Source of the DNA: Rhizobium sp. N324
Lineage (GTDB): Bacteria; Pseudomonadota; Alphaproteobacteria; Rhizobiales; Rhizobiaceae
Reading direction: 5' to 3'
Length of the DNA: 64,000 nucleotides
NCBI RefSeq assembly: GCF_001664485.1
Contig: NZ_CP013630.1
Location: forward strand, 1,987,001-2,051,000
Shown: piece after piece, positions 1 through 64,000 of the stretch
Layout: every line of letters begins with the position of its first letter
Numbering within the stretch: position 1 is the stretch's first letter
Position numbers and translations under genes: made by a program
Notes under the pieces: generated by a model
What the model was told of the DNA's origin: nothing
The model's database searches: none
What the model saw: only the letters and a program-made list of their open reading frames with translations

Positions 1-1
1 C

Positions 2-145
2 GATGCGCCCCATCACAACGGCGATTTCGAATTCGCCTCCGCCAAAGAGTCTTCGGAAGTCGCGCTCTGGCTGCTCGGCAACTACATCGCCGAGCCGGAT
101 AGGGACCTGCCGTCCGGCAATATTGCGGCGGCGAACAAGCAGTAG
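2..145 (+). CDS. C-terminal fragment of an unrecognised protein
   Basis: An open frame runs in from the left edge and stops with TAG at 143-145, giving 47 residues of a C-terminus that includes the segment VALWLLGNYIAEPD. Codon use is typical of the neighbouring chromosomal genes and the stop lies 15 bp from the end of trmFO, so the two genes converge. The start lies outside the window. I do not recognise the family and assign no function. Confidence 0.55.
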   Translation, partial: DAPHHNGDFEFASAKESSEVALWLLGNYIAEPDRDLPSGNIAAANKQ

Positions 146-160
146 ATCAGAAGCGATCCA

Positions 161-1594
161 TCAGGCGCTTTCGGCAAATGGCGAAGTCTGGCCGAGCCAG
201 GCGGCGCAGTCTGCAAGGGCGCGCCGCGCGATCAACTGCCGTTTCATGATCGTCTTGTCCTTGCCGCGGAAACGCTTGACGCCTTTGGGCTTGACGATCG
301 AACCGGGCTGGAGCTCCGGAAACAGCCCGAAATTGATGTTCATCGGCTGAAACGAGCGTTTGCCCGGCTCCTCGTCGGTGACGATATGTCCGCCGGTGAT
401 ATGGCCGAGCAGCGCGCCGAGCGCCGTCGTTGCCGGCGGCAGCGAGATCGCTTCGCCCTTGCGTTCGGCGGCGGCGAAACGGCCGGCCATCAGCCCGACG
501 CTGGCGCTTTCCACATAACCCTCGCAGCCGGTGATCTGGCCGGCAAAACGCAGGCCTGGCCGCGATTTCAAGGTTAGCGACGGGTCGAGCAAAGTGGGGG
601 AGTTGATATAGGTGTTGCGGTGCAGGCCGCCGAGGCGGGCGAATTCCGCATTTTCCAGCCCTGGGATCATCCGGAAGATTTCCGCCTGCGCGCCATATTT
701 CAGCTTCGTCTGGAAGCCGACCATGTTGTAGAGCGTGCCGAGCGCATTGTCCTGGCGCAGCTGAACGACGGCATAGGCCTTGACCGTCGGGTTATGCGCG
801 TTGGTCAGCCCCATCGGCTTCATCGGTCCGTGACGCAGCGTCTCGCGGCCGCGTTCGGCCATGACCTCGATCGGCAGGCAGCCGTCGAAATAAGGCGTGC
901 CTTCCCATTCCTTGAAACCGACTGCGTCACCCGATATCAGCGCGTCGACGAAGGCATTGTACTGCGCCTCGTCCATCGGGCAATTGATGTAATCCTTGCC
1001 GGTGCCGCCGGGGCCGACCTTGTCGTAGCGCGACTGGTACCAGCAGATATCCATGTCGATGCTCTCGCGGTAGACGATCGGCGCGATGGCATCGAAGAAG
1101 GCGAGCGAATCCTTGCCGGTTTCCGCTTGGATAGCGCTTGCAAGCGACGGCGCCGTCAGCGGCCCGGTGGCGACGATGGCAAGATCCCAGTCAGCAGGCG
1201 GCAGGCCGGTGATTTCCTCGCGTACGACGGTGATGAGCGGGTGGTCATCGATTGCCTTGGTCACCGCTTCGGAAAAGCCGTCGCGATCGACGGCGAGCGC
1301 GCCACCGGCCGGCACCTGGTGCCGATCGGCAGTGGCCATGATCAGCGAGCCCGCCATGCGCATCTCGGCATGAATGACGCCGACGGCATTGCTGGTCGCA
1401 TCGTCGGAGCGGAAGGAGTTGGAGCAGACCAGTTCGGCAAGTCCGTCTGTTTTATGCGCATCCGTGCCGCGTAGCCCGCGCATTTCATGCAGGATAACGG
1501 GGACGCCGGAACTGGCGATCTGCCAGGCGGCTTCCGAGCCGGCGAGCCCGCCGCCAACGACGTGGATGGGGGAATAGGAAGAGATCGTGTTCAT
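161..1594 (-). CDS. trmFO: methylenetetrahydrofolate-tRNA-(uracil-5-)-methyltransferase TrmFO
   Basis: This FAD protein makes 5-methyluridine at position 54 of the tRNA T-loop, using methylenetetrahydrofolate and reduced flavin; it was formerly called Gid. The 477 residues match the family length. The N-terminus has the dinucleotide-binding motif [13 protein letters not shown] at residues 12-24, followed by the family-typical LHEMRG and CSNSFRSDD segments. The C-terminal part contains [18 protein letters not shown], also typical of TrmFO. The ATG at 1594 is followed directly by the Rossmann strand, so the start is well placed. It is probably monocistronic, with a DUF1127 terminator just upstream. 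Confidence 0.96.
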
Positions 1595-1641
1595 CCCGGG
1601 CTGATACCATGTCGGCAGGTGCGATCCAACACCCCGGAATC

Positions 1642-1670
1642 AAAAACGGCGCCCTGCGGCGCCGTCTTTT
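1642..1670 (-). terminator. Rho-independent terminator of the first DUF1127 gene
   Basis: A perfect 8-bp stem (1646-1653 with 1658-1665) closes a 4-base loop and is flanked by five A on the left and four T after a C on the right. It can therefore terminate minus-strand transcription leaving the DUF1127 gene, and possibly act in both directions. Confidence 0.75.
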
Positions 1671-1713
1671 GAGCATCACGCTCGCTACTAGCGGGCCGTT
1701 AACGGCCGGCTAA

Positions 1714-1857
1714 TTAGCGAAACGAGCGGGATGCGATATTGCGGATGTCGTAACGGCTGACGCCGATGTCGGACAGGGTCTGGTTCGAAAGGCCGCCGAG
1801 TTCGTTGAGCGTACGGCGGTAGCTGAGCCAGCTTTTTGCAATGCGGATCGGGTTCAT
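1714..1857 (-). CDS. DUF1127 small protein (47 aa)
   Basis: This short frame encodes 47 residues beginning MNPIRIAKSWLSYRR and containing the DUF1127 core pattern LNELGGLSNQTLSDIGVSR, in which a conserved leucine-rich stretch leads to a D-[IL]-G-[IV]-x-R motif. DUF1127 proteins are small, basic and abundant in rhizobia; some bind RNA and influence phosphate or carbon metabolism, but no role can be assigned to this copy. It has its own terminator at 1642-1670 and a paralogue 300 bp away, so it probably forms an independent unit. Confidence 0.85.
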   Translation of the reverse strand: MNPIRIAKSWLSYRRTLNELGGLSNQTLSDIGVSRYDIRNIASRSFR

Positions 1858-2083
1858 TGTCTTTTTCCTCAAACAAATGTCCGCTGGATGGCGGGATCGC
1901 CTATCTCTCTGCGGTTGATGTTTATATAGGCGAGAACCGTCTTATTGTGCAGTGCAAATAATTGGCGTCTGCCATGCAATTGTGCAATGTGATGCCCGCC
2001 AATTAAGCGGTGAATATTTTTTAAGCGGGCTAACGAGCCGGAAAAACATGCAACCGCCGCGGCAGCTGTATGCAGGCAAAAGA

Positions 2084-2113
2084 AAACGCCCGCTGTGGGT
2101 ACAGCGGGCGTTT
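2084..2113 (-). terminator. Rho-independent terminator of the second DUF1127 gene
   Basis: A perfect 13-bp stem (2084-2096 with 2101-2113) with the 4-base loop GGGT lies 46 bp downstream of the minus-strand DUF1127 gene. The stem ends in A/T pairs, giving a U-rich 3' side in the minus direction. Confidence 0.8.
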
Positions 2114-2159
2114 CAACCGAGGACGATCCTGCTTGGGAGGAGCAGCGGATCGCCTGGAA

Positions 2160-2306
2160 TTAGCGGGCAGAAGCCTCACGGGCAACGCGATGGATGTCCG
2201 AACGGTCGATGCCGAGATCGTGCAATTCGCGGTTGGTCATGCGGCCAAGTTCCGTGACTGTCTGACGATACTTGCGCCAGTTATTGAAAGAGCGAGAGAA
2301 GTTCAT
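2160..2306 (-). CDS. DUF1127 small protein (48 aa)
   Basis: The 48-residue product begins MNFSRSFNNWRKYRQ and carries the DUF1127 signature ELGRMTNRELHDLGIDRSDI. A longer upstream frame exists, but the ATG at 2306 is preceded by an AAAGGGG ribosome-binding site at good spacing and gives the usual family length. It lies tandem to the other DUF1127 gene at 1714-1857, and both have separate terminators. DUF1127 proteins are often stress- or phosphate-regulated RNA-associated proteins; the specific role here is unknown. Confidence 0.88.
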   Translation of the reverse strand: MNFSRSFNNWRKYRQTVTELGRMTNRELHDLGIDRSDIHRVAREASAR

Positions 2307-2729
2307 GTTAAGCCCCTTTCCGAGGGTTTCATCTGCCAGCAGCCACCGATCGGCGCTGACCTCTATTTGATGACCGGAATATATGTTGCGGCGCAAAAGA
2401 CTAAAACAGCCAAGTTTTCAGATCACCTATGCGACGGATGCAACGCTTCCAGGGTATTTGACGCAGGCTCGCCGCTTTTCGGTCAACGAATAGGCAGAAT
2501 GATTTTAAGGGGAGCAGTCTGGCTAGGTGCGCGAAACAGGTGCCACTGCTCAAAAAGGCTTCTCCCTCCGGCGGTTCTGCCCGTGCAGCCGCTCCACCGA
2601 GGCATTTCGCTCGCATTGAAAGCCGCCCACTTGTCCGCAGCGTCGGCGGGAGCGGTTTGACAGCAGTGCGGCACGACGGCGCCAAGCGGCGGAAAACCTG
2701 GGTCGCCAATGCTTTAATTGCATTTTTGC
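2307..2729. other. Intergenic stretch with no supported gene
   Basis: The stretch between the second DUF1127 gene and the small RNA holds only short antisense-type frames without ribosome-binding sites or family resemblance. The part next to 2306 must contain the promoter of the DUF1127 gene, but I cannot place it with confidence. Confidence 0.5.
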
Positions 2730-2850
2730 TCAACAAAAACGCCCACCGGGGGAGGATCCGGCGGGCGCATTATGGTGACTGGCAACTGGGAGGAGGAGTG
2801 TTGCCAGCCTATCATAGCGCGCTGGGAGGAGGAGTGCGCGGCTACGAATA
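2730..2850 (-). ncRNA. alpha-r14 / 'cuckoo'-type anti-Shine-Dalgarno small RNA
   Basis: Read on the minus strand, three consecutive hairpins expose C-rich anti-Shine-Dalgarno loops. The first (stem around 2816-2822 with 2836-2843) and second (8-bp perfect stem 2779-2786 with 2800-2807) have the same 13-base loop ACTCCTCCTCCCA. The third is the terminator (10-bp stem 2740-2749 with 2758-2767, one mismatch) with CCTCCC in its loop, followed by five T. Hairpins exposing CCUCCUCCC loops define the alphaproteobacterial cuckoo/alpha-r14 RNAs, thought to bind ribosome-binding sites of mRNAs. The 3' end is well defined at about 2735. The 5' end near 2845 is estimated from the first stem and no clear promoter was seen. 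Confidence 0.8.
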
Positions 2851-3174
2851 TCATCACGGACAAAGAGATCCGAGGGCGTCCGGCAAGAGCCGGGCAGGGG
2901 CGCCATTCCCGTGCTTCGATGTCTATAAATAGTATGACTAATGACTATTTTGCAGTGCAATAATTTCATGAGTGGTTTGCAGTCTGTGCATACCTCTCCG
3001 TCCATATGCTTATATTAGCGCTTCCGGCGTTAGCGGACGGTTAAGGCGCGATACAAGTTAGACCAATGAGGAAATTGTATTTTGTCGCAAGGGCGTTTGC
3101 GAAGCCACATGCTGCGTCTATAACGGCATAGGCCGCAGCGCCGAAGTCGGCATTGCGGAAATGAGGGGTGGAGC
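2851..3174. other. AT-richer intergenic region between the small RNA and the membrane-protein operon
   Basis: No supported gene lies here. It sits between two divergent units, the minus-strand small RNA and the plus-strand DUF2157 gene, and should hold both promoters. The middle part (about 2930-3010) is distinctly AT-richer than the surroundings. No convincing paired -35/-10 boxes were identified. Confidence 0.5.
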
Positions 3175-4278
3175 ATGTATCGCGGCAGATTGGAGCGGGA
3201 TCTCTCGCTCTGGGTGGGCAAGGGCCTGCTGGGGCAGGAAACGGCAGGCGCGCTTCTCGCCGAATATGACAGCCGCCCGGCAAGCTTCAGCCTCGGCAGG
3301 GTGCTGATGGCGCTGGCGGCGCTGCTGCTGGCAGCCGCCATCCTGCTGGTCGTCGCCTCCAACTGGGAGGCCATTCCGCGCCTCGTCCGCGTCGGCGTCA
3401 TCCTGGCCCTGATCTGGGTGGTGCACATCGCCGCCGCCCGGATGCTCGCCCGCGGCGCGAGAGCGGCGGCAAGCGGCCTGCTGATCATCGGTGCGATGAG
3501 CTTCGGCGGCGCCATTTCGCTGGTGGGGCAGATGTATCATCTCTCCGGCGACGAGCAGACGGTGATGTATCTCTGGTTCGCCATCGCGACGATCTCGGCA
3601 ATTCTGTTCCGTTCGGGCGCGGTGGCCGTCGTTGCCGGCTTCCTCTCCTGGGCGTCCTTTGCCGTTTATCTCGAGAATTACGACAGCCATTGGATCGGGC
3701 TCGATCCCTGGATGGCGCCCGTCATGGCGGCGATCGTCATCGCGCTGGTGCGGTATACCGGCGCCGAGCGGGCCCGCCATCTCGCCTATCTGCTGCTGAT
3801 CGGCTGGCTTGCCTGGCTCTATGCGCTTTATGAGGAGATTGCCGTGGCGCTCGCCTTCGCAATCGGCGGCATGGCGGCCTTTGTCCTGACGGCGTTGCCA
3901 ACCCGGCCTGTTGTCTCCCTGGTCAGGAGCGCCGGTGCAGCCCCGGCCTTCTACAGCTTCCTCGTCGCCGCGATCGGCTTCCTGCTGCTGCATATCGAGA
4001 TCGAGGACGGCTGGCGGTTGGTGGTGCTCGGGGTGGCGACGCTTGGCGCTTCGGTGCTGGCGATCGCTCTGCATGGCAGGGACAACGGCGCGGTGCGTTA
4101 TCTCGCTTATACGACCTTTGCCGCCGAGATGCTTTATCTCGCCTCCGTGACTGTCGGATCGATCCTCGGCACGTCGAGCCTCTTTCTCTTCTCCGGTCTC
4201 TTCGTCGCGCTGGTTGCGTGGATCGTCATTCGTCTCGAACGGCGCTTTTCGGCCAATGCACAGGGGGAACGCGCATGA
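3175..4278 (+). CDS. DUF2157 domain integral membrane protein
   Basis: The 367-residue product has a soluble N-terminal part of about 40 residues, beginning MYRGRLERDLSLWVGKGLL, followed by many hydrophobic segments, including LMALAALLLAAAILLVVASN at about residues 44-63. That architecture and the pattern VASNWEAIPRLVRVGV match DUF2157 membrane proteins. The next gene, a GDYXXLXY protein, overlaps by 4 bp (ATGA), and this pairing is the usual one for the family. Its biochemical role is not known. The start is the ATG at 3175. Confidence 0.85.
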   Translation: MYRGRLERDLSLWVGKGLLGQETAGALLAEYDSRPASFSLGRVLMALAALLLAAAILLVVASNWEAIPRLVRVGVILALIWVVHIAAARMLARGARAAASGLLIIGAMSFGGAISLVGQMYHLSGDEQTVMYLWFAIATISAILFRSGAVAVVAGFLSWASFAVYLENYDSHWIGLDPWMAPVMAAIVIALVRYTGAERARHLAYLLLIGWLAWLYALYEEIAVALAFAIGGMAAFVLTALPTRPVVSLVRSAGAAPAFYSFLVAAIGFLLLHIEIEDGWRLVVLGVATLGASVLAIALHGRDNGAVRYLAYTTFAAEMLYLASVTVGSILGTSSLFLFSGLFVALVAWIVIRLERRFSANAQGERA

Positions 4279-4865
4279 ACTCGCTGATGGCAAAGCTGCA
4301 GTCCGGCAGGGGCTATCTGTTTTCGGCAATCATCGTCGCCGGCCTGCAGACGGTGATCCTCGGCACGATCATCCAGAGCCGGGCATCGATCCTCGCCAAC
4401 GGCGCCGAGGTGCTGCTGAAAACGGCGCCGGTCGATCCGCGCGATTTCCTGCGCGGCGATTATGTCGTGTTGAATTATGATATTTCCTCGGTGCCGGTGC
4501 AGACGGTCTCCGGCGGTATTCCGGCAGAGCCCGGCGAGCGCACTCTATGGGTTCGGTTGAAGAAGCAGGAGGACGGTTTCTGGACAGTGACCGAATCGTC
4601 GTTTCACCAACTGCCGCCACTGCCGGAGACCGTGATCCTGCGCAGCCAGCCATTCTACAGTGGCGGACTTGCTGCCGGCGACAGCATCCGTGTCGAATAC
4701 GGCATCGAGCGCTATTATGTTCCCGAGGGCGAGGGCAAGCCAATCGAGGAGGCCCGCAATGATGGCAACGTCGCCATTTCAGTGCGTGTCTCGCCGGCCG
4801 GCAGCGCGCAGATTCGCAGTCTGGTCGTCGACGGCAAGCCGGTTTACGACGAGCCGCTCTACTGA
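4275..4865 (+). CDS. GDYXXLXY domain membrane-anchored protein
   Basis: The product has one N-terminal membrane segment (YLFSAIIVAGLQTVILGTII) and then a periplasmic domain containing the family signature RGDYVVLNYDIS. The ATG at 4275 overlaps the preceding stop by 4 bp and has an AGGGGG ribosome-binding site, so it is preferred over the longer frame starting at 4218; the protein is then 196 residues. GDYXXLXY proteins accompany DUF2157/DUF4401 membrane proteins. Their function is undefined, and a shared envelope complex is an inference from the coupling. Confidence 0.85.
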   Translation: MNSLMAKLQSGRGYLFSAIIVAGLQTVILGTIIQSRASILANGAEVLLKTAPVDPRDFLRGDYVVLNYDISSVPVQTVSGGIPAEPGERTLWVRLKKQEDGFWTVTESSFHQLPPLPETVILRSQPFYSGGLAAGDSIRVEYGIERYYVPEGEGKPIEEARNDGNVAISVRVSPAGSAQIRSLVVDGKPVYDEPLY

Positions 4866-4935
4866 TCCGGCGGCAGCTCGGAAGAGGGCGGCTTGCGGGC
4901 CGCAAATCCCCTGTCATTTGCCGTTCATTTTTCCT

Positions 4936-4963
4936 TTGCCTCGACCAAATCGGGTGATATAGA
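4936..4963 (+). promoter_or_regulatory. Predicted sigma-70 promoter for tRNA-Leu
   Basis: A TTGCCT box and a TATAGA box are separated by 16 bp, with the tRNA beginning 55 bp downstream. The match is reasonable, but the prediction rests on the sequence pattern alone. Confidence 0.4.
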
Positions 4964-5018
4964 GACGCCGCGCTCCGGAAGGCCTCATGCGCAGGCATAG
5001 GCATGCGGTTCTGTGGAC

Positions 5019-5103
<85 letters not shown>

Positions 5104-5305
5104 GGCTGTTTGCAGGGGGAGACTAAGAACTTAGTTGTCCCCGAATGACGAAGGTTGTTCCGAATACTCGGAAGTGAGTGCCGTTCCCCGTTTGGCGGAA
5201 TGATACAGGAATTGGGAAAAGCCACGCGCGGCACGCTGCCGGCGTCGTGCTCATCGAAACGAACGGCGTCTGGGCACGGCCGCCACGACATGAAGGTAGG
5301 AAGAC

Positions 5306-6790
5306 ATGCAGGTTATCGAAACGCTCGCTGAAGGGCTGAAGCGCGAAATCAAGGTCGTTATCCCGGCCAAGGACATGCAGGACAAGATGGATCAGCGTCT
5401 TGCCGATGTGAAGGACAAGGTCCGCATCAACGGCTTCCGTCCGGGCAAGGTACCCGCTGCTCACCTGAAGAAGGTCTACGGCAAATCGATCATGGCCGAG
5501 CTCGTCAACGAGATCGTCCGCGAGCAGCCGGCCGCCATCCTCTCCAGCCGTGGCGAGAAGTCGGCCACGCAGCCGGAAATCGCCATGACCGAGGACAAGG
5601 ACGAAGCCGACAAGATCCTCGCCGCCGAGCAGGATTTCGAATTCACGCTCTCCTATGAAGTGCTGCCGCCGATCGAACTGAAGTCGGTCAAGGGCATCAA
5701 GGTCACCCGCGAAGTCATCGACATCGCCGACGACGAAGTCACCGAGCAGGTCCTGAAGGTTGCCGAAAGCGCCCGCGCTTACGAGACCAAGACCGGCAAG
5801 GCCGCTGACGGCGACCGCATCACCATGGATTATGTCGGCAAGGTCGATGGCGAAGCCTTCGAAGGCGGCACCGACCAGGGCGCCGAACTGGTGCTCGGCT
5901 CCGGCCGCTTCATCCCGGGCTTCGAAGAGCAGCTCGTCGGCGTCAAGGCCGGCCAGGAGAAGACCATCACCGTGACCTTCCCGGCCGACTATCCGGCCAA
6001 GAACCTCGCCGGCAAGGAAGCCACCTTCGACGTATCGGTCAAGGATGTTGCAGCGCCTGGCAAGGTTGAGATCAACGACGAACTCGCCTCCAAGCTTGGC
6101 ATCGAATCCGCCGATCGCCTGAAGGAAATCGTCCGCGGCCAGATCGAATCGCAGTACGGCTCGCTGACCCGCCAGAAGCTGAAGCGTCAGATCCTCGACC
6201 AGCTCGACGAGATGTATAAGTTCGAAACCCCGGCCTCGCTGGTCGATGCCGAATATAACGGCATCTGGAACCAGGTGAACAACGACCTCGCTCAGTCCGG
6301 CAAGACCTTCGAGGACGAAGACACGACCGAAGAGAAGGCACGTGAGGAATACAAGACGCTCGCCGAGCGTCGCGTCCGCCTCGGCCTCGTTCTCTCCGAA
6401 ATCGGCGAAAAGGCCGGCGTCGAAGTCACCGAAGACGAGATGCAGCGCGCCATCTACGATCAGCTGCGCCAGTATCCGGGCCAGGAAAAGCAGATCCTCG
6501 AATTCTTCCGCAGCCAGCCGGGTGCCGCCGCTTCGATCCGCGCGCCGATCTTCGAAGAGAAGGTCATCGATCATCTGCTGACCGAAATCGACGTCACCGA
6601 CAAGAAGGTGACCAAGGAAGAGCTGCTCGCCGAGGAAGAAGGCGAAGCGAAAGCCGAGACCAAGAAGGCCGCCCCGAAGAAGAAGGCTGCCGCCAAGGCC
6701 GAAGCTGCCGACGCCGGTGAAGGCGAAGAAGCCGCTCCGAAGAAGAAGGCTGCTCCGAAGAAGAAGGCAGCTGACGAAAGCGCCGAATAA
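5306..6790 (+). CDS. tig: trigger factor, ribosome-associated chaperone and prolyl isomerase
   Basis: Trigger factor binds the ribosome near the exit tunnel and helps nascent chains fold. The N-terminal domain has the ribosome-binding signature GFRPGKVP at about residues 46-53. The FKBP-type isomerase domain follows at about 160-245 ([20 protein letters not shown]), then the helical C-terminal domain. The 494 residues exceed the enterobacterial protein because of a low-complexity tail of lysine- and alanine-rich repeats (APKKKAA units), as commonly seen in rhizobia. A strong terminator follows at 6815. Confidence 0.96.
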
Positions 6791-6814
6791 TCGCTTCTCA
6801 GTTCTGAACTCTGC

Positions 6815-6843
6815 AAGGCCCCGCCATCGTGCGGGGCCTTTTG
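6815..6843 (+). terminator. Rho-independent terminator of tig
   Basis: A perfect 10-bp stem (6815-6824 with 6831-6840) with a 6-base loop, followed by a short T run, 25 bp after the tig stop. Confidence 0.85.
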
Positions 6844-6950
6844 CTATCTCGACGCCTCCTCGATTATTGAGTTTTATTCACGGCAACAACAAATAGTTGC
6901 AATGAAGTATAATTCGATGCAGATTTCATTGACGGTGGGAGGACCGGACA

Positions 6951-7373
6951 ATGACCGTAAAAGATGACATGAAGAAACGCGTTGAAGAAATCTACGCTGT
7001 GCGTGACCGCGGCGATATCGAGGGCACGCTGGCGCTGATTGGTGAGGATTGCACCTTCCGGATGGCCGGCAATACACGGTTGGCGCCTTTTTCAACTGAA
7101 GCCGGCGGCCATGCCTTTCGGCAAGTGATAGAGCAACTCATCACTGTGTGGGATCTATCCAAGGTCAAGACAGCCGGCATCTATGTGGACGAGGAGGAGC
7201 ATATGGTCTTCGCCCATCGCGAAGGTGAGGTCAGGCACATCCCATCGGGTGTGAGCTTCTATACGGAATTCGTCGACAAGATCCATTTCAAGGATGGGAA
7301 ACCGGTCAAGATCGTCGAATTCGTCGACACGCTGCAAGTGGCTGAGACGACCCGGATCATCCAGTTCGCTTAA
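6951..7373 (+). CDS. SnoaL-like / NTF2-fold protein
   Basis: A 140-residue single-domain protein, the size of SnoaL-like members of the NTF2 superfamily. It begins with a helix (DDMKKRVEEIYAVRDRGDIE) then GTLALIGEDCTFRMAG, and ends with strands of the form HFKDGKPVKIVEFVDT, typical of polyketide-cyclase-like or ketosteroid-isomerase-like domains. A GGGAGGAC ribosome-binding site precedes the ATG. Substrate and pathway cannot be read from the sequence; it may be non-enzymatic. It appears monocistronic. Confidence 0.75.
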   Translation: MTVKDDMKKRVEEIYAVRDRGDIEGTLALIGEDCTFRMAGNTRLAPFSTEAGGHAFRQVIEQLITVWDLSKVKTAGIYVDEEEHMVFAHREGEVRHIPSGVSFYTEFVDKIHFKDGKPVKIVEFVDTLQVAETTRIIQFA

Positions 7374-7390
7374 GCCTCGGAGCTGATAAA

Positions 7391-7520
7391 GCATGTCGCG
7401 CAAAAGTGTGCCGCGGTTTTCCCAGGCAAAGCGCGAAGCGCTTTTGCGGCAACGACATGCATCAAAGCAAAGAGCTGAAGCGCGTCGCATGAAACAAGTT
7501 CGATGCGACGGGCTTTAGCG
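7391..7520. repeat. RIME-like palindromic intergenic repeat
   Basis: Two palindromic modules lie between convergent genes. The first is bounded by gcatgtcg (7391-7398) and cgacatgc (7453-7460); the second by cgtcgcat (7483-7490) and atgcgacg (7503-7510). The outer arms recur at 23731-23778, so this is a dispersed element resembling rhizobial RIME repeats rather than a one-off hairpin. Confidence 0.7.
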
Positions 7521-7531
7521 CAAATTGCAGC

Positions 7532-9301
7532 TCAATGCCGCGTCAGCTCCGCGACTTTCCTCACGTGGCTGACGGCCGCAGCGCCGCCGGCTGTTTTGGT
7601 AAAGAGGCTGAGTGTCTCTTCCTCATCATCGGCAACCGGCGTCAGGGCCTGATCCATATAGGTCTTCGACTTGGCGTCCCGTGAAATCAGGAATGCCGAA
7701 ATCGTCAGCCCGACGATCGTGCCGGCGAGCGAAGCATGTTTTCTGAAGGTTTCCCAGGCAAAACGCGGCCAAAAGACAAGCGGATTTTCGCGCGGCAACT
7801 CGGGACGCCGCTCTGAAGGTGTCTTCAGGCGCAGGAGACCGCTCTGCAGCGGATGCACGTTTTCAAGCGGCACGGTGGTTGCGAAAGAGACGAGAACCTT
7901 GACGAGCCTTGCGAGCGGCACCCCGGTCGCCACAGCACGACGCAGCAGCGTCTTCATATGATCGGGAGAATAATAGAGCGACCAGGCCTCGTGGTAGATG
8001 TCTTCCCACTCCTGCTTGCTCATCTGAGGATGCGCGGTGCAGACGTGCTCGACATCGTAGATGTTGAGATCGGCGTCCATCTCGACGCCCTTCTTCCACA
8101 GCACCTGATGGTCCTCGGAGCCGGGCAGCGGCGTCAGGATGAAGAATTCAATGACGTCGAGCGGCAGCTCTTCCTGTATGATCGCGATGTCGCGGCGGAT
8201 CGACTCCGGCGTGTCGGCCGGGAAGCCCAGGATATAACCGGCGAGCGTCATGATGCCCTGCGCCTTCCAGGCGAGCAGCATCTTGCGATATTCGGTGATC
8301 TTGTTCTGGTTCTTCTTGGCGGCGGTCAGGTTGTTGGGATTGACGTTTTCGAGGCCGATGAATACGCGGGTGACGCCGGCGCGCCTGGATTTCTCGATGA
8401 AATTGGGGATCTTGTGGCAGAGCGTATCGACCTGGATCATCAGGCCGAGCGGGATGCCGTCCCGCTCCTTGAGCTCGATCAGCCGGTCGAAGATCGCTTC
8501 CCAATCCTTGTTGCGGGCGAAATTATCATCGGTGATGAAGAATTTGTGGATGCCCTGCGCCCAGTTCATCCGCACCAGCTTTTCGACGTCGTCAGCCGAG
8601 CGGAAGCGTGACTTGCGTCCCTGCACATTGATGATGGTGCAGAACGAACACTGATAGGGACAACCGCGCCCGGCATCGAAGCTGGTGCTGAGCCCGAGCG
8701 TGCGCTGGATATTGTCCTTCGGCAGGAAGGGAACCGGCGTGCCGCCGATGCCGGGGAGGTCGTTCATGAAATTGTAGAGCGGCTTCAGCTCGCCGTTTGC
8801 CGCGTCGCGCAGCACCATATCGAGCCGGCCCTCGGCCTCGCCGGCAAACATCGAAATGCCCATGTCGCGGCAGGCTTCGAGCCCGACCGCCTTGCCATCC
8901 AACATCGACAGGCAGCCGGAAACATGGAAGCCGCCGATGGAAACCGGCAGGCCGGCATCGCGGAACGGCCGGGCGATATCAAGTGCGCGCGGATACTGGT
9001 TGGTCTGGACGCCGACGAGCGCGATCATGCCGAAATTGTCGTGGCGCTTGAACTGTGCGAGCAGTCCGGCGAAGTCGATCCGCGTATTGGTCTCGTCGAT
9101 CACGGTGATGTCGATCGCCGTGTCGGGCCCGAGCACCTTGCGCTCGGCGCATTCGGCGGCGATGCCATAGAGAGCTGCAAGCGAATTGGAAGGAATCATC
9201 GCCCGCCACCAGCGGATGACGTAGCCGTCGTCGTCATAATGCGACGGCTTGATCAGGATCAGCTGAAAACGTCGGCGCGTAGCTTCCAAGACATGGGACA
9301 A
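7532..9301 (-). CDS. B12-binding domain radical SAM protein
   Basis: An N-terminal cobalamin-binding-like region (residues about 13-180) precedes a radical SAM domain whose iron-sulfur cluster motif is CPYQCSFC at about residue 214 (C-x3-C-x2-C). Downstream segments FFITDDNFARN and GYILGFPADTPESIRRDI are characteristic of the fold. The C-terminus has a hydrophobic stretch (SLAGTIVGLTISAFLI), suggesting membrane association. The start is a TTG, as no ATG is suitably placed. Relatives act in hopanoid, bacteriochlorophyll or peptide methylation chemistry, but the substrate here is not evident. Confidence 0.88.
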   Translation of the reverse strand: MSHVLEATRRRFQLILIKPSHYDDDGYVIRWWRAMIPSNSLAALYGIAAECAERKVLGPDTAIDITVIDETNTRIDFAGLLAQFKRHDNFGMIALVGVQTNQYPRALDIARPFRDAGLPVSIGGFHVSGCLSMLDGKAVGLEACRDMGISMFAGEAEGRLDMVLRDAANGELKPLYNFMNDLPGIGGTPVPFLPKDNIQRTLGLSTSFDAGRGCPYQCSFCTIINVQGRKSRFRSADDVEKLVRMNWAQGIHKFFITDDNFARNKDWEAIFDRLIELKERDGIPLGLMIQVDTLCHKIPNFIEKSRRAGVTRVFIGLENVNPNNLTAAKKNQNKITEYRKMLLAWKAQGIMTLAGYILGFPADTPESIRRDIAIIQEELPLDVIEFFILTPLPGSEDHQVLWKKGVEMDADLNIYDVEHVCTAHPQMSKQEWEDIYHEAWSLYYSPDHMKTLLRRAVATGVPLARLVKVLVSFATTVPLENVHPLQSGLLRLKTPSERRPELPRENPLVFWPRFAWETFRKHASLAGTIVGLTISAFLISRDAKSKTYMDQALTPVADDEEETLSLFTKTAGGAAAVSHVRKVAELTRH

Positions 9302-9456
9302 GAGTATCTATCTTTCTTCAGAAGCTTTTGCCGGAGGCAAAATGGAGTTGAAGGCATCTGTCAGGCATCACGTATCAATACGATTCAGGCGGTCAAACTA
9401 AGGCGTAAAAAACGGCACTGCACGCAAAACGCTACGCACGGCAATTCCTCAATATA

Positions 9457-10260
9457 CTACCCGATATCGAGCAGCAATGCGCGGTGGTCGGAGACCTCGG
9501 GTGCCTTGACCACCTCGAACCTGGCAATGTTCACCCCCGGTGTCACCAGCATGTAGTCCGCAAAGCGGCCCTGCTTCAGATAGTAGGAGGTGCGCGTGTC
9601 TACAAGGCTGTTGCTGGTGACGAGATCGGAAAGTCCCAATCTGGCGAGAATCGGAAAGGTCGTGCTGTCGGGCAATATGTTGAAATCGCCGCAGACAACG
9701 AGCCCTTCGTTGCCCGGCCAGATGCGCTCGACGAGCGCAACCAATGCTGCGGCCTGCTCTTCACGCGCCGGCGTGTCGCTCTTGCCGGTGGGATCCCGCA
9801 GGCCATGCATGTGGGCGATGGTCAGGCTGGAGGCGAGCTCATGGCTGAAGACACGGATGCAATGGGCGTTCCGCGGACGCGGATGTTCGCCCCAGCCATT
9901 GGTGGAAAAACTGCCATGCACGAAGTCCAGCCCCTGGGCGATGACCGAATGCGATTTGCGCACAAAGGTCGCCAACCCGAATTCGGCGGCAATGGCGGTT
10001 TCGCCGTTAAACAGCTCGCCTCTCGATGTCGGGCAGAAGAAGCCGTCGTGGCCGGGCAGGGCGGCGCCGATCTCTGCAAACAGATTGGCGCGCTGCGGCA
10101 GCTCCAGCCCCGCATCCCGATAGATCGACCATCCCTCATCCGCACCCGGCGCCCGCAGCACCTCCTGCAGGCACAGCACATCTGCATCGGCCTGGCTGAC
10201 ATAGTCGATCAGGGGCTCATACAGCCTGCCGCCCCAGGCGTTCAGCGAAATGATGCGCAA
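9457..10260 (-). CDS. endonuclease/exonuclease/phosphatase family protein
   Basis: A 267-residue single EEP domain of the DNase I-like fold. Visible motifs are the opening SLNAWGG (metal-binding Asn), CLQEVLRA (catalytic Glu), CGDFNILPDS (Asp and Asn) and SDHRALLLDIG (terminal Asp-His pair), in the expected order. The start is a TTG with GGAGC upstream. The family cleaves phosphodiester or phosphate bonds in nucleic acids, phosphoinositides or sphingolipids; the substrate cannot be told. No signal peptide is seen, so a cytoplasmic location is likely. Confidence 0.88.
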   Translation of the reverse strand: MRIISLNAWGGRLYEPLIDYVSQADADVLCLQEVLRAPGADEGWSIYRDAGLELPQRANLFAEIGAALPGHDGFFCPTSRGELFNGETAIAAEFGLATFVRKSHSVIAQGLDFVHGSFSTNGWGEHPRPRNAHCIRVFSHELASSLTIAHMHGLRDPTGKSDTPAREEQAAALVALVERIWPGNEGLVVCGDFNILPDSTTFPILARLGLSDLVTSNSLVDTRTSYYLKQGRFADYMLVTPGVNIARFEVVKAPEVSDHRALLLDIG

Positions 10261-10324
10261 TGCGGTTCGGCTCCGTTGTTAGCGGCCGGATTTAGACAGC
10301 GGTTCTGCCGTCCAAGCGATGCGT

Positions 10325-11731
10325 TTAAAGTTCCGACTTGATGTCGCCCATCCGGTTCCAGGCATCGAGGCCGGCGATCTTGTAGGCTTCGGCAAGCGTC
10401 GGATAGTTGAAGGTGTTTTCGACGAAATATTCGACCGTGCCTTTGAGATTGAGCACCGCCTGGCCGATATGCACCAGCTCGGTGGCGCCTTCGCCGACGA
10501 TATGCACGCCGAGCAGGCGGCGCGTCTTCAGCGAGAAGATCAGCTTCAAAAGCCCGGTGTCGAGGCCCATGATATGACCGCGCGAGGTCTCGCGGAAGCG
10601 GGCGATGCCGCATTCATAGGGAATGCCGCGCTCCTTCATCTCTTCTTCGGTCAGGCCGCAGGTGGAAATCTCCGGCACGGCATAGATCCCATAGGGGAAA
10701 TATTTCGGCGGCTCCTTGGCGACCGCGCCGATCGCGACGCGGGCGGCGATGCGGCCTTGTTCCATCGAGGTCGAGGCAAGGCTCGGGAAGCCGACGACGT
10801 CGCCGGCGGCGTAGACGTTGGCAACCGATGTCTGGAACGTTTCCGGATTGACCTTGAGACGGCCGCGGTTGTCGGCTTCGAGGCCGATGGCCGGCAGGTT
10901 CAGCGCGTCGGTCGCCCCCAAGCGGCCGGCAGCGAACAGCACCATGTCGGTCGTCAGGCGCCGGCCGCTGTCGAGTGTCAGCTCGACCTTGCCGTCCTCA
11001 AGCGTCTCTACCTTGTCGGCCTTCTGGCCGAGCAGCAGCTTCATGTTGCGGTCGCGCAGCTGGTAGGTGAAATCCTCGACGATTTCCTTGTCGATGAAGT
11101 CGAGCATCGTCGCCTTCGGGTCGATCACGGTGACGGCCGTGTCGAGCGCGCTGAAGATCGTCGCATATTCGATGCCGATCACGCCAGCGCCGATGACGAC
11201 CATCGAGCGCGGCAGCTCCTGGATATCGAGCAGTTCGTCGCTGTCGAGAACGGTCTTGCCGTCGAAGGGTATGTAATCCGGGCGGAACGGTTTCGTGCCG
11301 ACTGCAAGCAGTACGCTGGCGGCGGTGACCTGGGTAATCTCGCCATCATCCTTGATCACCTGCAGCGTCGACGGATTGATGAAGCTCGCCTTGCCGCGAA
11401 TATGCTGCACGCGGTTGCGGGCGAACTGGTGTTCCAGCACCTCGACCTCGTGGTTGAGCGTGATCAGCAGGCGGCGGCGCAGGTCATCTGCACTGATCTC
11501 TTCCTTGACGCGGTAAGACCGGCCGTAGAAGCCGCGTTCGCGCCAGCCGGAAAGATTGAGCGCGGTCTCGCGCAGCGTCTTGGAGGGGATCGTGCCGGTA
11601 TGCACGGAAACGCCGCCGACGCGTTTTCCCTGCTCGATGACAAGCACTTTCTTGCCGAGTTTCGCAGCCTGGATCGCGCCGCGGCGCCCTGCGGGACCGC
11701 TGCCCACCACAACAAGATCGTACTGAAGCAT
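10325..11731 (-). CDS. sthA: Si-specific NAD(P)(+) transhydrogenase (soluble)
   Basis: This FAD enzyme transfers hydride between NADPH and NAD to balance the two pools. The 468 residues match the family. The FAD motif VVGSGPAG lies at residues 8-15, an NAD motif VVIGAGVIGIEYATIF near 175, and YAAGDVVGFPSLASTSMEQG is the second FAD contact. The segment GGVSVHTGTIPSKTLRE corresponds to the redox-disulfide site of related dehydrogenases, but the cysteines are absent, which is diagnostic of SthA rather than lipoamide dehydrogenase. Confidence 0.94.
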   Translation of the reverse strand: MLQYDLVVVGSGPAGRRGAIQAAKLGKKVLVIEQGKRVGGVSVHTGTIPSKTLRETALNLSGWRERGFYGRSYRVKEEISADDLRRRLLITLNHEVEVLEHQFARNRVQHIRGKASFINPSTLQVIKDDGEITQVTAASVLLAVGTKPFRPDYIPFDGKTVLDSDELLDIQELPRSMVVIGAGVIGIEYATIFSALDTAVTVIDPKATMLDFIDKEIVEDFTYQLRDRNMKLLLGQKADKVETLEDGKVELTLDSGRRLTTDMVLFAAGRLGATDALNLPAIGLEADNRGRLKVNPETFQTSVANVYAAGDVVGFPSLASTSMEQGRIAARVAIGAVAKEPPKYFPYGIYAVPEISTCGLTEEEMKERGIPYECGIARFRETSRGHIMGLDTGLLKLIFSLKTRRLLGVHIVGEGATELVHIGQAVLNLKGTVEYFVENTFNYPTLAEAYKIAGLDAWNRMGDIKSEL

Positions 11732-11847
11732 TATCTGGCCCCGGATTGGAAAGGAATCATTGCGCCGCGAAATGTCGCCCCTTTATCGGTAACCGGTCAA
11801 TGTTACAGATTGTTTTACGACCGCCGTTTCAGCCGGATCTGAGTTTT

Positions 11848-11966
11848 ATCAGCGTCAGGCCCTTAAGGCCGACACCGCCGTTGATGATGTGGTCATGGAC
11901 GATGATATCAAGTGCATTTGCGGCGTCGATGATCACCATCGTCAAATCGATGTCAGCGCGCGACGG
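11848..11966 (-). pseudogene. decayed duplicate of the radC 3' end
   Basis: The 119 bp directly downstream of radC (minus strand) translate to a near copy of the last roughly 40 residues of Rad[20 protein letters not shown] then [18 protein letters not shown], against [19 protein letters not shown] and [18 protein letters not shown] in the gene. The copy has lost about three codons and is out of frame with the radC stop. It has no start and is most likely untranslated debris of a tandem partial duplication. Confidence 0.8.
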
Positions 11967-11968
11967 CT

Positions 11969-12796
11969 TCAGATCAACTTCAGCCCCTTGAGGCTGACAT
12001 GCCCGTCCTTGCCGATAATGATATGGTCGTGGACGGTGATGTCGAGCGCCTTGGCGGCATCGATGATCACCTTGGTCATGTCCATGTCGGCGCGCGATGG
12101 CGTGGGATCGCCGGAGGGGTGGTTGTGGACGAGGATCATCGCCGTCGCCGAAAGCTCGAGCGCCCGTTTGACCACCTCGCGCGGATAGACCGGCGTATGG
12201 TCGACCGTGCCGCGGCCCTGGACCTCATCGGCGATCAGCACGTTGCGCTTGTCGAGGAAGAGGATGCGGAATTGTTCGCGCGTTTCATGGGCCATGGCGG
12301 CATGGCAATACTCGATGACCGAGGACCATGAGGACAGAACCTGCTTGTTCCTGAGCTCGCTCTTCAGGGTCCGTTGCGCCACCGTCGAGATCAGCTTCAG
12401 GTCGAGCGCCACGGTCTCGCCGACACCCTTCACTTCCGTCAGCAGCGCCGCCGGCGCGCCGAAGACGCCGGAGAGCGAGCCGAAGCGTTCGATCAGCGCC
12501 TTGGCGATCGGCTTGGTGTCGCGCCGCGGGATCAGGCGGAAAAGCAGGAGCTCGAGGATTTCGTAGTCGGCAAGGGCGGTGTCGCCCTGCTCACGGAAGC
12601 GGTCACGCAGCCGTTCGCGATGGCCGTGATAATGCTCCTGGCCGGCGAGCGAGGCGGGCAGGGCGCTCTTGGCATGCGGCACGGACGGTTTTTGCGAGCG
12701 TCCGCCGAAGAACGACCGTTCGTCGGCGGCAACAGGCTCTTCAATCGCAAAAGGCAGCTCGTCGTCGGAAGATGTCGCAACAGGCCCCTTCGCCAT
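11969..12796 (-). CDS. radC: RadC family JAB/MPN domain protein
   Basis: A 275-residue RadC-family protein. A helix-hairpin-helix-like region (about residues 45-140, with [20 protein letters not shown]) precedes the MPN/JAB domain carrying the JAMM metal motif [14 protein letters not shown] (H-x-H-x7-S-x2-D). Its role in DNA repair, proposed historically, is doubtful. The ATG at 12796 is chosen because it lies 8 bp beyond the map stop; the longer frame from 12901 would run through the end of map. The pair map-radC is probably co-transcribed. Downstream lies a duplicated piece of this gene. Confidence 0.92.
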
Positions 12797-12803
12797 CGCA
12801 TCG

Positions 12804-13640
12804 TCACCCGGCAAACGATGGCAGGCCGGGGCGGTCGAGGCCACCGGGCGACAGGGTAAAGATCTCGCAGCCGTTGGAGGTGACGCCGACGGTGTGTTCA
12901 TACTGCGCCGAAAGCGACCGGTCGCGGGTGACCGCCGTCCAGCCGTCGGCCAGCACCTTCACGTGCGGCCGGCCGAGATTGATCATCGGTTCGATGGTGA
13001 AGATCATGCCTTCGCGCAGTTCCGGCCCTTCGTTGGCGCGGCCGTAATGCAGGATATTCGGCGAATCGTGGAACAGCCGGCCAACGCCATGGCCGCAGAA
13101 ATCGCGCACCACCGAGCAGCGCTCGGCTTCCGCATAGGTCTGGATCGCCTCGCCGATCGCGCCGGTGCGGGCGCCGGGCCTGACGGCGGAAATGCCGCGC
13201 ATCAGCGATTCATAGGTAACCTCAAGCAGTCGCTCGGCGGCGCGCTTGATCGTGCCCACAGGATACATCCGGCTGGAATCGCCGTGCCAGCCGTCGAGCA
13301 CGAAGGTAACGTCGATATTGACGATATCGCCTTCACGCAGCGGCTTGTCGTTCGGAATGCCATGGCAGACGACGTGGTTGATCGAAGTGCAGGTCGATTT
13401 GGTGTAGCCGCGATAGTTCAGCGTTGCCGGGTGGGCGCCGTGATCCATGCCGAAATCGAAGACGAACCGGTCGATGTCATCGGTCACCAGCCCCGGCTTG
13501 ACGATGTCGGCCAGCGCATCGAGGCAGCGCGCCGTCAGCTGGCATGCCCTGCGCATGCCCTCGAATGCTTGCGCGTCGTAAAGCCGGATGGCGCCTGTAT
13601 TCTTCGAGGGCGCGGAAGAGGCTTCGATATAGTTCACCAT
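12804..13640 (-). CDS. map: type I methionine aminopeptidase
   Basis: Removes the initiator methionine from nascent proteins. The 278 residues contain the dinuclear metal ligands in order: [15 protein letters not shown] (two Asp), [14 protein letters not shown] (His), [10 protein letters not shown] (Glu) and [10 protein letters not shown] (Glu). The segment [13 protein letters not shown], with its active-site His, is also typical. The start at 13640 is followed by a 30-residue extension usual in alphaproteobacterial enzymes. The TetR regulator is divergent, and radC follows 8 bp downstream. Confidence 0.96.
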
Positions 13641-13837
13641 TGCAGGGCCTTAGCGGAGAATATTAGAATTGTTCATAATGCAGCTATGCCGGGTTCGTCC
13701 ATCGCGATCAACAGTCGGGGCGAGATTTCTGAGCATGTCCGATCGCTCTTGCTTACAGTCTTCTGCATCCTTTCGTGGCCAAATCATCGGCCAAGACGGA
13801 ATATCCACAATCTTCCCAAGAGGATAGGATTGATTGC

Positions 13838-14548
13838 ATGAAACCTCCCCGCTACTCACCGATTGGTGACAGCGGGGAAGGGTCGTTCGTGCTTGATGAA
13901 GCGGTGAAACTTGAAAATTTAGCTGAGGCCGGCGGCGAGCCGGAGCGGCGCGTGCGCGATCGGGGCGCCACCGAGCGCGCCATCCTTGCCGCCGCCAAGG
14001 GCCTGCTGGCCGAGGAGGGCTTCCAGAATTTCGGTATTAATGCGGTCGCCCGCCGCGCCGGTTGCGACAAGCAGCTGATCTATCGTTATTACGGCGGTCT
14101 TGACGGTCTGGTCGAGGCGATCGGCGCCGATCTCGGCACTTGGGTGAAGGATCGCATTCCGGAAGATGCCGGCGGCATGTTCCTGCTCACCTATGGCGAC
14201 CTGATGGAGCGGCTGTCGCTTCTCCTTCTCGACGCCCTGAGAAACGATCCGCTGATGCGCCGCATCCTCGCCTGGGAGATATCTGAGAACACCGAGCAGG
14301 TGAGACGGCTTTCCGAGGCCCGTTCCAAGGCTTTGGCTCTCTGGCTGGAGCGCATGCGCGGCTCGCTGGCGCCGCCGAAGGGCGTGGATGCGGCGGCCGT
14401 CAATGCCGTCATCATCGCCGCGATCCAGCACCTCGTGCTTGCCGCCGCAAGCGGCGGGCAGTGCGCCGGTCTGTCGCTGAAGACGCCGAAGGACTGGGAG
14501 AAGGCGGCGACGGCGCTGAAGCGCATCGTGCGCGGCGTCTACGGCTGA
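13838..14548 (+). CDS. TetR family transcriptional regulator
   Basis: A 236-residue regulator. After about 45 disordered residues, a TetR helix-turn-helix domain begins: RAILAAAKGLLAEEGFQNFG then INAVARRAGCDKQLIYRYYG, the canonical recognition helix. The C-terminal helical domain would bind a ligand that cannot be predicted. The ATG at 13838 follows AGAGGATAGGA and is preferred to a GTG at 13775. It is divergent from map, and no obvious target operon is adjacent. Confidence 0.88.
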   Translation: MKPPRYSPIGDSGEGSFVLDEAVKLENLAEAGGEPERRVRDRGATERAILAAAKGLLAEEGFQNFGINAVARRAGCDKQLIYRYYGGLDGLVEAIGADLGTWVKDRIPEDAGGMFLLTYGDLMERLSLLLLDALRNDPLMRRILAWEISENTEQVRRLSEARSKALALWLERMRGSLAPPKGVDAAAVNAVIIAAIQHLVLAAASGGQCAGLSLKTPKDWEKAATALKRIVRGVYG

Positions 14549-14679
14549 TACCTGTCTTATCCACAGGGGCGGCCGCGGCGTTAACCTTAACAAATGGTTT
14601 ACGTTGCCTGGTCTCGGCTAACCCGACAGTGTGGGGGAGAGCAGAGATGGAATGAGTGAGAACCCCCGAGTTGAGGTCC

Positions 14680-14853
14680 ATGGGAACCAGGATCGCCAAA
14701 GCCGCCTTTCTTTTGATGGCGATGATGTTCTTCGCAGTCCTGGCGCTGGATATCGCAATTCCGACGCTGGTGCTGTGCATCATGGCATTGTCGACCTGGT
14801 TGGTTTCCCTCGATCTGCCCGTCGCGCGCAAGCATGGAGGTGAGGCCGCATGA
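14680..14853 (+). CDS. small hydrophobic membrane protein
   Basis: A 57-residue protein consisting mostly of two hydrophobic stretches (AAFLLMAMMFFAVLALDIAI and PTLVLCIMALSTWLVSLDL). The ATG at 14680 follows GAGG; a GTG at 14656 is an alternative. Its stop overlaps the start of the next gene by 4 bp (ATGA), so translation is coupled. The function is unknown; the pairing suggests a small membrane complex with the following protein. Confidence 0.6.
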   Translation: MGTRIAKAAFLLMAMMFFAVLALDIAIPTLVLCIMALSTWLVSLDLPVARKHGGEAA

Positions 14854-15179
14854 AGTGGTTTCTGATCTTCTGGGCCGGCCCCATCGTCTTTCTGGGCGGA
14901 TGGTATTGGCTCTCTTATTACGACATGAACTTCGGCATCTTCATGCTGACGCGGCAGGTGCATGACCTGACGTTCCAGCTGTATGGCGAGGCGCTCGGCA
15001 TTCCGCCGGAGAGCATTCCGCCGCTCGTTGCCCGTGCCATCGCCGTCGACAGTCTCGTGGTCTTTGCCATCATGGGCTTCCGCAAACGCAAGTCGATCAT
15101 CGCCTGGTGGAAGGCGCGTCAGCTGAATTCGTCTCCATCGGATCTCGCCAGCAAGGAAAGCCTGTCGAGCGCGCCCTGA
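14850..15179 (+). CDS. DUF6105-like membrane protein
   Basis: A 109-residue protein with an N-terminal hydrophobic segment ([20 protein letters not shown]) and a second weaker one ([14 protein letters not shown]). The pattern of an aromatic-rich N-terminus followed by [20 protein letters not shown] resembles a rhizobial family I recall as DUF6105; the name is tentative. The gene is translationally coupled to the preceding one, and its last 61 bp overlap the 3' end of convergent ruvX. Function unknown. Confidence 0.7.
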
Positions 15180-15616
15180 AGAATGAAGCTCGCCGCGGCC
15201 GAATCGATCCGTTCGGCCCGCTTGGCGCGCGACACGTCCATTTCCAGCAGCGTCCGTTCCGCCGCCACCGTCGAAAGCCGCTCGTCCCAATAGACGAAGG
15301 GCAGCGCCGTCTTCTGCTCTATGTTGCGCACGAAGGCCCGCGTCGCCTGCACACGCGGCCCCGCCGATCCGTCCATATTCATCGGCAGGCCGATGATGAA
15401 GCCGGCGACCTTTTCCGATTGTGCGAAATCCATGAGCGCCTGCGCATCGATGGTGAATTTGACGCGCCGGATCACCGGGCGGGGTGTGGCAAAGCGCCGG
15501 CCGAGATCGGACATCGAAAGCCCGATCGTCTTGGTGCCGAGATCGAGGCCGGCAATCGCCTGCCGCGGGGCAAGCGCCTCGGCCATTTCCTCGATCGTCA
15601 GCACCGTCATCGCCAT
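15119..15616 (-). CDS. ruvX: Holliday junction resolvase-like RuvX (YqgF)
   Basis: A 165-residue RNase H-fold protein of the YqgF family, implicated in 16S rRNA 5'-end maturation and proposed as an alternative Holliday junction resolvase. Active-site motifs are [16 protein letters not shown] (first Asp), [13 protein letters not shown] (family signature), [10 protein letters not shown] (Glu) and [12 protein letters not shown] (last Asp). The start at 15616 has GGGAT upstream. Its 3' end overlaps the convergent DUF6105-like gene by 61 bp. Confidence 0.92.
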
Positions 15617-15685
15617 TTCATCCCGTCAAAAGAAATTGAAGTCGCCGCCGCTTTTCTTTGGCGGCGCATGAGATATGTCCATAGA

Positions 15686-15796
15686 GCATGATGCCGAAAA
15701 GTGTGAGTGGTTTTCGGACGACATCATGCTCCAATTCTTTGATTGAGATACGGATTCAGATTTTAGGCAGATCCGGCCTAAAATCATCCGTATCTC
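15686..15796. repeat. RIME-like palindromic repeat, two modules
   Basis: The first module is bounded by gcatgatg (15686-15693) and catcatgc (15722-15729). The second is a long inverted repeat, gagatacggat (15745-15755) with atccgtatctc (15786-15796), with an inner ttttaggc/gcctaaaa pair. The text is of the type dispersed through rhizobial intergenic regions. It sits upstream of the metallo-hydrolase gene and might affect its transcript. Confidence 0.7.
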
Positions 15797-15837
15797 CCCA
15801 AACAGGCTTTTGCATCACGTAATAAAGGAGAGATTTC

Positions 15838-16542
15838 ATGAAGATCACCTGGCTCGGCCATTCCGCCTTCCGCATCGAGACCGGAAAGGCGACGATCCTG
15901 CTCGATCCCTTCCTCAGCTATAACGCCTCCTTTTCCGGCCAGGATATCAAGGATGTCTCTGCAGGCGTCACCCATATCCTGCTGACGCATGGCCATGGCG
16001 ACCATGTCGGCGATACGGTGGCGCTTGCCAAGGAAACCGGCGCCGTCGTTCTTGCCAATGCCGATCTCGCCGCCTGGCTCGGCTCCAAGGGTGTCGACAA
16101 GATCGAGATGGGCAATACCGGCGGCACGATCGCGCTCGGCAGCTTCTCCGCGACCTTCACCAACGCGCTGCACTCGTCCGCCCAGATCACCGAGGACGGC
16201 GTTTCGCATGCTCTCGGCAACGCCAACGGCCTGATGCTGCACTTCGATGATGAAGCCTCGATCCTCGCCATGGGCGATACCGACATCTTCGCCGACATGG
16301 CGCTGATCAACGAATTGCACCAGCCCGATATCGGCCTCGTGCCGATCGGCGACCGCTTCACCATGGGCGGCGCCGTGGCAGCCCTTGCCTGCCGGCGCTA
16401 TTTCAATTTCAAGACGGCGATTCCCTGTCACTTCGGCACCTTCCCGATCATCGAGCAGACGGCTGATAAATTCGTTGCCGGCATGGAGGGATCGAAGACG
16501 GATGTGAAGGCGCTGAAGCCCGCCGAGAGCCTGTCGATCTGA
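15838..16542 (+). CDS. UPF0173 metal-dependent hydrolase (metallo-beta-lactamase fold)
   Basis: A 234-residue protein starting [16 protein letters not shown], as in the UPF0173/YtkL family. The zinc motif [11 protein letters not shown] (H-x-H-x-D-H) is near residue 57; further ligands are in [17 protein letters not shown] and PCHFGTFP. The ribosome-binding site AAAGGAGAG is strong. The physiological substrate of this family is unknown. It lies 70 bp upstream of gatC in the same direction but is probably separately expressed. Confidence 0.92.
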
Positions 16543-16612
16543 CGAAATCCCCGTTGCACCGGGCGGACATGGCCTTTATAGCGGGTAGGAAAAATCCCAT
16601 CCGGAGAATGCC

Positions 16613-16900
16613 ATGTCCGTCGACCTTGCCACCGTGAAGCGCGTTGCCCACCTTGCCCGTATTGCCGTCTCCGAGGACGAGGCAAATCGCATGGTCGGCG
16701 AGCTGAACGGTATCCTGGGCTTCGTCGAGCAGCTCTCCGAAGTCAATGTCGATGGCGTCGAAGCGATGACATCCGTCACCCCGATGGCGATGAAGAAGCG
16801 GACGGATGTGGTGACCGACGGCAGCAAGGCCGCCGATATCGTCGCCAATGCGCCCGTCACCGATCACAATTTCTTCCTGGTGCCGAAAGTCGTCGAATAA
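16613..16900 (+). CDS. gatC: Asp/Glu-tRNA amidotransferase subunit C
   Basis: A 95-residue subunit that wraps around GatA and stabilises the GatCAB complex. It begins [19 protein letters not shown] and contains the family pattern [20 protein letters not shown]. Preceded by CCGGAGAATG and followed after 57 bp by gatA, so the two form an operon. Confidence 0.95.
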
Positions 16901-16957
16901 GGCTTCACGCCTCTTTCCGACCCCTGTTGCCATATTCAGATCTGAAGCGAAAACATC

Positions 16958-18439
16958 ATGAGCGAACTCACCAGCCTGACCATTGCCGAAGCCCGCCGGA
17001 AGCTGCGCGGCAAGGAAATCACCGCACTTGAACTGACCGAGGCCTATCTCTCGGCGATCGATGCGGCCAATGGTCATCTGAATGCCTATATTAAGGTGAC
17101 GCCGGATCTCGCCCGCGTGATGGCGAAGAACTCCGACGAGCGCATCGCCGCCGGCAAGGCCGGCGAACTCGAAGGCATTCCGCTCGGTATCAAGGATCTC
17201 TTTGCCACGGTCGGCGTCCACACCCAGGCCTGCAGCCATATTCTCGATGGTTTCGAGCCGCGTTATGAATCGACCGTCACGCAGAACCTCTGGGATGACG
17301 GCGCCGTCATGCTCGGCAAGCTGAACATGGACGAGTTCGCCATGGGCTCCTCCAACGAGACCTCGCATTATGGCGCGGTGATCAACCCCTGGCGTGCAGC
17401 AGGTTCCAACCAGCAGCTCGTTCCCGGCGGCTCCTCCGGCGGCTCGGCCGCCGCCGTCGCCGCCCATCTTTGCGCCGGTGCCACCGCGACCGATACCGGC
17501 GGCTCGATCCGCCAGCCGGCCGCCTTCACCGGCACCGTCGGCATCAAGCCGACCTATGGCCGCTGCTCGCGCTGGGGCACCGTCGCCTTCGCCTCGTCGC
17601 TCGACCAGGCAGGCCCGATCGCCCGCGACGTGCGCGATGCCGCGATCCTTCTGAAGTCGATGGCCAGTGTCGACGCCAAGGACACGACGTCGGTCGATCT
17701 GCCGGTGCCGGATTATGAGGCGGCGCTTGGCCAGTCGCTGAAAGGCATGAAGATCGGCATTCCAAGCGAATACCGTGTCGACGGCATGCCCGAGGAGATC
17801 GAAACCCTCTGGCGCCAGGGCATCGCCTGGCTGAAGGATGCCGGGGCCGAAATCGTCGACATCTCGCTGCCGCACACCAAATACGCGCTTCCGGCCTATT
17901 ACATCGTCGCTCCCGCCGAGGCATCCTCGAATCTGGCGCGGTACGACGGCGTGCGCTACGGCCTGCGCGTCGACGGCAAGGATATCGTCGACATGTACGA
18001 GAAGACGCGCGCCGCCGGCTTCGGCCAGGAAGTCAAGCGCCGCATCATGATCGGCACCTATGTGCTGTCGGCCGGTTATTACGACGCCTACTACATCCGC
18101 GCCCAGAAGGTCCGCACGCTGATCAAGCGCGATTTCGAACTCGCCTTCGACGCCGGCGTCGACGCCATCCTGACGCCGGCAACCCCGTCGTCGGCCTTCG
18201 GCGTCGCCGACGAGAACCTCGCTTCCGACCCGGTGAAGATGTATCTGAACGACATCTTCACGGTCACGGTCAACATGGCCGGCCTGCCGGGCATCGCCGT
18301 GCCCGCCGGTCTCGACCGAAAGGGCCTGCCACTCGGCCTGCAGCTGATCGGCAAGCCCTTTGACGAGGAAACCCTCTTCAAGACAGCGCATGTCATCGAG
18401 CAGGCAGCCGGCCGGTTTGCGCCGGCCAAGTGGTGGTAA
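16958..18439 (+). CDS. gatA: Asp-tRNA(Asn)/Glu-tRNA(Gln) amidotransferase subunit A
   Basis: The glutaminase subunit supplies ammonia to convert mischarged Glu-tRNA(Gln) or Asp-tRNA(Asn). The 493-residue amidase-family protein has the catalytic Lys in [10 protein letters not shown] and the glycine/serine-rich signature [15 protein letters not shown] then [13 protein letters not shown] with the cis-Ser and nucleophile Ser. It is co-transcribed with gatC. gatB lies about 1.9 kb downstream on the same strand beyond four small genes. Confidence 0.97.
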
Positions 18440-18532
18440 CAGGCCGCACGATCCCGCTCTTCCAGAGCATGAGCGAAAAGGTGCATCTTAAGAACCTATT
18501 GGCTGATCGATAACGGGAATCAGGAAGGGCTT

Positions 18533-18808
18533 ATGGCGACCAATGATCTTGCGCGATTGATCGAGGCAACGGATCGCCTTGCCGCCGGCGGCTTTACCAT
18601 GGGCGCGGATTGGCAGGCGGTTCACGAAATCTGTCAGCGCCACGAGGGCGAACAGTCGTTCGATTGGGGCCATGCGCTCTGCCATCGCATCGAAGGCGAC
18701 GACTGGAACGCCGATTACTGGTATCGCCGCGCCGGCAAGCGGCGCGGCACGGGCACGATGGCCGAGGAATGGGCGGCGATGCGGACGGAACTCTCCGCAA
18801 AGGCCTGA
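18533..18808 (+). CDS. conserved-type hypothetical protein (91 aa)
   Basis: A 91-residue acidic, aromatic-rich protein (DWGHALCHRIEGDDWNADYW) preceded by a clear AGGAAGGG ribosome-binding site. The pattern WHxxHRIEGDxxNAxYWYRRA recalls small rhizobial proteins of unknown function. It sits between gatA and gatB in the same direction. No catalytic motif is seen. Confidence 0.75.
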   Translation: MATNDLARLIEATDRLAAGGFTMGADWQAVHEICQRHEGEQSFDWGHALCHRIEGDDWNADYWYRRAGKRRGTGTMAEEWAAMRTELSAKA

Positions 18809-18856
18809 GATTAATCCCGACCGCGCCGTTCGAAACGCGGCCAGGACGGTTGATTG

Positions 18857-19114
18857 CTACCTGTTGTTCAGCTGCGACCTGACCAGCTTCAGCCCTGTTT
18901 CGGTGATCCGGTAGGGCTGGCCGCTGGAGGACTTGATCGCTCTCAGCCGCTTCAGTCTGCGGAAAAGATCGAGGTCGACGCCGGGATAGAGCCAGCCGTC
19001 GCGGGTGAAGCAACTGACCGCCTCGATCTTCCTGTCGTCGTCGCGGGAAATTTCGATGCGGCCGCCTTGGGCCATGAGATGCAGGATGCGCTGTTCCGTG
19101 CGGGAAATGTCCAT
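18857..19114 (-). CDS. YjhX-like (UPF0386) protein
   Basis: The 85-residue product starts MDISRTEQRILHLMAQGGRI and ends SGQPYRITETGLKLVRSQL, closely following the E. coli YjhX pattern from end to end. YjhX is proposed to be a toxin (topoisomerase inhibitor) paired with the GNAT protein YjhQ. The start at 19114 gives the usual family length, and the longer frame adds an unrelated leader. Here no partner is on the same strand, but a GNAT gene starts 300 bp away in the divergent direction. Many homologues are solitary chromosomal proteins, so toxin activity is not established. Confidence 0.85.
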   Translation of the reverse strand: MDISRTEQRILHLMAQGGRIEISRDDDRKIEAVSCFTRDGWLYPGVDLDLFRRLKRLRAIKSSSGQPYRITETGLKLVRSQLNNR

Positions 19115-19413
19115 GTGTTGAGATCCGGTTTCGCGCCCGGCAGGGCGCATAAAAACGATCTGGCGCTCTTTCGAACGTCAGGGCTTCGTTTTTTTCGGGC
19201 CCATGCGCGCAAGCGGACTTGCGGGCAGGGCCTTTACCGAGTCTGTGACTGGCTCAACATGAAGAGTTTCTTATTTCGCGCGTAAAAGGCGGTCAAGACC
19301 GCGATCGCCGATCAAACCGGTCGAAAACCGCAGTTTCCAGCCATCGTCCCGCTGGGGACGCTGGTAAATTCCCCGACTCAATGGTCTAGTTGCGCGGTAA
19401 CGCGGAGGTGTCG

Positions 19414-19923
19414 TTGATCCACATTCGCAATGCCCGCGACGGTGAAGCGGAGCTGTTGAGCGAGATCGGGCTGAGGGCCTGGCAAAAAGCGATGGCGTCG
19501 ATCGGCGAATCGGACGCGATGATCGATGCAGCCCGCAACGCCTTTCGCAACTTCGTGGAAAACGACTGGCTGACCATCACCGTCGTCGAGCAGAACGGCC
19601 AGGTCGCCGGCTGGGCAGCGCGCGAGGGATTGGACGAAACCATCTCGGATTTCTGGATCGATCCCGCCTTCATCGGCCAGGGGCTGGGCTCCGCCCTTCT
19701 CGAGCGGATCGAAAGGGAGATCGCCGGGCAGGGCCTGGAAAGGGCGGCGATGCAAACCCATTCCGGCAACAACGAGGCGATTGGCTTCTTCCGCAAGCAC
19801 GGCTACAGCATCCACTGGCTCTCGGTCGCCTATAATCCGAAGCTCGACCGCGACGTGCCCTCGGTCGGGCTGACGAAATCGCTGGTTTCGGACGGTGAGG
19901 GTGGATACGGGCAGGAATTCTGA
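19414..19923 (+). CDS. GNAT family N-acetyltransferase
   Basis: A 169-residue single GNAT domain. The acetyl-CoA motif is FIGQGLGSALLERIE (Q/R-x-x-G-x-G/A), preceded by SDFWIDPAF and followed by NNEAIGFFRKHGY. The start is taken as the TTG at 19414 because GGAGG lies 5 bp upstream and the product then begins with the usual IHIRNARDGE; earlier TTG and GTG codons lack correct spacing. Substrate unknown. It is divergent from the YjhX-like gene and ends 3 bp from DUF1294. Confidence 0.85.
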   Translation: MIHIRNARDGEAELLSEIGLRAWQKAMASIGESDAMIDAARNAFRNFVENDWLTITVVEQNGQVAGWAAREGLDETISDFWIDPAFIGQGLGSALLERIEREIAGQGLERAAMQTHSGNNEAIGFFRKHGYSIHWLSVAYNPKLDRDVPSVGLTKSLVSDGEGGYGQEF

Positions 19924-19926
19924 CGC

Positions 19927-20238
19927 TCAAAAATCCTGGAGAAGGAAAGCGCGCCATTCCAGCGCGAATATCAGCACCGCGGCCACTGCGCCGTGCAGGA
20001 TCAAGATCGCCGCCAGGGTCGACCGGAACGGCTCCTTTCTCGTTTTGTGCCGCAGCAACTGCTGTGCCGCCACCGCGCCGAGGCTGCCGCCGATCAGCGC
20101 AAGCGTCAGAAGCGTGCGCTCGCTGATCCGCCACCTGCCATCGCGCGCCGCCTGCTTGTCGAGAAAATAGATCGAGAAGACGAGGAGGTTCAGCGCCAGA
20201 AACGGTGCGGCCCATTTGGTGATATCGATCATCGTCAT
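19927..20238 (-). CDS. DUF1294 family membrane protein
   Basis: A 103-residue membrane protein with the DUF1294 signature: [20 protein letters not shown], then a helix [19 protein letters not shown], then a final hydrophobic segment [18 protein letters not shown]. The conserved RHKTRKEPF stretch lies in the loop. Three membrane segments are expected. Function unknown. It converges with the GNAT gene. Confidence 0.88.
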
Positions 20239-20386
20239 GCGGCAACTCTATCGCGCCTCGGTTAACCCAAGGCAAATGTCGCCGCCGGCCGTCAAACCGC
20301 GCCGCACGCCATGGCGAAAGCCTTGCACCGGCACGCCATTTCCTTTACCTCACCAGTGGAAAAGAACAGCCTGCAAAGAGTATCAG

Positions 20387-21889
20387 ATGACCCTTGTCGA
20401 CGTCCGCACGCCTGATCCGAAACGCTTCATCCCCGGCGCCACCGGCGACTGGGAAGTCATCGTCGGCATGGAAGTCCATGCCCAGGTGCTGTCGAATTCG
20501 AAGCTCTTCTCCGGCGCCTCGACGGAATTCGGCAAGCCGCAGAATTCGAACGTCTCGCTGGTCGATGCCGCCATGCCTGGCATGCTGCCTGTTATCAACG
20601 AGGAATGCGTCAAGCAGGCCGTGCGCACCGGCCTCGGCCTCAAAGCCCAGATTAACAAGCGCTCGCTCTTCGACCGCAAGAACTATTTCTATCCTGACCT
20701 GCCGCAGGGCTATCAGATTTCGCAGTTCAAGGATCCGATCGTTGGCGAGGGCAAAATCGTCATTTCGCTCGGGCCGGACCGCCAGGGCCAGTTCGAAGAT
20801 ATCGAGATCGGCATCGAGCGCCTGCACCTGGAGCAGGATGCCGGCAAGTCGCTGCATGACCAGCATGCGACCATGTCCTATGTCGATCTGAATCGTTCCG
20901 GCGTGGCGCTGATGGAGATCGTCTCCAAGCCTGATATGCGCTCGTCCGACGAGGCCAAGGCCTATATGACCAAGCTGCGTTCGATCGTGCGCTATCTCGG
21001 CACTTGCGACGGCAACATGGACGAAGGCTCGATGCGTGCCGACGTCAACGTCTCCGTGCGCCGCCCGGGCGAAGATTTCGGCACGCGTTGCGAGATCAAG
21101 AACGTCAACTCCATCCGCTTCATCGGCCAGGCGATCGAGTACGAAGCCCGCCGTCAGATCGGCATTCTGGAGGATGGCGGCAAGATCGATCAGGAGACGC
21201 GGCTCTTCGACCCGAACAAGGGCGAGACGCGCTCGATGCGCTCCAAGGAGGATGCGCACGATTATCGTTATTTCCCCGATCCGGACCTGCTGCCGCTTGA
21301 ATTCGACGATGCCTTCGTCACGGCGCTGGCGGCCGACCTGCCGGAATTGCCTGACGACAAGAAGGAGCGCTTCGTGCGCGAGCTCGGCCTGTCGATCTAC
21401 GACGCCTCGGTGCTCGTCTCCGAGAAGGCGATCGCCGATTATTTCGAGGCTGTCGCCGCCGGCCGCGACGGCAAGACGGCCGCCAACTGGGTGATCAATG
21501 ATCTGCTCGGCGCGCTGAACCGCACGGGCAAGGACATCGAGCAGACGCCGGTTTCACCGGCCCAGCTCGGCGCCATCATCGATCTGATCAAGGCTGGCAC
21601 CATCTCCGGCAAGATTGCCAAGGATCTCTTCGAGATCGTGCTGACCGAGGGCGGCGATCCCGCCGAGATCGTCGAAGCACGCGGCATGAAGCAGGTGACC
21701 GATACCGGCGCCATCGAAAAGGCCGTGGACGAGATCATTGCCGCCAATCCCGATCAGGTGGAGAAGGTCAAGGCGAAGCCGACGTTGGCCGCATGGTTTG
21801 TCGGCCAGGTGATGAAGGCGACTGGCGGCAAGGCCAATCCGCAGGCCGTGCAGGCGCTCGTCAAGGCGAAGCTCGGCATCGAGGAATAA
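20387..21889 (+). CDS. gatB: Asp-tRNA(Asn)/Glu-tRNA(Gln) amidotransferase subunit B
   Basis: The tRNA-binding and amidating subunit of GatCAB. The ATG at 20387 gives 500 residues starting [20 protein letters not shown]; the longer frame from 20216 has no family similarity. Signatures include [39 protein letters not shown] and the GatB/YqeY tail ending [16 protein letters not shown]. Encoding it apart from gatCA is an arrangement I associate with rhizobia. A GNAT gene follows 3 bp downstream, suggesting cotranscription. Confidence 0.97.
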
Positions 21890-21892
21890 GCG

Positions 21893-22396
21893 GTGTATTT
21901 CGTCCGCACTGCCGGCGAGCGCGACCTGGAGAAGGTCCGCTCCCTGCTGGTGGAGAGCTTTCACGCCACCTATGACGGCCTCCACGGCAGAGCAAAGGTC
22001 GACGAACTGACCGCGCAGCTCTTTTCGCCGGCGGCGCTAAAGGCGCGCCTGGCCCGCAAGGATGCCGAATTCCTCGTTGCCGACGACGGCCGCACTATCG
22101 GCGGCATGGGCTATGCGGCGATGTCGCAGGAACTGACGAAGACGGTCATGCTGCATCTTCTCTATATCGCTCCGGCGCTGCAGCGCCAGGGCATCGGCCG
22201 CGATCTCTTCGCCGAACTCGAAACCTGCTTTCCGGATGCGGAGATCATGCGTCTCGAAGTCGAGCCGCAGAACGCAGCCGCGATCGCCTTCTATCATGCG
22301 CACGGTTTCACCGAGGTCGGCCGCAACGAAAATAGCGGGGTCGGGCAATCCGGCATTCCGGCGCTGATCTTCGAAAAACCGCTCGAAGGGCATTAG
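21893..22396 (+). CDS. GNAT family N-acetyltransferase
   Basis: A 167-residue GNAT protein beginning at a GTG only 3 bp after the gatB stop, with GAGGA in the gatB end serving as ribosome-binding site. The acetyl-CoA motif LQRQGIGRDLFAELE is near residue 100, and motif B is NAAAIAFYHAHGFTEVGR. The pattern LVESFHATYDGLHGRAKVDEL at the N-terminus is common in this subgroup. It is probably co-expressed with gatB; the substrate is unknown. Confidence 0.88.
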   Translation: MYFVRTAGERDLEKVRSLLVESFHATYDGLHGRAKVDELTAQLFSPAALKARLARKDAEFLVADDGRTIGGMGYAAMSQELTKTVMLHLLYIAPALQRQGIGRDLFAELETCFPDAEIMRLEVEPQNAAAIAFYHAHGFTEVGRNENSGVGQSGIPALIFEKPLEGH

Positions 22397-22400
22397 GTCT

Positions 22401-22620
22401 ATGGCGGCCGCCTTGCTCGAGATCGTGACAGACGCGGGCCGACATGCGCGGGCAGGGGATCGGCGCTGGAATGATCGAGTTCGCCATTGCCGAGGCAAAA
22501 GGCCGCGGTATGAAGCGGGTAGCGTTGACCTCGAATGCGATCCGCAGGGATGCCCATCGCTTCGATGAAAGACTGGGTGTCACGTCCTCGCATCCGGGCT
22601 TCAAGATGGCTTTGAAATGA
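22401..22620 (+). pseudogene. relic of a second GNAT acetyltransferase gene
   Basis: No full gene is present, but the frame ending at TGA 22618-22620 reads DMRGQGIGAGMIEFAIAEAK, KRVALTSNAIRRDAHRF and LGVTSSHPGF, a clear C-terminal half of a GNAT domain including the acetyl-CoA loop. The preceding piece LLEIVTDAG, expected just before it, is in a different frame, so at least one frameshift and loss of the N-terminal half have occurred. Confidence 0.75.
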
Positions 22621-22723
22621 CCTTTGGCTGTGGTGGAATCGCTGGACAATTCGGCTTGGCGACGGCATAAGCGAGGAAACGAATTCTGGTTTGGCCCGCA
22701 TCTGGCGGGCGCAAGGAAAAGAC

Positions 22724-23122
22724 ATGTGGAATCTTCTGGTTCAGACCTTTACCTGGTGGAACAGTCAGACGATGGGCACGCGTTTTGCGACCTGGCGTTT
22801 CGGCAAGCGCGTCGGCGAGGATGAATTCGGCAACGTCTATTATGAAGGCGGCATGACTTCCTACGGTCTGCCGAAGCGCTGGGTGATCTACAAGGGCTAT
22901 GCCGATGCCTCCGCCATTCCGCCGGGCTGGCATGGCTGGATGCATCATCGCACCGATGTTCCGCCCTCCAAGGAAAACTACGTCGCCAAGGAATGGCAGA
23001 AGGCGCACCGCCCCAACTTCACCGGGTCTCCGCAGGCCTACCGTCCGCCGGGCTCCCTCGCCGTTCCGGGCGAGCGTCCGCGTGTCACCGGCGATTACGA
23101 CGCCTGGACGCCGGGCAACTGA
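22724..23122 (+). CDS. NADH:ubiquinone oxidoreductase accessory subunit NDUFA12
   Basis: A 132-residue homologue of the B17.2/NDUFA12 accessory subunit of respiratory complex I, present in alphaproteobacteria and mitochondria. Typical text is TRFATWRFGKRVGEDEFGN, YYEGG, RRWVIYKG-like KRWVIYKGYADASAIPPGW and HGWMHHRTDVPPSKENY. The ATG at 22724 follows AAGGAAAAG and is preferred to the frame start at 22691. It is distant from any nuo cluster in this window, as is usual for this subunit. Confidence 0.93.
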   Translation: MWNLLVQTFTWWNSQTMGTRFATWRFGKRVGEDEFGNVYYEGGMTSYGLPKRWVIYKGYADASAIPPGWHGWMHHRTDVPPSKENYVAKEWQKAHRPNFTGSPQAYRPPGSLAVPGERPRVTGDYDAWTPGN

Positions 23123-23236
23123 GACGGCCCGACCGGGAAATCCAAAACCCGGCTTTTGGCCACAATTGACCTTTACCCGCAGGTTGGCCGCGCTTGACCG
23201 CGGCCGTGAACGAAGAATGTCTGGAGACGGGTACAC

Positions 23237-23677
23237 ATGAAGCTCTTCACGCGGAACATGGCGCTGCGTGCCGCCGGGGCGCTGCTGGCGCTCTCGGCCC
23301 TGCTTCCGCCGGTTGCGGCAAATGCCGCACGCATCGAAAATCCGGTAGCTGTGTTCTCCGGCCTCGACAAGATCACCGGCCGCATCACCACATTCGACGT
23401 CTATGTCAACGAGACGGTGCAGTTCGGCGCGCTGCAGGTGACGCCGAAGGCCTGTTATTCGCGCGACCAGGCCGAAGCGCAGAAGATCGACGGTTTCGTC
23501 GAGGTCGATGAGATCACTCTCGACCGCAAGATTCGCCGCATTTTCACGGGTTGGATGTTCGCCGCCAGCCCTGGCCTCAACGCCGTCGAGCATCCGATCT
23601 ACGACGTCTGGCTGAAGGACTGCAAGACGAGTTCGGACGTCCCGGCTCCCGACAGCACGAAGGCGACAGCGCGCTAA
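23237..23677 (+). CDS. DUF2155 domain secreted protein
   Basis: A 146-residue exported protein with an N-terminal signal peptide (ALRAAGALLALSALLPPVAA, cleavage after ANA). The mature part contains the DUF2155 pattern FSGLDKITGRITTFDVYVNE, KACYSRDQ and FTGWMFAASPGLNAVEHPIY, ending in DVWLKDC. Two conserved cysteines may form a disulfide. The family is typical of alphaproteobacteria and frequently follows the NDUFA12 gene, as here (114 bp). Function unknown; periplasmic location inferred. Confidence 0.9.
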   Translation: MKLFTRNMALRAAGALLALSALLPPVAANAARIENPVAVFSGLDKITGRITTFDVYVNETVQFGALQVTPKACYSRDQAEAQKIDGFVEVDEITLDRKIRRIFTGWMFAASPGLNAVEHPIYDVWLKDCKTSSDVPAPDSTKATAR

Positions 23678-23730
23678 AGCACATCGCGATCTTTCAGATT
23701 CGCTCCTTGCGCTTTAGCTCTTTGTTTCAC

Positions 23731-23778
23731 GCATGTCGTCGCGGCAAAGGCGCTTCGCGCTTTGCCGCAACGACATGC
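23731..23778. repeat. RIME-like palindromic repeat
   Basis: Arms gcatgtcg (23731-23738) and cgacatgc (23771-23778) enclose an internal palindrome rich in GCG. The same arms and similar core occur at 7391-7460, showing a dispersed repeat. It lies between convergent DUF2155 and DUF2167 genes. Confidence 0.7.
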
Positions 23779-23798
23779 TTTAGCGCGCCGCGCAAGCC

Positions 23799-24743
23799 TT
23801 ATGCGGTGGGTGTCTTGTTCCTCGTGAAAAGACCCTTGGCAAAGCGAAGCGCGCCGCCAGCCACGACGACGATGAGGATGCCGGCTTTTTTGAGGAAGAC
23901 GGCGGCAAGCGCCAGCAACCCAACTTTCGCGGCAATCTTGGCGCCGGCGCCTGCGGCGATCATTCCTGCCATGCCGTAGGCCGCGATCTTGTCGCCTTCG
24001 ACATAGTCGGTATAGGCCATTCCCGTGTCGAACTGCACGAGCGTCGTGACGGTCGGAATGACCGCCTCGATCTCCTTCAACTGATTCAGGCCGGCAACGA
24101 AGTCGAACTCAAATACGCCCTGGCGGCCGAGGGTCCGCACGGAATAGTTCAGGGTGTGCGGCGCTCGCATGTCATCGCCGAACAACAGATCGCGCGCCCA
24201 GTGCATCGCATGCGCGGATTTGTCGTAATGCGGCGTCGAGGCCCACCCGATAAGCGTGATCTTTTGAAAACCCTGCTTCTCGCGCTCGACGTTGTTTTCC
24301 CGGATGGAATTTTTGATGTTCTGCAGCAGTTCGTCGTAATTGGTCGTCGCGGCATCGGCGTCGGAGACATAGCCGTCGGCGCTGTATTGCACGACGGAAC
24401 CCCAGGCCTCGATATCGGTCGGCGCGTATTTGGCCGGGAAGATCATCCCCATCGTTCCCTCCGCCGCCTGCGGGGGATTTCCCCAGATGTCGACGAGCAC
24501 CGTCTTCGTGTCGGCGGGATTGAGATAATAGAAGCCTTGCGGCACGTTCAGCGTCGCCTTTGCCTCAGGCAGCTTGATTGCCCCCTGCTGAAAATCGAGC
24601 TTCTCCAGTAACGGCTTTTCCGCTTCGGAAAAATCGGTCCTGTTCGGAAACATCTCCTGGTAAGGTCGCGCGCCGGCCTGGCCTGTGAACAAGGCGAAAA
24701 GGATCGCCGCCGCAAAATATCGTCTCAAAATTCTATCCCCCAT
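23799..24743 (-). CDS. DUF2167 domain membrane protein
   Basis: A 314-residue protein with a signal peptide (FAAAILFALFTGQAGA), a large periplasmic domain and C-terminal hydrophobic segments (GMAGMIAAGAGAKIAAKVGL then KKAGILIVVVAGGALRF). DUF2167 text includes GFYYLNPADTKTVLVDIWGN, GMIFPAKYAP and IGWASTPHYDKSAHAMHWAR. Members are widespread in Gram-negative bacteria without a defined function. Monocistronic by position. Confidence 0.9.
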   Translation of the reverse strand: MGDRILRRYFAAAILFALFTGQAGARPYQEMFPNRTDFSEAEKPLLEKLDFQQGAIKLPEAKATLNVPQGFYYLNPADTKTVLVDIWGNPPQAAEGTMGMIFPAKYAPTDIEAWGSVVQYSADGYVSDADAATTNYDELLQNIKNSIRENNVEREKQGFQKITLIGWASTPHYDKSAHAMHWARDLLFGDDMRAPHTLNYSVRTLGRQGVFEFDFVAGLNQLKEIEAVIPTVTTLVQFDTGMAYTDYVEGDKIAAYGMAGMIAAGAGAKIAAKVGLLALAAVFLKKAGILIVVVAGGALRFAKGLFTRNKTPTA

Positions 24744-24805
24744 TGCATTTTCCGAAACCTACTCAAATCGGCTCGAAAATCAACGCAGGGCTGAAACGAT
24801 TCTGC

Positions 24806-25420
24806 TTAAAACTTCAGGTGTGGCGATTCCATCGCGGCTTCAAGCAACACACCATAATCGGCTTTCGCAACGTCGATCGCGCCGAACGTCTTCAGGTGCT
24901 CGGTGGTGAATTGTGTATCGAGCAGCGTGAAGCCTCTTTCCCGCAGTCGCTCGACCAGATGCACGAGGCAGATCTTCGAGGCATCCGTCCGGCGTGAGAA
25001 CATGCTTTCGCCGAAGAAGGCTGAGCCGAGCGAGACGCCGTAGAGGCCGCCGACCAACTCATCGCCGTCCCAGGCTTCGACGGTATGGGCATGGCCCATG
25101 TCGAACAGCGTCGAGTAGAGAGATCTGATCGTCTTGTTGATCCAGGTGCTCGGGCGCCCGGATGTCTCCTCCGCGCAGGCCGCAATTACCTGGTCGAAAG
25201 CGTGATCGAAACGGATCTCGAAGGGATTCCTGCGCACCGTCTTGGCAAGGCTCTTCGACACGTGGAAATGGTCGAACGGCAGTACGCCGCGCAGTTCCGG
25301 TTCGACCCAGAAAATCTCCGGGTCGTCGGCAGATTCGGCCATCGGGAAAAGGCCGATGGAATAGGCGCGCAGGAGGATTTCAGGGGTAATGCCTGGTGAC
25401 TTCCTGCGCGATCCTGCCAT
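24806..25420 (-). CDS. aat: leucyl/phenylalanyl-tRNA--protein transferase
   Basis: Adds Leu or Phe to N-terminal Arg or Lys of proteins, marking them for ClpAP through the N-end rule. The 204 residues contain the family text [60 protein letters not shown], and [20 protein letters not shown]. It is the last gene of a minus-strand run with accC, whose stop lies 8 bp upstream. Confidence 0.96.
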
Positions 25421-25427
25421 TCCTGCC

Positions 25428-26777
25428 CTATGCCGCCGGTGTGTTGGCGAGGTAGTGTTCCAGCCAGTGGATGTCGTAATCGCCGTTGGCGATATCCTGG
25501 TTGGAGACGAGATCCTGGAACAGCGGCAGCGTCGTATTGATGCCGTCGACGACGAATTCGTCGAGTGCCCGGCGCAGCCGCATCATGCATTCGACGCGGG
25601 TACGGCCGTGCACGATCAGCTTGCCGATGAGGCTGTCGTAATAGGGCGGGATCTTGTAGCCCTGATAGGCGCCGGAATCGATGCGCACGCCGAGACCGCC
25701 AGGCGCGTGGAAATGCGTGATCGTGCCGGGCGAGGGCACGAAGGTGCGCGCGTGCTCGGCATTGATGCGGCATTCGATGGCGTGACCGGAAAAATGCACC
25801 TCGTCCTGCGTCACCGAAAGACCGCCGCCGGAGGCGACGCGGATCTGCTCGTGCACGAGGTCGATGCCGGTGATGGCTTCGGTGATCGGATGCTCCACCT
25901 GCAGGCGGGTGTTCATTTCGATAAAATAGAACTCGCCATTCTCGTAGAGGAATTCGATCGTGCCGGCGCCGCGATATTTCAGCTTCTTCATGGCGTCGGC
26001 GCAGACCTGGCCGATCTTCATGCGCTGCTCGACGTTGAGCGCCGGCGAATTCGCCTCTTCCCAGACCTTCTGGTGGCGGCGCTGCAGCGAGCAGTCGCGT
26101 TCGCCGAGATGGATGGCATTGCCTTCGCCGTCGCCGAACACCTGAATTTCGATATGGCGCGGCTTGCCGAGATATTTTTCCATATAGACGGCATCGTTGC
26201 CGAAGGCGGCTGCCGCTTCGGTACGCGCCGTCGACCAGGCCTCGATCAGGTCGGCCTCGCTCTTGGCGACCTTCATGCCGCGTCCGCCGCCGCCGGCCGT
26301 TGCCTTGATCAGCACCGGATAGCCGATTTCGGCCGCCGTCTTCAGCGCATCCTCTTCGGTTTTGACTTCGCCGTCCGAGCCCGGAACGACGGGAATGCCG
26401 AGTTCCAGCGCCGTGGTCTTGGCGGTGATCTTGTCGCCCATAATGCGGATATGGTCAGCCGTCGGCCCGATGAAGGTGATACCGTGGGCTTCGAGAATAT
26501 CGGCGAACTTGGCGTTCTCCGACAGAAAGCCGTAGCCCGGATGCACGGCATCGGCGCCGGTGATCTCGCAGGCGGCGACGATCTGATGGATATTGAGGTA
26601 GCTCTCGCGTGAGGAGGGCGGACCGATGCAGACGCTTTCGTCGGCAAGCCGCACATGCATGGCATCGGCGTCGGCGGTGGAATGAACCACGACGCAGGCG
26701 ATGCCGAGCTCCTTGCAGGCTCGAAGCACGCGAAGGGCGATTTCCCCGCGATTGGCGATGAGGATTTTCGAAATCAT
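25428..26777 (-). CDS. accC: acetyl-CoA carboxylase biotin carboxylase subunit
   Basis: Carboxylates biotin on AccB with ATP and bicarbonate, the first step of fatty acid synthesis. Starting at the ATG at 26777 gives 449 residues beginning [17 protein letters not shown], the normal AccC length; upstream ATGs would add a nonconserved leader. The ATP-grasp glycine loop is [13 protein letters not shown] at about residue 160, with [16 protein letters not shown] following. accB lies just upstream, separated by 10 bp. Confidence 0.97.
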
Positions 26778-26787
26778 GGGCATGGGC

Positions 26788-27267
26788 CTATTCGATGACG
26801 ACGAGGGCTTGGCCGTATTCGACGGGATGTCCGTCATCGACGAGGATCTCGGTCACCTTGCCCGACTTCGGCGAGGGGATCTGGTTCATCGTCTTCATCG
26901 CTTCGATGATGATCAGCGTCTGGCCTTCCTTGACGGTCGCGCCGACTTCGATGAACGCACGCGCGCCCGGCGCCGGCGCCATATAGACGGTGCCGACCAT
27001 CGGTGCACTGACGACATTCGCCGGGTTGCGGGCGGGAGCTGCGGCCGGTGCAGCGCCTGCTGTTGCTGCTGTTGGAGCGGCGGCTGCGGGTGCGGCATAG
27101 GCCGGCGCTGCGATCGGCGCCTGGACATATTGCTGGGTGCCGGCGCGCGAGACGCGGATGCGCAGGTCGTCCTGCTCGACCTCGATCTCCGTCAGATCGG
27201 TCTCGTTGAGGATATTGGCGAGATCGCGGATCAGTGCCTGATCGATACCCGATTTCTTTTCAACCAT
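26788..27267 (-). CDS. accB: acetyl-CoA carboxylase biotin carboxyl carrier protein
   Basis: The 159-residue carrier has an N-terminal domain, an alanine- and proline-rich linker (about residues 50-85) and a C-terminal biotinyl domain. The biotinylated lysine is in [11 protein letters not shown], the alphaproteobacterial variant with Thr in place of the Met found in the E. coli motif. aroQ is immediately upstream and accC downstream, so aroQ-accB-accC-aat form a likely operon. Confidence 0.97.
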
Positions 27268-27287
27268 CGTGTTGCCCTGTCTTCTTC

Positions 27288-27725
27288 TTATGCCGTGATG
27301 TTCTTCAGCGCCTGCAGCGCCAGGATGTAGCTATGAGGCCCGAAGCCGCAGATCACGCCCTTGCATGCCGGGGCGATCATCGACTTGTGGCGGAATTCTT
27401 CCCGTGCATGGACGTTGGATATGTGGAGCTCGATGACGGGAATTGATATAGCGCGGATCGCATCATGCAGCGCGACCGATGCATGCGTGTAGGCGCCTGC
27501 ATTGATGGCAACGCCGGCAGCCTTTTCGTCGGCCTCATGGAACCAGTCCACAAGCGCGCCTTCGTGATTGCTCTGGCGGAAATCGATATCGAAGCCGAGT
27601 TCGCGGCCGGCGGCCTTGCAGTCCGCCTCGATGTCCTTCAGCGTCTTGCCGCCATAAATGCCGGGCTCTCGTTTACCCAGCATGTTCAGGTTGGGGCCGT
27701 TCAGGACAAAAATCGTTTGCGTCAT
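27288..27725 (-). CDS. aroQ: type II 3-dehydroquinate dehydratase
   Basis: Third step of the shikimate pathway. The ATG at 27725 gives 145 residues beginning MTQTIFVLNGPNLNMLGKRE. The catalytic Tyr is in PGIYGG, followed by QSNHEGALVDWFHEA, NAGAYTHASVALHDAI and PVIELHISNVHAREEFRH, all type II signatures. The 20-bp gap to accB supports an operon; linkage of aroQ to accBC is common in proteobacteria. Confidence 0.96.
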   Translation of the reverse strand: MTQTIFVLNGPNLNMLGKREPGIYGGKTLKDIEADCKAAGRELGFDIDFRQSNHEGALVDWFHEADEKAAGVAINAGAYTHASVALHDAIRAISIPVIELHISNVHAREEFRHKSMIAPACKGVICGFGPHSYILALQALKNITA

Positions 27726-27886
27726 CGAATGTTCCGTAAAATGCACGACGGCAACCTATAGACTCCGCGACGGCTGAATGAAAGCCCTTACGGATTGGCC
27801 AGCAGGAATCGCGCCACATTTGTCCACATGGTTGAAACGCTTCGATTTTGGCGATTTGATGGGCAGCCGTCCGGCGGCTGGTCTGC

Positions 27887-28645
27887 TCAGCAGGCGGTCT
27901 TGCCGCAGCTGCGCATATTCTTGACCTTGGCTTCGAGATCGTCGAGCCCGACGGCGCCCGGCACCAGTTCGTTGCCGATCACATAGGACGGCGTGCCGCT
28001 GATGCCGAGACTGGAGGCGAGCTGGTAGGTCGCCTGCACGATGCCGTCATTCGGGCTCTTTGCCATTTCGGCGCGGATCTTGTCCTCGCTGACGCCGAGT
28101 GAGGCGGCAACCGCGATCGCCGTTTCGTCGGAAGCGCGGCCTTCGGTCCCGAGAAGGGCGACGTGGAAATCGGCATATTTCTCCGGCGCCAGCTTGCGGA
28201 AGGCGTCGGCCACCTTGTGGGCGGCGACCGAATCCGGGCCGAGGATCGGAAATTCCTTCAGCACGAATCGGACATTCTTATCCTTCTTCAGCATTGCCTG
28301 CATGTCGGGAAGCGCGTGACGGCAGTAGCTGCAATTATAATCGAAGAATTCGACGACGGTGACGTCGCCCTTGGGATTGCCGAGCGTGACGTCGTTCTTC
28401 GAATCGAAGATGTCGGCGGTGTTCTCTTCGATCGCCATATTGGCCTTCACCAGCCGCTGGGCTTCCTGCTTCTTCTGCAAGGCATCCTGGACATCGAGCA
28501 TGATCTCGGGATTTTCGATCAGGTATTGCTTGATGAATTCGCCGAACTCCTTCTTCTGCTGGTCGTCGAGCGCGGCTGCCGGAAACGGAAGGGCAATCGA
28601 TGCGGCAAGCGCCAGTGCGGTGAAGGTTTTCGGAAGAAAGGCCAT
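27887..28645 (-). CDS. DsbA family thiol oxidoreductase (periplasmic)
   Basis: A 252-residue exported protein: signal peptide (TALALAASIALPFPAAA), a helical N-terminal extension of about 80 residues resembling the DUF1815-like dimerisation region of ScsC/DsbG-type proteins, then a thioredoxin fold with the redox motif CSYC (FFDYNCSYCRHALPDM) near residue 106. The cis-proline is in GISGTPSYVIGN. Two further cysteines lie in the last residues (CGKTAC). The role is probably disulfide formation or isomerisation in the periplasm. Confidence 0.88.
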   Translation of the reverse strand: MAFLPKTFTALALAASIALPFPAAALDDQQKKEFGEFIKQYLIENPEIMLDVQDALQKKQEAQRLVKANMAIEENTADIFDSKNDVTLGNPKGDVTVVEFFDYNCSYCRHALPDMQAMLKKDKNVRFVLKEFPILGPDSVAAHKVADAFRKLAPEKYADFHVALLGTEGRASDETAIAVAASLGVSEDKIRAEMAKSPNDGIVQATYQLASSLGISGTPSYVIGNELVPGAVGLDDLEAKVKNMRSCGKTAC

Positions 28646-28855
28646 GATATCCTCGTCAACGGCGATGGGGTCGTCTCTTTATCGAGATGACCGTCGCCGG
28701 GTTAATGGACTTGAATGCGTCGCGTCAAGGTACGGCGCGTCGGGTTCTGCTCAAACAGGAATTTTCATCCCCGCGCGGCCCTCGCGGGATTGTGATGAGC
28801 CGATTATTGCGGCAATTGTCAGGCCGTCATTGCAGAAGCCGAGCGAGAAGCGATC

Positions 28856-30013
28856 TTGTTTTCCATATCGAAACGCAGCGAAGTCGAGCCCTTTCATGCC
28901 ATGGACGTGCTGGCGGAGGCGACGAAACGGCGCGCAGCCGGCCACCCGGTGATCTCGATGGCCGTCGGCCAGCCCTCGCATCCGGCACCCGCCGCTGCCC
29001 TGGAAGCGGCGCGCGCAGCCCTTGCCGAAGGACGGATCGGCTATACCGATGCGCTGGGGACGGCGCGGTTGAAATCCGCGCTTGCCGGGCACTACCGGGA
29101 ACGCCATGGCCTGGAGATCGATCCCATGCGGATCGCCATCACCACCGGCTCCTCGGCAGGCTTCAATCTCGCTTTCCTCACGCTCTTCGATGCCGGCGAT
29201 GCGGTGGCGATCGCAAGGCCCGGTTATCCCGCCTATCGCAATATCCTCGATGCGCTCGGCCTGCAGGTTGTCGAAGTGCCGGTAACCGCCGACACCCACT
29301 TCACCCTGACGCCTGCGAGCCTCGAGGCGGCGCAGAAGCAAAGCGGCGTGACGCTGAAAGGCGTGCTGCTGGCGAGCCCCGCCAATCCGACCGGCACGGT
29401 GACCGGCCGCGATGGGCTGAAGGCGCTTGCGGATTACTGCGAGGCCCATTCCATCGCCTTCATTTCCGATGAAATCTACCACGGGCTGACCTTTGCCGGC
29501 GAGGAGGCGAGCGCGCTTGAGCTGACCGACGAGGCGATCGTCATCAACTCCTTCTCCAAATATTATTGCATGACCGGCTGGCGAATCGGCTGGATGGTGC
29601 TGCCCGAACGGCTTGTGCGGCCGATCGAGCGGGTGGCGCAGAGCCTCTATATCTCTCCGCCCGAACTCTCCCAGATCGCCGCCACGGCCGCGCTCGGCGC
29701 CGGCGCCGAACTCGATCTTTATAAGGCGAGCTACGCCGCCAACCGCGATTTGCTGATGAAGCGCCTGCCGCAGATCGGTGTTTCGATCGCCTCGCCGATG
29801 GACGGCGCCTTCTATGCCTATCTCGACGTCACCCGCTTCACCAATGACAGCATGGGTTTTGCCAAGCGCATGCTGGCGGAAATCGACGTTGCCGCAACAC
29901 CCGGTCTCGACTTCGATCCGCTGGAGGGACATCGCACCCTGCGTCTGTCCTATGCGGGCTCGCAAGCCGAGATTGCAGAGGCAGTGGAGCGGATTGCAGT
30001 CTGGTTGAAGTAG
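28856..30013 (+). CDS. class I/II pyridoxal-phosphate aminotransferase
   Basis: A 385-residue fold-type I aminotransferase. Motifs in order: VGQPSHPAP, TGSSAGFNLAF, ASPANPTGTV (Asn contacting PLP), FISDEIYHGL (Asp and Tyr), the Schiff-base Lys in NSFSKYYCMTGWRIGW, and the carboxylate-binding Arg in RLSYAG. The start is a TTG at 28856, needed to include the conserved SEVEPFHAMDVL; the first ATG would be at 28901. Donor and acceptor cannot be told. It converges with the DUF2778 gene. Confidence 0.9.
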   Translation: MFSISKRSEVEPFHAMDVLAEATKRRAAGHPVISMAVGQPSHPAPAAALEAARAALAEGRIGYTDALGTARLKSALAGHYRERHGLEIDPMRIAITTGSSAGFNLAFLTLFDAGDAVAIARPGYPAYRNILDALGLQVVEVPVTADTHFTLTPASLEAAQKQSGVTLKGVLLASPANPTGTVTGRDGLKALADYCEAHSIAFISDEIYHGLTFAGEEASALELTDEAIVINSFSKYYCMTGWRIGWMVLPERLVRPIERVAQSLYISPPELSQIAATAALGAGAELDLYKASYAANRDLLMKRLPQIGVSIASPMDGAFYAYLDVTRFTNDSMGFAKRMLAEIDVAATPGLDFDPLEGHRTLRLSYAGSQAEIAEAVERIAVWLK

Positions 30014-30053
30014 CGGATCTAAGAGGGCGAGCGGCTGCCCGCGCTCGTATCGC

Positions 30054-31388
30054 TTAGCTGCGCGACGAAAACAGCGAGGCGAGCGTCGAAGAGGGCTTGT
30101 TGTTCAGCCGCGGCACGACGACGAGCTGCCTGATGTCGCCGCGCTTGTAGGCGGCGAGGAAGCGCTTGTAATCCTTGAAGGAGACGCAGCCGTTGGAATC
30201 GCCGTTCTTGCCGAGCATGTAGGTGTGGGCGAGCAGGCCGACACGGTCATAGATGGCATCCGAGCCCTCGAGCGGCGTCAGCCGCAACGCCTCGACACCG
30301 TGGAAAAGGCTTTCACGCATGGTGAGGGCGTAGGTGTGCGGCGGCGTCGGCCCGCGCATCTTCTTGTTGGCGTAACGCGGGTTGTCGCGCATCTTGCCGA
30401 GGCCGGAATGGGCTTCCAGCCTCTCGCCGTTCGGCAGATAGACCGTGCTGTTTTCGATGTCGTAGATCGCCACACCGGCGCGCAGCTTCGGCGCGAAGAC
30501 CGGCTTGTCGTAACGCGGCACCGCATCGTCCTGATCGTCTTCGATCGGCGAGTTCGGCTGGGCGTAGGCAAGGGCAGGCTCGCCGCGCTGCGAACCCTTG
30601 GTGGCCGGTGCCGGCTTGCCGATGAGACCGTCGGGACGCGCCATCGGCAACGGCACCGAATCTTCCTCCGGTGTCAGCACGAGATCGAAAGGCTGCCCGC
30701 CATCCGCAGCGGCAACGACCACCGGTGCGGGTTCCGAGGCAGGAATTGCCGCCGTTCTTACGGGAGATGCTGATGGTTCGACCGGCGGCGGCGAGATCTG
30801 CCGGGATCCGGCATCGGCAAGCGCCAGCAGGGCGGGCACTTCGGCGGCGGCCACGGCCTCCTTCGAGGGAACGATGATCCGGTCGCCGTCGTCTTCTGCC
30901 GTCTCTGCCGAAGCCACCTCGACGGGCGGCGGTGTGACCACATCATCCTTGTGGAATTTGGCGCTGTCCGCAATCGCCGCAACCACAGGCTGCTCGGCAG
31001 GAGCGAGCCGATTGTGTTTTGTAAGCGCCGCCAAACCGGTGGCGGCAGCATTGGTCTTGCGCGCATGCGCCTGGACAAGGTCGGCCGTCAGGGCGACGAC
31101 CGGCTTGGCATCGAAGGCCGCCAGCCGATCGTCTTTGCCGACATGGATCAGTCGTTCGTGGGGCGTCGCCGGTTTGGGCTTCGGCGCCGATGCAACCTGG
31201 GTGAAACGTTCAGGCGGAGAAACCGGCACGGCGACCGAATGCATTGTCGCCAAGGTCGCGATCAGCCATGTGGAGGTCAGAAATCCGGCGCCGACGACGC
31301 CGTAAAGAAAGCCACGAGATCTGCGCAAACGAAAAGCAGATCCGCCAAGAGGGGTGACGTCATCGAACGTCCCAACCGCAAACGCCAT
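30054..31388 (-). CDS. DUF2778 (Tlde1-like) domain membrane-anchored protein
   Basis: With the ATG at 31388 the product has 444 residues: a short cytoplasmic N-terminus, one membrane segment (GFLYGVVGAGFLTSTWLIAT), a long low-complexity Ala/Pro-rich stalk, and a C-terminal DUF2778 domain from about residue 310. That domain has YDIENSTVYLPNGERLEAHS, MRGPTPPHTY and the cysteine motif NGDSNGCVSFKDY. DUF2778 includes the type VI effector Tlde1, an L,D-transpeptidase/carboxypeptidase on peptidoglycan. The membrane anchor here argues for a cell-envelope housekeeping enzyme rather than an effector. Confidence 0.85.
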   Translation of the reverse strand: MAFAVGTFDDVTPLGGSAFRLRRSRGFLYGVVGAGFLTSTWLIATLATMHSVAVPVSPPERFTQVASAPKPKPATPHERLIHVGKDDRLAAFDAKPVVALTADLVQAHARKTNAAATGLAALTKHNRLAPAEQPVVAAIADSAKFHKDDVVTPPPVEVASAETAEDDGDRIIVPSKEAVAAAEVPALLALADAGSRQISPPPVEPSASPVRTAAIPASEPAPVVVAAADGGQPFDLVLTPEEDSVPLPMARPDGLIGKPAPATKGSQRGEPALAYAQPNSPIEDDQDDAVPRYDKPVFAPKLRAGVAIYDIENSTVYLPNGERLEAHSGLGKMRDNPRYANKKMRGPTPPHTYALTMRESLFHGVEALRLTPLEGSDAIYDRVGLLAHTYMLGKNGDSNGCVSFKDYKRFLAAYKRGDIRQLVVVPRLNNKPSSTLASLFSSRS

Positions 31389-31595
31389 ACTACACTCGTC
31401 TTTCAAACTCGCTACGCAGGCCGGCGGCACTGACTGACTAAACTTCGCCGGGGCCGGTAATGGCGCAAATGGGCCGAATTTAGACCACTCGCGACATCCG
31501 ACTGTTTCGCAAGGATGACGAATTATGGTTTCTAATTTGTTTACGCGGGATTGCTCTTTCTCACGATGTCTCAAAAAGAGATGCGGAAAGTCTTC

Positions 31596-33446
31596 TCAGA
31601 CGCGTTCCATCACGTAACTTCCCGGCGCTTCCTCGATCGCGTTCAGCGCATCGCCGCCCGGTTTGCGCGCGGGCACACGCCTGCCGTCATGGGTTTCGAT
31701 CCAGGCCCGCCAATGCGGCCACCACGATCCCGGCGTCTCGGTCGCCTGCTCGATCCAGGTCTCGTATTCGCCCTTGGCGGGACCGCCCGTCCAGAATTGG
31801 TACTTCTTCTTGTCGGGCGGGTTGACGACGCCGGCGATATGTCCCGACCCGGTGACCACGAACTCCACCTTGCCGCCGAAAAACTGGCTGCCGAGGAAGA
31901 CCGATTTGGCGGGCGCGATGTGATCCTCGCGGGTGGCGAGATTATAGATCGGGATCTTCACGTCCTTCAGCGACACCGGCTTGCCGTCGAGGATCATCTC
32001 ATTCTTTGTCAGCGCGTTCCGGAGATAGCAGTTGCGCAGGTAGAAGGCATGATTTGCCGCCGCCATGCGGGTCGAATCGGCGTTCCAGAACAAAAGGTCG
32101 AAGGGCAGGGGCTCTTGGCCCTTGAGGTAGCTGTTGACGAAATAAGGCCAGATCAGCTCGGAAGCGCGCAGCATGTTGAAGGCCATCGACATCTTCGAGC
32201 CGTCGAGATAGCCGGCCGCCTTCATATGCTCTTCGAGCGCTGCAAGCTGCTCCTCGTCGACGAAGACCTTGAGATCGCCGGCATGGGTGAAATCGACCTG
32301 GGTGGTGAAGAGCGTCGCGGTTTTGATGCGCTTGTTCTTCTCCTTGGCGTGCAGCGCGAGCGTCGCCGCCAAAAGCGTGCCGCCGACGCAGTAGCCGACG
32401 GCGTTGACCTCCTTCTCGCCTGTTGCCTTCTCGATCGTCTCCAGCGCGAAATCGATGCCCTCGCGGGCATAGGCAGCCCAGTCCTTCTCGGCATGGCGCG
32501 CATCCGGGTTGACCCAGGAGATGACGAAGACCGTCTGTCCCTGGTCGACGCACCATTTGATAAAGGATTTTTGCGGATTGAGGTCGAGAATATAAAACTT
32601 GTTGATCCACGGCGGGCAGATCAGCAGCGGCCGCTTCAGCACCGTTTCGGTCGAGGCCTCGTACTGGATGATCTGGCAGATGTCGTTCTGGGCGATCACC
32701 TTGCCCGGCGTCAGCGCCATGTCGCGGCCGACGGCGAATTTCGTCATATCGGTCTGGCGCAGGCGAAGATCGCCGTTTCCGGCAGCGATGTCCTCGGCGA
32801 GCATCTTCATTCCCCGCACCAGGTTTTCGCCGCTGGTTGCGATCGTCTCGCGATAGAGCTGCGGATTGGTGGCGACGAAATTGCTCGGCGAAAGTGCTGC
32901 CGTGATCTGCTTCACGTAGAAGCCGGCCTTGTGCTTGGTGTGCTCGTCGAGGCCGTCGGTCTCCGACACCAGCTTCTCGGCCCAGTCCGATGTGACGAAA
33001 TAAACCTGGCGGAGAAAATCGAAGAACGGGTTCTTCTGCCAGTCCTCGTCGGAGAAGCGTTTGTCCTTGCGGGTGTCCGGCTCGGCGGGAGTCGGCTCGC
33101 CCTGCATACGCTGCATCGAGCGCATCCAGATGCCGAAGAACGAGGACATCAGCTGCGTCTGTGCCTCGAAGGTGCGGCGGGGATCGGCAATCCAGTATTC
33201 GGTGACCTTGGAAAGCGTCTTGACCATGTCGGTCATCGGATCGACGGCGGTTTCGCTGATCTCGCCGCGTTCGCGCGGCGCAAGCCAGGCGGACGCTGCC
33301 TGGCCGAGATTTTCGAGCGCCCGGGCGAAATTCTTCGCCATGGTCTCGGGATCCTTCAACAGATAGGGATCGAGATCCGTCGCGTCGAAACCGGCTTTGC
33401 CGCCATTCTTCTGGCCGCCATTCTCCTGCTTGCTGTCGGTCACCAT
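31596..33446 (-). CDS. phaC: class I poly(3-hydroxyalkanoate) synthase
   Basis: Polymerises hydroxyacyl-CoA into storage polyester granules. The catalytic Cys is in the lipase-like box VGYCVGGTLLAATLA at about residue 350. Other class I text: RPLLICPPWINKFYILDLNP, QGQTVFVISWVNPDARH and the C-terminal GSGHIAGVVNPP containing the catalytic His. The frame extends to 33554, but codons upstream of 33446 are atypical. GGAGG lies just before the ATG at 33446, with a GTG at 33443 better spaced, so the true start is one of these. The product is about 616 residues. No phasin or phaAB genes are adjacent. Confidence 0.93.
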   Translation of the reverse strand: MVTDSKQENGGQKNGGKAGFDATDLDPYLLKDPETMAKNFARALENLGQAASAWLAPRERGEISETAVDPMTDMVKTLSKVTEYWIADPRRTFEAQTQLMSSFFGIWMRSMQRMQGEPTPAEPDTRKDKRFSDEDWQKNPFFDFLRQVYFVTSDWAEKLVSETDGLDEHTKHKAGFYVKQITAALSPSNFVATNPQLYRETIATSGENLVRGMKMLAEDIAAGNGDLRLRQTDMTKFAVGRDMALTPGKVIAQNDICQIIQYEASTETVLKRPLLICPPWINKFYILDLNPQKSFIKWCVDQGQTVFVISWVNPDARHAEKDWAAYAREGIDFALETIEKATGEKEVNAVGYCVGGTLLAATLALHAKEKNKRIKTATLFTTQVDFTHAGDLKVFVDEEQLAALEEHMKAAGYLDGSKMSMAFNMLRASELIWPYFVNSYLKGQEPLPFDLLFWNADSTRMAAANHAFYLRNCYLRNALTKNEMILDGKPVSLKDVKIPIYNLATREDHIAPAKSVFLGSQFFGGKVEFVVTGSGHIAGVVNPPDKKKYQFWTGGPAKGEYETWIEQATETPGSWWPHWRAWIETHDGRRVPARKPGGDALNAIEEAPGSYVMERV

Positions 33447-33592
33447 TTCCTCCGGCGGCAGCACTCTTTTTATCCAATCGTTGTACATCGTGATTGAACG
33501 AGAAAACAAGTTCCACCCGCGCCGGCTCATGCTATTGCTTTGTGGCTGCGACAAATTTAACAGTCGACGCAGTCAGAACTGGATTTTGAGGC

Positions 33593-34006
33593 ATGACGAA
33601 GAACGGCATTCGGCGCATCGCAACCTTCAACCGCATCGCATTGATTTGCGCGGCGGCGGCGATGACCCTGGCCGGATGCAATCTGACGGCGGAGGAAAAA
33701 GCCGCAGCCGCTGCCAAGCGAGCGGCGCCGACCGCCGTCGTCATGCCGGCCACCAAGGGCGATGCGGTCGAAGGGGGCCTGGCGAAGTCGCCGGACGGTT
33801 ACCCGAATTTCGGTGCGCCGCTGACGGCCGCCAACGTCCAGATGAGCGACGAGCAGGCAGCCGAACTGCAGCATCAGCTGACCGCTCTTGCCGCCCGGCG
33901 CAAGGCCGGCACGATCTCGGAAGCCGAATATCAGGCCAAGGCCGCCGAAATGCGCCGCCTGGCCGCCGAGCACGGCGCTGATACGCTCTCCGAAATCTCC
34001 AAATAG
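33593..34006 (+). CDS. putative lipoprotein with SHOCT-like C-terminus
   Basis: A 137-residue protein with a lipoprotein signal (ALICAAAAMTLAGCN; lipobox LAGC), followed by an Ala-rich stretch and a C-terminal helix pair QLTALAARRKAGTISEAEYQ, which resembles a SHOCT oligomerisation motif. The start ATG follows TGAGG. It is divergent from phaC. Function unknown; anchoring in the envelope is inferred. Confidence 0.78.
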   Translation: MTKNGIRRIATFNRIALICAAAAMTLAGCNLTAEEKAAAAAKRAAPTAVVMPATKGDAVEGGLAKSPDGYPNFGAPLTAANVQMSDEQAAELQHQLTALAARRKAGTISEAEYQAKAAEMRRLAAEHGADTLSEISK

Positions 34007-34214
34007 ACCTTGCCTTTCAGGCAATTTGCACGCAAAGCCTTCCGGACGGATCGGAAGACAAGATTTTCCCGATAATGCGCTTTAAGCGGCTTTTCCGTCA
34101 AAGATTTGCCGCGTGTCTTGGGTCTGATGAATACGGCGTTGCGATTCTGAAGTTCGTGTCGCAGCCGCCGGGAGACGGAACGAACTTCGACAGCGGCCCG
34201 AAAGCCGCCTTTCC

Positions 34215-35444
34215 ATGGGGAATGAAATGGAAGAGTTTCACAAAGTCCGGCGTTTGCCGCCTTATGTTTTCGAACAGGTCAACCGTTTGAAAGCAAGCGC
34301 GCGAGCGGGCGGCGCCGATATCATCGACCTCGGCATGGGAAACCCCGACCTTCCGACTCCCCAGTCGATCGTCGACAAGCTGTGCGAGGTCGTGCAGGAT
34401 CCGCGCACCCACCGTTATTCCTCCTCCAAGGGCATTCCGGGGCTGCGCCGCGCCCAGGCCGCCTATTATGCCCGCCGCTTCGGCGTCAAGCTCAACCCGG
34501 ATACCCAGGTGGTCGCCACCTTGGGCTCCAAGGAAGGCTTCGCCAACATGGCACAGGCGATCACGGCGCCCGGCGACGTGATCCTCTGCCCGAACCCGAC
34601 CTATCCGATCCACGCCTTCGGCTTCCTGATGGCCGGCAGCGTGATCCGCTCCATGTCGGTGGAGCCGGACGAAAGCTTTTTCCCGCCGCTGGAGCGGGCG
34701 GTCCGGCATTCGATCCCGAAGCCCCTGGCGCTGATCCTCAACTATCCGTCGAACCCGACGGCCCTCGTCGCGACGCTCGATTTCTATAAGGACGTCGTCG
34801 CCTTCGCCAAGAAGCATGACATCATCGTGCTTTCCGACCTTGCCTATTCCGAGATCTACTTTGACGGCGCTCCGCCGCCATCGGTTCTCGAAGTGCCTGG
34901 TGCAATGGATGTGACCGTCGAATTCACCTCGATGTCGAAGACCTTTTCCATGCCCGGCTGGCGCATGGGCTTTGCCGTCGGCAACGAGCGGCTGATCGCG
35001 GCGCTCACCCGCGTCAAGTCCTATCTCGACTACGGCGCCTTCACGCCGATCCAGGTGGCCGCGACCCATGCGCTGAACGGCGACGGTTCCGACATTGCGG
35101 AGGTTCGCAACGTCTACAAGCGTCGCCGCGACGTCATGGTCGAAAGCTTCGGCAAGGCTGGCTTCGAGGTGCCGCCGCCGGCTGCCACCATGTTCGCCTG
35201 GGCGAAGATCCCGGAAAAGTTCCGTCACCTCGGTTCGCTTGAATTTTCCAAGCTGCTGGTCGAGAAGGCCGACGTCGCCGTTGCCCCGGGTATCGGCTTC
35301 GGCGAAATGGGCGACGACTACGTCCGTCTGGCGCTGGTCGAGAACGAACACCGCATCCGCCAGGCTGCGCGCAACATCAAGAAGTTCATGTCGACGGCAG
35401 ACGAAACGATGCACAACGTCATTTCGCTGAACGCGCACCGTTAA
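34215..35444 (+). CDS. AlaC-like class I aminotransferase
   Basis: A 409-residue aminotransferase of the AlaC/LL-diaminopimelate type subgroup. It contains IIDLGMGNPDLPTP, TLGSKEGFANMAQA, LNYPSNPTALVATLDFYKDV, LSDLAYSEIYFDG, the PLP Lys in TSMSKTFSMPGWRMGF and the substrate Arg in VRLALVEN. In E. coli AlaC transaminates alanine and glutamate. The gene lies 61 bp upstream of hom in the same direction, so it may act in aspartate-family amino acid metabolism; an ATG at 34227 is an alternative start. Confidence 0.9.
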   Translation: MGNEMEEFHKVRRLPPYVFEQVNRLKASARAGGADIIDLGMGNPDLPTPQSIVDKLCEVVQDPRTHRYSSSKGIPGLRRAQAAYYARRFGVKLNPDTQVVATLGSKEGFANMAQAITAPGDVILCPNPTYPIHAFGFLMAGSVIRSMSVEPDESFFPPLERAVRHSIPKPLALILNYPSNPTALVATLDFYKDVVAFAKKHDIIVLSDLAYSEIYFDGAPPPSVLEVPGAMDVTVEFTSMSKTFSMPGWRMGFAVGNERLIAALTRVKSYLDYGAFTPIQVAATHALNGDGSDIAEVRNVYKRRRDVMVESFGKAGFEVPPPAATMFAWAKIPEKFRHLGSLEFSKLLVEKADVAVAPGIGFGEMGDDYVRLALVENEHRIRQAARNIKKFMSTADETMHNVISLNAHR

Positions 35445-35505
35445 TCCAACTCTTAAGGCAGCCGCGCCCCGCGGCTGCCGCCACACAGACATTCAGGATC
35501 GATCC

Positions 35506-36831
35506 ATGGCAGATGCCCTCAAAATCGGCATTGCGGGCTTGGGCACCGTTGGCGCCTCGCTAGTCCGCATCATTCAGCAGAAGAGCAACGAGCTTGCCGT
35601 CACCTGCGGGCGTCCGATCACGATCACCGCGGTCTCCGCGCGTGACAAGACGAGAGACCGCGGCGTCGATCTTTCCACAGTGACCTGGTTCGACCGGCCG
35701 GAAGATCTTGCCGAAAAGGGCGATATCGACGTCTTCGTCGAGCTGATGGGCGGCGCCGAAGGGGCCGCCAACACCTCCGTACGCGCCGCACTTCATCGTG
35801 GTCTCCATGTGGTGACAGCCAACAAGGCGCTGCTTGCCTATCACGGCGTCGAGCTTGCGACGATCGCCGAGGAGAAGGGCGCGCTGTTGAACTTCGAAGC
35901 GGCGGTCGCCGGCGGCATCCCCGTCATCAAAGCGCTGCGCGAATCGCTGACCGGCAATGCCGTCTCGCGCATCTACGGCATCATGAACGGCACCTGCAAT
36001 TACATCCTGACCAAGATGGAGAAGGAGGGGCTGTCCTTCGCCGAATGCCTGAAGCAAGCGCAGCGGCTGGGTTATGCCGAGGCCGATCCTGCCTTCGATA
36101 TCGAGGGCAATGATACCGCCCACAAGCTTTCCATCCTGACGACGCTCGCCTTCGGCAATCGCATCGCCGCCGACGACATCTATCTCGAAGGCATCACCAA
36201 CATCTCGATTGAGGATATCCATGCCGCGGCCGAACTCGGCTACCGCATCAAGCTCCTGGGCGTTGCCCAGCGCACCGATACCGGCATCGAGCAGCGCGTG
36301 CATCCGACCATGGTGCCAGTCGATTCGGTCATCGCCCAGGTCGACGGCGTCACCAATGCAGTGGCGATCGAATCCGACGTGCTTGGCGAACTGCTGATGG
36401 TCGGCCCCGGCGCCGGCGGCAATGCCACGGCCTCGTCGGTGCTCGGCGATATCGCCGATATCGCCAAAAGCCAGCCGGGCGCTCAGCGCGTGCCGGTGCT
36501 CGGCCATCCCGCAAAGGCGCTGGAGCCCTATCGCAAGGCGCAGATGCAGAGCCACGAGGGCGGTTATTTCATCCGCCTCACCGTCCTCGACCGCACTGGC
36601 GTCTTTGCCAGCGTTGCCACCCGCATGGCCGAAAACAACATCTCGCTGGAATCGATCGTCCAGCGCTCCAAGCAGCATCTGGCGCCGTCGCACCACCAGA
36701 CGATCATTCTCGTCACCCACGCGACGATGGAAGAGTCGGTGCGCAGGGCCGTCGCCTCGATCAAGTCGGAAGGGTATCTCTTCGGCGAACCGCAGGTCAT
36801 CCGCATCGAGCGGCCGAAAGAAGAAGCTTAA
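35506..36831 (+). CDS. hom: homoserine dehydrogenase
   Basis: Reduces aspartate semialdehyde to homoserine on the way to Thr and Met. The 441-residue protein has the NAD(P) motif IGIAGLGTVGASLVRII at the N-terminus, VTANKALLAYHG, the conserved GIMNGTCNYILTKM and EGNDTAHKLSIL around the catalytic site, and a C-terminal ACT domain (about 350-435, FIRLTVLDRTGVFASVATRM) for feedback control. Probably co-transcribed with the upstream aminotransferase. A very strong terminator follows. Confidence 0.97.
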   Translation: MADALKIGIAGLGTVGASLVRIIQQKSNELAVTCGRPITITAVSARDKTRDRGVDLSTVTWFDRPEDLAEKGDIDVFVELMGGAEGAANTSVRAALHRGLHVVTANKALLAYHGVELATIAEEKGALLNFEAAVAGGIPVIKALRESLTGNAVSRIYGIMNGTCNYILTKMEKEGLSFAECLKQAQRLGYAEADPAFDIEGNDTAHKLSILTTLAFGNRIAADDIYLEGITNISIEDIHAAAELGYRIKLLGVAQRTDTGIEQRVHPTMVPVDSVIAQVDGVTNAVAIESDVLGELLMVGPGAGGNATASSVLGDIADIAKSQPGAQRVPVLGHPAKALEPYRKAQMQSHEGGYFIRLTVLDRTGVFASVATRMAENNISLESIVQRSKQHLAPSHHQTIILVTHATMEESVRRAVASIKSEGYLFGEPQVIRIERPKEEA

Positions 36832-36858
36832 GCCTTTTCTCGTCCGGGCAATCTGAGC

Positions 36859-36906
36859 CGCCCCGTCTTCTTGAACTGCCAGTTCAAGAAGACGGGGCGT
36901 TTTTTT
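36859..36906 (+). terminator. Rho-independent terminator of hom
   Basis: A perfect 18-bp stem (36859-36876 with 36882-36899) with a 5-base loop is followed by seven T, 28 bp after the hom stop. Confidence 0.95.
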
Positions 36907-37008
36907 GTTGCTCGTCCGGGCTCCCCTTACGGAAGTCTATATTAACAAATACCGAAATATTGATATAAATAAAACCATAGATGGTGAGTCGTGGGCGTGG
37001 AGAATTTC

Positions 37009-37254
37009 ATGAGCAAGGACAGCCACGCCGGCAAGGGGTATGGCCGCCCGAGCGACGCGCCGCCGGACCGTCCCGATATGCTTGGGGAGATTCTCAAGCC
37101 GGCCTACCGTGACATTCGTCAGCAGGCCCCTGATGAGGATGACGGCGATGAACACACGGAAGGCCGCAACTGGGCCATTCTGCTGACGCTGTTTTCGTTC
37201 CTGCTGGTCCAGCTTGCCGGCGTCGCCATGATCATCTGGGCGGTATTCTGGTAA
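37009..37254 (+). CDS. small membrane protein with C-terminal transmembrane helix
   Basis: An 81-residue protein: a charged, disordered N-terminal half (SHAGKGYGRPSDAPPDRPDM) and a single C-terminal membrane helix (AILLTLFSFLLVQLAGVAMI). The ATG at 37009 follows GGAGAAT at 7 bp and is preferred over the GTG at 36991. It lies upstream of recJ in the same direction. No known family is recognised. Confidence 0.7.
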   Translation: MSKDSHAGKGYGRPSDAPPDRPDMLGEILKPAYRDIRQQAPDEDDGDEHTEGRNWAILLTLFSFLLVQLAGVAMIIWAVFW

Positions 37255-37334
37255 AAATCCGTGTCTGCAAATCCAACGCTATGTTATCTCCGCTGCTTCT
37301 GTAGAAAGAACAGATGAAGTCAGCGGAGTAAGGC

Positions 37335-39137
37335 ATGGCAGATCTCGTCGATCCGGTACAGCGCGCGTTTCTCGGTGTGGAGAAATCCGCGCTCGACAAT
37401 CGCTGGGTGGCGCGCCTCGATCAGGCCGGGCAGAACCGGGCGCTGGCCATGTCGCAAATCCACGGCATGCCGGATCTGATCGCCCGCGTGCTGGCCGGGC
37501 GCGGCGTGACGGTGGACGAGGCGATCGAATTCCTCGATCCGACGATCCGCGGCCTGATGCCCGATCCGCATGTTTTGACGGATTGCGAAAAGGCCGCCAC
37601 CCGCCTGGTGAGCGCCATCGAGCGCGGCGAGAACGTCGCGATCTTCGGCGACTACGATGTCGACGGTGCGGCCTCCTCGGCGCTGATGTTCCGCTTCCTC
37701 AGCCATTTCGGCGTCAAGGCGAACATCTATATTCCCGACCGCGTCTTCGAAGGCTACGGCCCCAACCCGGCGGCGATCAATCAACTGATCGACAATGGCG
37801 CCCGGCTGATCGTCACCGTCGATTGCGGCTCCACCAGCCACGAGGCGCTGGCGGCGGCCGCCGCCCGCAATATCGATGTCGTCGTCATCGATCACCACCA
37901 GGTGACACATGAGCTGCCGCCCTGCCATGCGCTGGTCAACCCGAACCGGGAGGACGATCTCTCGGGGCAGGGGCATCTTTGCGCCGCCGGTGTCGTCTTC
38001 ATGGTGCTGGTGGCAACGCTGAGGCTGCTGCGTGCGGCCGGCAACAAGGGCATCCTGGCGCTCGATCTGTTGCAATGGCTGGATATCGTCGCGCTTGCGA
38101 CCGTCTGCGATGTCGTGCCGCTGAAGGGCCTCAACCGCGCCTATGTGGTCAAGGGGCTGGTCGCGGCCCGCCACCAGAGCAATGCCGGCCTTGCAGCCCT
38201 CTTCCGCAAGGCAGGGCTCGCCGGCCCTGTGACACCCTATCATTTCGGCTTTCTGATCGGGCCGCGCATCAATGCCGGCGGGCGGATCGGCGACGCCGCA
38301 CTCGGAAGCCGCCTGCTGACGCTTGATGACGCCGGCGAGGCCGAAATGATCGCCCAGCGCCTGGATGAGCTCAACCGCGAGCGCCAGGCGATGGAGGCGC
38401 TTATGCTGCAGGAAGCGGAAGCCGAGGCGCTGGCCGAATATGGCGACGGCGAGGGCGCCTCCGTCATCGTCACCGCCCATGAAAAATGGCATCCCGGCAT
38501 CGTCGGGCTGATCGCGGCGCGGCTGAAGGAAAAGTTCAAACGGCCGGCCTTCGCGATTGCCTTCGATCCCTCCGGCCGCGGCACTGGCTCCGGCCGCTCC
38601 ATCAACGGCTTCGACATGGGCAGGATGGTGCGCGCCGCTGTCGACGAAGGGCTGCTGGTCAAAGGCGGCGGTCACGCCATGGCTGCGGGGCTGACGGTCG
38701 AGCGCGCCGATCTCGGCAGGCTGAGGACCTTCTTCACCGAGAAGTCGGCAAGAACGGTGGCGAGTCTTGTTGCGAATGAGACGCTGAAGATCGACGGTGC
38801 GATCGGCGCCAGCGGCGCCACGCTCGAACTGATTGACCGCCTGGAGGCTGCCGGCCCCTATGGCTCCGGCCACGCCCAGCCGCTCTTTGCCGTGCCGGCG
38901 CATCGTGTGCGCGATGCACGCCTGGTCGGTGAAAAACATGTGAAAGTGACGATGGAGGCAATGGATGGATCGCGGCTCGACGGCATCGCCTTCCGCGCCG
39001 CCGATACGGCTCTCGGCAACCTTCTCATCAGTTCCCGCGGCGCCAGCCTGCATGTCGCGGGTTCGCTCGGTGCCGATCATTATCAGGGCGCCCGCCGCAT
39101 CCAACTGCGTGTCTGCGATGCTGCGCCGGCAAAATAA
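37335..39137 (+). CDS. recJ: single-stranded-DNA-specific exonuclease RecJ
   Basis: A 5'-3' exonuclease of the DHH superfamily acting in recombination and mismatch repair. The 600 residues carry IFGDYDVDGAASSALMF (motif I, near residue 105), VTVDCGSTSHEAL, the DHH motif VVIDHHQVTHELPPCHAL, and the DHHA1 glycine motif KGGGHAMAAGLTV. The C-terminal part (about 460-600) is the OB-fold-like region. Start ATG at 37335. Confidence 0.96.
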   Translation: MADLVDPVQRAFLGVEKSALDNRWVARLDQAGQNRALAMSQIHGMPDLIARVLAGRGVTVDEAIEFLDPTIRGLMPDPHVLTDCEKAATRLVSAIERGENVAIFGDYDVDGAASSALMFRFLSHFGVKANIYIPDRVFEGYGPNPAAINQLIDNGARLIVTVDCGSTSHEALAAAAARNIDVVVIDHHQVTHELPPCHALVNPNREDDLSGQGHLCAAGVVFMVLVATLRLLRAAGNKGILALDLLQWLDIVALATVCDVVPLKGLNRAYVVKGLVAARHQSNAGLAALFRKAGLAGPVTPYHFGFLIGPRINAGGRIGDAALGSRLLTLDDAGEAEMIAQRLDELNRERQAMEALMLQEAEAEALAEYGDGEGASVIVTAHEKWHPGIVGLIAARLKEKFKRPAFAIAFDPSGRGTGSGRSINGFDMGRMVRAAVDEGLLVKGGGHAMAAGLTVERADLGRLRTFFTEKSARTVASLVANETLKIDGAIGASGATLELIDRLEAAGPYGSGHAQPLFAVPAHRVRDARLVGEKHVKVTMEAMDGSRLDGIAFRAADTALGNLLISSRGASLHVAGSLGADHYQGARRIQLRVCDAAPAK

Positions 39138-39181
39138 AATTGCCGCGCAAAAACGCTCATGATGACAAATTGGGAGAGAAG

Positions 39182-39288
39182 AAGTGGCACGCCCTAGGGG
39201 AGTCGAACCCCTCTTCCCAGAATGAAAATCTGGTGTCCTAACCGATAGACGAAGGGCGCTTCCTTCGTGGTGGCGCCCTTATAGTCAG
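39182..39288. repeat. 107-bp direct repeat containing tRNA-Glu(TTC), copy 1
   Basis: Every base of 39182-39288 is repeated at 40876-40982. The repeat covers the whole tRNA-Glu gene plus about 29 bp of 5' flank, ending in tatagtcag. The two copies bracket 1.6 kb containing a methyltransferase gene and tRNA debris. Confidence 0.9.
39185..39259 (-). tRNA. tRNA-Glu (anticodon TTC), copy 1
   Basis: A 75-base tRNA with encoded CCA. Acceptor strands GCGCCCT and AGGGCGT pair (with one G-U), the anticodon arm CCAGA/TCTGG presents TTC in loop TTTTCAT, and the T-arm AGGGG-TTCGACT-CCCCT is perfect. Identical to the copy at 40879-40953. Its product is also the type of substrate used by the GatCAB-dependent pathway for related glutamyl-tRNA. 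Confidence 0.96.
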
Positions 39289-39664
39289 CACCTTCAAAAG
39301 CCGCAAGCGCCAAGGCGCGAAAAAATGATCGTTTTCGGCATTCTTTTGCTGTCGTGATTAACCACCGCGACGCCGGATACAGGCGCGCCGGCTCTAACCA
39401 TTGAGCTACAGGCCCTCGGGTCGGGTGTCCGGCGCCTTGGTGCCGGAGGCCGGCACCGTAATGCCGGGGCAATGGTTCCCGCAGCACGGGTTCCGCTCTA
39501 ACGCACATCCGAGGGAGCCACGATCACTTCGGCCTGCGCGTCGTCCAGACGCCTCGGCCAGACCTCGTCGATCGGCGGTCATTACCGGGACTGCCACTCC
39601 AAGACGCCAGATAGCCAATCCCACCGCCCCCAATCAACTGGCGAGGTTGAAGGGATCCACGGCT
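39289..39664. other. Intergenic stretch inside the tRNA-flanked segment
   Basis: Apart from the tRNA-like relic at 39387-39415, no supported gene lies here. Frames in the region are tRNA shadows or lack start signals. The text is probably debris from repeated insertion and deletion next to the tRNA genes. Confidence 0.5.
39387..39415 (-). pseudogene. 5' fragment of a tRNA-Met-like gene
   Basis: On the minus strand the 29 bases read GGGCCTGTAGCTCAATGGTT followed by AGAGCCGGC, matching the acceptor strand and D-arm of an alphaproteobacterial tRNA, most like tRNA-Met(CAT). The anticodon arm, T-arm and CCA end do not follow, so it is a broken gene. Confidence 0.65.
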
Positions 39665-39796
39665 ATGTCGACTTCACCTAAAGAACTAGGCTTGGTGAAA
39701 TGGCCGCGCAAGGCACCAACTATCGATGATCTAGCCACTGGTTGCCAATTCACGGAGGATGGAAAAGAAGGAGCATGCCGCTCGATGAGCGGATAG
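39665..39796 (+). CDS. possible 43-aa upstream ORF overlapping the methyltransferase start
   Basis: An ATG at 39665, with GAAGGGAT about 10 bp upstream, opens a 43-codon frame (MSTSPKELGLVKWPRKAPTI and onward) that ends 22 bp inside the methyltransferase gene. It could be a leader peptide coupling translation or the remnant of a lost gene. No similarity is recognised. Confidence 0.3.
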   Translation: MSTSPKELGLVKWPRKAPTIDDLATGCQFTEDGKEGACRSMSG

Positions 39797-40530
39797 CGCA
39801 TGCGTCCGAGTTACCGGGAGCCTACATGCTTCATATCGCTAATATTGCGCCACCTCGGTTCAGGCTATGGACGCGTGCTTCACGAGAATGGCGCCGTGGT
39901 GAGCCCGAGCTTCGGATCCTCGACAGATTATGCCGTCGGAACCAGACTGCAATCGATATAGGTGCGAACTACGGTATCTATTCTTGGTTCTTGACCAAGT
40001 ATGCGCGCGATGTCGTCGCCTTCGAACCTCAGCCTAACATGGTAGCTTTTCTCAAGGCTGCGCTTGGTTCGTCGGTTCGGGTCGAGCAGGTCGCACTTTC
40101 CGACAGCGATGGCGTTGCAACGATGCGGATTCCCCGTGATCAGTTCATGGATGGCTGCGCCACGATTGAGGACCAGAATACGCTTTCGACGCAAAATGTC
40201 GCAGAAATTTCCGTTCCAACCCGTCGTTTGGACAGCTATCAGTTCGGCACTGTAGGCTTCATTAAGATCGACGTTGAAGGGCACGAACTAAAAGTACTCG
40301 AAGGCGCAGAGGCTATATTGAACCGGTATCGCCCAAACCTGCTCATCGAAGCGGAAGACCGACATCGACCCAACGCTGTCGCCAGTTTGATCGACTATCT
40401 TAAGCCGTTTGGATATTCTGTATATTGCCTGAAAGATCGAAAATTTCGTTCCCTGTCGATCGACGACATCCGGAAGGGCTCTGCCGGAACGCCTTATAAC
40501 TACGTCTTTTCTATCCGCGAGGATCTATAA
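39775..40530 (+). CDS. FkbM family SAM-dependent methyltransferase
   Basis: A 251-residue methyltransferase. The SAM-binding motif AIDIGANYGIYSWFLTKYA begins near residue 57, followed by VVAFEPQPNMVAFLK. The FkbM signature GFIKIDVEGHELKVLEGAEA is near residue 160. The ATG at 39775 follows AAGGAG closely; a TTG at 39742 is an alternative. Relatives methylate sugars or polyketides, often in surface polysaccharide loci. Codon use is less GC-biased than in the neighbours, and the gene sits between tRNA-Glu repeats, both signs of acquisition by transfer. Confidence 0.85.
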   Translation: MPLDERIAHASELPGAYMLHIANIAPPRFRLWTRASREWRRGEPELRILDRLCRRNQTAIDIGANYGIYSWFLTKYARDVVAFEPQPNMVAFLKAALGSSVRVEQVALSDSDGVATMRIPRDQFMDGCATIEDQNTLSTQNVAEISVPTRRLDSYQFGTVGFIKIDVEGHELKVLEGAEAILNRYRPNLLIEAEDRHRPNAVASLIDYLKPFGYSVYCLKDRKFRSLSIDDIRKGSAGTPYNYVFSIREDL

Positions 40531-40732
40531 AGAGCCTTTCGTGTGCCCCCGTGCTTACCACCCCGACGACCGAGCGGCTGCAAGAAGCATCTGCGCCAGG
40601 ATATTTTATCGGCCGTTGAGGACGGCTTAAACGCTTCTTGAGCCGCTCTTAAAACCTGATTGGGCTTTTTCAAAAAATCCGACCTCCTGTCAAATTTCGC
40701 AAAATTGCGTCCGATTTAGACGAGAGGAATAG

Positions 40733-40806
40733 TGGTACGCCCTAGGGAGTCGAACCCCTCTTTACAGAATGAGAATCTGTCGTCCTAACCGATAGACGAA
40801 GGGCGC
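40733..40806 (-). tRNA. tRNA-Glu (anticodon CTC), possibly defective
   Basis: A 74-base tRNA-like gene with CCA. Acceptor arms GCGCCCT/AGGGCGT are intact and the anticodon arm ACAGA/TCTGT presents CTC in loop TTCTCAT. The T-arm reads AGGGG-TTCGACT-CCCT, one C short of the 5-bp stem found in both tRNA-Glu(TTC) copies. The missing base would shorten the stem or force a bulge, so function is uncertain. GAG codons can be read by the TTC tRNA. Confidence 0.75.
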
Positions 40807-40875
40807 AAACCGTTCGCTAAATAGGCGTGCGCGCCAGCTTCTGCAAGCGGATGCGATAGCTTCTATATGGAGAGA

Positions 40876-40982
40876 AAGTGGCACGCCCTAGGGGAGTCGA
40901 ACCCCTCTTCCCAGAATGAAAATCTGGTGTCCTAACCGATAGACGAAGGGCGCTTCCTTCGTGGTGGCGCCCTTATAGTCAG
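40876..40982. repeat. 107-bp direct repeat containing tRNA-Glu(TTC), copy 2
   Basis: Identical over its full length to 39182-39288. Beyond the repeat the flanks diverge (cattttg here against cacctt at copy 1), which sets the right limit of the duplication. Confidence 0.9.
40879..40953 (-). tRNA. tRNA-Glu (anticodon TTC), copy 2
   Basis: A 75-base tRNA identical to 39185-39259, with perfect acceptor, anticodon and T-arms and encoded CCA. It lies inside the second 107-bp repeat. Confidence 0.96.
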
Positions 40983-41152
40983 GCATTTTGAATCCCGCAA
41001 GCGGGAAATGCGGTTTTCTTTCAAAAAAATGACAAGAAATCCTGCTGCGTCGCAGACGCCGATTATTGAAGCTGAATCAATAGGCTGCCGGTTATTTCTT
41101 GAACAGGACGAGACGGCGCTGCCCTTTACGTAATGCGCAGATCGCGCGGCCG

Positions 41153-42199
41153 TCAGATCGCTCTTGCGGTCGCCATGGGCGCACGTTTGCCGCCGCAGCC
41201 CCAGTTCCAGTCGCGGCTTTTGCCGGTATCGAGATGGACCGACTCCGTGTGGCAATAGGTGCCGACGCCGCCGCGGTTCGGCAGCGAGCGGATATAGGCG
41301 GCAATATCCCATTTCGTCACGCCGTCGATCTGGATATCGGCCGCTTCGCAGCTTTTGTGCATCGATTCGTCGGCGCCGCCGACCAGGCGGTTATGCTCTT
41401 CGTCCCGATAGCCTGAGGTGACGATAACAGGCCGGCCGAAATGGCCTTCCACAGTCTTGATCACGTTCAGAAGCTCGGGCTTGAAACAGCCGACCTCGAC
41501 CTTGTCGTTCTGGACGTGCAGCCCGTTCGGCGCGACGCGCGTCATGCCGGGCAGGGAGGCTTTCTGCAAAAGGCCGGAGAGGCTGCCGAGCAGGTTCTGC
41601 TTCGGTGCGCTGTAGAGCGCATTCATCGTCGGAGCGGGATGGCCGTCCGTCGCCAGCGACGCCGTTTGCACCGGCGCAATCTGCGTGCTGCCATTCTGCG
41701 AGGATTGCTGCGGCAGCACAGGCACCGCCGGCTGCTCTGATCCGGGTTGCTGACTGTAGACGCTGCTTCTTGCGGGTGCTGCACCGCCAACCGGCGCATA
41801 GGCCTGCGGCTGAATGACCGTCGACGTGCTGTTGTTCTGCGGCGCCGGCTGATGATCGGAAAAGATGCTCATCGCCTGCGCGTTGATCCGGGTCGACTGC
41901 AGCACGAGCCCGCCGATATTGGCCGGTGCCGCCGCCGGATCGGCCGGCGGGACGGGGGCATTCGGATCTGCTGCCACGGCCTGGGGCATGGCTTGAGCGC
42001 CGGAGACATTGACGAGCCGGGGATCGGTGTAGACCGAGCGTGGGGCAGGGCTTGCCGGTGCTGCTGCGGCAAGCGCAGGTGCGGCTGCCTGCGGCGCTGG
42101 AACCGCTGCGGCGGAATCGAGCGCCTTCTGGTCCGAGGCGCAACCGGACAGCGCCAGTACCGAGGTGGCGATCAGCAAAGCGCCCGTCAGGGACATCCG
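41153..42199 (-). CDS. lipoprotein with M15-type (DUF882/YcbK-like) peptidase domain
   Basis: Starting at the ATG at 42199 the product has 348 residues: lipoprotein signal (LLIATSVLALSGC), a long Ala/Pro/Gln-rich linker to about residue 215, and a C-terminal zinc peptidase-like domain. Visible metal-site text is VTSGYRDEEHNRLVGGADES, MHKSCEAADIQIDG (H and D ligands) and TESVHLDTG (last His). Members cleave peptidoglycan peptides. The envelope location and linker suggest reach across the periplasm. The substrate is inferred from the family only. Confidence 0.87.
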   Translation of the reverse strand, partial: RMSLTGALLIATSVLALSGCASDQKALDSAAAVPAPQAAAPALAAAAPASPAPRSVYTDPRLVNVSGAQAMPQAVAADPNAPVPPADPAAAPANIGGLVLQSTRINAQAMSIFSDHQPAPQNNSTSTVIQPQAYAPVGGAAPARSSVYSQQPGSEQPAVPVLPQQSSQNGSTQIAPVQTASLATDGHPAPTMNALYSAPKQNLLGSLSGLLQKASLPGMTRVAPNGLHVQNDKVEVGCFKPELLNVIKTVEGHFGRPVIVTSGYRDEEHNRLVGGADESMHKSCEAADIQIDGVTKWDIAAYIRSLPNRGGVGTYCHTESVHLDTGKSRDWNWGCGGKRAPMATARAI

Positions 42200-42346
42200 C
42201 ATCTCAATGTTACGCAAGCGACAGTCTCCAGTTGATGCGGAAAATGGCCGAAAGCCGCCATCTTCCGCTTCGAGTCGTCCGGAGATTGCCTGCGGGGCCG
42301 GATCGCAGCAAGCGTCAAGGCGCCGGCCGGACCCGAAATCGCAAAA

Positions 42347-42374
42347 GCCGCAAGCCTCGCAAAAGCCTTGCGGC
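42347..42374 (-). terminator. Likely terminator of gloA
   Basis: An 8-bp perfect stem (42347-42354 with 42367-42374) lies 9 bp beyond the gloA stop. It is flanked on the left by four A, giving U residues at the RNA 3' end in the minus direction. Confidence 0.6.
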
Positions 42375-42382
42375 GAAAAGCC

Positions 42383-42823
42383 TTACCAGGCGCCGGTATT
42401 GCCCATGGAGACCCAGGGTTCGGCGGCGGCAAGCGGGCTGCCCTTCTGCAGGATTTCAATCGAGATGCCGTCGGGCGAGCGCACGAAGGCCATGTTGCCG
42501 TCGCGCGGCGGCCGGTTGATGGTGATGCCGTTGTCCATCAGATTCTGGCAGGTTGCGTAAATGTCGTCGACCTCATAGGCGAGGTGGCCGAAATTGCGTC
42601 CTCCGCTATAATCTTCCGTGTCCCAGTTATAGGTAAGCTCGAGGCAGGGAGCCTTTTCGCTGCGCGCACGGTCGAGATCGTCGCGAGCAGCCAGGAAAAC
42701 CAGGGTGAATCGGCCCTTTTCGTTTTCGTGACGGCGGATCTCCTCCAGCCCGAACAGCGTGGTGTAAAAGGCGAGTGAAGCATCCAGGTCTTTGACGCGA
42801 ACCATTGTGTGGAGATAACGCAT
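42383..42823 (-). CDS. gloA: lactoylglutathione lyase (glyoxalase I)
   Basis: Converts the methylglyoxal-glutathione adduct to lactoylglutathione. A 146-residue VOC-fold protein beginning MRYLHTMVRVKDLDASLAFY; metal ligands are His5, a Glu in CLELTYNWD, His in NFGHLAYEVDDIY and Glu in ISIEIL. Text such as YTTLFGLEEIRRHENEKGRF and FVRSPDG is family-typical. Monocistronic by position, with a hairpin terminator following. Confidence 0.94.
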   Translation of the reverse strand: MRYLHTMVRVKDLDASLAFYTTLFGLEEIRRHENEKGRFTLVFLAARDDLDRARSEKAPCLELTYNWDTEDYSGGRNFGHLAYEVDDIYATCQNLMDNGITINRPPRDGNMAFVRSPDGISIEILQKGSPLAAAEPWVSMGNTGAW

Positions 42824-43018
42824 TCTATCTACTCCTTTATTGGGTCTGGCTTTTTCGGCGAGCTGAGGTCAGCCTCGGGCAAGTCATCGATATAAAATGT
42901 GCAGTTGGGAATAACCGAAAACTAGGACTTGCGCTTATCCGTTACCAAGATGTTAATCTTGATTTCAAGAATCAGTTAACCGTAACAGTGTGACGCGTAT
43001 TCGAGGGGCTGGCGACAA

Positions 43019-43597
43019 ATGGCTGACAGGATTTCATCGAACGAATACTCCGACCTTGACGAGCTATCGGCAGAGGCGGTCGATCTTGTTGAAATCACCG
43101 GCGTCGTCAAGTGGTTCGACGTCGCCAAGGGTTTCGGCTTCATCGTGCCCGACAACGGCATGCAGGATGTTCTCCTGCACGTGACCTGCCTGCGCCGCGA
43201 CGGTTACCAGACGATTCTCGAGGGAACGCGCATCGTCGCCCTCATCCAGCGCCGCGAGCGCGGCTACCAGGCCTTCAAGATCCTGTCGATGGACCAGTCG
43301 ACTGCGGTTCATCCCTCGCAGCTGCCGCCGGTGCGCACGCATGTGCAGGTCACCGCGACGAGCGGTCTCGAGCGTGCGCTCGTCAAGTGGTTCAACCGCA
43401 CCAAGGGCTTCGGCTTTCTGACGCGCGGCGAGGGCACGGAAGACATCTTCGTGCACATGGAAACGCTGCGCCGCTTCGGCCTGACGGAGTTGCGCCCGGG
43501 CCAGGTGGTGCTCGTGCGCTTCGGCGACGGCGAAAAGGGCCTGATGGCCGCGGAAATCCATCCCGACATTCCGAGCCCGGCCAGCCGGTCGCATTGA
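43019..43597 (+). CDS. double cold-shock domain protein
   Basis: A 192-residue protein with two cold-shock domains joined by a linker. The first (about residues 22-90) has the RNP motifs [18 protein letters not shown] and DVLLHV; the second (about 120-188) has [18 protein letters not shown] and DIFVHME. The first deviates slightly at RNP2 (LLHV). It should bind single-stranded RNA or DNA. Tandem CSD proteins of this length are usual in alphaproteobacteria. The DUF192 gene follows after 1 bp, implying an operon. Confidence 0.92.
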
Positions 43598-43598
43598 T

Positions 43599-44087
43599 AT
43601 GCGTGACCTCGTTTTTCTTCATGCGATCAAAAGCGCCATCCTGGCGCTTTTTTTCATGGTCGCCCTGCCGGCTTTCGGCCAGGAGCAGATCCGCTTCGAC
43701 AAGGAGCCGCTGCTCATCCAGACCGCCGCGGGCAAAGTGCTGCATTTTACCGTCGAGATCGCCTCGACTCCCGATCAGCGCGCCTACGGGCTGATGTTTC
43801 GCAAGGCGATGGCCGATGATGCCGGCATGATCTTCGATTTCGACGAACCCCGGCGCGTCACCATGTGGATGGAAAACACCATCCTGCCGCTCGACATGCT
43901 TTTTGCCGATGAGACCGGCACAATCCGCCACATCAAGGAAAACGCAGTGCCTTATTCCCGCGATATCATCGATTCGATGGGCAAGGTGAAATACGTCGTC
44001 GAACTCAATGCTGGCATCGTCGGCAAACTCGCGATCAAATCGGGCGACAGAATCGTCAGCGCCACGACGACGAAGAAGTCGAAGTGA
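43599..44087 (+). CDS. DUF192 family exported protein
   Basis: A 162-residue protein with a signal peptide (SAILALFFMVALPAFG) and a DUF192 domain: IASTPDQRAYGLMFRKAM, GMIFDFDEPRRVTMWMENTI and LPLDMLFADETGTI, ending VVELNAGIVGKLAIKSGDRI. Function of DUF192 is unknown. It is translationally linked to the cold-shock gene (1-bp gap). It is the last chromosomal gene before the prophage attachment site. Confidence 0.9.
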   Translation: MRDLVFLHAIKSAILALFFMVALPAFGQEQIRFDKEPLLIQTAAGKVLHFTVEIASTPDQRAYGLMFRKAMADDAGMIFDFDEPRRVTMWMENTILPLDMLFADETGTIRHIKENAVPYSRDIIDSMGKVKYVVELNAGIVGKLAIKSGDRIVSATTTKKSK

Positions 44088-44119
44088 CGTGACCGGGCGG
44101 CTTCAAGTCATTGAATTTG

Positions 44120-44171
44120 TGGCGACCCCTGCAGGAATCGAACCTGCGACAACCTGCTTAGAAGGCAGGTG
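44120..44171 (-). other. attL: 3' half of tRNA-Arg(TCT), prophage attachment site
   Basis: On the minus strand the 52 bases contain the anticodon arm CCTGC-CTTCTAA-GCAGG (anticodon TCT), a perfect T-arm around TTCGATT, the acceptor 3' strand AGGGGTC, and CCA at 44120-44122. The expected D-arm and 5' acceptor strand are absent: beyond 44171 the text is unrelated to a tRNA. The integrase gene begins 160 bp to the right. Integration into a tRNA 3' half is usual for tyrosine recombinases, so the 5' half with a restored 3' half should lie at the right end, outside the window. Confidence 0.85.
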
Positions 44172-44329
44172 ACGCCTCCTAACTCCGCCAATCAGTTGAT
44201 ATCAACAGGTTTCGTTGAAAGCCATAGAATCAAGGGCTTGCAGGGCATGTGGTCGATCGTGATAATAACAATCACAATCACGACGTGTCACCTATCCGCC
44301 GTTACCCCGGCGTTACCCTGGATAAAGCG

Positions 44330-45571
44330 ATGGCAAAAGCCCTTACCGTCCGCGCGATCGAAGCAATCAAAAAGCCGGAAGCCCGACAGGAGATCCCCGA
44401 CGGCGGACTGCCCGGACTTTATCTGATCGTGCAGCCCTCGGGGTTGATGAGCTGGGCCATCCGCTACAGGTTTGAGGGAAAGCCGAAGAAGTTCACGATC
44501 GGTCCCGTACCTCTTTATTCGCTGGCGAAAGCTCGTGACGAGGCAGCGAAACTTTTGCGCGATGTTACTGAGGGTAGGGATCCCGCGACAGCCAAGGCAT
44601 CCCAGAGAGCGCTAAAGCTCGACATCGTCGACGACGCTATCAACGAATTCCTCAGGCGATATGTGGAGAAGAAGAACCGGCCCTCGACGATCAAGGAAAG
44701 GACGCGCCTCTTCAAAAAAGACTTCCGCCCCAAGTTTGGGAAGCGGACAATGAGGAGCCTTACCAGACACGAGATTTCGACCCATCTGGATGCCGTGGCA
44801 GATCGGGCGCCTATAGTTGCCAACCGGCTTCTTTCCTTGCTCTCGAAGTTTTTCAATTGGGCTGTCCAAAAGGACATCATCGATAGCTCGCCGATGGAAA
44901 ATAAGATCGACAAGCCCAGCGAAGAGACCACCCGCGACCGAATTTTGACAGATGCGGAGATCAGGCTTGTATGGCTGGCATCCGCCAAGCTTGGTTACCC
45001 CTTCGGGCCAATGGTTCGGCTGCTGCTTCTGACCGCCCAGCGCCGAAGCGAGGTTTCAGGGGCTACGTGGCCTGAAATATATCTCAAAGGGAACGATCAA
45101 CAGTGGGTCATCCCACCTGAGCGGGCGAAAAATCGCAAAGAGCACTTTGTCGCTCTTACGGCGGAAGCCATCAGAGAAATCGAGGCATTGCCGAAGATCC
45201 GGCCAGCCGAGGCCGAGGAGGCAGCTTTCCTTTTCACCACAACGGGCGTGACAAAAGTCTCGGGCTATGGTCGAGCCAAAAAGAACCTTGATGCGGAAAT
45301 GGTCAAACTTGCCAAAGAGGAAGCGCAGGAGCGGGGGCAGTCCCCGAATAAACTGGAACTCGAACCATGGACATTTCACGATCTGAGGCGAACAGCAGCG
45401 AGTGGCATGGCTCGCTTAGGTGTTCCCGTGCATGTCGTCGAAGCAGTGATCAACCACCGCTCGGGAACGATCAAGGGCGTGGCGGCCGTCTACAATCGAT
45501 ATGACTATGCTGACGAAAAGCGAGCCGCGTTGACCGCATGGTCGACCCTTGTGGCCCAGATCGTCGCATGA
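44330..45571 (+). CDS. phage tyrosine-type integrase
   Basis: A 413-residue site-specific recombinase: an N-terminal arm-binding DUF4102-like domain (MAKALTVRAIEAIKKPEARQ, GLPGLYLIVQPSG), a SAM-like core-binding domain (about residues 95-190), and a catalytic domain with the first Arg in TAQRRSEVSGATW, H-x-x-R in FHDLRRTAASGMARLGV and the nucleophile Tyr in AAVYNRYDY. The ATG at 44330 starts at the family-typical residue; a GTG at 44249 is possible. Adjacent to the attachment site, as expected. Confidence 0.93.
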   Translation: MAKALTVRAIEAIKKPEARQEIPDGGLPGLYLIVQPSGLMSWAIRYRFEGKPKKFTIGPVPLYSLAKARDEAAKLLRDVTEGRDPATAKASQRALKLDIVDDAINEFLRRYVEKKNRPSTIKERTRLFKKDFRPKFGKRTMRSLTRHEISTHLDAVADRAPIVANRLLSLLSKFFNWAVQKDIIDSSPMENKIDKPSEETTRDRILTDAEIRLVWLASAKLGYPFGPMVRLLLLTAQRRSEVSGATWPEIYLKGNDQQWVIPPERAKNRKEHFVALTAEAIREIEALPKIRPAEAEEAAFLFTTTGVTKVSGYGRAKKNLDAEMVKLAKEEAQERGQSPNKLELEPWTFHDLRRTAASGMARLGVPVHVVEAVINHRSGTIKGVAAVYNRYDYADEKRAALTAWSTLVAQIVA

Positions 45572-45624
45572 CCATAGGCCATTCATTTCGCGCGCCTGGT
45601 CTCCAGTAGCTAGCTCGCTCCCTG

Positions 45625-46200
45625 TCAGAACGGGATATCGTCGTCTGGATCACGTGAGAAGTTCCCCGCGCTCTTTTCGGGCGTTGCCGTCGATCGCTCA
45701 ACCGGCCACTTAGGCGCCTGCAGTTTTGCGTTCTTCAGTGCTTCTGCCATAGCCTTACCGGCTGCAAAGTAATCTTCGTGCTTCATGTCCTCGTGGAGTT
45801 GAATAAACTCGTCAATACGAGGCCAGAGCACATCCACGTAGTGGTTGAGGTACGTCCGCTTGCTCTCGCCCGTGAAAAAGAACGGCCAGTGCGTCCTCAC
45901 AAATGCAAGACGGCGTTCCTCCTCGAACGTCGGAATAAGCTCGGCAACCTTTGAGACCTCAAGAGCTCGCACCCCTTCGCTCACATCCCAAAGATTCTGC
46001 CACGTGATTTCGTGGTCATCATAGCCGTCTGACCGAGTGATGACGGTGTTTGCCGCCGCGGCGAGAATGGCACGTTCGACGACCGTCGTGATCGTTTGGC
46101 CCTTGTACCTCGCCATGTAGTCGAGGATGAATCGCGTTTTTGGATCCAGCCGGATCGTCAGCGCCTCAGACTTTGGGTTTTTAGATGCAGGTCTGCCCAT
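45625..46200 (-). CDS. ribbon-helix-helix domain protein, possible phage repressor
   Basis: A 191-residue protein starting MGRPASKNPKSEALTIRLDP; residues 12-50 (EALTIRLDPKTRFILDYMAR then TITTVVERAILAA) form a ribbon-helix-helix pattern like DUF1778/CopG DNA-binding proteins. The rest is helical with no known family (about 60-170) and an acidic tail ending DPDDDIPF. The ATG at 46200 follows GGGAAGA and removes an N-terminal extension. It is divergent from the AlpA-like gene with an operator between, so a repressor role is plausible but inferred. Confidence 0.7.
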   Translation of the reverse strand: MGRPASKNPKSEALTIRLDPKTRFILDYMARYKGQTITTVVERAILAAAANTVITRSDGYDDHEITWQNLWDVSEGVRALEVSKVAELIPTFEEERRLAFVRTHWPFFFTGESKRTYLNHYVDVLWPRIDEFIQLHEDMKHEDYFAAGKAMAEALKNAKLQAPKWPVERSTATPEKSAGNFSRDPDDDIPF

Positions 46201-46265
46201 CGAATCTTCCCTATCGCGCGTACGCATAAACAAACTGTGAATAGTTTGCAATCATCACATTAATA

Positions 46266-46302
46266 TTTGCCCGATCATGGTGGTTATTGTATGATAATCA
46301 CC
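46266..46302 (+). promoter_or_regulatory. Predicted early promoter with overlapping inverted-repeat operator
   Basis: TTGCCC (46267-46272) and TATGAT (46290-46295) are 17 bp apart. An inverted repeat with 9-bp arms, ggtggttat (46279-46287) and ataatcacc (46294-46302), one mismatch and a 6-bp spacer, overlaps the -10 box. It sits between the divergent RHH and AlpA-like genes, 25 bp before the AlpA-like start. Confidence 0.6.
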
Positions 46303-46327
46303 GTGCAAAAACATCAGGAGTTTGAGT

Positions 46328-46531
46328 ATGAATGCAGAACATTCGACTCGTGAATATCTGACCGGGAAGCAGGTGGCGACGCGGTATCAGATCACGCCCG
46401 TGTCACTGTACAGATGGGAGCGTGATGAACGCCTCGGCTTTCCCCAGCCGATGATCGTCAACCGTCGCAAGCTTTTCAAAGTTGATGAACTGGTTGCCTG
46501 GGAGCGCTCTCGGGCGAAGGGGGCGGCATGA
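46328..46531 (+). CDS. AlpA-like helix-turn-helix protein
   Basis: A 67-residue protein of the AlpA/excisionase type. It reads EYLTGKQVATRYQITPVSLY then RWERDERLGFPQPMIVNRRK, the winged-helix pattern with the FP-P turn typical of AlpA. ATG at 46328 is placed by AGGAG at 7 bp; a TTG at 46322 is disfavoured. It may regulate excision or early transcription. It starts the early operon, with the next gene overlapping its stop by 4 bp. Confidence 0.85.
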   Translation: MNAEHSTREYLTGKQVATRYQITPVSLYRWERDERLGFPQPMIVNRRKLFKVDELVAWERSRAKGAA

Positions 46532-46659
46532 CCGCCAGCGCAACGAAGCAGCAGGGACACAAAGGTTGGCGCCCGTTCCCTGCCGCCTCGCTCGAAAACC
46601 GCAAACCTACGATTTCCTCTCTCACCAGCGGAAGGACCGCAGATGACAGAAACACGTAA
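46528..46659 (+). CDS. small phage protein (43 aa), overlapping start
   Basis: The ATG at 46528 overlaps the AlpA-like stop (ATGA) and gives 43 residues beginning MTASATKQQGHKGWRPFPAA. It ends 17 bp inside the next gene. Its position in a chain of overlapping genes argues for translation, but it is short, basic and resembles no family I recognise. Confidence 0.45.
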   Translation: MTASATKQQGHKGWRPFPAASLENRKPTISSLTSGRTADDRNT

Positions 46660-46954
46660 ATCACGAACCCGGATGCGAGTCCAGATTTTGGACAAGGGCG
46701 GCCCAGTCGGTACACCGATAACCGTAGTTGGAAGAAATTGTTGGGCGCTGCAGGCGTTGATCGATGCTGGCGCTCGGGGCTTCAGCTCGATCGAACGGCC
46801 CGCTCCTCGGACTGCCCACTACATTCATCGGCTGCGAAGCTTTGGGTTCGCGATCGAAACCCAACACGAGGCTCACGGCGGGACCTACCCAGGGGTGCAC
46901 GCTCGATATCGCCTGTGTTCCGAGATCCGCGTACTTGAAGGGCAGTCAGCATGA
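46643..46954 (+). CDS. phage winged-helix domain protein
   Basis: A 103-residue protein (RVQILDKGGPVGTPITVVGR, CWALQALIDAGARGFSSIER, HYIHRLRSFGFAIETQHEAH) whose central part fits a winged helix-turn-helix, with a recognition-type helix APRTAHYIHRLRSFG followed by a strand pair. Such small winged-helix proteins are common in rhizobial prophage early operons. GGAAGGA precedes the ATG. The next gene overlaps by 4 bp. DNA target unknown. Confidence 0.75.
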   Translation: MTETRKSRTRMRVQILDKGGPVGTPITVVGRNCWALQALIDAGARGFSSIERPAPRTAHYIHRLRSFGFAIETQHEAHGGTYPGVHARYRLCSEIRVLEGQSA

Positions 46955-47139
46955 CAGAGCCTCGCCAGATCAACACGGACTCGGGCGTTACCTTCGCAGC
47001 GCAATGGTGCGCGGATAATCCGCCACGGTCTGACATCATCCCCCAGCTCAAAGCTAGGTTCGCTTTGACTTCTTTGCAGGCTGCGGAAGCTTGTGCCATG
47101 GCCCAGAAATTTCGCGTTCTGCGGAGGGCTTTCGGTTGA
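46951..47139 (+). CDS. small phage protein (62 aa)
   Basis: Starts with ATGA overlapping the previous stop and preceded by AAGGG. The 62 residues (TFAAQWCADNPPRSDIIPQL, KARFALTSLQAAEACAMAQK) are helical; the LTSLQAAEACAMA segment resembles a helix-turn-helix core, but no family is certain. It overlaps the next gene by TTGA. Confidence 0.6.
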   Translation: MTEPRQINTDSGVTFAAQWCADNPPRSDIIPQLKARFALTSLQAAEACAMAQKFRVLRRAFG

Positions 47140-47387
47140 TCGAACAGGCCCAACTTCCCCGACTGGACGTGCGAAAGATTGAGCAGGAAGAGGATTTCAA
47201 CTGGAAAGGACCCGATGTCATTATCCAGGCCCAGCCGGCGACCGCAATTTACCGCAACGTCCATGATGCTGTCGTCATCCGTCAGGAATCGATGACAGAA
47301 GACGACGACCACTTCGTGTTCTTCGCCACCAAATCCGACGTCCGCACCCTGATCAACGCGCTGAAGCGTGAGATTGGGGAGGTCTGA
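47136..47387 (+). CDS. small phage protein (83 aa), TTG start
   Basis: The TTG at 47136 overlaps the previous TGA and is preceded at 8 bp by GGAGG, giving 83 residues. The text VIIQAQPATAIYRNVHDAVV and FVFFATKSDVRTLINALKRE is mixed alpha/beta and acidic. The stop overlaps the next start (TGATG). Not recognised; encoded just before the primase, so a role in replication is possible. Confidence 0.65.
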   Translation: MIEQAQLPRLDVRKIEQEEDFNWKGPDVIIQAQPATAIYRNVHDAVVIRQESMTEDDDHFVFFATKSDVRTLINALKREIGEV

Positions 47388-48427
47388 TGGGGGCGTTCGC
47401 TGAATGGCAACCTCAGTACGCCGCACGGGGCATCAGCTCTTTCCCGGTGACCGTTGATGACAAACGCAAGAAGCCCGCTGTCAAGGGTTACCTCAAGATT
47501 GGGCTTCCAACGAGCAGCCAGCTCGCTCTGAGATTTCTCGCCCATGAGGCTCTTGGCATCGCTTGCAAGCGTAACCGGCTGACAGTTCTCGACGTCGATA
47601 CGACCGACGAACGCGAGCTTGCTGACGGATTGGCGAGGCACGGCACGACGCCGTTCATTGTACGAAGTGGATCGGGTCATTTTCAGGCGTGGTATCGCAA
47701 CGGCGGTGAGGGGCGGCGAATTCGCCCTGATCCAGCACGACCGGTCGATATCCTGGGTGATGGCTATGTCGTCGCGCCGCCCTCAGTGGGCGCACGTGGT
47801 CGATACGAGATTATTCAGGGCTCACTCGATGATTTGGATCGTTTGCCGGCGATGTTGCGGGTTGAACCGCAACATAGACCGATCCCGCGGCGCGGGGAGG
47901 CGAATGCCGATTTATCGGAACGTGTCGACAAGGCCAGTCGTCGCCTCGACGGCATGCGCCAAGGCGACGGTCGCAACAATTCTCTATTCACCCGTGCGAT
48001 GCGCCAAGCCCATCAGGCAGCCACCAAGGAGGAACTAATCCAGATGGTTTCCCAAGCCAACACGCAGTTTGCTGAGCCGCTCCCACCTGATGAAGTGCTT
48101 AGCGTGTCACATTCAGCATGGAAGTATAAGGAGGCCGGCCGCCTCATGATTACCGGCGGCGAGGCGACGGCTGTCGTTTTCCAGAGCGATATCGATCACC
48201 TGTGGGACCAGCCGAATGCTGTCTCCCTGCTTATTCGCCTGCGATTAGCGCACGGACACAGAAACGGCGGGCAGTTCGCACTCTCAAGCGCCTACGCGGA
48301 GTCCATGGACATGAGCATCCCGACCTTCCGCGCCGCCCGTGACGCACTCGTCGAGCGATTTTTTATCGAGATCCTTCATCCGGGTGGAAAGGGAAAGAAC
48401 GATCCGCCCATCGTAAGGTTGCTGTGA
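47387..48427 (+). CDS. primase-polymerase (AEP, prim-pol) domain protein
   Basis: A 346-residue replication protein. The N-terminal 170 residues form a bifunctional primase/polymerase domain: ARGISSFPVTVDDKRKKPAV, the metal-binding VLDVDTTDE near residue 66, FIVRSGSGHFQAWYRN (conserved Ser/His) and VDILGDGYVVAPPS. A primase-C-terminal-like helical region follows (about 190-260), and the tail (270-346) looks like a winged helix. GGGGAGG precedes the ATG. No helicase partner was found nearby, so it may recruit a host helicase. Confidence 0.85.
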   Translation: MGAFAEWQPQYAARGISSFPVTVDDKRKKPAVKGYLKIGLPTSSQLALRFLAHEALGIACKRNRLTVLDVDTTDERELADGLARHGTTPFIVRSGSGHFQAWYRNGGEGRRIRPDPARPVDILGDGYVVAPPSVGARGRYEIIQGSLDDLDRLPAMLRVEPQHRPIPRRGEANADLSERVDKASRRLDGMRQGDGRNNSLFTRAMRQAHQAATKEELIQMVSQANTQFAEPLPPDEVLSVSHSAWKYKEAGRLMITGGEATAVVFQSDIDHLWDQPNAVSLLIRLRLAHGHRNGGQFALSSAYAESMDMSIPTFRAARDALVERFFIEILHPGGKGKNDPPIVRLL

Positions 48428-48518
48428 GACTGAGGCAGAGAGACAAGGAGAGAGATGTGTATAGTTATATTGTAGCAAAATTCTTTCTACTAAGCCTTCT
48501 TGCGAATGGTGGTGCAAA

Positions 48519-48983
48519 ATGAAGGCGCCCCAGATCCTCACCGTCACGCGCAAGTACTGCTGCTCATTCGAGATTACCGATCAATGCGGCAACCTAGTCG
48601 AAGGACCATTTGACACCAATGCCGCTGCGTGGTCGGTCCTCGATCGCATCGACCGCGACACGATACCCGGGAGGTCTCGCAGCAATAAGGTTCTCTGGGG
48701 GAAGCCGGATAAGCCAGCAAAGCGCAATAGCAAGAAGGCGAGCAAGCGCAAAGAGGAGCACCGGATGAAGGTCAATGCCGCAAAGGCGCCTGGCCGGGTT
48801 CGATCCGTTGCTGCAGCCAAGTTTGACCCGGCCGGCGAAGGCAAGTTCCGAGACTACAAGCTGGGCACCTTCGGCGCCGCCTCCGAAGTGAAGCGCATGA
48901 ATCCAGCAACCTATTTGGCAGAGAAAGCAGCGAAGGAGACCACTCGCGCTGTGAATAACGTGGAAGGCGGGAGTTCTCGATGA
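48519..48983 (+). CDS. hypothetical phage protein, basic (154 aa)
   Basis: A 154-residue protein with a small N-terminal beta-rich part (LTVTRKYCCSFEITDQCGNL) and a long lysine-rich, disordered middle (KPAKRNSKKASKRKEEHRMK). Nucleic-acid binding is suggested only by charge. It overlaps the following gene by 4 bp (ATGA). The preceding 91 bp are AT-rich and could hold an internal promoter. Confidence 0.65.
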   Translation: MKAPQILTVTRKYCCSFEITDQCGNLVEGPFDTNAAAWSVLDRIDRDTIPGRSRSNKVLWGKPDKPAKRNSKKASKRKEEHRMKVNAAKAPGRVRSVAAAKFDPAGEGKFRDYKLGTFGAASEVKRMNPATYLAEKAAKETTRAVNNVEGGSSR

Positions 48984-50077
48984 TCCAATCTAACGCAGAA
49001 ATTGCAGAATCAGCTTACCTTAGACCTTTCTTCCGAAAGGCGAAGAGCATGGAACTGCAAGCATTTCCGGTATTCGACGCGCGTCCACCACTCGCTTATA
49101 TAGAATCATGGCGAAGGCATATTGCCGACACGGGCTCACCGGAAACCTTCGACAACGTGTCAAGCACAAAGCCGCCGAAGAACGCCTCGGTGATCCTGCT
49201 GTCGGAGGTGGTCTCGGTTCCAATGTCACTTAGACTGGGAGGGGACAGGGTGCCGTGCCCGCTTTGTTCACCGACCTCGCCAAAATTCGGGAAGGGCAGG
49301 ATGGCTTGGTTTCCTGATGAATGCGTCGTCAGGTTCATCGGCCATAGTTGCGCCAAACGTTACCTCGGAGAGAATTACTCGGCTGCAGAGCGCCTCTTCA
49401 AAATCGAAGCAGCTTGTGCCGACTTTATCGAGCGGTGGCCCAGGGTTCAGGACGCGTTGCCGCAGATCGGCCCCGTTGTCCGCAACCTTTATGGCGTAGG
49501 CCAGCGTCTGAGCCAGCTTAGAGCCTACATCGACAGACAGGCTCCAGGCTTCGCTAGATCGTTCCACGGCGACCTGGTGACGATCGGGGGACGAGTGTTC
49601 ACATCGAGGGAAGCTGGTGTGAAGTCCAGCGCAGTGCTTGGTCTGAAGTTCCTCTCTGAAGACTTCAACCCGGGAAGTGTCGCTGAAAAGCTGATGTCGA
49701 TTTGCCGGGACATCAAAAACCCGCTGCCGAATTGGCAGGTCAGCGATGGTGAGGGGGCGGCGTCACGAGAGATAATTCGTCGCGGCCGGTCGGCATCCCG
49801 TTATCTGAAAGAAATGTCGGCATTAAGAGATCAGATCGAGGATGCTGCTGAATTTCTCACCGTGACCAACCTTCGAATTCTCGAGCAATGGTGCAAATCC
49901 GGGAATTCTCCTTTCACAGTGATCATGTTTGCCCGCGATGGCGAACGGATCGACGGTGTTGTTGAGAGCTATGCTGGCCGATACGGATGGTCGGTGGTCT
50001 ATCCAGGAGATCTGTTGATGGGACTGCCGACGAAAGACGAAATATCAAACCTGGGCATCTCGGAGATTTTCGGTTGA
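48980..50077 (+). CDS. unrecognised phage protein with cysteine cluster (365 aa)
   Basis: A well-formed gene (GGGAG at 6 bp before ATG) whose product matches no family I know. Residues about 92-130 contain CPLC and later HSCAKRYLG, a possible zinc site of the C-x2-C...H-x-C type. The middle (145-185) is helical (FKIEAACADFIERWPRVQ). It lies between the primase region and the NusG-like gene, and its stop overlaps the latter's TTG start. It could act in replication or recombination, but there is no direct evidence. Confidence 0.75.
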   Translation: MIQSNAEIAESAYLRPFFRKAKSMELQAFPVFDARPPLAYIESWRRHIADTGSPETFDNVSSTKPPKNASVILLSEVVSVPMSLRLGGDRVPCPLCSPTSPKFGKGRMAWFPDECVVRFIGHSCAKRYLGENYSAAERLFKIEAACADFIERWPRVQDALPQIGPVVRNLYGVGQRLSQLRAYIDRQAPGFARSFHGDLVTIGGRVFTSREAGVKSSAVLGLKFLSEDFNPGSVAEKLMSICRDIKNPLPNWQVSDGEGAASREIIRRGRSASRYLKEMSALRDQIEDAAEFLTVTNLRILEQWCKSGNSPFTVIMFARDGERIDGVVESYAGRYGWSVVYPGDLLMGLPTKDEISNLGISEIFG

Positions 50078-50736
50078 ACACATCAATGCTGACGAAACCA
50101 TCGGCCACAGTCGCCTGGTATCTAATCCGTGTTGCGCCGGGTGGCCATCGGATGGCCAAAGCAGTAAACGAGGCGATCGAGGAAAGGATTGGAGAAACGC
50201 TGATCGAACGAGAGTGCCGAGAAAGGGGAGTTGCGGTTTTTACGCCGTCGTTTTGGACCGTGGTTCGTCATCAGAGGACAAACCGCCTGATCGAAAAGCG
50301 CTTTCCATTATTCCCCGGCTATTCGTTTGTGCAGGTCACGGGCACAGGCTTCGACACGATCAGGCAGTTCGGCTATGTCTCGCACTTCATGAGGGGTGGC
50401 GGTAAATACGGTCTGGCGTCGTTCACCGATAGGGAAATGGTCATGCTTTACGCCGCGGATATGGAAAAGCGCGACCTGCATCGGACGATGAAGCGGAACG
50501 GCGAGGCCGATGTACGCGAACACAAGCGCAGAGACATCAATCGCAAGATCGGCCTAATCTTTCCGAAGGGGCGCCGCAAGAAGATGCCTTTGCGTATGAT
50601 GGCGTCCGCTGCTATCAATGGCTTGCCCCCGAAAACGCGGGAATATTGCCAAGCGCTTCTCAACGAACTGGATTCGTTGGAAAAACAGGAAGAAGCTTGC
50701 AAGGAGCACCGTCTCGCGATAGACTCCGCAGCGTGA
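50074..50736 (+). CDS. phage NusG N-terminal-domain-like protein, candidate antiterminator
   Basis: A 220-residue protein. After about 10 residues it reads WYLIRVAPGGHRMAKAVNEA, a NusG N-terminal (NGN) opening, then AVFTPSFWTVVRHQRTNRLI and EKRFPLFPGYSFVQV, with the diagnostic FPGY motif. No KOW domain is seen; the C-terminus is a basic region followed by a helix (PKTREYCQALLNELDSLEKQ). NGN proteins bind RNA polymerase and act in elongation. The TTG at 50074 overlaps the previous TGA, with GGAG at 8 bp; an ATG at 50086 is the alternative. It is the last gene of the early operon. Confidence 0.75.
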   Translation: MNTSMLTKPSATVAWYLIRVAPGGHRMAKAVNEAIEERIGETLIERECRERGVAVFTPSFWTVVRHQRTNRLIEKRFPLFPGYSFVQVTGTGFDTIRQFGYVSHFMRGGGKYGLASFTDREMVMLYAADMEKRDLHRTMKRNGEADVREHKRRDINRKIGLIFPKGRRKKMPLRMMASAAINGLPPKTREYCQALLNELDSLEKQEEACKEHRLAIDSAA

Positions 50737-50853
50737 TTTGTGGTGTTTCAGCCGGACCGCCTCATGGCGAAGAACAACTCGGCGGCCGCTTTTGCCGAAC
50801 AATGCATTCGGCGCGATGGAAGAAATGCGTCTAAGTGGCTTCTACGGTTCCAA

Positions 50854-51348
50854 TCACCGAACGTTGAAGAAATCCATTGTTTCTGTAGCGCGGGTTGCAA
50901 ACGGGCGTGGGTCAGGTCTGAAATTCGCCATGGCGTCTTGAAACGCTAAACCCGCTGCAAAGCCGACTGTAAACGGGTGCATTTCCCGATATGCAGCTAG
51001 CTCCCCAACTAATGCGGCAGCTTTCAATTTGGCCTTCTTGGGGGTTTCCTCATCATCCATAATATGACTGAGATATTGGTCAGCGTCGAAAAAGGCGTCT
51101 GCTTTCGGGAAATCGAATCTGTGGAATTGAACGCTGTAGGCCCGAGCCATTCTCTTCTTCATAACCAGGTGATAGATCGTCCAGTATCGGATCAGCGCCC
51201 ATATGCCGATAGGCAAAGGCAGAAGCCACAAAACGGCTAGAACCATTCCGAAGGCTGGAAGTTGCGAGCCCGCCTCCGCGAACCACGCCACGCAAGCAGC
51301 TATGAGAATATCAAGGATGCTAACGAGCAGGACGTACAGCCATTTCAT
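50854..51348 (-). CDS. phage-borne membrane protein, opposite strand (164 aa)
   Basis: A 164-residue protein with two N-terminal membrane segments (MKWLYVLLVSILDILIAACV and FGMVLAVLWLLPLPIGIWAL) and a soluble C-terminal part (YREMHPFTVGFAAGLAFQDA). GAGG lies 6 bp before the ATG. It follows the other minus-strand gene by 7 bp, so the two form an operon against the direction of the phage genes. Candidate lysogenic-conversion or superinfection-exclusion factor; no family is recognised. Confidence 0.7.
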   Translation of the reverse strand: MKWLYVLLVSILDILIAACVAWFAEAGSQLPAFGMVLAVLWLLPLPIGIWALIRYWTIYHLVMKKRMARAYSVQFHRFDFPKADAFFDADQYLSHIMDDEETPKKAKLKAAALVGELAAYREMHPFTVGFAAGLAFQDAMANFRPDPRPFATRATETMDFFNVR

Positions 51349-51355
51349 AACGACC

Positions 51356-51832
51356 TCAGGTATCCTTGTTTAGCGTCAATATGAGTGAGATGATTCCCGT
51401 GATTGCCCCGATCGTTCCAAATATGATCGCCAATCGGCTCTGAACGACATCGATACGCTCTCTTACTTCGCGGCGGATACTTTTCCGGAGAATGTCGATC
51501 CCGGCAGTGGTTAGTAAGCGTTCATGAAGACTGCCGTGGGCGACTTCCCAAAACTGCTCGTCTTCAGCCACAGGTATTCCGAGTTCAGCAGCTTGAGTGA
51601 GCAGAAATTTCGTTTGTGATCTCGCGGGCTCTTGGAGGGCGATAGCCTTCTCGGTGAAGAGGGCATCCCTCCGCATCTCAATACCCAAGCGTTCGGCGAA
51701 CCCGACGTCCTCCGGAAGCTCATGCAACCTCTGCTGAACGTCGGCTATCTTCTTGTCAATTTGATCCACCCTGTTTGCGACATCGATTGCGAGCATTTTC
51801 ATGTCACGGGAATGACGCAGATCACGAAACAT
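51356..51832 (-). CDS. phage-borne tail-anchored protein, opposite strand (158 aa)
   Basis: With the ATG at 51832, preceded by a very strong GGAGGGGGAG, the product has 158 residues: a helical, coiled-coil-like N-terminal part (VANRVDQIDKKIADVQQRLH), a middle region, and one C-terminal membrane helix (LAIIFGTIGAITGIISLILT). A longer frame overlapping the spike-base gene has no support. It heads a two-gene minus-strand operon. Function unknown; the architecture resembles membrane-tethered phage exclusion proteins only in general form. Confidence 0.7.
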   Translation of the reverse strand: MFRDLRHSRDMKMLAIDVANRVDQIDKKIADVQQRLHELPEDVGFAERLGIEMRRDALFTEKAIALQEPARSQTKFLLTQAAELGIPVAEDEQFWEVAHGSLHERLLTTAGIDILRKSIRREVRERIDVVQSRLAIIFGTIGAITGIISLILTLNKDT

Positions 51833-51964
51833 CAGTTCGCTCCCCCTCCGAAAGCTATCAAAGCTTGAACTATCAGAGCGTGCATGTCGAGTGTGCGTGA
51901 GTGAAACGGGAAAATTCTGCACTGCCTCTCTCCGGATCGAGCGAGCTATTACAAGGAAAACAAA

Positions 51965-52201
51965 ATGGACCCTTCGATTGCGCCGGCCTCGCGGGCTGCC
52001 GTGGTGACGCCGAACGACTCCGCCATTGTCGGTGCACGCGCGCTCTATATCGGGACGGCAGGCGACGTTGCCATTGCGCCGCGCCGGGACGTGGACCCCG
52101 TCATCTTCAAGAGCGTGCCGGCAGGGACGATCCTTCCCGTCCATGCGGCCATTGTGGCGCTTACCGGCACCACCGCATCCAACATCATCGCCCTCTTCTA
52201 A
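51965..52201 (+). CDS. spike-base-like protein (RCAP_rcc01079 type)
   Basis: A 78-residue protein (AAVVTPNDSAIVGARALYIG, TAGDVAIAPRRDVDPVIFKS, VPAGTILPVHAAIVALTGTT). The pattern ARALYIGTAGDV...VPAGTILPV...TGTTASNI is that of the small beta-structured spike base protein of the Rhodobacter gene transfer agent family. The same small domain is found in phages. It is the first late gene here, before the terminase genes, and may be a capsid decoration or spike component. Confidence 0.75.
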   Translation: MDPSIAPASRAAVVTPNDSAIVGARALYIGTAGDVAIAPRRDVDPVIFKSVPAGTILPVHAAIVALTGTTASNIIALF

Positions 52202-52242
52202 AGGGGACGCATAACGTCCAGCCGATCAGAAGGCAGGAGACA

Positions 52243-52716
52243 ATGACAGGCAGACCGACGAAGTTCACGCATTCCCTCGCTGACGTCATTTGTGAGCGCA
52301 TCGCTGATGGCGAAAGCCTACGATCGATCTGCAGGGATGAGGCGATGCCGGCGAAGTCAACCGTGCTTGCGTGGCTTGCCGATGACGAGAAAGCGGCATT
52401 TCGGACCAAGTATGCGCAGGCGCGCGAGATCCAGGCCGACGGCTTCGTCGACGAGATGGTCGAGATTGCCGACGACGGCACGAACGACTGGATGGAGAAG
52501 AAGAGCGCCGATGGTGAAACGACTGGCTGGCAGGAGAACGGTGAAGCCATCCGCCGCTCACAGCTTCGTATCGGCACGCGCCAATGGATCGCGGAGAAAC
52601 TGAAGCCGAAGAAGTACGGCGCCAAGGTCGAGCTGGAGCACGGCGTGACGAGTGGCGTGGCTGAGTTGTTGGAAGCGATCAATGGCAAAACCCGCGGACT
52701 TCCAAACGGCGGTTGA
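52243..52716 (+). CDS. terminase small subunit
   Basis: A 157-residue DNA-recognition subunit of the packaging motor. An N-terminal helix-turn-helix (ADVICERIADGESLRSICRD, PAKSTVLAWLADDEKAAFR) is typical of terminase small subunits, followed by a helical oligomerisation region (REIQADGFVDEMVEIADDG). The ATG at 52243 follows AGGAG. Its 3' end overlaps the large subunit gene by 35 bp, usual for this pair. Confidence 0.87.
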   Translation: MTGRPTKFTHSLADVICERIADGESLRSICRDEAMPAKSTVLAWLADDEKAAFRTKYAQAREIQADGFVDEMVEIADDGTNDWMEKKSADGETTGWQENGEAIRRSQLRIGTRQWIAEKLKPKKYGAKVELEHGVTSGVAELLEAINGKTRGLPNGG

Positions 52717-54253
52717 CCAGTTCTCGGACTGGCGCTGGCGGCTGAACAACCTTTACTGGATCACGGACAAGGAAGGCAAAAGGGTCCGGTTCGAAATGAA
52801 CTGGGCCCAGATGACCTTCTTCGAGCAGATGCATTATCTGAACGTGCTGCTAAAGGCCCGCCAGCTCGGCCTGACGACGTTCATTCAGATCTTCATGCTC
52901 GATGCCTGTGTGTTCAATCGGGATATCCGCGCCGGCACCATCGCGCACACGCTCGGCGACGCCCAGACCATATTCAGGGACAAGGTCAAATACCCGTACG
53001 ACAATCTGCCCGAAGCTATTCGCGATGCGGTCCCGATCCAGAGGGACAATCAGACGGAACTACTGCTTGGGAATAACTCGAGCATCCGCGTCGGCACGTC
53101 GCTCCGATCGGGCACGCTGCAGTACCTCCATATCTCGGAATATGGCAAGCTCTGCGCGAAGTATCCGGAGAAGGCGAGGGAGGTCAGAACCGGCGCGCTT
53201 AACACGGTGCAGGCCGGGCAGCTCGTGTTCATCGAAAGCACCGCCGAGGGGCAAGAGGGGCATTTCTACAATCTCTGCGAAGACGCCCAGGTCAAGCATC
53301 GCCAGGCATCAGCGCTGACACCACTGGATTTCAAGTTCCATTTTTTCCCGTGGTGGAAAGAGCCGCAATATTCGATTGATCCGGCCGGTGTCATCATCAC
53401 CGACGCTTTCGCCAAGTATTTTGGAGGTCTCGCAGATCAGGGGATCGATCTGACGGACGGGCAAAAGGCCTGGTACGTGAAGAAGGCTGAGACGCAGCTC
53501 GGCGACATGAAGCGGGAATACCCGTCGTCGCCGGCGGAAGCATTCGAAGCCAGCGTCGAGGGTGCTTATTATGCCGACCAGATGGCGGTTGCCGACGCTG
53601 AGGAGCGTATAGGCATCTACCCGCATGTGGCCGGTTATCCAGTCCACACCATCTCTGACATCGGCATGGATGACACCAACAGCGTCTGGCTGTTCCAGGT
53701 GCTTCCGAGCCGGGTGCGGATGATCGGCTACTTCGAGCACACCGGCACCGGCATGGACGGCATGCTGGACGAACTGGAGCGCCGCGCCAAAGAGCACGGC
53801 TATGTCTACGGCGTGCACAACATGCCGCACGACATCCGTGTCAGGGAGTGGACGCGCGGCGGCATGACGCGCATCGAGGTGATGCTCGTCGAGGTCAAGG
53901 CTCGAAACCTCGGTACCGTCCGGAAGGTGGAGCGGGCTTATGTCCATGACCGCATCAACGGCACGCGGCGCATTCTGGCAAAGATCGAATTCGACCAGGC
54001 CGGCTGCGCGCAGGGCATCAAATGCCTGCGGAATTACCGGAAGGAATGGGACGAGGATCTGAGCGTCTTCCGTGACGAGCCGCTGCACAACTGGGCATCG
54101 CACGGCGCCGACGCTTTCGGCGGCCTCGCTATCATCTTCACGGGCCTGGCGGCCGAACCATTGAAGCCGGAACCGAAGCCGCTGCCGACGTTCCAGACCA
54201 TGACGTTCAACGATTTCGTCAACTCCACACCGACCTATAGCGAGCACGTTTGA
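52682..54253 (+). CDS. terminase large subunit
   Basis: The ATPase and nuclease that drives and cuts DNA during packaging; 523 residues. The Walker A variant is LLKARQLGLTTF near residue 60 and the Walker B region is YLHISEYGK near 150, with the coupling motif VFIESTAEG after it. The RNase H-like nuclease domain begins at about residue 320 (TISDIGMDDTNSVWLFQV), with HNWASHGADAFG carrying a later acidic residue. Start at 52682 within the small subunit gene; ends at the portal start (TGATG). Confidence 0.92.
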   Translation: MAKPADFQTAVDQFSDWRWRLNNLYWITDKEGKRVRFEMNWAQMTFFEQMHYLNVLLKARQLGLTTFIQIFMLDACVFNRDIRAGTIAHTLGDAQTIFRDKVKYPYDNLPEAIRDAVPIQRDNQTELLLGNNSSIRVGTSLRSGTLQYLHISEYGKLCAKYPEKAREVRTGALNTVQAGQLVFIESTAEGQEGHFYNLCEDAQVKHRQASALTPLDFKFHFFPWWKEPQYSIDPAGVIITDAFAKYFGGLADQGIDLTDGQKAWYVKKAETQLGDMKREYPSSPAEAFEASVEGAYYADQMAVADAEERIGIYPHVAGYPVHTISDIGMDDTNSVWLFQVLPSRVRMIGYFEHTGTGMDGMLDELERRAKEHGYVYGVHNMPHDIRVREWTRGGMTRIEVMLVEVKARNLGTVRKVERAYVHDRINGTRRILAKIEFDQAGCAQGIKCLRNYRKEWDEDLSVFRDEPLHNWASHGADAFGGLAIIFTGLAAEPLKPEPKPLPTFQTMTFNDFVNSTPTYSEHV

Positions 54254-56364
54254 TGGATGACGAAGCCACCACATTGCCGGCGGGTGATCAGTACGACCTG
54301 GCTAAAGTCGGCGCGCACTGGCAGCAGGAGATCGAGCGGGCGCAGCGCTATTTCAAGTCATGGTTGGATCGCTGCACCAAGATCGAGAAGATTTATCTGC
54401 AGCAGCAGGCAGACCAGACGAGCGCAGCTAAGCGTCGTTTCCCGATGCTGTGGGCGAACACCTCGGTTCTTCAGCCGGCGGTCTATGCCCGTGTTCCTCA
54501 GCCCGTCGTCGAACGTCGCTTCAAGGACTCGCAGCCGGTCGCGCGCATGGCGTCGGAACTGGTCGAGCGCAATCTTGCGTTCACTGCCGATGACGCCGAT
54601 CTTGATTCGGTCATGCGGGCGGTTCGGGATGACTTCCTGCTCTGCGCCCGTGGCACGGTCTGGCTCCGGTATGAAGCGGACTTCGAGCCGATCGACATGG
54701 GCGTCGAGCCGTCGGACGCCGCCGGGGGTGATCTGAACGGCGGCATGGGCCAGGACGGTGCGGCCGCACTGGAGCAGATCACCGACGAACGCGTCTGCAT
54801 GGATTACGTGCACTGGTCGGACTTCCTGCATTCGCCGGCTCGGCGGTGGCAAGACGTAACGTGGGTGGCGCGTCGCGTGCCCATGACCGACGATGAATTC
54901 GACAAGCGCTTTCCTGAGGGGCGTGCAAGCCTCGCTGCCAATGGCGCCGGATCGAACCACGGCACAAACCAGACGGAACGCGCTCAGGATGAGGGGAAGA
55001 CCTACGTCTGGGAAATCTGGTGCAAGACGGAAGACTACACCGTCTGGATCGCGGAAGGCTCGCCCGTCGCTCTTGAGGTATCGGAACCGCCGCTGAAACT
55101 GACGCGCTTCTTCCCGTGCCCACGGCCGGCATTCGGAACGCTGTCGACCGGCTCGCTGATCCCGGTCCCGGATTACGTCTACTATCAGGGCCAATGCGAC
55201 GAAATCGACCTTCTGACGAAGCGCATCAACAAGCTGACGGATCAGCTGCGGTTGAAGGTGTTCTATCCATCGGGTGACGGTTCGGTGTCGCCAGCAATCG
55301 AAAAGGCGATGAGGCCGGAAAACGATACCGTCATGGTTCCCATCCCGGAATGGGCGGCCTTCACCGATAAGGGCGGCTCCAACGCTATCGTGACGCTGCC
55401 GATCGATCAGGTGCAGAAGGTGATCGTCGCCTGCATCGAAGTGCGGAAGCAACTGATTGAGGATGTCTACCAGATCACCGGTATCAGCGACATCGTGCGC
55501 GGCGATACTCAGGCTTCGGAGACAGCCACGGCCCAGCGCATCAAGAGCCAGTGGGGATCTATCCGCATCCGCGACCGCCAGGCGGAACTGGCACGGTTTG
55601 CCCGTGATATAGTGGCTCTGGCCGGCGAGATCATCTGTGATCAGTTCCAGCCGGAAACGCTGATGCTGGTCAGCGGTATTCAGCTCCCGACGGCGGCGCA
55701 AAAGCAGCAGTTCCAGATGCAGCTGCAACAGCAGCAGATGATGGCACAGCAGACCGCGGCCCGCGCCCAGCAGATGGGCCAGCCCGCACCGCCGCCGCAA
55801 CCGCCTCAGGTTCCTCCTGAAGTCCAGCAGATGATGCAGCAGCCGACAATCGACGAGGTCGTGCAGTTGCTTCGGAATGACAGCGTGCGCGGCTTCCGGA
55901 TCGACATCGAGACGGATTCGACGATCGAGCCCGACGAGGACGCCGAGAAACAGCGCCGCATGGAATTCGTGCAGATGATCGGCGGCTTCATGCAGCAGGC
56001 CGGCGCCATCGCCCAGCAGACGCCGATGCTCGTCCCTGTCATGGTCGAGACACTGCTGTTTGCCGCCCGCGGCTTCAGGGCAGGGCGCCAGCTGGAGAAC
56101 ACCCTCGAGCAGGTCGGGGCGCAGCTTTCGCAGGCTGCGACCGCTCCCAAGCCGCCGCCGGAGCTCACGCCTGAACAAATGCTTGATTTCAAAACGGCCC
56201 AGGTAAAGGCCGGCGCTGAACAGCAGAAAGCCCAGTTGGGAGTCGCACAGGCGCAGATCGAGCATCGCACCACGGTTGAGCAGGCGCGCAGCGACATGGC
56301 CGCACAGGCGATGCAGCAATTCCAGGCGCAGCAGCAGATGCCGCGGGTGCCTGCTTATCAGTAA
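54253..56364 (+). CDS. portal protein, P22-like
   Basis: A 703-residue protein of portal size for P22-like podoviruses. The N-terminal part contains AKVGAHWQQEIERAQRYFKS, LWANTSVLQPAVYARVPQP and RDDFLLCARGTVWLRY. Residues 470-705 are rich in Gln, with a long coiled-coil-like barrel segment (LMLVSGIQLPTAAQKQQFQM, GAEQQKAQLGVAQAQIEHRT). The ATG at 54253 overlaps the terminase stop. A portal of this length with a long C-terminal barrel is the P22 type. Confidence 0.88.
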   Translation: MDDEATTLPAGDQYDLAKVGAHWQQEIERAQRYFKSWLDRCTKIEKIYLQQQADQTSAAKRRFPMLWANTSVLQPAVYARVPQPVVERRFKDSQPVARMASELVERNLAFTADDADLDSVMRAVRDDFLLCARGTVWLRYEADFEPIDMGVEPSDAAGGDLNGGMGQDGAAALEQITDERVCMDYVHWSDFLHSPARRWQDVTWVARRVPMTDDEFDKRFPEGRASLAANGAGSNHGTNQTERAQDEGKTYVWEIWCKTEDYTVWIAEGSPVALEVSEPPLKLTRFFPCPRPAFGTLSTGSLIPVPDYVYYQGQCDEIDLLTKRINKLTDQLRLKVFYPSGDGSVSPAIEKAMRPENDTVMVPIPEWAAFTDKGGSNAIVTLPIDQVQKVIVACIEVRKQLIEDVYQITGISDIVRGDTQASETATAQRIKSQWGSIRIRDRQAELARFARDIVALAGEIICDQFQPETLMLVSGIQLPTAAQKQQFQMQLQQQQMMAQQTAARAQQMGQPAPPPQPPQVPPEVQQMMQQPTIDEVVQLLRNDSVRGFRIDIETDSTIEPDEDAEKQRRMEFVQMIGGFMQQAGAIAQQTPMLVPVMVETLLFAARGFRAGRQLENTLEQVGAQLSQAATAPKPPPELTPEQMLDFKTAQVKAGAEQQKAQLGVAQAQIEHRTTVEQARSDMAAQAMQQFQAQQQMPRVPAYQ

Positions 56365-56377
56365 ACGAGGAAGAACC

Positions 56378-56689
56378 ATGAGAGAGCGCTTTTGCCGTGT
56401 CTGCTCGGGCTGGCACGAACTCGATAAGTGGCCGCACGACTGCATGCCCGTTAGGAGCCAGGCGCAATCGGATCTGCCGGCGCCGCACTTCGTCAGCGAC
56501 AACATCGATATCCAGTCGATGCACGACGGGCAGCATTACACCTCGAAGGCCAGGCTGCGCTCCGCCTACCGGGCGGCGGGCGTCGTCGAGATCGGTAACG
56601 AAAAGCCGCAGCCGATCGAGAAGCCGAAGACGGATCGAATGGCGATCCGGAATGAACTGCGGCGGGTCCACGCCGAATACAACGCCTGA
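56378..56689 (+). CDS. small phage protein with zinc-ribbon-like cysteines
   Basis: A 103-residue protein beginning MRERFCRVCSGWHELDKWPH and containing C-x2-C...H-x-C spacing in the first 22 residues, compatible with a small zinc site. The C-terminal half (RLRSAYRAAGVVEIGNEKPQ) is helical and basic. The ATG follows GAGGAAG. Similar proteins commonly lie between portal and scaffold in these phages; function unknown. Confidence 0.75.
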   Translation: MRERFCRVCSGWHELDKWPHDCMPVRSQAQSDLPAPHFVSDNIDIQSMHDGQHYTSKARLRSAYRAAGVVEIGNEKPQPIEKPKTDRMAIRNELRRVHAEYNA

Positions 56690-56724
56690 ACGGGCATCAA
56701 TCCCCGAAATAGGAAACTCCAAAC

Positions 56725-57795
56725 ATGCAAGATTTGATCGACGAGGCCGGCAACGGCAGCGAAGACCTCGGCACGTCCAACGACAAGCCGGTAAGCATCC
56801 GCGATAGCCTCAGGGCCGCGATCGACAGTGCTGATGGTAACGTTTCGGCGTCCGGCAGCACGGATCGACAGCGCGACGAACACGGCCGCTTTGCCCCGAA
56901 GGAGGCAGACAAGGGAACCCCGGCCGCAGCGGCAGTACCGAAGCCTGTTGACGCACCAGCAGCAGCCAATGCCGCCACAGCAGCCCCACAGACGCCAGCC
57001 GTGGCGCCCGAACAGCAGCCGGCGGCAACAACGCACCGTGTGCCACCTGGCTGGTCGGCTGAGGCAAAGGCCCAGTTCGGGACTCTGCCGCCCGAAGTTC
57101 AGGCCGCCGTCGCCAAGCGCGAACAGGAGGTCGATAACGGCTTCCGTGTCTTGCAGGACTACAAGGGTCTCGAAGAATTCACGCCGATCGTAAGGCAGGC
57201 GGGCACGACGCACGCCGATGTCATGCGCAAGGCGATCGACTGGGAAACGTCGCTCCAGCGCGATCCCGTCAATACTGTCATCCACGTCGCCAGGCTGGCC
57301 GGGGTCAATCTCTCCGCGCTGGTCAATGGTCAGACAGACCAGATCCTGCAGCGCCAGCCGCAGCAGGCACAGCCACAGCCGCGCCCTCAGCCCGTCAATG
57401 TCGAGGCCACGGTTGAACACGTTCTTCGGAAGCGAGACACTGAAACTCAGGTCAGCGCCTTCATTTCCGACCCGGCAAACGCGCATGCCGAAGCCGTCCT
57501 TGACGACATGGTCACCCTCATCAGAACGGGGCGAGCAGCAAACCTCAAGGATGCCTACGACACCGCATGCTGGATGCGTCCGGACATTCGCCAGCAGTTG
57601 ATCAGCCAGACTGCACAGCCGGCGCCCGATCCGAACGCTCAGAGAGCCGCCGCGGCCGATCAAGCCCGCAAGGCATCTCGCTCCATTTCTGGCTCATCTG
57701 CGCCCGGGCCTTCCCGAGACGCAACAGCGGGCCAATCCACCTCCATCCGTGAATCGCTTCGCACCGCATTGCACGCTGCGCGCGGTCAGGTTTGA
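56725..57795 (+). CDS. capsid scaffolding protein
   Basis: A 356-residue low-complexity protein rich in Ala, Gln and Pro, placed just before the capsid gene, as P22-like scaffolds are. The core (about residues 105-200) has VPPGWSAEAKAQFGTLPPEV and AIDWETSLQRDPVNTVIHVA, a pattern common in such scaffolds. N- and C-termini carry related elements, SIRDSLRAAIDSADGNV (24-40) and SIRESLRTALHAARGQV (340-356). It should leave the capsid after assembly; no protease is seen. Confidence 0.8.
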   Translation: MQDLIDEAGNGSEDLGTSNDKPVSIRDSLRAAIDSADGNVSASGSTDRQRDEHGRFAPKEADKGTPAAAAVPKPVDAPAAANAATAAPQTPAVAPEQQPAATTHRVPPGWSAEAKAQFGTLPPEVQAAVAKREQEVDNGFRVLQDYKGLEEFTPIVRQAGTTHADVMRKAIDWETSLQRDPVNTVIHVARLAGVNLSALVNGQTDQILQRQPQQAQPQPRPQPVNVEATVEHVLRKRDTETQVSAFISDPANAHAEAVLDDMVTLIRTGRAANLKDAYDTACWMRPDIRQQLISQTAQPAPDPNAQRAAAADQARKASRSISGSSAPGPSRDATAGQSTSIRESLRTALHAARGQV

Positions 57796-57811
57796 TCAAA
57801 GGAATTGATCC

Positions 57812-58786
57812 ATGGCAGTTTCGCCGAATCTCTCTGAAATCGTGACGACTACCCTGCGGAACCGCAGCGGTACCGTCGCCGACGACGTGACGAAGAACAA
57901 CGGTCTTCTCTCTCGTCTCAACGCCCGTGGTCGCAAGAAGCCTGTTTCTGGCGGCCGCACCATCGTTCAGGAACTGCAGTACCAGGAGAACAGCACCTTC
58001 AAGCGCTACTCCGGCTATGAAATCCTGAACGTTCAGCCGTCGGACGTCATCACCGCTGCCGAATACGACCTCAAGCAGGCCGCAACTGCAGTCTCGATGT
58101 CCGGCCTGGAACAGCTTCAGAACTCTGGTGAAGAAGCCGTCCTCGATCTGCTCGAGCAGCGCATCGAGAATGCCGAAACCACGCTGAAGAACAACATCGC
58201 CCTCGACTGCTATTCCGATGGCACGGCCGATGGCGGGCGACAGATTGGTGGCCTGCAGTTGCTGATCTCGACCTCGCCCACCTCGGGCACCGTCGGCGGC
58301 ATCAACCGCGGCACGTGGGGCTTCTGGCGTAACCAGAAGTTTTCCGCGACAGCCGACGGCGGGGCGGCGGCAGCGACCGGCAACATCCAGTCCTATATGA
58401 ACCGGCTCTACATGAGCTGCGTTCGTGGCCCGGATGCTCCGGACCTGGTCGTGGCGGATAACAACTACTTCCGCCTCTACTGGGAGTCGTTGCAGGCGAT
58501 CCAGCGCATCACCTCGGCCGACAAGGGCATGGCCGGCTTCCAGTCCCTCCAATACATGGGCGCCGACGTCATCTTCGACGGCGGCTTTGGTGGCGGTGCT
58601 CCGCTCAACCAGATGTTCTTCCTGAACACCAAGTACCTGTTCTACCGCCCGCATCGCGACCGCGACATGGCTCCGATCGGCGACGAGCGGATGAACACCA
58701 ACCAGGATGCTTTCGTGCAGCTTCTCGGCTTCGCGGGCAACCTCACCATGAACAACGCCTTCCTTCAGGGCGTCCTGTTCGCCTGA
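57812..58786 (+). CDS. major capsid protein
   Basis: A 324-residue protein directly after the scaffold. It opens MAVSPNLSEIVTTTLRNRSG and has ENSTFKRYSGYEILNV, DVITAAEYDLKQAATAVSMS, a helical spine (EEAVLDLLEQRIENAETTLK) and PDLVVADNNYFRLYWESLQ near residue 210, a type seen in HK97-fold capsids of podoviruses. Location and size are the main evidence. It ends 22 bp before the decoration-like gene, consistent with high co-expression. Confidence 0.85.
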   Translation: MAVSPNLSEIVTTTLRNRSGTVADDVTKNNGLLSRLNARGRKKPVSGGRTIVQELQYQENSTFKRYSGYEILNVQPSDVITAAEYDLKQAATAVSMSGLEQLQNSGEEAVLDLLEQRIENAETTLKNNIALDCYSDGTADGGRQIGGLQLLISTSPTSGTVGGINRGTWGFWRNQKFSATADGGAAAATGNIQSYMNRLYMSCVRGPDAPDLVVADNNYFRLYWESLQAIQRITSADKGMAGFQSLQYMGADVIFDGGFGGGAPLNQMFFLNTKYLFYRPHRDRDMAPIGDERMNTNQDAFVQLLGFAGNLTMNNAFLQGVLFA

Positions 58787-58807
58787 TCGTCACGAGGAGA
58801 AGCAAAC

Positions 58808-59593
58808 ATGTCGATCGCAACCTCCCAGACCGATCGTCTTGGCGCGAATCCGTTCGTCGTCGACGGTCCTTTTGTCCCTGGCTCCGGCGTTCCGGCGCCG
58901 CAGTTCGCCCTCGGCTCCATTGCCGGCGGCGACCGTGAATCCGAATGGGTCTATTGTCAGCTGGTGCTGGCCTCGCAGACGACCCTTCAGCCTGGTCAAT
59001 GGTTCCAGTGGACCAGGGACTATGTCGCATCGCTCCTGACCACGGCCGCCGCCGTCGTCGGCCAGCGTTGCGGCGTTTTCGCCGGTGCCGCTCAGCCGCC
59101 GACCATCACTGGCGGCCCGATCGGGACCATCACGCTTGCAGCCGGTACCTATTACCTCTGGCTACAGCGCAATGGTCAGGCGCCGTCCGTGGTGGCGACC
59201 GCAACGGCGGCTCTCGTCGTTGCCGAAACCACGACCACGGCGGGCCAGGCCAGCGCCCCGGCATCCGCCACGGCAACCACCAAGGCCATCGCAAACGTCA
59301 ACTTTGCGGCTGCCAACCAGACGTTCACCGCCACGACTGTCAACGGCTCGAACCTGCTGACGGCTCTTGCCAGCCTCAGTGCGACTTCCGGTCCGTTCAT
59401 CGGCGCGGCTGTCGCGGGCACGGGTATCCCGGGTGGCGCGACCATCACGGGCATCACCTACAGCCCGAACGGCGTCATCCAGAGCATCACGCTCTCGGCC
59501 AACGCCACCGCGAATGGAACCGGCATCACCATCACGGCAACGGGCGTGCTCGAAGCCACGCTGATGCGGCCGTTCCTGTCGAAGGTGAACTAA
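58808..59593 (+). CDS. capsid decoration-like beta-rich protein
   Basis: A 261-residue protein. The N-terminal 110 residues contain FVVDGPFVPGSGVPAPQFAL and ESEWVYCQLVLASQTTLQPG, with a fold resembling capsid-stabilising proteins. The C-terminal half is a Thr/Ala/Gly-rich beta region (TATTVNGSNLLTALASLSAT, FIGAAVAGTGIPGGATITGI), of the kind seen in surface-exposed phage domains. Position after the capsid supports a decoration role; the family is uncertain. Confidence 0.7.
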   Translation: MSIATSQTDRLGANPFVVDGPFVPGSGVPAPQFALGSIAGGDRESEWVYCQLVLASQTTLQPGQWFQWTRDYVASLLTTAAAVVGQRCGVFAGAAQPPTITGGPIGTITLAAGTYYLWLQRNGQAPSVVATATAALVVAETTTTAGQASAPASATATTKAIANVNFAAANQTFTATTVNGSNLLTALASLSATSGPFIGAAVAGTGIPGGATITGITYSPNGVIQSITLSANATANGTGITITATGVLEATLMRPFLSKVN

Positions 59594-59605
59594 CCAGATC
59601 GATCG

Positions 59606-59631
59606 ACGGGCGCTTCGGCGCCCGTTTCCCT
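59606..59631 (+). terminator. Terminator or attenuator after the capsid block
   Basis: A perfect 8-bp stem (59606-59613 with 59618-59625) with a stable TTCG tetraloop, followed by a pyrimidine-rich run (TTTCCCTTT), between the decoration-like gene and the next gene. It would lower transcription of the downstream tail genes relative to the capsid. Confidence 0.6.
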
Positions 59632-59661
59632 TTCCCCGCCATCAACAGCGAGACAATCACC

Positions 59662-60231
59662 ATGGCCGACAACAACACCGGCATCTATGCGTCCTTCACC
59701 CTTGAACCGGTCGAGCAGCCTTTTCTGACGGAGAAGGAAGGGCGCCCGATTTTCAAGGATACCGAATTCCTCCGGATCTTCATTGCCGGCGACAAGCATA
59801 CCGAGGTCTACCGGGCCGCCACCGATCACGACAAGCAACGGTTCGCCGATGCCTATGAGCGCTTCAAGAAGGGCGCGGAAGCCCGTGAGCAGCTCGTGGG
59901 TACGCCGCTTACGCAGTGGCCGTATCTGAAGCCCAGCCAGATCAAAGAGCTTGAGGCGATCAACATCTACACGGTCGAGCAGCTGGGGGCGTTGTCCGAC
60001 ACGGCCAAACAGAAGCTCGGCATGGGCGCTCATGAACTCGTCGCGGCGGCCATCGCCTTCCTGACGACGGCAAAGGACGCGAGCGCTGCATCCTCGTTCG
60101 CCGCTGAGAACGAACGCATGAAGGGCGAGGTCCAACGCCTCGAGGCGCAGATCGCCGAGATGGGCGCCAAGTTCGAGGCCCTGGCAAAAGAGCAGGGCGG
60201 TGGCTCCGGCCGGCGCAGCGCAGCAGCCTAA
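59662..60231 (+). CDS. phage structural-region protein (189 aa)
   Basis: A 189-residue protein starting MADNNTGIYASFTLEPVEQP; acidic, mainly helical, with LTQWPYLKPSQIKELEAINI and a C-terminal coiled coil (ENERMKGEVQRLEAQIAEMG). The segment SQIKELEAINIYTVEQLGAL resembles a helix-hairpin-helix. It lies between capsid and gp4-like genes, where small assembly or completion proteins are found. Ribosome-binding site is weak. Function unknown. Confidence 0.7.
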   Translation: MADNNTGIYASFTLEPVEQPFLTEKEGRPIFKDTEFLRIFIAGDKHTEVYRAATDHDKQRFADAYERFKKGAEAREQLVGTPLTQWPYLKPSQIKELEAINIYTVEQLGALSDTAKQKLGMGAHELVAAAIAFLTTAKDASAASSFAAENERMKGEVQRLEAQIAEMGAKFEALAKEQGGGSGRRSAAA

Positions 60232-60246
60232 GACGGAGAAGCGCGC

Positions 60247-60945
60247 ATGTCGCTCCTGACCATCATCCAGAACGTATGCGCAGAAATCGACCTCGATCCG
60301 CCGACGGCCGTAATGTCATCGGCGGATCCGCAGATCATGCAGCTGCGCATCCTCTCCACCCGCGCCGGCCGCGACCTGATGCGCGAGCATGATTGGTCGG
60401 CGCTGATGGTGCAGCGACAGTTCACTGCGACCGGCGTCATCCCTGAGCCGGCAGAGCCGCCCTCCGACTGGAACCGGTTTCTTGACAACGCGACCATCTG
60501 GAATAATTCGCGCCTCTGGCAGCTGAATGGCCCCGTGGATGGGCAGACCTGGCAGCGCGAGACAATCCTCAACTCCAATCCGGTGCCGCAGCTCTGGCGC
60601 AGGATCAACGGCAAGCTCGCTATCTATCCGAACGTTGCCGGCGAGACCATGAGCTATGAATACGTTTCGGCGAACTGGGTGGCCGTCAACGGCGGCACGA
60701 CCTATGCCGCGACCTGGGCCAACGACACCGATATGGCGCGCTTCCCGGAAGAGCTGCTTGAGCTGTCGACCATCTGGCGCTGGAAGCGGGCGAAGGGCCT
60801 CGACTACGGCGAAGAGCTCGAAAACTTCGAGCGCGCCAAAGAGTCCGCCGTCGGTTCCGATCGCGCCGCTGCGCCAACCGATCTGTCTCTCCCGAACCGC
60901 GGGCAGGTTCCGGAGAACTATTGGCCGGGAACGATTAGCCTATGA
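60247..60945 (+). CDS. phage adaptor protein (P22 gp4-like)
   Basis: A 232-residue protein with the opening MSLLTIIQNVCAEIDLDPPT, ILSTRAGRDLMREHDWSALM and the beta segment QLWRRINGKLAIYPNVAGET, a pattern typical of podovirus head-completion adaptors such as P22 gp4. Its C-terminus PEELLELSTIWRWKRAKGLD is also characteristic. It should bind below the portal. The stop overlaps the next start by 4 bp. Confidence 0.8.
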   Translation: MSLLTIIQNVCAEIDLDPPTAVMSSADPQIMQLRILSTRAGRDLMREHDWSALMVQRQFTATGVIPEPAEPPSDWNRFLDNATIWNNSRLWQLNGPVDGQTWQRETILNSNPVPQLWRRINGKLAIYPNVAGETMSYEYVSANWVAVNGGTTYAATWANDTDMARFPEELLELSTIWRWKRAKGLDYGEELENFERAKESAVGSDRAAAPTDLSLPNRGQVPENYWPGTISL

Positions 60946-62762
60946 CGCGACAAGTTGCCCGAGTTACGGCCCGCACGCGCGTCTCGCCCAGCAAGGACTG
61001 GGTGGCGCCGACCGGCGGATGGCGCACCGACGTTGAGATGGCAGACATGCCGGCAGACGCAGCGTTTCAGCTCGACAACTTCTTCCCTGAGGCGAACCGC
61101 GTCCGGGCCCGGTACGGCTTTCTTGCCTTCGCAACGGGCCTTGGCGCCGACGTCAGGACGATCATCCCGTATGCGGGCGTGAGCAACCGGCTCTTCGCCG
61201 CGGCAGGAGATAAGATATTCGACATTACCGCCGGCGGGGCGGTGGGGACTGCGGCTGTCTCCGGCATGGCAAGCGCTCACTGGTCAGTCCAGCAATACAC
61301 CAACCCCGCCGGCCAGGAGTATCTACGCCTCGTCAACGGGCTCGATACCCCGCTGCTCTACAACGGCACGACTTGGACGAACAACTTGCTGGTCGGGACT
61401 GCAACGCTCGCCACGCAGAATGTTGCCGTCAAGAACGTGCCTTACACGCTGAGCTTCTTCGGCACGGGATCTGTCACCCTGTCCGGTGCCTTTGCCGGCG
61501 TGTTGAACGGGACCGGCGTCGGCAACCGGGTGACGCTTACCTTCACCCCGGCCGCCGGCACGCTCACCCTCACCGTGGCGGGCTCGGTGACCAATGCGCA
61601 GTTGGAGACGGGCTCCGTCGCCACGCCATATGTCTCGTCGACGATGATCACCGGGATATCGGATCCATCGTTGCTGATCGCGGTGACCGCGTATCGATCG
61701 AGGCTGTGGTTCATCGAAAAGAATTCGACGAACGTCTGGTACCTCGCCACCGACGCCGTCAGCGGTGCGGCCACGGTGCTGCCGGTCGGCGGCAACATGA
61801 AATACGGAGGCACGCTCGTCTCCATCAACGTCTGGACGATCCCGGTTTCCACCGGCCTGCAGCAATGCCTCGTCCTGATGTCCTCGGAAGGCGAGATCAT
61901 CGTGTTTCAGGGGTCGGACCCGTCGAGCTCCACGAACTGGGGATTGATCGGCACGTTCAAGCTCGGCCGGCCGCTCGGCACTGACAGGTGCATGCTTTCC
62001 GTCGGCGCCGACCTCGCGATAATGACCACGGATGGCATTGTGCCAATCACCAAGGCCGTCCAGCTCGACCGCGGCGCAACGAGCCTCGGCGCCATCACGG
62101 CAAAGATCGGCCCGACCTGGCGCGAGACGGTCGCGACGATCGGAACGACTTCTGATCAATGGCAGCTTTCGAGCTTTCCGGCGCGGCAGATGGCAATCGT
62201 CAACCTGCCTTCGTCGTTCGGCCCTTACCAGTATGTGATGAACACGGAAACCGGAGCCTGGTGCCGTTTCGTTGGCATGGCAGCCTCTTGCTGGGGCACA
62301 TGGCAAGACCGGCTGTTCTTCGGCTCGAGCGACGGCACGGTCTACGAAGCAGAGGTTGGCGCGACCGACAACGGCGTAGCGATCGACGCTCTGATGGTCG
62401 GCGCATGGAACCGCTACGGCGACGGCCTGTCGACCAAGTTTTCCAAGCTGATCGGTGTGACGGCTCAAATCGGGGTCTCGACGCTGATGTATGCCGGCAT
62501 TTCCGTTGACTATGAGACGAAGGTTCCAACCGCACTGCTGTCGTCGGTGGAGAACAGCGGAGCGGCCAAGTGGGGAACGGCAATCTGGGGCGTTTCGAAG
62601 TTCCCCGGCGTGTCGCTGGTGCGGAAGTTCGCTTCTGCCGGCGGCGCGGGCTCGGCTCTGGCGCCGACGATCCGCGCGTTGATCTCGGGCACATCTGGCT
62701 CAGTTTCCGAAGCGGCTGTCGTAGGTGGTTCCGTCCTTTATGAAAAAGGCGCTCCGATTTGA
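60942..62762 (+). CDS. tail stabilisation protein (P22 gp10-like)
   Basis: A 606-residue beta-rich protein beginning MTRQVARVTARTRVSPSKDW and containing FFPEANRVRARYGFLAFATG, LRLVNGLDTPLLYNGTTW and YRSRLWFIEKNSTNVWYLAT, repeat-like elements of a propeller, as in podovirus gp10 (packaged DNA stabilisation/tail hub) proteins. An insert at about 165-230 (SFFGTGSVTLSGAFAGVLNG) looks like a carbohydrate-binding jelly-roll. Coupled to the adaptor gene (ATGA). Confidence 0.8.
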   Translation: MTRQVARVTARTRVSPSKDWVAPTGGWRTDVEMADMPADAAFQLDNFFPEANRVRARYGFLAFATGLGADVRTIIPYAGVSNRLFAAAGDKIFDITAGGAVGTAAVSGMASAHWSVQQYTNPAGQEYLRLVNGLDTPLLYNGTTWTNNLLVGTATLATQNVAVKNVPYTLSFFGTGSVTLSGAFAGVLNGTGVGNRVTLTFTPAAGTLTLTVAGSVTNAQLETGSVATPYVSSTMITGISDPSLLIAVTAYRSRLWFIEKNSTNVWYLATDAVSGAATVLPVGGNMKYGGTLVSINVWTIPVSTGLQQCLVLMSSEGEIIVFQGSDPSSSTNWGLIGTFKLGRPLGTDRCMLSVGADLAIMTTDGIVPITKAVQLDRGATSLGAITAKIGPTWRETVATIGTTSDQWQLSSFPARQMAIVNLPSSFGPYQYVMNTETGAWCRFVGMAASCWGTWQDRLFFGSSDGTVYEAEVGATDNGVAIDALMVGAWNRYGDGLSTKFSKLIGVTAQIGVSTLMYAGISVDYETKVPTALLSSVENSGAAKWGTAIWGVSKFPGVSLVRKFASAGGAGSALAPTIRALISGTSGSVSEAAVVGGSVLYEKGAPI

Positions 62763-63151
62763 TCGTCTCGGAACCATGCGAGGATATCGCGGCATGGGTC
62801 GGCGGGAAGATCGGGGTGGTTTTCCATCCGCCATTTACGGCCATAGCTCAGATTGAGGGCGGCCGGATCATCGCCGGCTACGTGTTCAACGTGTGGACTG
62901 AACATGATGTCGAGGTTTCGCTCGCCGCCGACCGGCTCAGCAAGACGCTGATGCGCGCGGCATTCGGCTATGTGGTCGATCAACTCGGCTGCCGGCGAGC
63001 CACCTTCAGGACGCGCGCCGACAACGTTTCGGCCCAGCGGGCGCTTGCAAGGCTCGGCGCGCGTCTGGAAGGCCGGCAGGCGGCTTATTTCGGCGACTGC
63101 GACGCGCTGCTCTACGGAATTTTGAAAGAGGACTTTCCCTATGGTCTCTAG
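62759..63151 (+). CDS. phage GNAT-like acetyltransferase domain protein
   Basis: A 130-residue protein starting at a TTG that overlaps the previous stop. It reads IAAWVGGKIGVVFHPPFTAI, AGYVFNVWTEHDVEVSLAAD and RTRADNVSAQRALARLGARL; the last segment is the GNAT motif B, and the intervening strand-helix pattern fits. The usual Q/R-x-x-G-x-G acetyl-CoA loop is not evident, with ADRLSKTLMRAAFGYV in its place. It overlaps the next gene by 11 bp. Role in the phage unknown. Confidence 0.75.
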   Translation: MIVSEPCEDIAAWVGGKIGVVFHPPFTAIAQIEGGRIIAGYVFNVWTEHDVEVSLAADRLSKTLMRAAFGYVVDQLGCRRATFRTRADNVSAQRALARLGARLEGRQAAYFGDCDALLYGILKEDFPYGL

Positions 63152-64000
63152 CCCGAAACCGCCTAAGGCACCGGATCCGACGCAGACCGCGGCGGCACAG
63201 ACGGCCACCAACGTCGACACCGCGATTGCGAACGCTGGTCTAAGTCATACGAACCAGTACACGCCCGACGGCTCGCTTGAATACAAGCAGACCGGCAGCA
63301 CGACGATGACGGATCAGAACGGCAAGACCTACCAACTGCCGACCTATTCCGCGTATCAGAAATATTCGCCGCAAAATCAGGCGATATATGACCAGTCGCA
63401 GCAAACGCAGCTCGGGCTGGCGAAGCTTGCGAACGAGCAAACGCAGAAGGTTTCCGGTATCCTCGGCACCAATGTCGATCTCAGTTCGGGCAACGTCGAC
63501 AAATACGTCAACGACCATTGGCAGGGCGGGTTCAACAACCAGTGGGATCGCGACCAGGCGAGCTTGGAACAGAACCTTGCCGACAAGGGCATCTCGATGG
63601 GTTCCGCGGCCTACGACAACGCCATGCGGGACTTCTCGACAAGGAAGCAGGCGGCGGCCGATCAATACTTGGGCGACATGTATTCCAGCGCCCAGAATTC
63701 GATCCTGACCGAGCGCAACCAACCGCTGAACGAGATTTCGGCGCTCACGTCCGGGTCTCAAATCAATCAGCCGAACTATGTGAACGCGCCGACGACACAA
63801 CTTCCGACGGTCGACCAGGCGGGCTTGATCAACGAAAACTATAACCAGCAGATGGCCGGCTATAATCAACAGGTCTCCCAGAAGAATGCGGCGATGGGTG
63901 GCCTCTTCGGTCTTGGCGGCTCGCTGCTTGGCGGATGGGCGATGTCTGATCGCCGGTTGAAGCGTGACATCCACCAGATCGGCGCAACGGCGACCGGTAT
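63141..64000 (+). CDS. tail/DNA-ejection-type protein with C-terminal Peptidase S74 domain (truncated)
   Basis: The ATG at 63141 starts a frame open to the window end (286 codons shown). The N-terminal 40 residues are Pro/Ala/Thr-rich, then GLSHTNQYTPDGSLEYKQTG and NEQTQKVSGILGTNVDLSSG, resembling podovirus ejection or internal virion proteins. A glycine-rich hydrophobic segment ([17 protein letters not shown]) leads into SDRRLKRDIHQIGATATG, the start of an intramolecular chaperone auto-processing (Peptidase S74) domain, whose catalytic residues lie outside the window. Confidence 0.8.
   Translation, partial: MVSSPKPPKAPDPTQTAAAQTATNVDTAIANAGLSHTNQYTPDGSLEYKQTGSTTMTDQNGKTYQLPTYSAYQKYSPQNQAIYDQSQQTQLGLAKLANEQTQKVSGILGTNVDLSSGNVDKYVNDHWQGGFNNQWDRDQASLEQNLADKGISMGSAAYDNAMRDFSTRKQAAADQYLGDMYSSAQNSILTERNQPLNEISALTSGSQINQPNYVNAPTTQLPTVDQAGLINENYNQQMAGYNQQVSQKNAAMGGLFGLGGSLLGGWAMSDRRLKRDIHQIGATATG

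Follow-up and report, generated by a model that had tools for sequence, protein, structure and literature searches.

A phage NusG paralogue and the covarying RNA behind its gene: a candidate processive antitermination unit of rhizobial phages

The window, that is, the whole 64,000-nucleotide stretch of Rhizobium sp. N324 analysed here, contains a phage gene for a NusG-like protein that is directly followed by a conserved RNA element, and we consider it likely, with a probability of roughly 0.7, that both form one processive antitermination unit in which the phage NusG paralogue is loaded via the nascent RNA. Helix P1 of this RNA covaries strongly, and the element represents a new RNA family, for which a usable covariance model now exists. 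RNA binding, pausing, polymerase binding, antitermination and control of the late genes are what we infer from the comparisons described below. Annotations of this protein class already exist (PHROG 25909, phage phiLM21), and the protein by itself is not new. The features concerned are collected in Table 1.

Table 1. Features of the antitermination candidate and of its surroundings (positions in the window)
Feature	Position	Strand	Remarks
Gene of the NGN-domain (NusG-like) phage protein	50074..50736	+	220 aa, TTG start; NGN at about residues 13-132, basic helical tail at about 133-211
Structured RNA element	50734..50836	+	covariance-model match 50727-50838, E 5.9e-6
Helix P1, 5' strand	50740..50743	+	pairs with 50786-50789
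Helix P2, 5' strand	50751..50754	+	pairs with 50780-50783
Apical hairpin P3	50758..50769	+	50758-50761 with 50766-50769; drawn by eye in the window; helix 3 of the family
Helix P2, 3' strand	50780..50783	+	partner 50751-50754
Helix P1, 3' strand	50786..50789	+	partner 50740-50743
Hairpin P4	50794..50812	+	50794-50799 with 50807-50812; drawn by eye in the window; helix 4 of the family
GGAAGAAATGCG, candidate pause site of RNA polymerase at the element's end	50818..50829	+	full match to the pause-type consensus
Minus-strand ORF between element and late genes	50854..51348	-	no PHROG match, no Pfam match above cut-off
Second minus-strand ORF	51356..51832	-	part of a longer open frame (51356-52144); weak phrog_19471 (unknown function), E 3.4e-4
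Terminase small subunit, first recognisable late gene	52243..52716	+	PF20901 E 4.5e-42; phrog_1482
Terminase large subunit	52652..54253	+	phrog_2 E 2.4e-24

A NusG paralogue without KOW domain

The gene starts at a TTG codon that overlaps the stop codon of the ORF just before it (48980-50077), and its own stop codon occupies positions 50734-50736. The preliminary description had delimited this 220-aa ORF correctly and had read in its translation an NGN-type opening, no KOW domain and a basic, helical tail, all of which domain searches and modelling bear out. The Pfam NusG domain (PF02357) matches residues 15-122 with 31.4 bits (cut-off 22.2), which places the protein in the NusG/Spt5 superfamily, and the PHROG family 25909, labelled 'transcription antiterminator', covers residues 13-211 of 220 (profile positions 9-216 of 220, E 4.6e-47). 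The AlphaFold model (pLDDT 81, pTM 0.63) consists of an NGN fold and of helices at residues 119-162, 173-183 and 186-211; it contains no barrel, and Pfam detects no KOW domain at E<=0.1. In a structural comparison, a check that had been proposed, the best match of the model is polymerase-bound RfaH. A phage NusG paralogue with an NGN fold and no KOW at the position of Q, the interpretation put forward earlier, is the best reading of the protein.

An alignment of 35 sequences of the family (A1) contains an invariant W-Y opening. The FPGY motif noted before is present in the window protein but is not conserved as such, since the consensus at this position is LVGY and only its G and Y are invariant. 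The tail carries the motif GxIFPKGRRKK, in which five residues (G160, P164, K165, G166 and R167) never vary across the 35 sequences and four more (I162, F163, R168 and K169) hardly do, implying that the tail is under selection. The protein stays far below the cut-offs of the NCBIfam equivalog for housekeeping NusG (15.3 against 135.7 bits, besides having no KOW) and of RfaH (TIGR01955, 15.7 against 144.5 bits), LoaP (NF033641, 15.8 against 125 bits) and UpxY (NF033644, 25.7 against 100 bits); a separate NusG with a KOW-type end is encoded in the same genome (C1:1795670). A protein database search retained 41 homologues among 172 candidates, the named ones coming from Rhizobium, Sinorhizobium/Ensifer and Agrobacterium. 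Relatives also occur in four phage records, two of phiLM21 (37% identity) and those of the Rhizobium phages RHph_N28_2 and RHph_TM3_3_3 (33%), where they are annotated as NusG-like or as transcription antiterminator. Such a protein, whose use by a phage had been thought unusual, is not unusual among rhizobial phages: it is on record by annotation in phiLM21 and in two Rhizobium phages, and has a PHROG family.

A covarying RNA element at the stop codon

In the ten nearest relatives of the window, the flank of the gene holds a conserved block of about 100 nt from the stop codon on, past which little sequence can be aligned up to the terminase region. The element of about 100 nt has four helices, and its conserved 5' UGAUUUG takes in the stop codon of the NusG-like gene. 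The order of the core is UGAUUU, P1, UGUUnCAG, P2, GACC, P3, GGGAAYACU, P2', P1', hairpin P4 and a GGAGAAAUGCGCC-like tail, from which the window's own group departs in the P3-P2 loop. The phiLM21-like and N28-like groups have the same RNA architecture behind the gene. The stop codon of the N28-like group lies 12-36 nt ahead of UGAUUUG, so that this motif is not conserved for coding reasons.

The covariance model R1 was built from 49 sequences (A3), drawn from 51 dereplicated candidates with L090 and L147 left out; A3 does not contain the window and includes only L008 among its ten nearest relatives. R1 nevertheless matches the window element with 36.9 bits (the next match has E 9.2), and a search of the window's own genome reports it as the sole match among the best 150 of 3369 candidates. 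No Rfam 15 family overlaps the element in the window, either at gathering or at E<=10, and none does so at gathering in 12 further element-bearing loci.

When the column pairs of A3 covered by 35 rows or more were scanned for covariation, the inner pair of P1 came out best; it occurs as four Watson-Crick types and is paired in 49 of 49 sequences. The 15-pair structure pairs in 86.7% of cells, against 74.3% in shuffles, and has a covariation score of 0.308, against 0.117, neither value being reached in any of 500 shuffles; versions of the structure slid along the alignment attain at most 53.8% of paired cells and a score of at most 0.132. P2 is invariant in A3 and therefore uninformative on covariation, and P4 pairs in 69% of cells of this alignment, where it is poorly aligned. 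When P1 was parsed by anchors without any threshold, 71 of 76 distinct NGN-adjacent elements had four or five of the five pairs and five rows had none or two, giving a mean pairing of 90.8% over the 76 rows, whereas shuffled 3' strands re-optimised in the same way gave 60.6% (maximum of 500, 68.4%). The corresponding figure with threshold, 96.5%, is inflated because only rows with at least three of the five pairs were kept in the tree count; the unthresholded value is lower, yet equally far from the control. On this tree of 98 NusG-like proteins, the five pairs of P1 underwent 13, 0, 8, 13 and 4 two-sided compensatory changes (38 in total) and 0, 0, 1, 2 and 6 changes involving a mismatch. For the window and its ten relatives (A5), P1 and P2 pair in 95.5% of cells (0 of 500 shuffles), a count that covers these two helices, P3 and P4 being out of register in the window's own group.

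Folding of single sequences tells little by comparison: among 11 sequences one has a z below -2, and the window has +1.04. These folds being mostly no better than shuffles, the claim for an RNA rests on covariation. The comparative fold of the window lies at -20.9 kcal/mol, 7 kcal/mol above the minimum-energy fold (-28.0 kcal/mol), and the RNA may therefore need a protein or the kinetics of transcription to fold in this way.

The pause consensus that we scored comprises further positions beyond G-10 and Y-1G+1. The site GGAAGAAATGCG at the end of the window element fits it at all six scored positions, and five or six positions are reached by 43 of 102 distinct tails, against 14.6 expected from shuffles. 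Positions G-10 and Y-1G+1 are given in the accessible part of PMC5423485.

Linkage of the element to NusG-like genes

Viral contigs were scanned with a pattern of the P2/P3 core, of which P1 is not a part. Among the 120 matches listed, not dereplicated, 99 carry P1, six have only GATTTG and 15 neither. An NGN gene ends at most 150 nt upstream of 89 of the 99 P1-bearing matches listed, the others having either less than 400 nt of upstream sequence (three) or no NGN gene there (seven), and of 2 of the 21 matches listed without P1. The NGN profile behind these counts was built from proteins upstream of scan matches, certain named loci being excluded, once a profile from A1 had already revealed this link. 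The exceptions L131, L136, L138, L142 and L167 have an NGN gene 0.9-1.1 kb further upstream, separated from the element by another gene or frame; in L070/L141 the NGN gene and the element are parted by an inserted HNH gene, and L095, L100, L148 and L179 lack an NGN gene over the stretch examined, which is up to 1.8 kb long.

Starting from the protein, a similarity search yielded 75 loci, with duplicates and members of the training set among them, and 65 of these have an element match at E<=0.01, directly behind the gene in 63 of the 65; L070 has its HNH gene in between, and the match of L012 is a second copy 0.6 kb further on. The remaining 10 of the 75 NGN loci have no match at this threshold, and a smaller search also picks up L009 (E 0.0033), the adjacent copy of L012 (0.033) and L003 (0.095). 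The second copy of L012 (L012:7947-8033, E 0.0011) is shortened and stands shortly ahead of the terminase small subunit. Among 40 records or genomes chosen for carrying the element, 39 have one copy and one has two.

The link is looser in bacterial genomes than in phage contigs. The element occurs in 21 of 394 Rhizobiaceae genomes, in 11 of 109 genera and at 29 places, 15 of which have an NGN ORF within 60 nt and one at 1.1 kb; the other 13 have none within the 1.5 kb examined. A class-wide search of 385 genomes with R1, in which the best nine candidates per genome were scored, found the element in the window's own genome only, a weak test of its absence elsewhere in the class. An order-wide pattern search, whose pattern misses the window copy itself, matched 2 of 397 genomes, and the match L225 looks like a chance hit.

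Genomic surroundings

Upstream of the NusG-like gene lie a primase-type ORF and ORFs without assignment, and the gene stands between the replication genes and the terminase. Its earlier designation as the last early gene agrees with this placement, but two minus-strand ORFs and a small plus-strand ORF intervene before the terminase, so that the designation reads gene order and not transcription. Among the 76 loci compared (the window and L001-L075), 65 have a terminase-type gene of the same orientation that follows at a distance of 0.9-4.2 kb; with the queries used none was recognised in the remaining 11, and none lies upstream in any of the 76 within the locus sequence compared. The annotations of phiLM21 and RHph_N28_2 have the same gene order. 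The terminases behind the NusG-like genes belong to different types across loci, and in Rhizobium johnstonii 3841 (L020) a late module 89-96% identical to that of the window stands behind a different NusG-like gene.

Scans of positions 46200-53000 for promoter-like (3 against 2.9 in shuffles) and terminator-like consensus sequences (11 against 6.7 +/- 3.1) are uninformative for the window. An ops-like element had been suggested for positions 50737-52242 and is rejected: with the ops consensus, which we take to be GGCGGTAGCGTG, this stretch has one match with three mismatches and none with two or fewer, and the 101 matches of the whole window are at chance level (mean 90.5). A partial tRNA match (29.4 bits, minus strand) lies beside a tyrosine-type integrase-like ORF (44249-45571), and the region 44130-45571 is probably the attachment end of the prophage, the integrase being our own call from the sequence.

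Intrinsic terminators occur in the 100 nt that follow the element in 18 of 64 loci, compared with 3.8% of 1280 random stretches; the majority of these 18 loci are of the phiLM21-like kind and do not count as independent cases, and in the window no such terminator lies within this distance. Other conserved sequences accompany the element or its place. Type D loci (L013, L045, L047, L050, L063, L066 and L069) share a common tail and a hairpin with no clear core; their flanks hold related core pieces and the same tail, and are apparently a rearranged form of the element. tRNA-like sequences directly follow the element or the type D flank in L006, L007, L012, L013, L015, L016, L049, L057, L069 and L074, that of L013 being confirmed by Rfam. 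A stretch TTGCCCGGTAGTGCTGCTGGAAAATGCAGATAGACCCCGACTGGGCAAG, conserved with small changes about 130-230 nt behind the NusG-like gene in L008, L024, L025, L029, L037 and L061, is possibly a further RNA, and L055 carries on a phage contig, shortly behind the element, a match to the alphaproteobacterial sRNA family ar35 of Rfam (L055:8774-8911).

Tail variants and leader copies

Some NGN partners of the element differ from the window protein in their C-terminal domain. The L140 protein has a match to full-length NusG (E 1e-9), and the isolated NusG KOW domains 6duq and 2kvq align with its residues 142-190 (E about 2e-4). PF02357 is present in all ten proteins when nine such partners are taken together with L077; the short KOW model of Pfam matches L077 only, just under cut-off. 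The partners thus differ in their tails and all have NGN, which implies that the element goes with NGN whatever the tail.

The L077 gene is a second NusG-like gene of the same genome (C1:3808209-3811493; also L234-L237), and its protein has a KOW-like tail. It adjoins HNH and terminase-like ORFs, phage gene names that we assigned by inspecting the sequence. The NusG-like gene is followed by a different conserved noncoding stretch of about 190 nt and by an intrinsic terminator in which paired changes preserve the stem.

Sixteen of 116 distinct copies of the element lie directly behind a conserved block TAATCCTTTnnnTAGGA...AAATCAGtnTATA, which we interpret as a promoter; the frequency in shuffled sequence is 0.06%, for a pattern written after these sequences had been seen. 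Some of these copies stand alone: two in G650 and three in G596 follow one another downstream of one NusG-like gene and in the same direction, at 1.4-2.4 kb and 21-29 kb from it. The genomes with a stand-alone copy behind the promoter-like block include G596, G650, G762 and G447, which encode a NusG-like protein besides the housekeeping one, and G533, which has no such additional gene. The position of the leader copies is that expected of a 5'-leader loading site and not of a 3' structure; this argument comes from another subclass, the window's own class having no room behind the gene for a promoter of the element. In L206, L207, L209, L210, L212, L217, L223, L224 and others, a block about 30-75 nt before the core, right before the element copies, combines an inverted repeat (TAATCCT..AGGATTA) with a TATA-like box and is likely a regulated promoter.

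Mechanism and alternatives

A conserved RNA behind the gene makes the antitermination role proposed for the protein more likely. Polymerase passing through the early operon would give rise to the NusG-like protein and then to the RNA element; the nascent element would fold (P1-P4), probably during a pause at the GGAAGAAATGCG site, and recruit the protein, whose NGN domain would then dock on the clamp of the polymerase, as the NGN domains of NusG and RfaH do. The polymerase modified in this way would pass terminators in the zone of extra genes and enter the terminase and other late genes.

The same arrangement might serve a brake on timing, with the NusG-like protein binding the RNA so that transcription pauses or ends once past the gene that encodes it. 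The start of the element at the gene's own stop codon, the terminator behind it in 18 of 64 loci and the pause-like motif at its end fit such feedback or attenuation. Two findings speak against it: in 65 of 76 loci the recognisable late genes follow downstream in the same orientation, and copies elsewhere stand behind a promoter-like block, at the starts of transcription units; we regard it as unlikely. It is quite unlikely, too, that the RNA alone acts on RNA polymerase in the manner of HK022 put and that the protein has a general function such as countering Rho or coupling to translation. The precedent exists, as put RNA needs no protein (PMC9378689, in the part available), and the element is kept while the C-terminal domain shifts between KOW and helical forms and stands in 13 of 29 bacterial-genome copies without an NGN ORF in the 1.5 kb examined. 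Against this weigh the NGN gene adjacent to 89 of the 99 P1-bearing phage-contig matches listed, its presence about 1 kb or one HNH gene away in L131, L138 and L141, and the extra NusG-like gene in the genomes with stand-alone copies, G533 being the one without.

Finally, the RNA could have nothing to do with the protein and owe its place between early and late genes to chance, serving as a packaging signal, a 3' stabiliser or an sRNA, a reading that fits the terminase-type gene found 0.9-4.2 kb further on in 65 of 76 loci. We hold it to be very improbable: the element stays by the NusG-like gene while the types of terminase change, some of its copies stand elsewhere, and at the loci searched Rfam has no family that overlaps it.

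Beyond the single unit, we would put at slightly below an even chance the wider proposition that many Rhizobiaceae phages keep their late genes under a hitherto undescribed NGN-protein system, with a shared nascent RNA as loader that was kept while the C-terminal domain switched between KOW barrel, KOW-like form and helical tail. In one branch the element would have spread to several leaders behind a common promoter, forming a multi-operon antitermination regulon, and a second prophage in the same host would carry an analogous pair with an unrelated RNA. A NusG paralogue with a covarying RNA offers a testable answer on how rhizobial phages turn on their late genes and, if true, shows how a NusG-family protein can function after the loss of KOW; the new RNA family is supplied with its covariance model.

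Comparison with known systems

In the open-access literature (subscription papers and preprints lying outside) we recognised no account of an RNA element acting with a phage NusG and, beyond annotation, found nothing on late-gene switching in rhizobial phages; nor did we find the protein-RNA pair, the leader copies or the tail variants described there, the protein class being known from annotation. Lambda Q, AlpA and GafZ are not known to be NusG paralogues. The RfaH-type regulator of the Serratia antifeeding prophage reportedly is one that turns on a phage-derived operon; it is said to be plasmid-borne and RfaH-like, and we know of no covarying RNA element for it. What two NusG reviews say on phages, in the parts accessible (PMC7819879, PMC6391919), names no phage-encoded NusG of this kind.

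Lambda Q, AlpA and GafZ resemble our candidate in being antiterminators that switch on the late genes of phages or a gene-transfer-agent cluster, but their known or putative binding elements lie in promoter DNA (PMC11150451, in part). HK022 put is likewise a cis-acting nascent RNA of a phage that suppresses pausing and termination, although it does so without a dedicated protein and on early genes (PMC9378689, in part). A known relative is gp34 of phiLM21 (phrog_25909), of the same family and in the same place at 37% identity; PMC12429752, the available part of which mentions no RNA element, puts this antiterminator, known by annotation, where the early region ends. With RfaH our protein shares the NGN fold and the recruitment at a pause proposed here, whereas RfaH reads non-template DNA (PMC12691694, in part), no ops being found here, and has a switching C-terminal domain (PMC6370827, in part). 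LoaP, a NusG paralogue of Bacillota that stands near its target operon, requires a leader RNA hairpin and then promotes read-through of a NusA-dependent terminator, and the leader contains a pause site (PMC12691694, in part); the paralogue near its target, the RNA and the pause site are points of likeness. The LoaP RNA is a small UNCG-type hairpin (PMC12691694, in part) and LoaP serves host operons, whereas the element described here has four helices in about 100 nt and belongs to a phage protein without KOW. Processive antitermination with RNA-guided loading, on the pattern of LoaP, is the most economical reading.
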